32,571 nt of DNA. Source: Candidatus Eremiobacteraceae bacterium. GTDB lineage: Bacteria > Vulcanimicrobiota > Vulcanimicrobiia > Eremiobacterales > Eremiobacteraceae. Below are positions 1-32,571 of the stretch, piece by piece. A program made the position numbers and the translations under genes. Every line of letters begins with the position of its first letter. The first letter of the stretch is position 1. The notes under the pieces were generated by a model, which had not been told where the DNA came from, did no database searches, and saw only the letters and a program-made list of their open reading frames with translations. The stretch lies in NCBI GenBank assembly GCA_035314825.1, contig DATFYX010000088.1:1-32571 (forward strand). Direction: 5' to 3'.

Positions 1-1128
1 TTGATGGTCGAGGATGTCCTCCGCGTTCGGAAAGCGCGGGTCGACGCGGACGCCTGTCAAACGGTAGCCGTCTTGCGTGGGGGCCGCAATGCCCAGGCGC
101 ACCAGCCCGCGCAGCGCAGCGCGCGTCATGCGCTCGGGCGATGCGCGCAGCTCGGGATCGACCCACGCGATCGGCGGCAGCGCCGCGAGCCGCTCACGCA
201 CGGCGTCGAGCGCCTGCGCCTGCGTGAACGTCGCCTCGGCGCGCTGTTCGAGCTCGGCGCCGCACAGATAGTCCGCCAGCAGTTGGCTCACGGTCACAGG
301 CCGGGGCGCCTTCATCGAGTTGCCGATGTCGTTGCGGTCGAGCGCCGGCAGCACGCGGAAGAGCATCGAGAGACGGCGGCCGACGAAGGGGTCATAGCTG
401 ATGGCGATCGTGTAAATCTCCTGCGCGAGTGGCGCGAGACGCCATAGCGCCTCGCGCAGTTTGTTCATGCGTCCGGTCTTCGAGAAGCGTCCCTCCGGCG
501 TCAGCCAAAACGTCTCGCCGCTCGCGAGCAGCGTTTCAAGCCCGCGCATATCTTCGTCCATCTGGACGCGCATCTCGTCGAGCAGCTCGCGGCGGTACGG
601 CTCGCGGATCGATTTGATCGGAACCTCCAAGCCGCGCGACCGGCGGAAGTTCGTCGAGGCGAACAGGTACGAGAGCGTCTTGCCCTCGGCATCCGTGCCC
701 AGCATGTCGAGAATGGCGGGCGCGAAGACATCGGCCAGCGGCAGATCGCCGTGGCGGTCGTACACGGCCTGTGCGAAGCCGGCGACTGGTCTCGTGCGAG
801 GCTGGTTCTCGATCGGGACCATGCCGATCGCATGGAACAGCTTGGACGGGTCAACGCCGCGCATCAGCGACTCGGTCCACGGAACGTGATAGCCGAATGC
901 ACCGGGTTCGAACAGCCGCCGGCCGCTGACCGTGTAGATCGTCTTGTTCCAGGGACCGCCGCGCTGGAGGTACGAGATCGTGACCTTGTCATCGAGATCG
1001 TGCTGATGGTTGGCGATGCACAGCGTCGGACCGCGCGGGTTCGGGAGCCGGCCCCACCCGCGGACGCGGTAGGCATTCCAATACCACGGCCATATGCCGA
1101 AACAGGCGACCGTCTGAAAGCTGATCAC
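1..1128 (-). CDS. PlsC-family lysophospholipid acyltransferase-like protein, C-terminus beyond window
   Basis: This frame is open for 376 codons from a GTG at 1128 down to the left edge, so the C-terminus is missing. The translation starts MISFQTVACFGIWPWYWNAY. It carries the two hallmark motifs of glycerolipid acyltransferases: an H-x4-D motif in 'ANHQHDLDD' (about residue 40) and 'PEGRFSKTGRM' (about residue 220), matching the PEGTRS block that binds the phosphate. The family moves an acyl group from acyl-CoA or acyl-ACP to a lysophospholipid at the inner membrane. The C-terminal extension after about residue 290 is not part of the core fold. The GTG overlaps the TGA of the upstream MFS gene as GTGA, so the two are probably translationally coupled. 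The exact substrate is unknown. Confidence 0.82.
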   Translation of the reverse strand, partial: MISFQTVACFGIWPWYWNAYRVRGWGRLPNPRGPTLCIANHQHDLDDKVTISYLQRGGPWNKTIYTVSGRRLFEPGAFGYHVPWTESLMRGVDPSKLFHAIGMVPIENQPRTRPVAGFAQAVYDRHGDLPLADVFAPAILDMLGTDAEGKTLSYLFASTNFRRSRGLEVPIKSIREPYRRELLDEMRVQMDEDMRGLETLLASGETFWLTPEGRFSKTGRMNKLREALWRLAPLAQEIYTIAISYDPFVGRRLSMLFRVLPALDRNDIGNSMKAPRPVTVSQLLADYLCGAELEQRAEATFTQAQALDAVRERLAALPPIAWVDPELRASPERMTRAALRGLVRLGIAAPTQDGYRLTGVRVDPRFPNAEDILDHQ

Positions 1129-2345
1129 GAAGGCGGCCTGATGAGGTCCACGGCTCTGTCTGCGACCGCGGGGACGGGCCGGGGCTTGACCCACAAGACG
1201 ACGACCGAACCCAGCACGAAGGTGAGGCCCGCGAGCAAGAACAGCATCTTGTAGCCGGCCAGAGGGCTCAGATAGTGGGCGATGAGCCAGCCGCCCGCGA
1301 TCGGCGCGACGACGCTCGGCAGGCCCGACGCGATGCCCCAGATGCCGAGGTCGCGTGCCACATCGCGCATCTGCGGCACCGAGTCGATCGCCAGCGCCCA
1401 GCCGACGGCCAAGAACGCGCCGTAGCCCAGGCCGAAGCACAGCGCATACACGATGAGATATCGCTGCTGCGGTGCGATGGCAAAGCCCAAGCCGGCCAGC
1501 GCCATCGGGATGCCGGCGGCAGCGAGGACGTACTTACGCGGCACGCGGTCGGAAAGCGTGCCCGTCCAAAACGCGGTGACGATCGCGCCGGCGAGCGCGA
1601 GAACTCCGAACAAACCCGTGCTCACCGACGGGTTCTCGACCTTTTCGACGTCGCGGAAGAAATACAGCACGAACGTGCTCAGCAGCGTCAGCCCCGTGTT
1701 GGTCAAAAAACGCGACGCGAACACGACGCTGAAGTTGTGCCAATCGCTGACATGGACGTGGTCGGGCTCGACGTAGCGGCCCTCCGGCGTCAGCGCGACG
1801 GTCACGCCGCCCAGCGCGACGACGAGCGCGGTCCACAGGAACGTCTGCTCCGGCGTGGTCAGGCTGGCGACGGCCAGGCCGCCGACCGCGCCGACCAGAG
1901 ATGCCACGCCCTGGTAACCGGCCGACGTGCCCCAGTCCTCGCGCGGCACGACCTCGGGGATGAGCGCTTGATAGGCTGCGGTGCTGATGCTCTGCCCGAC
2001 CACCGCGACGAACAGCGCGGCGGTGAACGACCACAGCGTTCCGCTGTATGCGAGCCAGACGAGCGCAACGGCGTTGAGAACGGTCCCGGCCAGGATGAAG
2101 GGCCGGCGATGCCCTCCACGGCGGCGCAGATAGTCTGAGAGCGCGCCGACCGGCGGCGGCACGAAGATCGAGATCGCTGCCACGATGCTGGCCAGGATGG
2201 CGAGCTGCTGCGTGTGGCCCGAAGCGGTCTGGAACTTCAACAGCGCGGCGGGCACGGCGATCGCCAGCAGGGCCGCGCCCTGGAAGTTCAACGGGATCCA
2301 ATAGGCGTTTAGAAGCGACTGGTCGCGTACGCCGCGCGAAAGCAT
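1125..2345 (-). CDS. MFS transporter
   Basis: A 406-residue integral membrane protein with about 12 hydrophobic segments, the usual size for the major facilitator superfamily. The cytoplasmic loop between helices 2 and 3 reads 'GALSDYLRRRGGHRRPF', a variant of the MFS G-x3-D-R-x-G-R-R signature. The second-half equivalent is 'GTLSDRVPRKY'. 'YQALIPEVVP' after helix 4 is common in sugar- and lipid-type MFS carriers. It begins 18 bp after the RND gene and overlaps the acyltransferase gene by 4 bp, so the three probably share a transcript. By analogy with LplT-Aas, in which an MFS flippase works with an acyltransferase, it might move a lysolipid. That is inference; the substrate cannot be read from the sequence. 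Confidence 0.85.
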   Translation of the reverse strand: MLSRGVRDQSLLNAYWIPLNFQGAALLAIAVPAALLKFQTASGHTQQLAILASIVAAISIFVPPPVGALSDYLRRRGGHRRPFILAGTVLNAVALVWLAYSGTLWSFTAALFVAVVGQSISTAAYQALIPEVVPREDWGTSAGYQGVASLVGAVGGLAVASLTTPEQTFLWTALVVALGGVTVALTPEGRYVEPDHVHVSDWHNFSVVFASRFLTNTGLTLLSTFVLYFFRDVEKVENPSVSTGLFGVLALAGAIVTAFWTGTLSDRVPRKYVLAAAGIPMALAGLGFAIAPQQRYLIVYALCFGLGYGAFLAVGWALAIDSVPQMRDVARDLGIWGIASGLPSVVAPIAGGWLIAHYLSPLAGYKMLFLLAGLTFVLGSVVVLWVKPRPVPAVADRAVDLIRPPS

Positions 2346-2363
2346 GCCGTGGGGTTGGACGGT

Positions 2364-5300
2364 TTAGCGGGCCGCGCCTGTGCCCGAGCTGTCGAGCTCG
2401 TCCGGGTCGTTGACGGCGCGCAATGCCGCGGCGACCCGCTCGCCCTTGACCTTGATCTCCTTGGGACTGAGCCACATATAGACCACGGGGATGAGCACGA
2501 GTGTGAGCAGCAGCGAGCTGATGAGTCCGCCGATGACGACGACGCCGAGCGAGCTGCGCGATGCCACGGCCGGATCCAGTCCGAGCGCGAGCGGCAGCAT
2601 GCCGAAGATCATGGCCACGGTCGTCATCACGATCGGTCTGAAGCGCGTGCGCGCGCTTTCGCGGATCGCCGCGAGCCGGTCCATGCCGCGCTCGCGCAGT
2701 TGATTGGCGAAATCGACGAGCAGGATTCCGTTCTTGCTCACCAAGCCGATCAGCAACACCGTGCCGATCATCGAGAACGCGTTGAGCGTCTCGCGCGTGA
2801 GCGCCAAAGCGCCGATCGCACCGACGACCGCAAGGGGCACCGACGTGATGATGATGAACGGCGTCACATAGCTGTTGTACAGCGCCACCATCAAGAGGAA
2901 GACGAGCACCACGCCCAACACGATCGCCAGCGCCATGCCGTTGACCGTGTCGCTGAGGTTCTGCTGATTGCCGGCGCTGTTCGGCACGACCTTCACCGAC
3001 ACCGGGAGGCTCAAGTCTGCCACGCGCCGCTGGAACGCGCTGTCGACGTTGGACAGCGCGACGCCGGGTTCGACGTTCGCGCTCACGTGCACGACGGTCT
3101 GCCGATCCACGCGGTCGATGCTGCGCGGGCCCTCGCTGTTGTCGAGCCGCGCGAAGTCGCCGATCTTGACGATCTCTCCGGTCAGCGTGCGCAGCGGCAC
3201 GTCGAGGAGCTGGCGCTTGTCGCGCTGGTACTGCGGCGGGTAGATGACCTGCACGCCCTTGAGCCCGTCGGGTCCCTCGAATTGCGTGGCGCGGACGCCG
3301 TCGAACGCGGCGCGGATCGCCGTCGCGGCGGCGGGCAGACTGATGTTGTGGCCGCGTGCCAGGTCGCGGTCGAAGGTCACGTTCAGCTGCGGAGCGAGCG
3401 TCGCCGCCGAGCTATAGACGTTGACGGCCCCAGGCGTGTCGCGCAGCAGCTCATAGACGCGCTGCGCATACTTGGATGGATCGCCGCTCGTGTCGGTCAC
3501 AAGGTAGTCGAGCGGCTGCGAGTTGCCGCTGTGGCGATCCGTCACGGGGATGACGACAGGCGCGGCGCCGGCCGCGAGGCGCTGGGCGATGTCGCGCAGC
3601 TTCGCGACCCAATAGTCGGTCGAGTGCTTGCGCCGATCTTTGAGGTGGATATCGATCTGCGCGATCGCTCCATCCACCAGGTAGCCGCCGACCGGCGACA
3701 TCGCCGCGCCGACCATGGTCGCCTCCGAACGGACGTCGTCAATGGCGTCGACCTCGTGCTCGATCGCCAGCGCGGTGTCGCGCGTCTTGAGGAGCGGCGT
3801 GCCGCTGGGATACCCGATCTGGACGAAGATCTCGCCGTTGTCCTGTGCCGGATCGAATTCGAAGCCGACGACGCCCAGCGGGATGAGCGCCAGCGCCGCG
3901 ACGAGCGAGACAACGGCGATGGTCGCGACCGTGCCGCCATGGCTGAGCCCCCAAGGCAGCGCCACGTCCGCGTACCAAGCGCGCAGGCGTTCGAAGAAAC
4001 GGGCGAATCGCGCCGTGAAGCTGATGAATCGTCCCTTGGAGAGCAGCGCCCAATTGCCCGCCAACGCGGGCGTGACCGTGAACGAGACGACAAGCGATGC
4101 CAGCGTCGCGGTGACCACGACGAGCGCGAATTCGGAAAGGAAGCGGCCGACGATGCCGGGCAGGAACGCGATCGGCAAGAACACGACGACGTCCACGAGC
4201 GTGATGACGATCGCCGCCAGGCTGATCTCGAGACGCCCGTTGATCGCGGCGAGGAATGGCGACTCGCCCATCTCGTAATGGCGCTGGATGTTCTCGAGCA
4301 CGACGATCGAGTCGTCGACAAGGATTCCGGTGATCAGCGTCATCGCCAGCAGCGAGACGGTGTCGAGGGTGAAGTGGCCCAGCTGCATCACCATGAGCGT
4401 CGCGAACAGCGACGTCGGAATGGCGATGAGCACCGCCGTGGCGTTGCGCCACGAGCGCAAGAAGAAGACCATGACGATCGCCACGAGGATGATGCCCTCG
4501 ATGAGGGTGCGCATCACGCCGTACACCTGCTGGCGCGTGCTGCTCGATTGGTCGTTGATGACCGTGATGATGACGTCGGGGAACTGGCGCTGCAGCTCCG
4601 GCAGCATCTTGAGGACGCCGCGCGCGGTGTCGATCTCGCTCGCGCTCGTCTCTTTCTTGATGTTGAGCAGCAGCGTCGGCTTGCCGTTGACGTAGGCGTA
4701 GATGCGCTGCGGCTCGTTGCCGTCGGAGACCTTGGCGACGTCGGCGACCTTGTAGAGGCGCGGCGAGGGCACGCTCGGATTGAGCAGCGCCCGGAACTGG
4801 CTATCGGTGAGCGGCGCGGAGCCGATCGGCAGGTCGGCCACGGACGCTGCGCCCGTGATGTCGCCGCGAATGTTGATGCCGGTCTCGCGCTGGTCGCCGA
4901 AGAGGATGCCGCCGGGTGCGCGCACATTGCTGCCCGCGATGGCCCCGACCACGTCGTTGATGGCGAGCCCTGCCGACTGGAGCTTGCGCGGGTCCACTTC
5001 GACTTCGATGGACGGCGTGACGATGCCGTACGACTCGACGTTGCCGACGCCGTTGACCTGTTCGATGGCGGGGACGATCTTGTTGCTGATCAGCGATGAG
5101 AGAGCGCCGGGAGAGAGCGTGTCCGATGCGACCGAAAGCGAGACGATGTCCGACTCACCCGGATCGAAGGTCTCGATGACCGGAGCGGGCAGATCGGCGG
5201 GCAATTGCGCCTGGACCGCTTGCATGCGGCGCTGCACCTCGACCAACGCGTCGGTCTTCTTGGAGTGCAGGCTGAACTCGGTGAGCACCGTCGCGAAGCC

Positions 5301-5555
5301 CTGCTGGACGCGGGTCTGGATGTGCTCGAGGCCGGGCGCGCCGGCGAGCTGGTCTTCGATGGGGCGCACGACGCCGTCGCTCATCTCGGCAGGCGATGCG
5401 CCTGGGTAGAAGAGGATGACGACGATGTGCGGCACGTCGACGTTGGGCAGATCCTGCATGCGCAGGCTCGAGGCCGCGAGCAGGCCGCCGATCGTGATGA
5501 GCGCGACCAGGACGGCCGCCAGGGTCGGGCGCGTGACGAAGAGCTTGGTGAGCAT
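2364..5555 (-). CDS. RND efflux permease, HAE1 (AcrB-like) family
   Basis: A 1063-residue inner-membrane proton-driven pump of the hydrophobe/amphiphile efflux type. It starts MLTKLFVTRPTLAAVLVALI, typical of the first helix, and has the 'PNVDVP' and 'YPGASP' blocks that follow it. The proton relay is intact: D414-D415 in 'GILVDDSIVVLENI' and K941 in 'GLVSKNGILLVDFA', equivalent to AcrB D407/D408/K940. Two periplasmic porter/docking regions lie between the helix blocks, and the length is normal. No periplasmic adaptor (HlyD/AcrA type) or TolC-type gene is next to it, so partners must be encoded elsewhere. It sits 50 bp after the DUF4760-type gene and 18 bp before the MFS gene, in one leftward run. 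No Shine-Dalgarno is visible before the ATG. Confidence 0.95.
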   Translation of the reverse strand: MLTKLFVTRPTLAAVLVALITIGGLLAASSLRMQDLPNVDVPHIVVILFYPGASPAEMSDGVVRPIEDQLAGAPGLEHIQTRVQQGFATVLTEFSLHSKKTDALVEVQRRMQAVQAQLPADLPAPVIETFDPGESDIVSLSVASDTLSPGALSSLISNKIVPAIEQVNGVGNVESYGIVTPSIEVEVDPRKLQSAGLAINDVVGAIAGSNVRAPGGILFGDQRETGINIRGDITGAASVADLPIGSAPLTDSQFRALLNPSVPSPRLYKVADVAKVSDGNEPQRIYAYVNGKPTLLLNIKKETSASEIDTARGVLKMLPELQRQFPDVIITVINDQSSSTRQQVYGVMRTLIEGIILVAIVMVFFLRSWRNATAVLIAIPTSLFATLMVMQLGHFTLDTVSLLAMTLITGILVDDSIVVLENIQRHYEMGESPFLAAINGRLEISLAAIVITLVDVVVFLPIAFLPGIVGRFLSEFALVVVTATLASLVVSFTVTPALAGNWALLSKGRFISFTARFARFFERLRAWYADVALPWGLSHGGTVATIAVVSLVAALALIPLGVVGFEFDPAQDNGEIFVQIGYPSGTPLLKTRDTALAIEHEVDAIDDVRSEATMVGAAMSPVGGYLVDGAIAQIDIHLKDRRKHSTDYWVAKLRDIAQRLAAGAAPVVIPVTDRHSGNSQPLDYLVTDTSGDPSKYAQRVYELLRDTPGAVNVYSSAATLAPQLNVTFDRDLARGHNISLPAAATAIRAAFDGVRATQFEGPDGLKGVQVIYPPQYQRDKRQLLDVPLRTLTGEIVKIGDFARLDNSEGPRSIDRVDRQTVVHVSANVEPGVALSNVDSAFQRRVADLSLPVSVKVVPNSAGNQQNLSDTVNGMALAIVLGVVLVFLLMVALYNSYVTPFIIITSVPLAVVGAIGALALTRETLNAFSMIGTVLLIGLVSKNGILLVDFANQLRERGMDRLAAIRESARTRFRPIVMTTVAMIFGMLPLALGLDPAVASRSSLGVVVIGGLISSLLLTLVLIPVVYMWLSPKEIKVKGERVAAALRAVNDPDELDSSGTGAAR

Positions 5556-5568
5556 GTACTATACTATA
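5556..5568 (-). promoter_or_regulatory. AT-rich -10-like element abutting the RND start
   Basis: Immediately upstream of the RND ATG the leftward strand reads TATAGTATAGTAC, an AT-rich island in very GC-rich DNA. It holds two overlapping TATAGT hexamers, each one base from the TATAAT consensus. There is no Shine-Dalgarno and no convincing -35 box. If it is a -10 element, transcription would begin at or next to the ATG and give a leaderless message. This is only a suggestion. Confidence 0.25.
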
Positions 5569-5605
5569 TTTCGGCAAGCACGCGCCGGGGACCCTCGGAG
5601 CGGCG

Positions 5606-6181
5606 CTAGCGCTTGGCCCCCGCCTGTGCGTCTTGCGTCGCCCACGGATCGCGCAGCGCAGTGCGCCGGATGCCGTCGGGGAACGTACCGCGCGGGTGGC
5701 GGGCGAGCCACTCCCGCGCGCGGATGGCGAGGTATTCGAAATCGTGGTACTGCGAATCGCCGCGCCGCCGGCGCATGATCGCGATCGCAGGCTCAAGCTT
5801 TTCCCAGTATGAGACCACGAGCCGGCTGAACATGTCCATGAACGCGCTCTCGGTCACAAGATCGTTCTTGACGAGCGTGCCAAGCTCGTTGAACCAGTTG
5901 ATCGCTCTGATCTCGAGGTGCGTGCGGTCGTCGATGAAACCGATCTCCTCGAGCTCTGCGCGATAGGCGGGATCTTGCAGTTTGTAATGCAGCTCGCGCT
6001 GGACGTAGCGGAACGATTCCTGCAGCTCATGGGTGCGGAAGTCGCGTTCGAGCGCCAGCACCGCGCCGAGCTGGTTCGCGGCGCGCATGTGGCGCAGCTG
6101 GACGATCGCCGCGATCGCGGTCGCACCGATGACGACCAGCGTGCCGATCGACGCGACGGTATTGAGCATCTCTAACGGCAT
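5606..6181 (-). CDS. DUF4760-type membrane-anchored protein
   Basis: A 191-residue protein starting MPLEMLNTVASIGTLVVIGA. One N-terminal transmembrane helix (about residues 5-25) is followed by 'IVQLRHMRAANQLGAVLAL' and a helical, charged soluble domain. This arrangement matches proteins annotated DUF4760, whose function is unknown. The start was chosen because GAGG lies 8 bases upstream of the ATG at 6181; an in-frame ATG at 6169 is the alternative. A much longer upstream open frame exists but is antisense to the alcohol dehydrogenase gene and was rejected. It is the first gene of the leftward cluster that continues into the RND pump. Confidence 0.75.
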   Translation of the reverse strand: MPLEMLNTVASIGTLVVIGATAIAAIVQLRHMRAANQLGAVLALERDFRTHELQESFRYVQRELHYKLQDPAYRAELEEIGFIDDRTHLEIRAINWFNELGTLVKNDLVTESAFMDMFSRLVVSYWEKLEPAIAIMRRRRGDSQYHDFEYLAIRAREWLARHPRGTFPDGIRRTALRDPWATQDAQAGAKR

Positions 6182-6268
6182 GCATGCATCCTCGAATGCG
6201 TGTTCTACGCGTCGACGGAGAGCGCCTATGGCGGAGGCGGCGCCGGTGCGAGCGAATCCGAGCCGTTG

Positions 6269-7288
6269 ATGCATGCGATGCTGCTCGACGCGCCGCGACG
6301 GCCGCTGCGCGCCGCTGAAGTCGCCGATACCGCGCCGCCGCCCGGCCACGTCCGTATCCGCGTGCTGGCGTGCGGGGTCTGTCGCACCGATCTGCATATC
6401 TACGACGGCGAGCTCACGCATCCGAAGCTGCCGCTCGTGCTCGGACACGAGATCATCGGCACAGTCGAGGTCGGTGGCCCGGGTGCGCAGCGTTTTCGGG
6501 CCGGCGATCGGGTCGGCGTGCCCTGGCTGGCCGGAACGGACGGCACGTGCCGCTACTGCCGGGACGGTCGCGAAAATCTTTGCGAGCACGCACGCTTCAC
6601 GGGCTACGACGTCGACGGCGGATACGCGCAAGCCACCATCGCCGATGAGGCGTTCTGCTTCGCGATTCCAGCTGCGTATGGAGACGATGAAGCTGCGCCG
6701 CTCATGTGCGCCGGTCTCATCGGCTACCGGTCGTTGCGCATGGCTGGCGACGCGGAGCGCGTCGGCATCTACGGGTTCGGCGCCGCCGCGCACATCATCG
6801 CGCAGATCGCGCGCCATGAAGGACGGCGTGTCTTCGCGTTCACCCGGCCGGGCGACGCCGCCGCACAATCATTCGCACGCGAACTCGGCGCGGTGTGGGC
6901 AGGTGGATCGGATGCCGTGCCGCCCGAACAGCTCGATGCGGCGATCATCTTCGCCCCTGCAGGCGAGCTGGTGCCGACCGCCCTGCGCGCGCTGGGCCGT
7001 GGCGGCATCGTCGTGTGCGGCGGCATCCACATGAGCGCGATCCCGTCGTTCGACTACGCGTTATTGTGGGAAGAGCGCCAGATCCGCTCGGTCGCCAATC
7101 TCACGCGCCGCGACGCCCAAGAGTTTCTCGCGCTGGCACCGCAGGTGCCGGTGCGCACGTGGGTGACGCGCTATCCGCTCGAACGGGCCAATGACGCGTT
7201 GGCCGATCTGCGCGGCGGGAAACTGCGGGGTGCGGCGGTTCTTATTCCGTCCCTAGACCGTTCGGGAACATCAGACCCGAGCCGCTGA
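6269..7288 (+). CDS. Zinc-dependent alcohol dehydrogenase family protein
   Basis: A 339-residue medium-chain dehydrogenase/reductase. It probably oxidises an alcohol or reduces an aldehyde with NAD(P)H in the cytoplasm. The catalytic zinc ligands are visible as C38 ('CGVCRTD'), H60-E61 ('VLGHE') and C147 ('APLMCAGLIGYR'). A Rossmann motif 'GIYGFGAAAH' follows. The structural-zinc loop 'GTDGTCRYCRDGRENLC' keeps three cysteines (C94, C97, C105), but the usual first one is D91. The ATG at 6269 gives the normal family N-terminus (MHAMLLDAP); no good Shine-Dalgarno precedes it and an ATG at 6278 is possible. The gene diverges from the DUF4760-type gene across an 87-bp spacer. Its 3' end overlaps the convergent propeller gene by 47 bp. 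Confidence 0.9.
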   Translation: MHAMLLDAPRRPLRAAEVADTAPPPGHVRIRVLACGVCRTDLHIYDGELTHPKLPLVLGHEIIGTVEVGGPGAQRFRAGDRVGVPWLAGTDGTCRYCRDGRENLCEHARFTGYDVDGGYAQATIADEAFCFAIPAAYGDDEAAPLMCAGLIGYRSLRMAGDAERVGIYGFGAAAHIIAQIARHEGRRVFAFTRPGDAAAQSFARELGAVWAGGSDAVPPEQLDAAIIFAPAGELVPTALRALGRGGIVVCGGIHMSAIPSFDYALLWEERQIRSVANLTRRDAQEFLALAPQVPVRTWVTRYPLERANDALADLRGGKLRGAAVLIPSLDRSGTSDPSR

Positions 7289-8189
7289 CCGTATACGCAG
7301 GCGCGACGTTGCCGTTCGCGCTGAACGGGAAAGCCAGCAGATCATTCGCGCCCGTGTTCGCGACGACGAGATCGCTTCCGACGATATCGATGTCGCCCGC
7401 CCCGTTCAGGGTGGTGGCCGGACCGGCGATGGTCGCGGTGGGCGCTTGATCTCCGGTGGGATTGGGCGCGTACACCGTGATCGAGTCGGGGAAGTCGTTC
7501 GTGACGTAGACGTTGCCGGCGCTGTCGAGCACGATGCCGCTCGGGTTGACAAGGCCCGTCATCGCGCCTGAAAGCGTGGCGAATGGGATGACGTCGCCGG
7601 ACACCGACGAGAAGATGTCGGCGCTATGATAGATCGTCACGCTGCTGTTCGCGGTATTGACGACGTAGACGTTGCCGGCGCCGTCGTGGTGCAGCGCGAC
7701 GGGATGGTCGAGCGCGGTGTCGGGCCCGACGATCGATGCGAGCGGAACGGCGTTGCCGGTCTCATTCGGCGCGAACACGCGCACGCTGTTGCCGGCGCTA
7801 TTGCCGACGTAGACCCGGCCCGTGCTGTCGACGTCGATGTCAGTGGGGTGGTCAAGCCCCGGGTTGACTCCGGAGATCGTCGTGACCGGCGCGGCGTCGC
7901 CGTTCGCATTCTTGGCGTAGACCGTCACCGTGTCGCCGTGGTTGTTCGCGACGAAGATAAGCCCGGCGCTAAAGCCCACGCCGGTCGGAAAATTCAAGCC
8001 GGTATCGGGGCCGACGATCGTCTGCACGGCGGTCGCGGTGCCTCCGACGACGTTGAAGACGATCACCGAATTGGCCGTGCTGTTCGCGACCAGCAATACC
8101 CGGCCGGCGGGAACGGGTGCGGTCGTGCTGTATTGCGAGCAGCCGAACAGCACGCTCGCAGCAACGGCGATGGCAGCTAGGCGCTTCAC
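7242..8189 (-). CDS. Beta-propeller (NHL-like) lipoprotein
   Basis: A 315-residue exported protein. It opens VKRLAAIAVAASVLFGCSQ: two basic residues, a hydrophobic stretch and a lipobox (LFGC), so the cysteine should be lipidated and the protein membrane-anchored. The mature part is about six imperfect repeats of roughly 45 residues, with recurring elements such as 'IVGPDTGLNFPTGV', 'GNVYVVNTANSSV' and 'VTVYA'. This is the pattern of NHL/SMP-30-like six-bladed propellers. No catalytic residues can be assigned. The GTG at 8189 was chosen because it gives the signal peptide directly; the frame stays open further upstream only through the oxidoreductase gene. It follows that gene by 41 bp on the same strand. 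Confidence 0.8.
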   Translation of the reverse strand: MKRLAAIAVAASVLFGCSQYSTTAPVPAGRVLLVANSTANSVIVFNVVGGTATAVQTIVGPDTGLNFPTGVGFSAGLIFVANNHGDTVTVYAKNANGDAAPVTTISGVNPGLDHPTDIDVDSTGRVYVGNSAGNSVRVFAPNETGNAVPLASIVGPDTALDHPVALHHDGAGNVYVVNTANSSVTIYHSADIFSSVSGDVIPFATLSGAMTGLVNPSGIVLDSAGNVYVTNDFPDSITVYAPNPTGDQAPTATIAGPATTLNGAGDIDIVGSDLVVANTGANDLLAFPFSANGNVAPAYTVSGSGLMFPNGLGTE

Positions 8190-8230
8190 CTTGCGGACGT
8201 TATCAGCGGTGAGCGGCAATTCCTCGCCCG

Positions 8231-8875
8231 TCACCTGCGCAGCAGCTTGAACGCGTGGTCGCGGCTCTTGGTGCGCATCGCGTAGACCACCCATAAGATG
8301 CACATGGGCTCGAGCAGCCTCGCGCCCTCGATCCCGCCGATGTCGATCACGTTCCATCCGAACGCGCGCAAGATCGTGCTGACGTCTTCCTTGGCTTTGT
8401 CGTCGTTGCCCGCGATGAACATATCGGGCGGTCCGCACGGGAAGTCCGGGTTGACCATATCGCCGTTGCCGACGATGTTGAACGCTTTCACGACCCGCGC
8501 GTCGGGCAGCCAACGCTGCACTTGTTCGCCGCCAGAATCGTTCCAGCCCAACGCGAGCCCCGGCGGTCCGTGCTCCGAGAATACAAGCGGGTTGGTGACG
8601 TCTATGACCGTCTTGGCTTTGAAGTTCTCCGTGCCGGCCAGTCGGAGAGCATTGTGCGTGCCGCTCCACAGCGTCGCGAGGACGATCAGCTCGCCGAACG
8701 CGGCCGCATCAACGAATGAACCGGTCGAGGCGCGGGGCCCGTTGGCCGCTTTCCACTCTTTGAGCTTATCGCTGTCGGGTTCGCGCGAGCCGATCTTGAC
8801 TTCATGGCCGATCCCGATGAGACCGGCGGCCAGGACTCGCCCGACATCGCCGCTTCCGATGACGCCTATCTTCAT
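8231..8875 (-). CDS. NADPH-dependent F420 reductase-like oxidoreductase
   Basis: A 214-residue cytoplasmic protein with an N-terminal dinucleotide-binding motif 'GVIGSGDVGRVLAAGL' (residues 4-19). It also has 'VKIGSREPDSDKL', where the SR pair usually favours NADP(H), and a 'VIDVTNPL' strand. Order and length match the F420-dependent NADP reductase/NAD-binding family; ProC-like enzymes share the fold but are longer. The start is well supported by GGAGGG six bases before the ATG. True F420 use is unproven because many homologues occur in organisms without F420. It precedes the propeller lipoprotein on the same strand and diverges from the DUF6504-GNAT gene. Confidence 0.82.
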   Translation of the reverse strand: MKIGVIGSGDVGRVLAAGLIGIGHEVKIGSREPDSDKLKEWKAANGPRASTGSFVDAAAFGELIVLATLWSGTHNALRLAGTENFKAKTVIDVTNPLVFSEHGPPGLALGWNDSGGEQVQRWLPDARVVKAFNIVGNGDMVNPDFPCGPPDMFIAGNDDKAKEDVSTILRAFGWNVIDIGGIEGARLLEPMCILWVVYAMRTKSRDHAFKLLRR

Positions 8876-8939
8876 TAGATACCCTCCGAATTGGACCGCC
8901 AAGGTTAGCGCGCGGGCCGGCAGAACCCTAGCGCCGGCC

Positions 8940-9749
8940 ATGACAACCAGCCAACGCCCCGCGTTCGTCAGCGAGCGCATCTCGCCCGAAGCCGGCTCCG
9001 CGGATCTGAGCGCCATGGCTCGTGGAGAACCGGGAGTTCCCCGAGCGTTCACATGGCGCGAGGGCCGCTTCGAGGTCGCCCGCGTGCTCGCCACGCAGCG
9101 CGGTATGGGAGAAGATCGCGGCGACGTGTACGTGCGGCGCCACTACTTCGACGTCGAGACCACCGACCTGCTGCGTATGCGGCTGTACTTCGAGCGCAAC
9201 CCGAAAGATCGCAGCAAGCGCAAAGCTTGGTGGCTGTACACCGTCACGTTTCCGGAGCCGGTGATCGTCACGCCGCGCCTCGCGTTGCGACGCTGGACGT
9301 ACGCCGACCGTGCGGACTTCCGCGCCATGCTCGCCGACGCGGACATGATGCGCCACCTGCACGAAGGCGTGCCGCTGAGTCCGCGGGAAGCCGACGCCGC
9401 GCTCGAGACGACGATCGAGCATTATCGCGCGGGGTTCGGCGACTGGGCGATCGTCTCGCGCGCGCACGGGGAGATCCTCGGTGAGTCCGGGCTTACGACG
9501 CTTCCGGAGACCGGCGAGGTGGAGCTAGGCTATATGCTGCGCCGTCCGTTCTGGGGACAGGGCTTCGCGACCGAAGCCGCGCGCGCGGTCATGACGCACG
9601 CGTTCGCGGCGCTGGGCCTGAGCCGTCTGGTCTCGGTGGCGCGCCCGGATAATCGCGCGTCCATCCACGTGCTCGAGAAACTCGGCATGCGCCCGATCGG
9701 CCGCGCCGTCCACCGCGGACACGAGATGGCGAAGTTCGAGACGCAATAG
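8940..9749 (+). CDS. Fusion of a DUF6504-like domain with a GNAT acetyltransferase
   Basis: A 269-residue protein with two parts. Residues about 30-105 ('PRAFTWREGRFEVARVL' ... 'RKAWWLYTVTF') resemble the small DUF6504 domain, which has no known function. Residues about 108-265 form a RimJ/RimL-type GNAT domain, starting 'TPRLALRRWTYADRADF'. The acetyl-CoA motif region is 'ELGYMLRRPFWGQGFATEAA', and 'NRASIHVLEKLGMR' is the family's typical final block. It likely transfers an acetyl group to an amine or protein N-terminus. The start is uncertain: the ATG at 8940 has no Shine-Dalgarno, and an in-frame ATG at 9015 would also keep both domains. Its stop overlaps the start of the next gene (TAGTG), suggesting coupling. 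Confidence 0.82.
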   Translation: MTTSQRPAFVSERISPEAGSADLSAMARGEPGVPRAFTWREGRFEVARVLATQRGMGEDRGDVYVRRHYFDVETTDLLRMRLYFERNPKDRSKRKAWWLYTVTFPEPVIVTPRLALRRWTYADRADFRAMLADADMMRHLHEGVPLSPREADAALETTIEHYRAGFGDWAIVSRAHGEILGESGLTTLPETGEVELGYMLRRPFWGQGFATEAARAVMTHAFAALGLSRLVSVARPDNRASIHVLEKLGMRPIGRAVHRGHEMAKFETQ

Positions 9750-10369
9750 TGGGCCTGCTGCTCGTCGCCGTCGCGGTCATCGGCGTGCTTCACACGCTCG
9801 TGCCCGATCATTGGGCGCCGATCGCGCTGCTCGCGCGCCAACAGGGCTGGTCGCGGCGCCATACCGCGTGGACGGCCGCCGGCGCAGGACTCGGCCACAC
9901 GCTCTCCACGTTGGCCATCGGCGCGGTCGCGTGGCTGGTCGGCGTCGCTGCCGCGCAGCGCTATGGGCACTACGTCAATATCGCATCCGGCCTCGCGCTC
10001 ATCGCGTTCGGACTCTGGATCGCGATCAGCTCGCTGCGCGAGGCTCGCGAGCCCGAAGCGGAGCTCGAGTCCGAAGTGGCGGCGGAAGCCAAGAAGATCG
10101 CCACCTCGACCTCGATCATGCTCGTCATCGGCTCGTCGCCGAGCGTCGAGGCGCTGCCGACGTTCTTCGCCGCGGCGAAATACGGCATCTACGCCGAGCT
10201 GGCGCTCGCGGTCGTGTTCACGGCGACGACCATCGGCACGTACGTCGTGACGTGCGTGCTGTCAGCGGCTGGCCTGGAGCGCCTGCGAATCGGCCCGCTG
10301 GAGCGCTACGGCGAGGTCATCAGCGGCGCGTTCGTGGCGCTCGTCGGCGCCGTGTTCCTGTTCCTCTAG
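9749..10369 (+). CDS. NicO/HupE-like polytopic membrane protein
   Basis: A 206-residue protein with about six hydrophobic helices. Helix 1 contains 'VLHTLVPDHWAPIALL', an H-x5-D-H pattern similar to the metal-binding HxxxDH signature of nickel/cobalt transporters. 'GAGLGHTLSTLAIGAVAWL' follows in helix 2. A charged, Glu/Lys-rich cytoplasmic loop (about residues 95-118) separates the two halves. It could export or import a divalent metal, but the motif is not the canonical NiCoT one, so substrate and direction are open. It starts with a GTG overlapping the preceding stop by one base and ends overlapping the convergent gene by 4 bp. Confidence 0.65.
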   Translation: MGLLLVAVAVIGVLHTLVPDHWAPIALLARQQGWSRRHTAWTAAGAGLGHTLSTLAIGAVAWLVGVAAAQRYGHYVNIASGLALIAFGLWIAISSLREAREPEAELESEVAAEAKKIATSTSIMLVIGSSPSVEALPTFFAAAKYGIYAELALAVVFTATTIGTYVVTCVLSAAGLERLRIGPLERYGEVISGAFVALVGAVFLFL

Positions 10370-10932
10370 CTCTTGGTGCAGACCGAATCGACTGCGATCG
10401 TGCGGCCTGATTTCTCCTTGAACGTGCTGTGCGAGGTCATCTTCGTGTCGCTCACCTTCGTCATCGTCGTTGGCGACGTCGCGATGATGTCCGGACCCGG
10501 CGTGAACAAAGCATCGGTCCAGACCATCGTGCTGCCGCTCCAGCCTGGCGAATATGAGACGTCGTAGCCGCCGACGTCGTCGGTGTAGACGTCAACCCAG
10601 CGATGCTGGTCCGAATCATACGTGATCTTGTCGACGCTGTTGGTCGCCGGCGCCCACGACGTCTTCGCCGTCGCGGTATCGGTCACGATCCAATACCCTG
10701 ATGGATCGATTGAGCTGGTGCCCGTCGAGGTGTACGGAGCGGGCCGGCGTGCGCTGCGGCTCGAGCACGACCACGTGCCCAGCGAGAACTTCAGCGACGA
10801 GAAATCCGGTTTCTTCGCGGCCGGAATCGGCGTTGATTCGATGCCTGGAGTGGTGTCCGCCAGACCGATCGCGCTGAGCGCGAGGAGCGCCACGACCAGT
10901 CCGAGAGAAAAACGAAAAACTCGAGATCGCAT
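10366..10932 (-). CDS. Secreted beta-rich protein of unknown function (DUF1579-like)
   Basis: A 188-residue protein with a clear Sec signal peptide (MRSRVFRFSLGLVVALLALS, probable cleavage after 'IGLA'). The mature part is rich in Thr, Ser and aromatic residues. Its block 'FSLGTWSC' near the start and alternating strands to the end resemble DUF1579 or lipocalin-like small beta barrels. The only cysteines are in 'WSCSS' and the C-terminal 'SVCTKS', so one disulphide could close the barrel. A strong AGGAAGGA lies about 7 bases before the ATG. It converges on the NicO-like gene with a 4-bp overlap. Function unknown; the DUF1579 resemblance is weak. Confidence 0.7.
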   Translation of the reverse strand: MRSRVFRFSLGLVVALLALSAIGLADTTPGIESTPIPAAKKPDFSSLKFSLGTWSCSSRSARRPAPYTSTGTSSIDPSGYWIVTDTATAKTSWAPATNSVDKITYDSDQHRWVDVYTDDVGGYDVSYSPGWSGSTMVWTDALFTPGPDIIATSPTTMTKVSDTKMTSHSTFKEKSGRTIAVDSVCTKS

Positions 10933-11048
10933 TACATCGTCCTTCCTGTGACGCGATGACGGTAGAGTCGTAAGCGTGCGGTTCCCGCGCGGGCTTCGGT
11001 ATCCTGCGGGACGGGGAAACGCGGCCCGGAGGCGAACACGCGTACCGG

Positions 11049-12521
11049 ATGAAGAGCGCCGTTATCATCGTCCATGGCATCGGTCCGCTCGATCGTTACC
11101 AGATACAGGATCAGTTCGCGGCCGAACTGCGCGACGCGTTGAACACCGAGACCGACGACGAGCGCCGCCAACGTTTCGGCGGCGAGGCGCCGCCGCGTCA
11201 AGGCCAATGGCATGCCGATGCCATCTGGCCGCCGGTGCAGCGCAATGAGGTGCTCGAGGGTGTGCGGCCGAGCGCGGTGCGCGTGCATTGCGACAATCAT
11301 GGCGTCGACGTGCTGCAAGAGCCCTCGGTCGATGTGTTCGAAGGCTATTGGAGTCCGGCCGACAAGGGCCAGACGAATGCGCCGAGCGTGCTCTCGTGGC
11401 TCATGCGCTCGATCTTCTCGCCGGTGGCCGACATGCGCATCGCCGCGCCGGGCGCCAAGACGACGTACGATGTCGCGTACATCGTCGCAATCGCGCTGCT
11501 CGCGGCGCTGCTGGCGATTTTGTCGATCGGCAGCGCGTATCGCGCGTATTTGGGCTTCACGTCCGGCCCGCTGCCGGCATGGATAGCGCTGCTCGTCGGG
11601 CTAGCCGGCGGCTATCTCGTCGCGCAAGGGTTATCGCGCCTGGTCCCATTGCTCTTCGTCTCGCGCGCCGGCCGCAGCACGAGGCGGCCGATCCTGCTGG
11701 TGATCCTCGGCCTTGCCATCGTCGCAGTCACGAGCTGGGGCGCCGGGGGCGAATATTTCGACGTGTTCGGCCGTCTCGGGTGGCTGCTGGTGACGACGAC
11801 CTCCGCTCGCCTCTTGCTCAGCCTCATGATCGACTTCTTGAACGATCGCGTCGGCGATATCCAGATCTACGCGACGCACAACGAGAACCAGCGCTATTAC
11901 TTGCTGCGCGAGAAGATCTTGCAGATCGTCGGCGATACCGTGCTCTCGGTGCTGCGCACCAAGGATGGACTGATCGCCAAGCCGCTTTACGATCGCGTAT
12001 TCCTGGTCGGGCACAGCCTCGGTTCGAGCATCTTGATGGACGTCATCGTCGAACTCCATCGCCTGTTGATGGAGGGCGGGCTGGACGAGTCCTCGTGGAA
12101 TCGGCTGCGCTGCTTCGTCAGCTACGGCAGCGCCCTGGAGAAGACCCATTATCTGCTTGGTTGCGCGCGGCCGGTCGCGCCGCAGCAAGTCGGCGAGTTC
12201 AAGGCAGACCTGTACTCGCGGCTGTTCAGCGCGGATGAGAGCGCGTTACGGCCGGCGGGCGCCGCGTCGCGGCCGCCGATGTTCTGGACGAACTATTGGT
12301 ATTTCAGCGACGTCGTGGCCAACGCGATCGCCTCGTACGGCCGGGCGCGCAGCACGGCGGACCCTGCGCCTGAGCCCGGCCTCCACTACACGTGTCTCAA
12401 TGCGCAGCTGCCGTCCCCGCCCGCGGTCGTATGGTCGCATGGCCACTATCTGGGCGATCGAGCGCTCTGGCACTCGCTTGGGCAGCGGCGCGGGCTCGCG
12501 ACGATCGTCGCATCGGCGTGA
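11049..12521 (+). CDS. Membrane-embedded alpha/beta hydrolase-like protein
   Basis: A 490-residue protein. The extreme N-terminus 'AVIIVHGIG' is the first strand and oxyanion region of a lipase-like alpha/beta hydrolase. The nucleophile elbow 'LVGHSLGSS' comes only at S323, and 'SHGHYLGD' (H464 or H466) near the end could give the catalytic histidine. Between strand 1 and the elbow lie about four transmembrane helices (roughly residues 135-260). This places the hydrolase domain on the cytoplasmic face with a membrane module inside it. It probably hydrolyses an ester or lipid; the substrate is unknown. The start gives the beta strand directly, with no strong Shine-Dalgarno. The 116-bp spacer upstream is shared with the divergent secreted-protein gene. 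Confidence 0.75.
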   Translation: MKSAVIIVHGIGPLDRYQIQDQFAAELRDALNTETDDERRQRFGGEAPPRQGQWHADAIWPPVQRNEVLEGVRPSAVRVHCDNHGVDVLQEPSVDVFEGYWSPADKGQTNAPSVLSWLMRSIFSPVADMRIAAPGAKTTYDVAYIVAIALLAALLAILSIGSAYRAYLGFTSGPLPAWIALLVGLAGGYLVAQGLSRLVPLLFVSRAGRSTRRPILLVILGLAIVAVTSWGAGGEYFDVFGRLGWLLVTTTSARLLLSLMIDFLNDRVGDIQIYATHNENQRYYLLREKILQIVGDTVLSVLRTKDGLIAKPLYDRVFLVGHSLGSSILMDVIVELHRLLMEGGLDESSWNRLRCFVSYGSALEKTHYLLGCARPVAPQQVGEFKADLYSRLFSADESALRPAGAASRPPMFWTNYWYFSDVVANAIASYGRARSTADPAPEPGLHYTCLNAQLPSPPAVVWSHGHYLGDRALWHSLGQRRGLATIVASA

Positions 12522-12527
12522 GTTCGA

Positions 12528-12589
12528 CGGTCGAGTAAACTCGACCGCTCCATATTTCCGGGGCGGTCGCATGAATTCGACCGCTCCAT
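12528..12589. repeat. Cluster of inverted and direct repeats before the tandem RND genes
   Basis: Within the 87-bp gap before the RND pair, CGGTCGAG (12528-12535) and CTCGACCG (12540-12547) form a perfect 8-bp inverted repeat around TAAA. TCGACCGCTCCAT occurs twice, at 12541-12553 and 12577-12589. Between them GCGGTCG (12563-12569) is the reverse complement of the CGACCGC core. Four copies of one core in alternating orientation suggest an operator array or a REP-like dispersed element. There is no T-run, so a simple terminator is less likely. Confidence 0.6.
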
Positions 12590-12608
12590 TGCCAACAATC
12601 GCATTGCC

Positions 12609-15600
12609 ATGTGGCTGACCCGCTTCACGCTCCGCCAACCGATCATCGCCACCCTGTTCTTCCTGGCCGTCGCGGTGTTCGGGCTGATCGGCTACGCTTC
12701 GATGGGCGAGAACATCATCCCCAACGTCTCGTTCCCGATCGTCTCGGTGACGGCCACCTATCCTGGCGCGAGCCCTGAAGAGATGGAGCGCCTCATCGTC
12801 AAGCCGATCGAGGACCAGATCCAGGGGCTGCCGCATCTGGACAAGGTCAGCGCGACCGCGCAAGAGGGCACGGCCAGCATCAACGTCCAGTTCAAGCTGG
12901 GCACGGACGTGAACTTCGCGGGCACGGACGTGCAGCACGCGGTCGACGCGGCGCGGCTGTACCTGCCGAACGACCTCGATCCTCCGCTCGTCGAGAAATT
13001 CGATCCTGGGGCGCAGCCGGTCCTCACCGAGGCGATCACGTCGACGGTGCTCTCGCCCGTCGAGCTTTCGAACGTCATCACGAACGAGATCGTGCCGGTG
13101 CTGCGCGGCGTCAAGGGCGTCGGCGCGGTCGAGGTCGGCGGCAAGTACACCCGTCAGATCACCGTTCAACCCGATCTCGCGCGCCTGCGAAGCGTCGGCC
13201 TCACGCTTTCGGACGTCAATAACTCGCTCGCCGCGGGCAACGTCAGCATGCCGGGCGGCAGATTGGACGAACCTTTCGCGGAGTCGACCGTCGGCGTGCG
13301 GGCGGACCTGACCAACGCATCGCAGATCGCACATCTACCGCTCATCAACCCGTTCGCGCTGACCAGCGGCGTTCCGGCGGGAGTCACCGGCCAGCCGCTG
13401 CGCATCGGCGACGTCGCCACCGTGGTCGACGGCTATGCCGATCATCGCGTCATCTCGACCGTGAACGGCACGACCGCGAACATCGTCAGCATATCGCGCG
13501 ACGCCACCTCCGACACGGTGAAGACGACCGAGGCCGTGCGCAAGGCCTTCGCCGACCTGCAGACGCGCTATCCGCAGATCAAGTTCGCCGAGATCGACGC
13601 GGATCTGTACTTCACGCGCGATTCGATCAACGGCGTGCTGGAGAATCTGCTCGAAGGCGTTCTGCTGACCGCGCTCGTGCTGCTGCTGTTCTTGCACGTG
13701 TGGCGCAGCGCGCTGGTCGTGATGATCGCCATTCCCGCATCGCTGTTCGCGACGTTCTTCGTGATGTGGGTGCTCGGCTTCACCGTCGACGTGCTGTCGT
13801 TGATGGGCCTGTCGCTGACGATCGGCATTTTGGTCGACGACTCGATCGTGGTCATCGAGAACATCACGCGCCATCGCGAGATGGGCCAGCCGCCCGACGA
13901 GGCGGCCATCACCGGCCGCTCGGAGATCGGCGGGGCGGCGATCGCCATCACGCTGGTCGACGTCGTCGTCTTCGCCCCGATCGCGTTCATGTCGGGCATC
14001 ATCGGGCAGTACATGCATGAGTTCGGTTTGGTCGTCGTGTGCGCGACGCTGTTCTCGCTGCTGGTGTCGTTCACGCTCACGCCGTTGCTGGCGGCCCACT
14101 GGGCCCTGGTGCGCAAACCGCGCCCGCCGTCCGGGTTCTTCAAGGGTTTCGCCGATTGGTTCGAACGCATGCGCGTGGCGTACCACGATCGCTGGCTGCC
14201 CATGGCGATGTCGCATCCGTACCTGACGTTCTTCGGCTCCTTCGGCTTGGTGCTCGGGTCGATCGTGCTCGCAGGCGTGCTGCTGTCGACCGGGATCTTG
14301 CCGGGCGAGTTCCAGCCATACACGGAGTGGGGCTACGCCAGCATCGACCTGAACTATCCGCCGGGGACGCCGATCGAGGTGACCACCGCGGGCGCGACGC
14401 GCATCGGCGCCGCGCTGGAGCAGATGAAGGGCGTCAAGAACGTCTCCGTGACGGTGGGCCGTGCGGCGAACGGCGTGACCGAGATCGTCGGCGGCAACGT
14501 CGCGCATATCTGGGCGTTCCTGTATCAAGATCAGCGCCATGAGGAGCGCGGCATCGTCGCCCGCGTGGCATCGCTCGGTTACCTCGTGCCCGGCGCGCGC
14601 CTTTCCGCCGCCGGCGCGGCGAACGCCGGCCAACCGCCGATCTTCTTCACGTTGACCGGTCCGGCCGAAGAGCTCGACGCCGCCAGCAAGAAGCTTGTCG
14701 CATTCATCACCAAGCAGCCGAACACCACCGATGTCACCGCGAGCAACGCCATCGTCGGGCCGCGCCTGGAGATCAACATCGACCGCGATCGCGCGGCGGT
14801 GCTGGGCGTGAGCCCGCAGGACGCGGCGCTGACGGCGCGTGCCGCGATCGGCGGCGTCATCTCCACGCGCGTGCGGCAACGCGAGGGGCTCATCGACGCC
14901 ATCGTGCAGCTTCCGCCGCAGACGCGCAACGATCCGGCGCAGCTGCGCACGGTCGACGTGCGCTCGTCGGCCACTGGCCAGCTCGTGCCTCTCGGCGACG
15001 TCGCCGATTTCACGAAGACGACCGAGCCGCCGTACATCGAGCGCCAGGATCGGCAGCGCGTCGTCCACGTGACTGCGAACACCGCCAACGGGGTGCCGAT
15101 CGGGCCGATCGTCGACAAGGTGAATGACGCGCTCAAGACCCCCGGCTTCCTGCCGGCCGGCGTGCACGTCTCGACCGAGGGCGATACGCAGCTCTTCGGC
15201 GATGCCATCGCCAAGATCGGGCTCGCATTGCTGACGTCATTCATCCTCATCTATATGCTGCTGGTCGTGCTGTACCGCAGCTACCTCACGCCGTTCGTCA
15301 TCATGATGAGCGTCCCGGCTGCGATCGTCGGCGTCATCGGCATCCTGGTCGTGCTCAATCTGTTCAATCTGGCGTTTCCGGACTTCCACATCCAGCTGGG
15401 CCGCTTCTATCTGCGGCCGTTCGCCGGCCAGACGCTCAACCTGTTCTCGATGCTCGGCGTCGTGATGCTCACCGGCCTGGTCGCCAAGAACGGGATCCTG
15501 CTGGTGGATTATGCGAACACGATGCGCGCCCGCGGCCTAGCGCTGCGCGACGCGATGCGCGAATCGGCGGCGATCCGCTTCCGGCCTATCGTCATGACGA

Positions 15601-15857
15601 CGGCGGCGATGATCGCGGGCATGACGCCCTTGGCATTGGGCCTGACCGAAGGCGCGGAGTTCCGCAAGTCTATCGGCACGGTCATCATCGGCGGCCTGAC
15701 CAGTTCGCTGTTCCTCACGCTGTTCGTCGTGCCCGTCGTCTATGTGGCGATCGTCGGCTTTTTCGACCGGTTGGCGGCGCGCAGGCTGGCCCGGCAACTG
15801 AAAGTCGCCAAAGAAGAGCCGGAAGACGGCGCGGGCGCAGCGCTCGACGCCGGTTGA
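12609..15857 (+). CDS. RND efflux permease, HAE1 (AcrB-like) family, first of tandem pair
   Basis: A 1082-residue AcrB-type proton-driven exporter of the inner membrane. It starts MWLTRFTLRQPIIATLFFLA. The proton relay is intact: D410-D411 in 'GILVDDSIVVIENI' and K960 in 'GLVAKNGILLVDYA'. The periplasmic porter and docking domains are complete. It closely resembles the next gene throughout, including 'HREMG' after the fourth helix and 'FRKSIGTVIIGGLTSSLF' near the end, so the two are tandem paralogues. The ATG is preceded by a repeat-rich spacer rather than a clear Shine-Dalgarno. No adaptor or outer-membrane channel gene lies nearby. The pair may form a heteromeric pump or be two homotrimers; the sequence does not tell which. 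Confidence 0.95.
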   Translation: MWLTRFTLRQPIIATLFFLAVAVFGLIGYASMGENIIPNVSFPIVSVTATYPGASPEEMERLIVKPIEDQIQGLPHLDKVSATAQEGTASINVQFKLGTDVNFAGTDVQHAVDAARLYLPNDLDPPLVEKFDPGAQPVLTEAITSTVLSPVELSNVITNEIVPVLRGVKGVGAVEVGGKYTRQITVQPDLARLRSVGLTLSDVNNSLAAGNVSMPGGRLDEPFAESTVGVRADLTNASQIAHLPLINPFALTSGVPAGVTGQPLRIGDVATVVDGYADHRVISTVNGTTANIVSISRDATSDTVKTTEAVRKAFADLQTRYPQIKFAEIDADLYFTRDSINGVLENLLEGVLLTALVLLLFLHVWRSALVVMIAIPASLFATFFVMWVLGFTVDVLSLMGLSLTIGILVDDSIVVIENITRHREMGQPPDEAAITGRSEIGGAAIAITLVDVVVFAPIAFMSGIIGQYMHEFGLVVVCATLFSLLVSFTLTPLLAAHWALVRKPRPPSGFFKGFADWFERMRVAYHDRWLPMAMSHPYLTFFGSFGLVLGSIVLAGVLLSTGILPGEFQPYTEWGYASIDLNYPPGTPIEVTTAGATRIGAALEQMKGVKNVSVTVGRAANGVTEIVGGNVAHIWAFLYQDQRHEERGIVARVASLGYLVPGARLSAAGAANAGQPPIFFTLTGPAEELDAASKKLVAFITKQPNTTDVTASNAIVGPRLEINIDRDRAAVLGVSPQDAALTARAAIGGVISTRVRQREGLIDAIVQLPPQTRNDPAQLRTVDVRSSATGQLVPLGDVADFTKTTEPPYIERQDRQRVVHVTANTANGVPIGPIVDKVNDALKTPGFLPAGVHVSTEGDTQLFGDAIAKIGLALLTSFILIYMLLVVLYRSYLTPFVIMMSVPAAIVGVIGILVVLNLFNLAFPDFHIQLGRFYLRPFAGQTLNLFSMLGVVMLTGLVAKNGILLVDYANTMRARGLALRDAMRESAAIRFRPIVMTTAAMIAGMTPLALGLTEGAEFRKSIGTVIIGGLTSSLFLTLFVVPVVYVAIVGFFDRLAARRLARQLKVAKEEPEDGAGAALDAG

Positions 15858-15894
15858 CCTGTAACTTCCAGACTGTCCCGAGGGTAGACCAGGC

Positions 15895-18800
15895 ATGTGG
15901 CTGACGCGTTTTGCCATCCGGCAACCGACCATTATCACGTTGTTCTTCCTAGCCGTCGCGCTGTTCGGCGTCATCGGCTTCTTCCAGATGGGCGTCAACA
16001 TCAACCCGAACGTCCAGTTCCCGGTCGTTTCGGTATATGCCGGCTACCCCGGCGCAAGCCCGCAGGAGATCGAGCGCCTCGTCATCCGGCCGATCGAGGA
16101 CCAGCTCCAAAACGTCCGCCACGTCGACAAGATCTTCGCGCGCGCTCAAGAGGGCGCCGGGACGATAATCATCCAGCTCAAGCTGGGCTCCAACGTCGAT
16201 TTCGCCGCCACCGACGTGCAGCAGGCGGTGGACGCGGCGCGCGTCAACCTGCCGGCCGATCTCGACCCGCCGATCGTCGCCAAGGAAGACCCCAACGCGC
16301 AGCCGATCCTCACCGAGTACATGACCTCGACCAAGCTCTCGCCGGTCGAGCTCTCGAACCTGGTCGAAAACGAGATCGTGCCCGCGCTCAAGGGCGTCCA
16401 CGGCGTCGGCTTCGTCAACGTCAGCGGCGAATTCATACGCGAGGTCCACGTCAACCCGGACCCGGCGCGCCTGATGATGCTCGGCGCGACCCCGCTCGAC
16501 GTCTACAACTCGGTCAATCAGGGCAACGTCAGCTTCCCGGGCGGCCGCCTCGACGAGGCGTTCCGCGAGGCCACTGTCGGCGTGCGCGCGGACATCACCG
16601 ACCCGGCGCAGATCGCGCAGCTGCCGCTTGTCGTGCCCAACGCATCGCCCAACCAGATCAAGATCGGCGATGTCGCCAAGGTCGTCGACACCTATCAGGA
16701 CCACCGGCTCGCCTCAGATGTCAACGGCCAGCCGGCGATCGTGCTCAACGTGGCGCACGACTCGGATGCGGACACGCAGCGCACCACCACCGCTATCCGT
16801 GACGAATTCAAGAAGCTGCAGATCAAGTATCCGGAGGCCCGCTTCTCCGAGCTAGAGGCCGACGAGGATTTCTTGCATGAAGCGGTGGGCGGCGTCATGC
16901 AAAACCTGTTCGAAGGTATCTTGCTGACCGCGCTGGTGTTGCTGCTGTTCCTGCACGTGATGCGCAGCGCGCTCGTGGTGATGATCGCGATTCCGACGTC
17001 GATCCTCGCGACCTTCCTCGTCATGTGGATGCTCGGATTCTCGATCGACCTTCTGTCGCTGATGGGGCTGTCATTGACGATCGGCATCTTGGTGGACGAC
17101 TCCATCGTCGTGATCGAGAACATCACGCGCCATAGGGAGATGGGCAAGCCGCCTGAAGAGGCGGCGATCGTCGGGCGCACCGAGATCGGCGGTGCGGCGA
17201 TCGCGATCACGCTCGTGGACGTCGTCGTGTTCACGCCGATCGCGTTCATGTCGGGTATCGTGGGCGAGTTCTTGCGCGAGTACGGCCTGGTGATCGTGAC
17301 CGCGACGCTGTTCTCGCTGCTCGTCTCGTTCACGCTGACGCCGCTGCTGGCCGCTCATTGGGCGCTGGTGCGCAAGCCCAAGATGACGCTGCTCTCCCAG
17401 CGCACGATCGCGCTCACGCTCGCGGTCGTGGGCGGTCTTTCGGTGCTGGCCATCGGCCTGAACCTGATCAAGGTGGTCAGCGGACCGATGCTCATCGCGC
17501 TGCTCATGCTGACCGCCAGCATCGCCGTGCTGGTGCTCGTCTACAATCATTTCAACGGCTGGTTCGACGGCTTGCGCGCCTGGTATCACGACGTGATGCT
17601 GCCCAAGGCCTTGCGCCATCCGTATATCGTCGGCTTCGGCTCGCTCGGCCTCGTGCTGGCCTCACTGGTCACGGTCGGCACGCTCGTGCCGTTCGAGTTC
17701 CAACCCAACACCGAGTACGGTGCGGCGGTCGCGAGCCTCACCTATCCCGTGGGCACGCCGATCGAGGTCACCGCCGCCGGAGCCGAGCGGATGGCCGCCG
17801 AACTGCGCAAGCGCACGGACGTCCGCGATGTCGTCGTCAACGTCGGCCAGGACTCCAACGACGTGACCGGCGGGTACGTCGCCAATCTGCAGGTCGATCT
17901 CAAGCCGGACAAGCGCCACGACGAGCATCTCGTCGTCGAGCAGATCCGCAACATGGGCTCGCTCGTTCCGGGCGCGGTGATCACCGCAGGCGGCGCGCAA
18001 AACGGCGGCGGTGCCGATCTGACCTACACGCTGCTGGGCACGCCCGAAAATCTGTACCCGGCCGCCGACAAGCTCGTGGCCTTCATCAAGAAGCTGCCCA
18101 ACACGATCGATGTGACCGCGACGAGCGAGATCGTCGGGCCGCGCCTGGAGATCGACATCGATCGCGCCAAGGCCGCGGCGCTGGGAGTCTCACCGCAAGC
18201 CGCTGCGATGACCGCGCGCGCCGCGGTCGGCGGCATCATCGCCACCAAGCTGCGCATGCCTGAGGGTCTGGTCAACGCCATCGTCCAGCTGCCGGCGGGC
18301 ATCCGCAACGATTATCGCAATCTCACCTACGTCCCGGTGCGCGCCCAAGACGGCGTCACGCTCGTGCCTTTATCGGACATCGCGACCTTCAAGTGGGTGA
18401 CGGAGCCGCCGACGCTGCGCCGCCAGGACCGCCAGCGCATCGTGCGCGTGTTCGCGAGCACGGTGGGCGGCGCGCCCATCGGGCCTATCGACAGCAAAGT
18501 GCAGGAGGTCCTCAAGCAGCCCGGCTTCTTGCCGCCCGGCGTGAACGTCCAGGCCGAAGGCGACACGCAGTTCCTCGGCGACACGATCAATAAGATCGGC
18601 ATCGCGCTGCTGACCTCGTTCGTGCTGATCTACATGCTGCTCGTGATCCTGTACCGCAATTACCTCGAGCCGCTGATCATCATGCTGAGCATTCCCGTGG
18701 CGCTGGTGGGCGCGCTGGGCATCCTCGCGTTCTGCAACATCGTCCACATGGTCGCGCCGGACGTGCGGTTCTTCGCGGGGCAGACGCTCAACATATTCTC

Positions 18801-19209
18801 GATGCTCGGCATCGTCATGCTCATGGGCTTGGTGGCCAAGAACGGCATCCTGCTGGTGGACTACGCGAATACGCTGCACGCGCGCGGCATGTCGATCATC
18901 GACGCGGTCCGGGAGTCCGCCGCCGTGCGGTTCCGTCCGATCATGATGACGACCGCTGCGATGATCATGGGCATGCTGCCGCTCGCGCTCGGCTTCACCG
19001 AAGGGGCCGAGTTCCGCAAGTCCATGGGTACGGTGATCATCGGCGGCCTGACGAGCTCGCTGCTGCTGACGCTGTTCCTGGTCCCCGTGATGTACGTGGT
19101 CGTGGTCGGCGCGGTCGAGCGCTGGCGCCAGCGCCGGCTGGCGACGCGGCTCGTGCTCGCACCGGAAGAGGACGAAGCCGTCGGAAGCACCCTGCCGATC
19201 ACACCGTAA
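15895..19209 (+). CDS. RND efflux permease, HAE1 family, second of tandem pair, with extra helices
   Basis: An 1104-residue paralogue of the preceding gene, 37 bp downstream and almost certainly in the same transcript. It starts MWLTRFAIRQPTIITLFFLA. The proton relay residues are D401-D402 ('GILVDDSIVVIENI') and K982 ('GLVAKNGILLVDYA'). It differs by an insertion at about residues 497-552, directly after the helix-6 block 'AAHWALVRKP'. The insertion contains two hydrophobic stretches (about 504-525 and 532-550), where its sister has only a short loop. Two extra helices keep the topology parity. GAGGG lies about 12 bases before the ATG, a weak but plausible ribosome site. The substrate is unknown. 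Confidence 0.95.
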   Translation: MWLTRFAIRQPTIITLFFLAVALFGVIGFFQMGVNINPNVQFPVVSVYAGYPGASPQEIERLVIRPIEDQLQNVRHVDKIFARAQEGAGTIIIQLKLGSNVDFAATDVQQAVDAARVNLPADLDPPIVAKEDPNAQPILTEYMTSTKLSPVELSNLVENEIVPALKGVHGVGFVNVSGEFIREVHVNPDPARLMMLGATPLDVYNSVNQGNVSFPGGRLDEAFREATVGVRADITDPAQIAQLPLVVPNASPNQIKIGDVAKVVDTYQDHRLASDVNGQPAIVLNVAHDSDADTQRTTTAIRDEFKKLQIKYPEARFSELEADEDFLHEAVGGVMQNLFEGILLTALVLLLFLHVMRSALVVMIAIPTSILATFLVMWMLGFSIDLLSLMGLSLTIGILVDDSIVVIENITRHREMGKPPEEAAIVGRTEIGGAAIAITLVDVVVFTPIAFMSGIVGEFLREYGLVIVTATLFSLLVSFTLTPLLAAHWALVRKPKMTLLSQRTIALTLAVVGGLSVLAIGLNLIKVVSGPMLIALLMLTASIAVLVLVYNHFNGWFDGLRAWYHDVMLPKALRHPYIVGFGSLGLVLASLVTVGTLVPFEFQPNTEYGAAVASLTYPVGTPIEVTAAGAERMAAELRKRTDVRDVVVNVGQDSNDVTGGYVANLQVDLKPDKRHDEHLVVEQIRNMGSLVPGAVITAGGAQNGGGADLTYTLLGTPENLYPAADKLVAFIKKLPNTIDVTATSEIVGPRLEIDIDRAKAAALGVSPQAAAMTARAAVGGIIATKLRMPEGLVNAIVQLPAGIRNDYRNLTYVPVRAQDGVTLVPLSDIATFKWVTEPPTLRRQDRQRIVRVFASTVGGAPIGPIDSKVQEVLKQPGFLPPGVNVQAEGDTQFLGDTINKIGIALLTSFVLIYMLLVILYRNYLEPLIIMLSIPVALVGALGILAFCNIVHMVAPDVRFFAGQTLNIFSMLGIVMLMGLVAKNGILLVDYANTLHARGMSIIDAVRESAAVRFRPIMMTTAAMIMGMLPLALGFTEGAEFRKSMGTVIIGGLTSSLLLTLFLVPVMYVVVVGAVERWRQRRLATRLVLAPEEDEAVGSTLPITP

Positions 19210-19254
19210 CCGGAGTCACGCGGCCTACCCCCGGCAGTTGCCGAAAACTAGAAT

Positions 19255-20247
19255 GTGAGCATCTGGCGCTGCGCCTTGGTCTGCCTCTTCCTGACGGCCT
19301 GCGCCGGCGCGGGCGCGCCTGGCAGCGTCACGAATCCCGGCGGTGGAAATCCAATGCCGAGCACCGGCCCGACGCCGACGGCGCCGCCGGGCAACGTCGC
19401 CTCGATCGGCGGGTGTCAGGTGTTCCCCTCGGACAACCCGTGGAACGAAGACATCTCCGGATTGCCGGCCGATCCGAACTCCGCCAACTATCTGGCGCAG
19501 ATGAACGCCGCCACGACCAACCTCCATCCCGATTTCGGCTCGAACCCGACGTATGGCATACCATACGTGACGGTGCACGGAAACACGCAGCCCTTCGTGC
19601 CGATCAATTTCACGTTGTACGGATCCGAGAGCGACCCGGGCCCGTACCCGATACCGTCGAACGCGCCGGTCGAAGGCGGATCGGGGAGCACCGGCGACCG
19701 GCACGTGCTCGTCGTCGATATCGACCATTGCATCGATTATGAGATGTACTACGCGTTCTACGTCGGCCCAGGTTGGAACGCCGGGTCGGGAGCGGTGTGG
19801 CATTTCAACTCAAACGCGCTGCGTCCGTACTATTGGACGTCGGCGGATGCGGCAGGGCTGCCGATCGTGGCGGGATTAGCGCGATACGACGAGACCGTGC
19901 AAACGGGCGCGATCTACCACGCGCTGCGCTTCACGGTCAGCAAGACGCAGGCCGGTTTCATCCTTCCCGCCACGCATTTCGCGTCGAACTGCTCAAACCC
20001 GAACTGTCCGCCGATGGGCCTACGGGTGCGGCTCAAAGCCAGCTACGACATCAGCGGCTTCACCGGGGCGTCACTGGTCATCTTGAAGGCGCTGAAGAAG
20101 TACGGTATGATGATCGCTGACAACGGATCGGATTGGTACATCAGCGGCTCGACGGATACGCGCTGGGACGACAACGATCTGAATCAGCTCAAGAGCGTTC
20201 CGGCCAGTGCCTTCGAAGTGGTGCAAACCGGCCCGATCATCCACTAG
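19255..20247 (+). CDS. Secreted lipoprotein of unknown function
   Basis: A 330-residue exported protein from a GTG start (an overlapping ATG is followed directly by a stop). The N-terminus has a hydrophobic core and 'FLTACAG', a good lipobox with the cysteine at residue 16. A Pro/Gly/Thr-rich linker (about 20-48) leads into a globular domain. That domain begins 'CQVFPSDNPWNEDIS' and includes 'GDRHVLVVDIDHC', 'YHALRFTV', 'ATHFAS' and the C-terminal 'LKKYGMMIADNGSDWYISG'. I recognise this as a recurring uncharacterised bacterial secreted family but know no function. Conserved Asp and His residues could bind metal or sugar; that is speculation. It is 45 bp after the RND pair and 30 bp before the NHL gene. 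Confidence 0.75.
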   Translation: MSIWRCALVCLFLTACAGAGAPGSVTNPGGGNPMPSTGPTPTAPPGNVASIGGCQVFPSDNPWNEDISGLPADPNSANYLAQMNAATTNLHPDFGSNPTYGIPYVTVHGNTQPFVPINFTLYGSESDPGPYPIPSNAPVEGGSGSTGDRHVLVVDIDHCIDYEMYYAFYVGPGWNAGSGAVWHFNSNALRPYYWTSADAAGLPIVAGLARYDETVQTGAIYHALRFTVSKTQAGFILPATHFASNCSNPNCPPMGLRVRLKASYDISGFTGASLVILKALKKYGMMIADNGSDWYISGSTDTRWDDNDLNQLKSVPASAFEVVQTGPIIH

Positions 20248-20277
20248 CGCGCCCCTTTCTTCGTAGAGAGGTGCTGT

Positions 20278-21459
20278 ATGCTCAGGCTGCTTGCAACGCT
20301 TGCCATTGCTTCCTTCGCGCTGCTGCTCACGGGCGCGGGCACTCCGGCGCCGACGCCAGCGGCCACGCCGACACCCACGCCGACGCCGACAGCGACGCCA
20401 GCACCGACGCCCGTCGGCCCGCCGGTCGGCACGGTGACGGCGGTGGTCGATCCGGGCCTGCTTCCGCATGGCCGCAACGTCCTTCACGGGATCGCGCGCA
20501 ATCCCAAAACGGGCGATGTCTACGTCGGCGTCTCAAGCTCTCTCAGACACTGGAACCCGATCACCGGCAACTCATTCTCCAATGATGACTCGCTTCGAAA
20601 GATCACAGCCGCTGGAACGGTCAGCCGGGTCACCAGCTTTCCCTATCCCAACGGGATCCTGGTCAGCCCGCGTGACGGAATGGTGTATGTGGCCACCGGA
20701 GCGATCCACTGCAGCGAGGCCGTCGGTGGAATGCTCGTCTCGACGCACTGTCCGGGCACGAACGGCGTCGTCGTCGTGGACCCCGCAACGGGCGATCACC
20801 ATGACTATGCAGGCGCAGGACCAGGCCGGGCGGACGGGGTCGGGACCAACGCTCGCTTCACCGCGGCGGCTGATATCGTGTTCGATCCGGACAACGGCAA
20901 TATGTACGTCACTGATTACGGCAATCACGTGATCCGCCAGGTGACTCCTGACGCGACAGTCACGACGTTCGCTGGATCCGGGACTGCCGGCAGCGCCGAC
21001 GGCGTCGGGCCGGCAGCCTCGTTCAGCGGTCCGCGCGGGATCGCGTACTGTGCGAAGGACAAGAGCCTGTACGTCGCCGATCGCGACAACAACGAGATCC
21101 GCAGGATCACCATGGACGGCACCGTCTCGACCGTCGCAGGGACCAACAGCGTGGGCTTCGTCGACGGCCCCGTCGCGAGCGCGCGCTTCGACCACCCGCA
21201 GGGAGTCGCGTGCGATGCAGCAGGCGACATCTTCGTCGCGGACACGGATAACAATACCATTCGCGTGATATCGGCGGGCGGCGTGGTCAGCTCGCTGGCA
21301 GGCAGCAAAGAGATGGGCACGGTCAACGCGGTCGGATCAGCGGCGCGTTTCGCCAACCCCAGCGACTTGTATTTCGACCCGACCGATGGCAGCCTTTACG
21401 TGATCGACGAGGGCGCCAACAACATCCGCAAAGTCGTCACCGGCGCCGCGCCGGGGTAG
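20278..21459 (+). CDS. Secreted NHL-repeat beta-propeller protein
   Basis: A 393-residue exported protein with a signal peptide (MLRLLATLAIASFALLLTGA). A repetitive Thr-Pro/Ala linker (about residues 22-46) follows, built from a short ACGCC-type DNA repeat. The rest is a propeller of NHL blades. Examples are 'GNMYVTDYGNHVIRQVT', 'KSLYVADRDNNEIRRIT', 'GDIFVADTDNNTIRVIS' and 'GSLYVIDEGANNIRKVV', each followed by 'TFAGSG'-like turns. Such propellers usually bind ligands or partners; no catalytic site is evident. GAGAGGTG lies a few bases before the ATG, a good ribosome site. It is probably co-transcribed with the preceding lipoprotein gene and converges on the tricorn gene with a 27-bp gap. Confidence 0.85.
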   Translation: MLRLLATLAIASFALLLTGAGTPAPTPAATPTPTPTPTATPAPTPVGPPVGTVTAVVDPGLLPHGRNVLHGIARNPKTGDVYVGVSSSLRHWNPITGNSFSNDDSLRKITAAGTVSRVTSFPYPNGILVSPRDGMVYVATGAIHCSEAVGGMLVSTHCPGTNGVVVVDPATGDHHDYAGAGPGRADGVGTNARFTAAADIVFDPDNGNMYVTDYGNHVIRQVTPDATVTTFAGSGTAGSADGVGPAASFSGPRGIAYCAKDKSLYVADRDNNEIRRITMDGTVSTVAGTNSVGFVDGPVASARFDHPQGVACDAAGDIFVADTDNNTIRVISAGGVVSSLAGSKEMGTVNAVGSAARFANPSDLYFDPTDGSLYVIDEGANNIRKVVTGAAPG

Positions 21460-21486
21460 AGGTTCGGCGGCCGATCCGCGCGCGGT

Positions 21487-24400
21487 CTAGCGGCGCGGCG
21501 GGAGTTTCGGCGGCGCGAGATTCGGGCGGCCGTCGAACGACGGCATCACGACCGGATTCTTCTCCAGCGAATCGAGGATCAGCGCGAGCGCCTTGTCCAT
21601 CTGCGGATCTTTGCCGTCGCGATACTCGTGCGGCGCGATATCGACGTCATAGTCCGGATCGGTGCCGTAATTCTCCACCTTCCAGCCGACGTCGACGAAC
21701 CAGAACGAGAACTCCGGCTGCGTCGTCACGGTGCCGTCCACCAGCGGGTGCTGCGGCCAGATGCCGATCACGCCGCCCCACGTACGCTTGCCGACCAGCG
21801 GCCCGAGCTTGTAGAGCTTGAAGCAGTGGCTGAAGATGTCGCCGTCCGAGCCTGCGAACTGATTGGTCAGCCCGACCATCGGTCCGGCGACCGACTCGTC
21901 AGGATACGGCTTGGGCAAACCGTGGCGCGGGATATCGTACCCGACGCGCTTGCGCGACAGTTTCTCGAGCAGCAGAGCCGAGACGTGTCCGCCGCGATTG
22001 TAGCGCGCGTCCACGATCAAGCCGTCACGATTGAACTCCGCCAGATAGCCGCGGTGAAATTCGGCGAAACCTGCCGGCCCCATGTCGGGGATGTGCACGT
22101 AGCCGACGCGGCCGCCCGTGCGCTCGTGCACGAGCTTGCGGTTTGCCTCCACCCACTCGCGATAGCGCAGCGCGCGCTCGTCGCGCAGCGTCTTGACGAT
22201 GACGCGCCGGCGCACTCCCTCAAGATCGAGCACGGTCAGCGCGACTTCGCGGCCAGCATAGTTGAGCAACAGCGCTTCGACGGTGCGCTCGCGGCTGACC
22301 GCGTGGCCGCCCACGCCGACGATGATCTCACCCTCGCGCACGCGTAAGCCGGGCTCGGCGAGCGGTGAATCCGCATCGCGATTCCATGAATCGCCGCGCA
22401 GGATGCGCGTGATCTTGTATCCGCCGCTGCGCTCGTCGAACGATAGCTCTGCCCCGAGCAGACCGACTTTGTAGACCGGGGGCCGGCGGTAGTCGCCGAA
22501 GTACTCGTAGGCGTGCGATGTGCCCAGCTCGCCCTGCATCTCCCAGAACAAGTCGGAGAGCTCCGCGCGCGTGCGCACGCGGGGCAACAGCTTCGCGTAG
22601 CGATCGCGCACGACGTCCCAGTCGACCTGCGACATGGCCTCATCCCAGAACTGCTCGCGCTGCAGACGCCACGCCTCGTAGTACATCTGCATCCACTCGT
22701 CGCGCGGCTCGACAAGGACAGAAACGCGCCCGATGTCGATCCAACCCGAGCGTCGGCTCGACTCATCGAGCATGGGCGGCCGCGCGTCTGCATCCGCAAG
22801 CGGCTCAAGCGCGTCGATGGCTCGCAGCCGGTAGCCCGAACGGTAGACCAACGTGCGATTGTCGGCGGCCAGGCGGATCGCGCCGACTTGGCTGGCGAGC
22901 GAGCCGCAGCGCTGATCGCTGAAGTCGTACGCGAGCAGCGTGCCGTCGTCGTGCGCGTCTTCCTTTAGAAACGAATGTCCGAGACTGCCGCGCACAGGGT
23001 ACTGGGTGAACAGCGCGCGGCCCGGCGCGCCAACGATCTGGTCGTAGCGGCCCTCGTCCACGGGGAAGCCGATGACGCGGCCGCTGATGCCGTCGAAATC
23101 GATATCGATGCTCGGCGGCGGCTTGGGCGCGTCGGCAGGCGCAGCCGGCGGCTCGACCGGTCTGGACTCGGATCGCGGTGCGCTTGAGGAGCGCGCAGCG
23201 ACGTCGGTAGCGGTGCTCGGCGCATCCGGTGCGCGGCTCACAACGGCATCGTCGTGATCGTGCGGCGCGGGGGACTTGGCGGAGCCGTTGAACGCGCGCG
23301 CCTTAGGGACGAATGGCGACGCGACGTCGCTGCGCAGCGTGACCAAGAACGGGCGCATCGCGAAGGGGAAGCTCAAGTCGAATTGGAGCGCATCGTAGAC
23401 CGGGTTGAAATCACGCGTCGACAGGAAGTACAGATACTTGCCGTCGGGGTCCCATGCCGGGCAACGGTCGATGCGCAGCGGTGCGGTGACGTCGTGGACG
23501 GCGCCCGAGGCGGCCTCTGCGACGCGGATGATCGACTGGTCGCTGAACGGCGCATACGAGTAGGCGACCCAGCGTCCGTCGGGCGACCACGCCAGATCGT
23601 TGATACGCATACCTGGACTACGGTCGACCACGCGCACGTCCTTGGTCTTGAGGTCGACGGTGATCAGTTCGTGGCGGTGATTCGCCAGCGCGACCACGTC
23701 GGCAGTCGGAGACACGGCCAACTCGACGACGCGGCCAAGATCGCCGTCGCTGGCCGCGACCGGCGGCTGGCTGTCATCGGCCCAGCAGATCTGCAGATGC
23801 TCCGTGCCGCCCTCATCCGTGACGACGACGAAACGCAGGCCATCGTGCAGCCAATCCGCGTTGCGGTAGCGGACTTTGCTTCCCACGCCATGATGCGTGA
23901 CCGCCTCTTCCCACAGCGGCATCGTGAACGGCTGGCCCCGGGCGATCAGCGCGAGCGCGCGCCCGTCCGGATGCGGCGCGAAGGTCTCAAGCGTCGGCGC
24001 CGCGTCGACGAATCGGCGCGCCGTCTGCGTGGTCGTGGAGGGCGCGCTGATGTCAAGCCGTCTCGTCGTGTCGCTGGCGGAATCGTACAGATAGAGATCC
24101 GCGCCGGCGCCGTAGACGATACGCGTGCCGTCGCTTGAGGGGAAGCGGACGTAGTACTCGTCGTGATCAGTGTGCCGGCGGACATCCGAGCCGTCGGGGT
24201 TGCACGAGTACAGATTGCCGACGCCTTCGTGGTCGGAGAGGAAATAGACGCGCGTGCCGACCCACATGGGGCTGACGCAGTTGCCGTCAAGCGAGACGAG
24301 CTTCGAATACGTCCCCTTGCCGCCGGCGTCGACCCACAGTTCGCCTGCGGTCCCTCCGCGGTAGCGCTTCCAGCGAGCGGGATCGTTGTTGTTCCGCCCG

Positions 24401-24846
24401 ATCAACGTGGCGCCGCCATCGGCGACGTCGATCGACATCATGTGTCCGAGCTCGAGCGAGCGCGGACTTCCGCCGGTCCGCGCCACCGCGAAACCTTCGG
24501 CGTGGCGCAGGAACGGCGACCGGCCATCGGTCACGAAGAGGATCTCGTTTCCATCCGGCGTCCAGCCCGCGACATGGCACGTCTCGGACCCGAGATACGT
24601 CAAGCGCGCCGCGTCGCCGCCATCGGCCGCCATGACGTACACTTCAGGATGGCCCTCTTCGCGGCCGACAAAGGCGACGAAGCGCCCATCAGGTGAAAAT
24701 CGCGGTGAGGAGCACTCGCCGACGCCCGCGGTGAGGCGGCGCGCTACGCCGCCGCCAACGGGGACCGACCAAAGATCATCTTCACACACAAAGACGACGT
24801 CATCGCCAGCGATCGTCGGCTGACGGTAATATCCCGCGTTGCTCAT
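21487..24846 (-). CDS. Tricorn protease (S41 serine peptidase with propellers and PDZ)
   Basis: A 1119-residue tricorn homologue, close to the family's normal size. In order: an N-terminal six-bladed propeller with WD/TolB-like repeats (about 1-310), a second propeller (about 320-690), a helical core domain containing S777-H778 ('GTSHAYEY'), a PDZ domain (about 790-880), and the C-terminal S41 domain. That domain has nucleophile S1000 in 'AGSDGD' and E1058 in 'VENYG'. These match the known catalytic set S745, H746, S965 and E1023, with the same 58-residue S-to-E spacing. It degrades oligopeptides. A low-complexity Pro/Ala/Ser/Asp stretch (about 520-580) interrupts the second propeller. I chose the ATG at 24846; a TTG nine bases upstream is also in frame. 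It follows the esterase gene by 61 bp. Confidence 0.93.
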   Translation of the reverse strand: MSNAGYYRQPTIAGDDVVFVCEDDLWSVPVGGGVARRLTAGVGECSSPRFSPDGRFVAFVGREEGHPEVYVMAADGGDAARLTYLGSETCHVAGWTPDGNEILFVTDGRSPFLRHAEGFAVARTGGSPRSLELGHMMSIDVADGGATLIGRNNNDPARWKRYRGGTAGELWVDAGGKGTYSKLVSLDGNCVSPMWVGTRVYFLSDHEGVGNLYSCNPDGSDVRRHTDHDEYYVRFPSSDGTRIVYGAGADLYLYDSASDTTRRLDISAPSTTTQTARRFVDAAPTLETFAPHPDGRALALIARGQPFTMPLWEEAVTHHGVGSKVRYRNADWLHDGLRFVVVTDEGGTEHLQICWADDSQPPVAASDGDLGRVVELAVSPTADVVALANHRHELITVDLKTKDVRVVDRSPGMRINDLAWSPDGRWVAYSYAPFSDQSIIRVAEAASGAVHDVTAPLRIDRCPAWDPDGKYLYFLSTRDFNPVYDALQFDLSFPFAMRPFLVTLRSDVASPFVPKARAFNGSAKSPAPHDHDDAVVSRAPDAPSTATDVAARSSSAPRSESRPVEPPAAPADAPKPPPSIDIDFDGISGRVIGFPVDEGRYDQIVGAPGRALFTQYPVRGSLGHSFLKEDAHDDGTLLAYDFSDQRCGSLASQVGAIRLAADNRTLVYRSGYRLRAIDALEPLADADARPPMLDESSRRSGWIDIGRVSVLVEPRDEWMQMYYEAWRLQREQFWDEAMSQVDWDVVRDRYAKLLPRVRTRAELSDLFWEMQGELGTSHAYEYFGDYRRPPVYKVGLLGAELSFDERSGGYKITRILRGDSWNRDADSPLAEPGLRVREGEIIVGVGGHAVSRERTVEALLLNYAGREVALTVLDLEGVRRRVIVKTLRDERALRYREWVEANRKLVHERTGGRVGYVHIPDMGPAGFAEFHRGYLAEFNRDGLIVDARYNRGGHVSALLLEKLSRKRVGYDIPRHGLPKPYPDESVAGPMVGLTNQFAGSDGDIFSHCFKLYKLGPLVGKRTWGGVIGIWPQHPLVDGTVTTQPEFSFWFVDVGWKVENYGTDPDYDVDIAPHEYRDGKDPQMDKALALILDSLEKNPVVMPSFDGRPNLAPPKLPPRR

Positions 24847-24907
24847 GAGCCACAAGAATTGGCCCCAGCGGGGACCCGAGCCTTTTCTGAGAGCCTACTA
24901 AGACGCC

Positions 24908-25918
24908 TTAATTGGGATGCGGCTTCATGGTCGGTCCAGGTGGGATGACCTCCTGGATCGTGCCCGAGGAGGCGACCCCGGCGAGCATGTCGCGCCATGC
25001 CTTGCTCGCCATCGGAGCGACTGAGGCTAATGAGTGGGTGCCGCCCGGCTGCTCGTAATAGGTCACCAAGGCGCCGTGCGAGCTCAGCCAGGCGGCGAGC
25101 TGGCGCAGGTACGCGGACGTGATGCTCCCATCCTCGGAGCCCCCGACGAGGTAGACCGGCTTGCCGCGCACGTGCTGTGCGACCGCGTCGCTATCGGTCT
25201 GTGCGACGGCGCCTTCGATCACGAGCAACGACGACCAACGGTCGGGAGCGGCCGCGAGCGCCTTGAACGCCGCGAACCCGCCAAGCGAGTTGCCCGCGAG
25301 GTAGACGCGTCGCCGATCGACGCGCAGCGACGTCTCGATCGCTCCTAGTGTCTGGTACAGATCGGCGATGGTGGCGTCGGCGAGCATGTCGTCGCCGCCG
25401 GCATACGGCGCAATCACCACGCTGCCGGTGGCGTCGGCCAGCGAGCGCACCAGCGGCGATGCGATGACGTCGGCTTCGCTCTGACCTTTGCCATGCAGGT
25501 AGATGATCAGCGTGGCCGGTTTGTCACCAGCTGTGGCGGGCACGTAGAGCGCCAGCGGGTACGCTAGCTTCTTGACGCCGATCGCCGGCACGAGCGCCGC
25601 TGAGGCGCCGTGGATCGTGTCGAGCGCTGGGTAGGTCTGCTGCGCGAGTTGATCGACGAGCGCCCTGTCGAGCTGTGCGAGCTGGAGCGTCGCCTCGGGG
25701 TCATCTGAGGTTTGCAGCTGCGCGAGATGCGCTGCGAGCCGCGCATGCAGGACGGCGGTCAATCCGCTGAGCCGATCGATCGCAGCTGCGTTGGCGGCGA
25801 GCTCGCGCTGAGCGCCCTCGAGCAGCGCACGGGCTTGGCTGAGCTGGTCCGAGGGCGCTGGCGCAAGCGCGACATTGAAGGTTATCGCGATCGCGGCCAA
25901 CACGCTGAACATTTTCAT
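24908..25918 (-). CDS. Secreted alpha/beta hydrolase (esterase-like)
   Basis: A 336-residue protein with an N-terminal signal peptide (MKMFSVLAAIAITFNVALA). A helical stretch (about 25-95), rich in Ala, Gln and Leu and possibly coiled coil, precedes the hydrolase domain. The hydrolase shows 'LIIYLHGKGQ' (oxyanion region), 'LAGNSLGGFAAF' with nucleophile S211, 'VGGSEDGSI' carrying a likely catalytic Asp, and H295 in 'GGTHSLAS'. This is the layout of polyhydroxybutyrate-depolymerase-like and feruloyl-type esterases. AAGGAAG lies about 6 bases before the ATG at 25918. The frame remains open upstream, but that part lacks signal-peptide character. It is probably co-transcribed with tricorn and diverges from the selenoprotein candidate across 60 bp. 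Confidence 0.83.
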   Translation of the reverse strand: MKMFSVLAAIAITFNVALAPAPSDQLSQARALLEGAQRELAANAAAIDRLSGLTAVLHARLAAHLAQLQTSDDPEATLQLAQLDRALVDQLAQQTYPALDTIHGASAALVPAIGVKKLAYPLALYVPATAGDKPATLIIYLHGKGQSEADVIASPLVRSLADATGSVVIAPYAGGDDMLADATIADLYQTLGAIETSLRVDRRRVYLAGNSLGGFAAFKALAAAPDRWSSLLVIEGAVAQTDSDAVAQHVRGKPVYLVGGSEDGSITSAYLRQLAAWLSSHGALVTYYEQPGGTHSLASVAPMASKAWRDMLAGVASSGTIQEVIPPGPTMKPHPN

Positions 25919-25978
25919 CTCGCGCTTCCTTTTGTATGGCTGCGCGGGATTCATCCACGGGGGTACGAACCTAGTAGC

Positions 25979-26977
25979 ATGAAGGTACGCGTGCCGATCA
26001 CCGGCTTCGTCCTCACATGCGTGCTCGCGCTTGGGGGACCAGGCGTGCGAGCGCAAGCGCAGGATATGCCGCAAGACGGCGCAGCCGCACCTTCAGTGCC
26101 GGTGCTGCAGTCGGTCATTGATGGCGGCTTCGAGCCGTTCGATCTCAAGACGGCATCGACAGGCACGACCATCGTGTTGTATTTCTTTCCCCAGGCCTTC
26201 ACCGAAGGCTGAACGATCGAGGCCAAGGCCTACGCCGCCAGGCTGGCGGACTTCAAGAAGCTCGGCGCCACGGTGGTCGGCATCTCCTACGATTCGCTCG
26301 ATGTGCTCAAGAAGTTCCAAGCGCAAGAACAAGCGCCGCAGCGCTTCGTGTCTGACACCAAAGGCGTTGCGGTGACTGCGTTCGGCGTGTCGATGACCGA
26401 CCAGGGCCAGGTCTACGCGAAGCGCGCGACCTTCATCATCCGCGACGGCAAGGTCTTGCACACCGTCTTCGACTGGAGCCCGCTCGGCAACGTCAGCAAG
26501 ACGCTTGACTGGCTCACCGCCCATCCGGCGGTCGCCAGCACCAGGCCGCCGCTTGTCGAGAGCGCTGCTCCGGCCTTCACGCTGCCGCTCATCGCCAACG
26601 GCAGTGGATCGTTCTCGCTCGCGAAGCAGCGCGGCCACGGCGTGTACATCAATTTCTTCGCGTCGTGGTGCGCGCCGTGCGTGCAAGAGGCGGCGACTAT
26701 CGGCGCGATCACGCCGGAGTTCAGCTCGCGCGGCGTGCGCATCGTCGGCATCGCGGTGCTCGATAACCCGTCCGGCGCGATGGGTTTCGTCCATCGGTAT
26801 GGTTTGAAATACCCGATCGCGTACGACAAGTCGGGGAGCGTCGGAGCCGAATACCGGCTCACACAGCTGCCGCTTCATGTCTTCGTCGACTCGAACGGCG
26901 TCGTGCGCCAATATGTCGCAGGCGGTCCGATTCCGGCCGCCGAGCTGCGCGCAGGGCTCTCCTCGATCGCTCGATAA
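25979..26977 (+). CDS. Candidate selenoprotein: peroxiredoxin-like domain fused to TlpA-like thioredoxin domain
   Basis: Read straight through, this frame encodes 332 residues with one in-frame TGA at codon 78 (26210-26212). A signal peptide (MKVRVPITGFVLTCVLALGG, cleavage near 'VRAQA') directs it outside the cytoplasm. Residues about 50-185 are an AhpC/TSA-Bcp-type peroxiredoxin. 'VLYFFPQAFTEG' is followed by the TGA, then 'TIEAKAYAARL', exactly where Bcp proteins have 'PGCTKEA', so the TGA replaces the peroxidatic cysteine. Residues about 190-332 are a TlpA/ResA-like domain with 'FFASWCAPC' (C231, C234). Outside the signal peptide those two are the only cysteines, and no resolving cysteine follows the TGA. 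Selenocysteine is favoured over a nonsense mutation because the frame and both domains stay intact and a SECIS-like hairpin follows. selA, selB, selC and selD are not in this window. Confidence 0.82.
26235..26249 (+). promoter_or_regulatory. Putative bacterial SECIS hairpin
   Basis: Downstream of the in-frame TGA the sequence CCGCC-AGGCT-GGCGG can form a perfect GC stem; adding the A-T pair gives CCGCCA/TGGCGG. The five-base loop begins AGG and lies 28-32 bases after the TGA. Published rules for bacterial SECIS elements ask for a loop 16-37 bases after the UGA and a G in the first two loop positions, and both are met. The E. coli fdhF loop (AGGUCU) is similar. GC-rich coding DNA forms chance hairpins easily, so this is supportive rather than decisive. 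Confidence 0.6.
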
Positions 26978-26987
26978 CGACCCCTCG

Positions 26988-27797
26988 TTGTACCAGCTGT
27001 TCGCAAACTGGCCAGGTTGGGCAGTGCTCGCCATCTTCATGCTCGTGCCTGCCGCGCTGGCCGCGTCGGTGCACGCGCTGTTCAGGCGCCTGGTACCCGC
27101 GAATAGACTGCTGCCGAGCCACGACGTCGCCGGTTTCCTTGTCGCCATCGTCGGCGTGCTCTACGCGGTCGTGCTCGGATTTCTTGTCATCAGCGTGTGG
27201 AGCTCGTTCGATCAGGCGCAGCGCAATGCGGACGCCGAAACGACAGACGTGGCGGATGTCTTATATCTGACCCGATCGTTGCCGGAACCGGTCCGCATGC
27301 GGGAGCGAATACTCCTCGGCCAATACGCGCACGAGGTCCGAGACGTCGAGTGGCCGATGCTGGCCGATGGAGAAGAAGATCAGCGCGCGCGTGGCCTCCT
27401 GGCGGCGGCGTTCCACGAGCTTGCGACATGGCCCATTGCACCGAGAGAGTCGCAGACCGAGATCCTGCGCCAATCGTCCCTGCGCGACGCGGCGCTTGCG
27501 AGTTATCGCGAGCTAGCCATGCACAGACGGCTGCGCGTGTTGGATGCGCAGAGCCACGTGCATCCGACGATGTACTTCGCCCTTGCCGCCGGCGCGACGA
27601 TCTTGCTGGTGTTCGTGCTGCTATTCGGGGTCGAGAGCTGGGGCATCCAACTGGCGATGACGGCGCTGGTCGCGGCGATGATCGGTCTTCAGATCGGCGT
27701 GATCTTCGAGATGGACCGTCCGTTCTGGGGCGCGATCCACGTCACGTCCGACGCATGGACGCTGTTGATCAGCGACAACCATCTCGGAACGCCTTAA
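26988..27797 (+). CDS. DUF4239 (bestrophin-like) membrane protein
   Basis: About 269 residues with two N-terminal transmembrane helices. The second is in 'GFLVAIVGVLYAVVLGFLVI', followed by 'SVWSSFDQAQRNADAETTDVADVLYLTRSLPEP', the most characteristic block of DUF4239. A cytoplasmic helical domain and two C-terminal helices (about residues 195-240) complete the family pattern. The function is unknown; a channel role is suggested only by distant similarity to bestrophins. The start is uncertain: TTG at 26988 falls 11 bases after the preceding stop, while ATGs at 26877 and 26913 would lie inside the selenoprotein frame. It is probably co-transcribed with the selenoprotein gene and converges on the next gene with a 4-bp overlap. 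Confidence 0.78.
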   Translation: MYQLFANWPGWAVLAIFMLVPAALAASVHALFRRLVPANRLLPSHDVAGFLVAIVGVLYAVVLGFLVISVWSSFDQAQRNADAETTDVADVLYLTRSLPEPVRMRERILLGQYAHEVRDVEWPMLADGEEDQRARGLLAAAFHELATWPIAPRESQTEILRQSSLRDAALASYRELAMHRRLRVLDAQSHVHPTMYFALAAGATILLVFVLLFGVESWGIQLAMTALVAAMIGLQIGVIFEMDRPFWGAIHVTSDAWTLLISDNHLGTP

Positions 27798-27994
27798 GCG
27801 GGCTCATTCGGATGGTCGATGGCGCGCTCTTTGGTGGTGGGGAGCCGCTGCAGGTCGTCCTCGACGAAATGACGCTCCACCAGCTCGCCCTTGTGCTCGA
27901 AGCGGACCACGATGGAGCGCGTGCGCACTTCGATGATCGTGCCCTCGACGCCGAGGTTCTTGATCAACACTTTGTCGCCGTATCGGTAGTTCAT
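27794..27994 (-). CDS. Small SH3/KOW-like protein
   Basis: A 66-residue protein, MNYRYGDKVLIKNLGVEGTI at its start, followed by alternating beta strands ('IIEVRTRSIVVRFEH', 'LVERHFVEDDLQRL') and a short polar tail. The pattern 'GDKVLIKN-GVEGTIIEV' resembles KOW or SH3-like barrels that bind RNA or protein. Real coding is supported by the ordered strand pattern and the tail-to-tail placement against DUF4239 (4-bp overlap). No Shine-Dalgarno is visible. Function unknown. Confidence 0.6.
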   Translation of the reverse strand: MNYRYGDKVLIKNLGVEGTIIEVRTRSIVVRFEHKGELVERHFVEDDLQRLPTTKERAIDHPNEPA

Positions 27995-28152
27995 AGGTGG
28001 GCACGTTCTACCGGCGCTTGATCGTCTCCCCGATGAGCTTCCTCGGCAGGCCCTTCGCTCTATCTACTCAACGGAGAAAAGGGGCCCTCTTCCTAATCCC
28101 TTGGACCATATCGGTCCCACTCGGCGTTCTAAGCTCATAAGGAGCGTGACTT

Positions 28153-29295
28153 GTGATGCACCGTGCACGAACGGCCGTTGTTTTCGCGGTTGCGTTGGCG
28201 ACCACCGTGGTTCAGCTTCAGGCTGCGGCCGCAGAAAAGCCTGGACAGCCGGGCGTGGCCAGCGAAAACCTCACGCCCAGCGGATTGGTCGTGGTGCTGA
28301 CGACCAGGGACCTGGGCGACGCATCGTGGCGCAAGGCGGTAGCCAGTCCATCCATGAGCGGCGTTGCGCTTCAGATCCATTGGAACGACCTCGAGCCGGC
28401 CAAGGGGAAACTCGATTGGTCGAAGCTGGACGAATTGTTCGACGCTGCCGCAACGTCGAAGAAGTGGGTGCAACTGCTCATCTTTCCAGGCTTTTTCACT
28501 CCCGAATGGGCGCTCGATGGCGTCAAGACCACACAGTTCCCGATACAATATGGGCCGGGCAAAGGCGACATAATGGCATTGCCCATGCCGTGGGATGCGG
28601 TGTACCTCCACCGTTGGTTCGCATTCGTGAAACTCGTGAGCGACCGATACGGGAGCAACGCCGCGTTTCGGATGATCGGCGCGGCCGGACCCACATCGGT
28701 GTCCGTGGAGACGACGTTGCCCGCTTCGCCAAAGGATCTCGAGAAATGGCAAGACGATTCGTACACGCCCACCAAGTACATCGGCGCGTGGCAGCAAGCG
28801 CTGCAGACATACGCCACGGACTTTCCCAATCAGTACGTCTCTCTCTCAGGGCTCGGAAGCGGGCTGAATATCAACGATCAAGGGAAGACAGACTCTGACG
28901 AGCACCTGCGCACGCGACAGAAGATCATCGATGCAGCGATCTCTGCCCTCGGAAGCCGCTTTGGGCTGCAATACAGCAATCTCGACGCGATTCCACGCTC
29001 TGACGACGAGCGCATGACATTTGTTTTCAGCTATATCGGCCGCTCCGTCACTGGCCTGCAGATGCGCACCTCGGCCGGCAACCCTGGAATGGGCCCGCCG
29101 AGCGATTCTCCAGCTCTCGTCTTGCAAGAGGCGATCGATAAGGGACTGCAGCCGAACGCCGACGGAAAGCGCGTGACCTATCTTGAGATCTATGAGCGTG
29201 ACGTGCTTGATGACGAGATGCAAGCGGTGTTGCGTTATGGCGCATCGCTGTTCACGGCACAGCCGCTTGCACGCCCGCTTCCGGTTCCTCGGTGA
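28153..29295 (+). CDS. Secreted glycoside hydrolase-like TIM-barrel protein
   Basis: A 380-residue exported protein with a signal peptide (basic start, hydrophobic AVVFAVALATTVV, cleavage near 'AAAA'). 'GVALQIHWNDLEPAKGKLDW' followed by 'LDELFDAAATSKKWVQLLIFPG' is typical of (beta/alpha)8 glycosidases of the GH42/GH5 clan. Candidate acid/base and nucleophile residues are E186 ('SVSVETTLP') and E345 or E348 ('YLEIYERD'). A beta-galactosidase-like activity is possible, but the family cannot be fixed by eye. AAGGAG lies 8 bases before the GTG at 28153; the ATG at 28156 is the alternative. The 158-bp spacer upstream holds a small inverted repeat (GGACC/GGTCC at 28103-28117) and nothing else recognised. 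Confidence 0.72.
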   Translation: MMHRARTAVVFAVALATTVVQLQAAAAEKPGQPGVASENLTPSGLVVVLTTRDLGDASWRKAVASPSMSGVALQIHWNDLEPAKGKLDWSKLDELFDAAATSKKWVQLLIFPGFFTPEWALDGVKTTQFPIQYGPGKGDIMALPMPWDAVYLHRWFAFVKLVSDRYGSNAAFRMIGAAGPTSVSVETTLPASPKDLEKWQDDSYTPTKYIGAWQQALQTYATDFPNQYVSLSGLGSGLNINDQGKTDSDEHLRTRQKIIDAAISALGSRFGLQYSNLDAIPRSDDERMTFVFSYIGRSVTGLQMRTSAGNPGMGPPSDSPALVLQEAIDKGLQPNADGKRVTYLEIYERDVLDDEMQAVLRYGASLFTAQPLARPLPVPR

Positions 29296-29452
29296 CAAAG
29301 GAAGATACAGAAGATGAGTTTGGGCGAATGCCGTGAGATCGCCGGACTGTCGGCGGGGAGACAAGCTCGATTTTCGTCCTACGCCGGCGGTAGGCGGAAG
29401 GCCCGGCGGGTGCTGCCGTCCAACACAAACTTGGCCGCACAGCCAGTAACGT

Positions 29453-29529
29453 GGCGCTGTAGCTCAGTTGGTTAGAGCGCCTGCCTGTCACGCAGGAGGT
29501 CGTCGGTTCGAGCCCGATCAGCGTCGCCA
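29453..29529 (+). tRNA. tRNA-Asp (anticodon GTC)
   Basis: A complete 77-base cloverleaf with encoded CCA. The acceptor strand GGCGCTG pairs with CAGCGTC with one G-T pair, and the discriminator base is G73. The D-loop carries AGCTCAGTTGGTTAGAGC. The anticodon stem CCTGC/GCAGG encloses CTGTCAC, giving anticodon GTC. The T-loop is GGTTCGAGCCC. Its 3' portion is the core of an integration site, and a duplicate lies at 31127-31172. Confidence 0.97.
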
Positions 29530-29530
29530 C
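29485..29530 (+). repeat. att core in tRNA-Asp 3' end (attL-like)
   Basis: These 46 bases, from the anticodon arm to one base past the CCA, are repeated exactly at 31127-31172. Repetition of a tRNA 3' end downstream of the intact gene is the classic footprint of tyrosine-recombinase integration. With one mismatch the match extends a few bases further left. Confidence 0.88.
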
Positions 29531-29533
29531 TCA

Positions 29534-29566
29534 AACCCGCATCGCGTCAAGCGTTGCGGGTTTTTT
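29534..29566 (+). terminator. Rho-independent terminator after tRNA-Asp
   Basis: AACCCGCA (29534-29541) pairs with TGCGGGTT (29555-29562). An inner CGC/GCG pair extends the stem after one T-T mismatch, and six T bases close it (29561-29566). It starts 5 bases after the tRNA. Confidence 0.85.
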
Positions 29567-29588
29567 CATGATTTTGCCGCTTTAAGCT

Positions 29589-29612
29589 TGACACCAATTT
29601 TGACACCAAATG
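29589..29612. repeat. Left arm-type repeat of the tRNA-Asp island
   Basis: A 24-bp segment made of two tandem TGACACCAA-type units. It recurs at 30976-30999 with 23 of 24 bases identical and in the same orientation. The pair brackets the two cargo genes and lies just inside the att repeats. Placement and tandem form resemble arm-type integrase-binding sites. Confidence 0.7.
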
Positions 29613-29743
29613 GAAGATTGGCGAGTTCCCGCTGCCGACGTTACATAGTCCCTGTTTCTGGCAAACACGGCCGAGCGCCCTTAACCAATGTCACAAGAAC
29701 CCGGTGTCGAGGGACCCCTCATGTCGCATTAGAAAGTGTAGAT

Positions 29744-30022
29744 ATGAGTAACCCAAAGCTTTTCAATTGCGACGGCGGACACAAACTAATCGCCAAAGTT
29801 AGCGCCGTTGTTTACCAGAGTGAAGATGGTTCACCATATTTGAATCGCTTGACGTTTCGCGAAATCGCGTGTGAACATGGCGAGAAATGCACTCACGGCG
29901 CGGATCCCGTTACTGAAGGGGAGTTCATGAGCCTTGTTTCCCGCACAACCACGTTCCCACTGAAGCTCAGGGGTAAGGGCAACTTTCCCTTCGAAAACGG
30001 CACCAAGGCTCACCCAAAATGA
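29744..30022 (+). CDS. Small Cys/His-containing hypothetical protein (island cargo)
   Basis: A 92-residue protein starting MSNPKLFNCDGGHKLIAKVS. Cysteines and histidines occur as 'NCDGGH' near the N-terminus and 'IACEHGEKCTHG' about 40 residues later. This C-x4-H plus C-x-H-x3-C-x-H spacing could hold a zinc ion, though no named finger matches. The region has lower GC than the left part of the window, as expected for transferred DNA. The ATG at 29744 is the first plausible start; the open frame further upstream runs through the tRNA. The next gene begins 21 bases after its stop, so the two probably form one unit. Function unknown. Confidence 0.55.
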   Translation: MSNPKLFNCDGGHKLIAKVSAVVYQSEDGSPYLNRLTFREIACEHGEKCTHGADPVTEGEFMSLVSRTTTFPLKLRGKGNFPFENGTKAHPK

Positions 30023-30043
30023 CGGAGCGGATAACGCACATAG

Positions 30044-30964
30044 ATGAGAATCGATACCACGCTTCGCGAGATAGCGATCGCTGATCTCCTGAAGCGATTC
30101 GCGGACGATGGACCTTCGCTGCGAGGTGATCAAACCGAATCTTGGTACGCTTATCGCGACGCCGAGAAGGCGGCAGATCCAGCGTGGCTGCCCATACTCG
30201 CAGCGCTCTTGCTCGCCGCGAAACCGCCGAGTCGCAGCGCCATCTACTTCATCATCGCTCAACTCGGGAAGAACTGCGCCCCCCAAGCTGCCTTTTCCAT
30301 ACTCAACGAATGGTTGTCACGTGAAAAAAACAAGTCTTGCATACACAGCATCCTGTCCGCTCTCGGAGAGCTGCCACTTCCGAATATTGAGCAGATCACG
30401 CCGTTCACGAGGGACCCTCGATGGCTTGTGCGGCAAGAGGCGATCTACTGCCTTCGAGGCGACACAAGTGGGGAGGCTGAGGAGGTCCTATTACGCGTGC
30501 TAGAGTCCTCCAAGAACCAGTACGACATGGGCTATGCCTTAAGTGCGCTATCCAAGGTTGGCTCGCGAAAGGCGATTCCAAGGTTGGCCGCCATGAGCCA
30601 ACACCCCAAGGCCAATGTTCAAGTTGGGGTCGTGCACGCCATTAGCAAGATCGGCGATCAGCGCGAGGTCCCATTCTTTGTTGAAGCTCTGGCCGGCCGC
30701 AATACGAAATGGGCCGCGATGGAGGCTGTCCGCGCCCATGGGGACGCAGGGGCGATTCCGGCCGTGGCCGCCAGAGTCGGATCGATCCTGAAGCGCACGC
30801 GGAAGATCGAACAGGACCCGAGCGAGTTGGTGCTTGGCCTTGAGTTCTTGAAACGGTTCGAGAAGGTGGACTCAGTAGCCAAGAGGGCGCTTGACGCAGC
30901 ACGCAAGGTTCCGCGGGAACGGCTCTTCGATAGCGAAGCCGCTTGGGTTCGGGAGAACCTCTGA
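30044..30964 (+). CDS. HEAT-repeat protein (island cargo)
   Basis: A 306-residue alpha-helical protein without signal peptide or membrane segments. From about residue 65 it shows paired helices in HEAT/PBS-lyase style: 'CIHSILSALGELPLPNIEQI', 'WLVRQEAIYCLRGD', 'YALSALSKVGSRKAIPRLAAM', 'VQVGVVHAISKIGDQREVPF' and 'AAMEAVRAHGDAGAIPAVAA'. Such solenoids bind other proteins. The N-terminal 60 residues, with 'SWYAYRDAEKAADPAWLPIL', are less typical. It sits between the island repeats behind the small Cys/His protein. HEAT proteins occur as partners in many mobile cargo systems, including defence, but nothing in this sequence proves such a role. The start lacks a strong Shine-Dalgarno. Confidence 0.75.
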   Translation: MRIDTTLREIAIADLLKRFADDGPSLRGDQTESWYAYRDAEKAADPAWLPILAALLLAAKPPSRSAIYFIIAQLGKNCAPQAAFSILNEWLSREKNKSCIHSILSALGELPLPNIEQITPFTRDPRWLVRQEAIYCLRGDTSGEAEEVLLRVLESSKNQYDMGYALSALSKVGSRKAIPRLAAMSQHPKANVQVGVVHAISKIGDQREVPFFVEALAGRNTKWAAMEAVRAHGDAGAIPAVAARVGSILKRTRKIEQDPSELVLGLEFLKRFEKVDSVAKRALDAARKVPRERLFDSEAAWVRENL

Positions 30965-30975
30965 TCCGGAGATTC

Positions 30976-30999
30976 TGACACCAAATTTGACACCAAATG
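30976..30999. repeat. Right arm-type repeat of the tRNA-Asp island
   Basis: Second copy of the 24-bp element seen at 29589-29612, again two tandem TGACACCAA-type units, starting 12 bases after the HEAT gene stop. Between it and the att copy at 31127 there is no gene; CTGGCGCACAT occurs twice there (31019-31029 and 31083-31093). Confidence 0.7.
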
Positions 31000-31126
31000 A
31001 CCGCCCCGACGGCGCACGCTGGCGCACATGTGACACACAAGAAGATCCGGACAACCCCTCATGACTGCTACGTCTGCGCGTCCTGGCGCACATCCGCGCA
31101 CGATTGCGCATATCTCGTGGAAATGT

Positions 31127-31172
31127 CTGTCACGCAGGAGGTCGTCGGTTCGAGCCCGATCAGCGTCGCCAC
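31127..31172 (+). repeat. Second att copy (3' half of tRNA-Asp)
   Basis: An exact 46-bp copy of the tRNA-Asp 3' end, including the anticodon arm's 3' side, T-arm, acceptor 3' strand and CCA. The 5' half of a tRNA is absent, so it is a tRNA remnant marking the boundary between two integrated elements or the right end of the first. Confidence 0.9.
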
Positions 31173-31177
31173 CTAGA

Positions 31178-31208
31178 AACCCGCATCGCATAACGCGTTG
31201 CGGGTTTT
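31178..31208 (+). terminator. Diverged copy of the tRNA-Asp terminator
   Basis: AACCCGCA (31178-31185) pairs with TGCGGGTT (31199-31206), followed by a four-T run. The stem is identical to the terminator at 29534 but the loop and flanks differ. The second element therefore carries its own terminator next to the att core. Confidence 0.7.
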
Positions 31209-31243
31209 CAATATAACTCGGGCTCATGGGTGCATGCCTCTAG

Positions 31244-31264
31244 TTGGCCAATGGTTGGCCAATG
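31244..31264. repeat. Tandem TTGGCCAATG repeat beside the recombinase
   Basis: TTGGCCAATG occurs at 31244-31253 and 31255-31264 (period 11 bases), between the second att copy and the recombinase stop. TTGGCCAA is itself a palindrome. By position this is a candidate arm-type or accessory-factor site for the second element, and it differs from the TGACACCAA units of the first. Confidence 0.6.
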
Positions 31265-31280
31265 TCGAGTTCCTTAGATA

Positions 31281-31793
31281 TTACGGTCGGGTCTGTGGGC
31301 TGGCAAACAACCGATCTAGCTTCTCAGCGACGTCTCGTTGCATCGACGGCAACACATGGCTATAGATATCTAGCGTCACGGCGATTTTAGAATGCCCTAG
31401 GCGCTCCTGGACGATCTTAGGGTGGATGCCCTGACCAAGCATCAACGTTGCAGCAGTGTGCCTGAGGTCATGAAAACGGATGACCGGCAGGCCTGCCCGT
31501 TTGAGCAGCGGTCTAAACGAACGCCGCACAACGTTAGACGCACGTAGCGGTCCGCCGCGAGCGTCGCAAAAAACCCACATAGAAGGTGACTGATTCTTGG
31601 CCAACATTCGCTTCCGATGGTCGCGCAACGCCCTAACTACTGAGGCTGGTAGGTCGATGCGCCGCCGCCCCTTCGTACTCTTGGGTTCTGCGATATCGAA
31701 CTTGCCTGCCATCTCTACCAGCGTCCGGTTCACAGATAAAGACCCGTTGTCCAGGTCGATATCGGACCAGCGCAACAGGACCCCAGTACGTAT
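31281..31793 (-). pseudogene. Tyrosine recombinase/integrase, 5'-truncated
   Basis: This frame encodes the C-terminal catalytic part of a phage-type integrase. Visible elements are 'LRWSDIDLDNGSLSVNRTL', the beta-hairpin lysine region 'EPKSTKGRRRIDLP', the box 'HDLRHTAATLML', 'LGHSKIAVTLDIYSHV' with the catalytic tyrosine, and a normal C-terminal tail. The N-terminal DNA-binding half is missing. Upstream the frame reads I-R-T-G-V-L-L-R-W and then hits a TAG at 31796-31794. Intact relatives have 'TGxRxGELLxLRW' there, so the first catalytic arginine appears lost. A TTG at 31775 would give 164 residues, but the enzyme should be inactive. It lies next to the att copy, where an element's integrase belongs. 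Confidence 0.82.
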
Positions 31794-31796
31794 CTA

Positions 31797-32571
31797 ATGC
31801 AGGTCCCGCCTGTCTCTCGTCTGGTATATACACTGACGTTTACGGCGTTATGGTGTATCAACGATCCGACGGGATCACAGATGGCTGCTCGACCATACAG
31901 GGTTCTCGCGAGTATAATCCTTCAAGCGTACAATGGTCGAGCCCGGACGCTTATTCTGGAACAATTACTAATCCGATGAGCCAACTCTCCTATGTGTGGA
32001 ACAACAATAACCCGATCTCCTTTAGCGACCCGAGCGGATATGATTCCATATACTTGAATGAACGACCATCTGGTATTGCAAAATATTATCACGCCTTCTT
32101 AGAAGTCTTTAGCGATGAGGGTAAGCTCAAGGAGCGCTTCAGTTTTGGACCAGGCGAAAACGGCTTCTTTACGACCCTGGACTCACCTCTGGTCCGTGAA
32201 CCAGACTCATATGACGCAAAGTGGAGTGGCGGCACTAACGGTGCTTTTCGCGTCAAAGTGCTTCAGTGTGGTGGGTCGGCTTGTCAGCGCGCTGAGCACG
32301 CAATGCATGAGGCGGCCTCGGCAATCGAACATTCAGGGGTTCGATATGGTGGTAATCACAACAACAGCAATAGCGGTTCGTTTACGACGTGTAGCGCCGG
32401 TGCTGGCGCAACCGCCTGCAACAATGCGAACCGGCAGCTTGGAAAAAGCACACCGGGTTGGGGAGAGCAAGTTGGCTACGGACAAAGCACGCAAACCAAC
32501 ACGTCAGCTGGGCAACAGGGAAGTGGGCAGACCCAGTACCTATTTTACGACGACGAAACAGGCCAACCCCT
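31797..32571 (+). CDS. Rhs/YD-repeat protein, 3' fragment with variable C-terminal domain, runs off window
   Basis: An uninterrupted frame passes through the integrase junction and on to the right edge; the first in-frame ATG is at 31850. It encodes the end of an Rhs core: 'DGITDGCSTIQGSREYNPSS', 'VQWSSPDAYSG', 'NPMSQLSYVWNNNNPISF' and 'SDPSGY'. After this core Rhs proteins switch to variable C-terminal toxin or effector domains. Here that domain begins 'DSIYLNERPSGIAKYYHAFL' and contains 'FSFGPGENGFF', 'CGGSACQRAEHAMHEAA' and 'GGNHNNSNSGSFTTCSAGAG', then a Gln/Thr/Ser/Gly-rich tail. A histidine followed by an NSNS-type motif recalls permuted papain-like domains, a weak hint. The large 5' part of the gene is missing. 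GC is lower than in the core genome. Confidence 0.75.

Follow-up and report, generated by a model that had tools for sequence, protein, structure and literature searches.

The window analysed here, a stretch of 32,571 nucleotides that represents contig 88 of a draft MAG, carries a gene in which a PrxQ-like peroxiredoxin (Prx) with an in-frame TGA codon at its peroxidatic position is joined to a ResA/TlpA-like thioredoxin-fold domain. We read this TGA with high confidence as selenocysteine (Sec), on the basis of the conservation of the codon and its surroundings among relatives and of the Sec machinery encoded in the genome. The explanation that best accounts for the data as a whole, and which we consider reasonably likely, is that the product is an exported Sec peroxidase that would be reduced by its fused CAPC domain, with electrons supplied by CcdA/DsbD. 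The source genome (2.55 Mb, 97% complete, 0.3% contamination) has Candidatus Eremiobacterota CP_BE_RX_3 as its nearest named relative. The features of the gene are as follows.

25979-26977, plus strand: complete fused gene for the selenoprotein, 332 aa including Sec78, from ATG to TAA (orthologues)
25979-26059, plus strand: probable signal peptide MKVRVPITGFVLTCVLALGGPGVRAQA, read by eye, with cleavage near residue 27
26105-26455, plus strand: peroxiredoxin domain, PF00578 AhpC-TSA, PrxQ/BCP-like (Pfam, AlphaFold model, structural matches)
26210-26212, plus strand: TGA codon, read as selenocysteine, at the peroxidatic position, P-x3-T-x2-U (column conservation)
26235-26249, plus strand: bSECIS-like hairpin CCGCCA-GGC-UGGCGG (pair and synonymous-site conservation)
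26528-26548, plus strand: fusion junction and short linker AVASTRP (stop codon and second signal peptide at this place in relatives)
26555-26929, plus strand: ResA/TlpA-like thioredoxin-fold domain, PF08534 Redoxin (Pfam; PDB 4nmu/1st9 ResA)
26669-26680, plus strand: CAPC redox motif, residues 231-234 (sequence)

The TGA at codon 78 (context FFPQAFTEG-TGA-TIEA) is the single internal stop of the frame, as a preliminary description of this DNA had stated. The frame does remain open thereafter, but for 254 sense codons before the TAA rather than the 255 given in that description. Both domains were recognized by Pfam with scores far above the cut-offs: AhpC-TSA (PF00578) at residues 43-159 with 154.8 bits, and Redoxin (PF08534) at residues 193-317 with 137.4 bits, the latter corresponding to the TlpA-like CAPC domain that had been proposed to lie in the same frame. 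The P-x3-T-x2-C/U motif is present together with a PF00578 match above the gathering cut-off, as expected of a peroxiredoxin, and the C-terminal domain is of the Redoxin/TlpA type with the WCxPC motif of ResA/TlpA thioredoxin-like proteins. This domain matches the PDB structures of ResA (4nmu and 1st9) and scores 84-88 bits against the NCBIfam ResA model, which is under the 170-bit cut-off of that model. In the AlphaFold model, the N-terminal domain adopts a peroxiredoxin fold with high confidence (pLDDT about 90-98), residue 78 lies close to the N-terminal end of the first long helix (residues 76-87), and the best structural matches include Bcp4, BCP and PrxQ. Only Prx rows were used as input for this model, because MAFFT, when given both domains together, aligned sequences of one domain with the other domain, and the C-terminal half was therefore poorly modelled. 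The leader, as judged by eye, has a basic start, a hydrophobic core and VRA/AQA, and relatives likewise have hydrophobic leaders. In the predicted mature protein, the cysteines of the CAPC motif are the only ones besides Sec78; one more is present within the signal peptide.

An orthologue search, performed first in 61 relatives and then in 149 genomes of the phylum, revealed the residues that occupy column 78. In the family of the window's gene (f1), this column is TGA in 10 of the 11 copies and TGC in the remaining one, that of genome G011 (L029:1831-1833). G039, which belongs to another family of the class, also has TGA at this position, and Cys was found in all 19 orthologues of family f2 examined. 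In total, TGA is present in 11 genomes including the window and Cys in 20; that is, the column contains Cys or TGA throughout, the pattern by which the preliminary description had proposed to judge its reading. In the phylogenetic tree, the ten TGA copies of f1 and the Cys copy of G011 group together with 99/97 support, and G039 is on a long branch whose placement is unsure. Because G011 sits inside the TGA group, a reversion from Sec to Cys is suggested, and the gene may represent a natural revertant; its hairpin sequence has been lost. Relative to genus mate G001, dN/dS is about 0.11 over the Prx portion and 0.28 over the TlpA portion. These values, which also average over the time before the fusion, indicate purifying selection on the frame on both sides of the TGA.

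The Sec and Cys forms also differ at a second position. A second Cys at CP+40, which is close to the position of the resolving Cys of Xanthomonas-type PrxQ, is present in all of the 19 Cys orthologues of f2 and in none of the 11 Sec forms, and it has not been regained in G011. There is no Cys at CP+5 in the 11 Sec forms or in G011 either. The Sec form therefore has neither of the arrangements that define a 2-Cys PrxQ, in which the second Cys is located at CP+5 or in helix 3 (about CP+36 to +40).

A potential partner is encoded nearby. In seven relatives (G001, G003, G006, G007, G008, G010 and G012), the stop codon of the Prx gene is directly followed by a separate TlpA/ResA-like gene, which is in another frame and has its own hydrophobic leader. 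No TlpA-like gene follows the Prx gene in genus g3 (G004, G011 and G013), and the pairing of the two genes is therefore not obligatory. Since the Sec forms do not contain a second Cys, the evident candidate for the reductant is the CxxC domain, whether adjacent or fused. It is plausible that Sec, together with an external CxxC reductant, took the place of a Cys/Cys pair, and that this reductant, the product of the adjacent gene, became fused in the window.

By analogy with known systems, the following redox mechanism appears plausible. SelB and tRNA-Sec, directed by the downstream hairpin, would insert selenocysteine at UGA codon 78, and Sec78 would attack H2O2 or organic peroxides outside the cytoplasmic membrane and be converted into a selenenic acid. 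The oxidized Sec78 would then be reduced by the CAPC motif of the same chain or of a second copy, by way of a selenenyl-sulfide and subsequently a CAPC disulfide, to which CcdA/DsbD would return electrons from the cytoplasm. Two DsbD_TM proteins are encoded in the genome. In the relatives, the same two partners would function as separate, adjacent exported proteins.

The most serious competitor of this mechanism is that the Sec-Prx and the fusion are real, but that the CAPC domain serves another client, such as cytochrome c maturation in the manner of ResA, and that a different thiol system reduces the Prx. The resemblance of the C-terminal domain to ResA would fit such a role, as would the Sec-Prx of genus g3 without an adjacent TlpA gene and the several further TlpA-like genes of the genome. 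However, the conservation of the adjacency in seven relatives, the fusion in the window and the loss of the internal resolving Cys are more readily explained by a dedicated reductant, and we regard a different client as a possible but rather unlikely alternative. Reduction by the fused CAPC domain is thus retained as the preferred reading. Its most specific version, a self-contained extracytoplasmic selenoperoxidase that has Sec without a resolving Cys, depends on a dedicated partner of the TlpA type, which is encoded by the adjacent gene and fused in one species, and is fed by CcdA/DsbD, is in our estimate an evenly balanced proposition.

The origin of the fusion can be traced by comparison with G001, the genus mate and nearest relative, whose Prx domain is 80% identical and which has two genes. 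In the DNA alignment, the window differs from G001 by the absence of one 86-nt block that holds the Prx stop codon and the TlpA signal peptide, a loss that brings the two frames together. Judging from the relatives sampled, the two adjacent genes appear to be the ancestral state, and the comparison supports a recent fusion private to this genome. No other fused copy was found among 80 contig loci or seen among the matches in the phylum, and the fusion is therefore known to date from a single MAG. No plasmid record covering 80% of the query was found. The occurrence of the fusion in a single genome, together with the stop codon, second signal peptide and 86-nt difference of G001, would also be expected if the Sec-Prx were real but an assembly or binning artefact had merged two genes that are in truth separate neighbours, like those of the genus mate. 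Such an artefact is unlikely, however, given that the junction is clean, that both domains are intact and that the frame is kept even though 86 nt is not a multiple of 3; an assembly slip restores the frame in only about one of three cases, and the exact loss of the stop codon and signal peptide is not expected from it. We consider that the fusion is probably real. Two genes upstream of the fused gene belong to the same conserved neighbourhood.

24908-25918, minus strand: esterase-like gene, divergently transcribed (syntenic neighbour in G001, G006 and G012)
21487-24855, minus strand: tricorn-like/PDZ protease gene, named from sequence (syntenic and close to the Prx gene in G001, G004, G006, G008, G011, G012 and G013)

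The order protease, esterase, Prx and TlpA is common to G001, G006 and G012, and parts of it are found in others.

The genome encodes the machinery for Sec insertion, and all of selA, selB, selC and selD, which the preliminary description had proposed to search for, are present. A search of the genome identified selA at C66:21956-23287 (521.8 bits), an adjoining selB match (305 bits) and, elsewhere in the genome, a selD match (379.8 bits). The tRNA-Sec (76.4 bits) was also detected by ARAGORN with anticodon tca, and is located a few kb downstream of selA-selB on the same contig. G003, which carries the TGA gene, yielded no selA match and no tRNA-Sec above the cut-off, perhaps due to its fragmented assembly (370 contigs). 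By eye, in the region L021:6957-13828, selA-selB are followed by genes for an FAD monooxygenase, MsrA, a GST-like protein and an exported MsrA and then by the tRNA-Sec; this neighbourhood may be a redox-repair/selenium cluster.

Further evidence was obtained from the sequence immediately downstream of the TGA. In sliding windows, synonymous codon identity reaches 0.84 at codons +4 to +10, compared with about 0.45 elsewhere; among copies with the same amino acid, codons +8, +9, +10 and +12 do not vary at all. In most copies, these frozen codons make up CCGCCA-GGY-UGGCGG, a hairpin whose apical loop contains G; in the window, the first loop G is nucleotide 32 when counted from the U of UGA. This is the arrangement of a SECIS, namely a hairpin just downstream of the codon with a G in a small apical loop. 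The six stem pairs are kept in 98.5% of cells, and because the stem is nearly invariant, covariation is limited to one compensatory pair (C-G to U-A in G039). The predicted folding energy does not exceed that of shuffled sequences (z -0.09) and is unexceptional for such a GC-rich sequence. RNA stability was therefore rejected as proof of a SECIS, and conservation was used as the evidence instead. A paralogous Sec-PrxQ set gave a weaker, mixed covariation result, because two members do not have a hairpin at the same position.

These findings bear directly on the remaining readings of the TGA. Gene prediction with translation table 11 splits the frame into exactly two pieces, as would be the case if the TGA were a true stop and the gene were either broken or composed of a short Prx fragment and a C-terminal protein with its own start codon (GTG at 26273). 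This is very improbable in view of the recurrence of this TGA in 11 genomes, the purifying selection acting on both of its flanks, the Cys of all other orthologues, the presence of the sel genes and the frozen synonymous sites downstream of the codon. A sequencing error at the TGA was also rejected; the same TGA recurs in independently assembled genomes, and an error is therefore very unlikely. Genome-wide reassignment of UGA (e.g. to Trp) or nonspecific readthrough, for which only the open frame speaks, can for practical purposes be regarded as refuted: RF2 is encoded in the genome and TGA ends several window genes and selB, so that UGA is a normal stop here, most Prx genes of relatives also end in TGA, and the residue aligned with the codon is Cys, never Trp. 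The interpretation of the gene as encoding a selenocysteine peroxiredoxin, as put forward in the preliminary description, is thus supported.

Peroxiredoxins that contain Sec in a TxxU motif form an established family of bacterial selenoproteins (PMC13188914), and 43 Sec-peroxiredoxin genes were found in the Sargasso Sea set (PMC1088965), in agreement with the earlier remark that such proteins are known. The window protein shares with this family (PF00578, TxxU; e.g. PrxU, NF040737) the Sec at the peroxidatic position in P-x3-T-x2-U, but it is predicted to be exported, has no resolving Cys and is fused to a CxxC domain, and it scores only 47.9 bits against the NF040737 model (cut-off, 270). The closest subfamily in fold and sequence is PrxQ/BCP (Xanthomonas PrxQ, Sulfolobus Bcp4), typical members of which contain both CP and a resolving Cys, unlike the Sec form described here. 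In work cited in PMC4460558, Cho et al. reportedly described, in mBio in 2012, a cell-envelope peroxiredoxin of Caulobacter that is reduced by TlpA and ScsB. The expected logic is alike, with a membrane transporter, a TlpA-like carrier and a periplasmic peroxiredoxin; however, the Caulobacter route is Cys-based and uses separate proteins, whereas here Sec would be used and the carrier and peroxidase are parts of a single chain. Hybrid-Prx5 of Haemophilus influenzae (1nm3), a structural match over 239 columns, is likewise a peroxiredoxin fused to its own thioredoxin-fold reductant. It consists of Prx5 and glutaredoxin, is cytoplasmic and uses Cys, in contrast to the PrxQ-like and ResA/TlpA-like domains, predicted export and Sec of the window protein. 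In the Global Ocean Sampling data, Sec-Prx fusions include Prx with a PP2C-type phosphatase and Prx-like 2 and 3 joined to other domains, including one with CxxC, and none is described as a fusion of Prx with a TlpA/ResA domain (PMC2398784).

In the literature searched, which was incomplete, we did not find any account of a Sec-PrxQ that is exported and lacks a resolving Cys, of its TlpA operon or of a Sec-Prx/TlpA fusion, consistent with the earlier suggestion that the architecture is not a standard one, and no paper naming both Eremiobacterota and selenocysteine. The new elements are the predicted exported, resolving-Cys-free Sec form, its operon and this fusion; the Sec-Prx family and domain fusions of Sec-Prx were already known. 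Such genes are easily missed, because standard annotation splits them into two fragments. The gene places selenocysteine in a predicted exported antioxidant enzyme of an uncultured phylum. Forms with Cys and a resolving Cys, forms with Sec and no resolving Cys, the putative Sec-to-Cys revertant, and separate versus fused genes provide natural comparison sets that can test the benefit of Sec to a peroxiredoxin and the co-evolution of its reductant supply.

Two other peroxiredoxin frames with TGA were observed in the genome. One is PrxQ/BCP-like (FYPKDHTSG-U-TNEASQF; L180:1501-1875, corresponding to G000:C1:11380-11754), with its TGA at L180:1549-1551; homologous TGA genes are present in G004, G005, G009, G011, G012 and G023, and a hairpin whose loop reads GGUCU or GGUCC follows five of these homologous genes. 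The other frame is Prx-like, has TGA as its peroxidatic codon (FYVLDHTLG-U-YIQLAAVRGD; L181, G000:C67:29353-29733, minus strand) and likely encodes another selenoprotein.

Elsewhere in the window, three genes named by eye as RND-type efflux transporters are located within 17 kb (2364-5555 on the minus strand, and 12609-15857 and 15895-19209 on the plus strand). A tRNA-Asp gene is present at 29453-29529, and a frame resembling the C-terminal part of a tyrosine recombinase lies 2 kb downstream of it (31281-31775); this region is possibly the edge of an integrated element.
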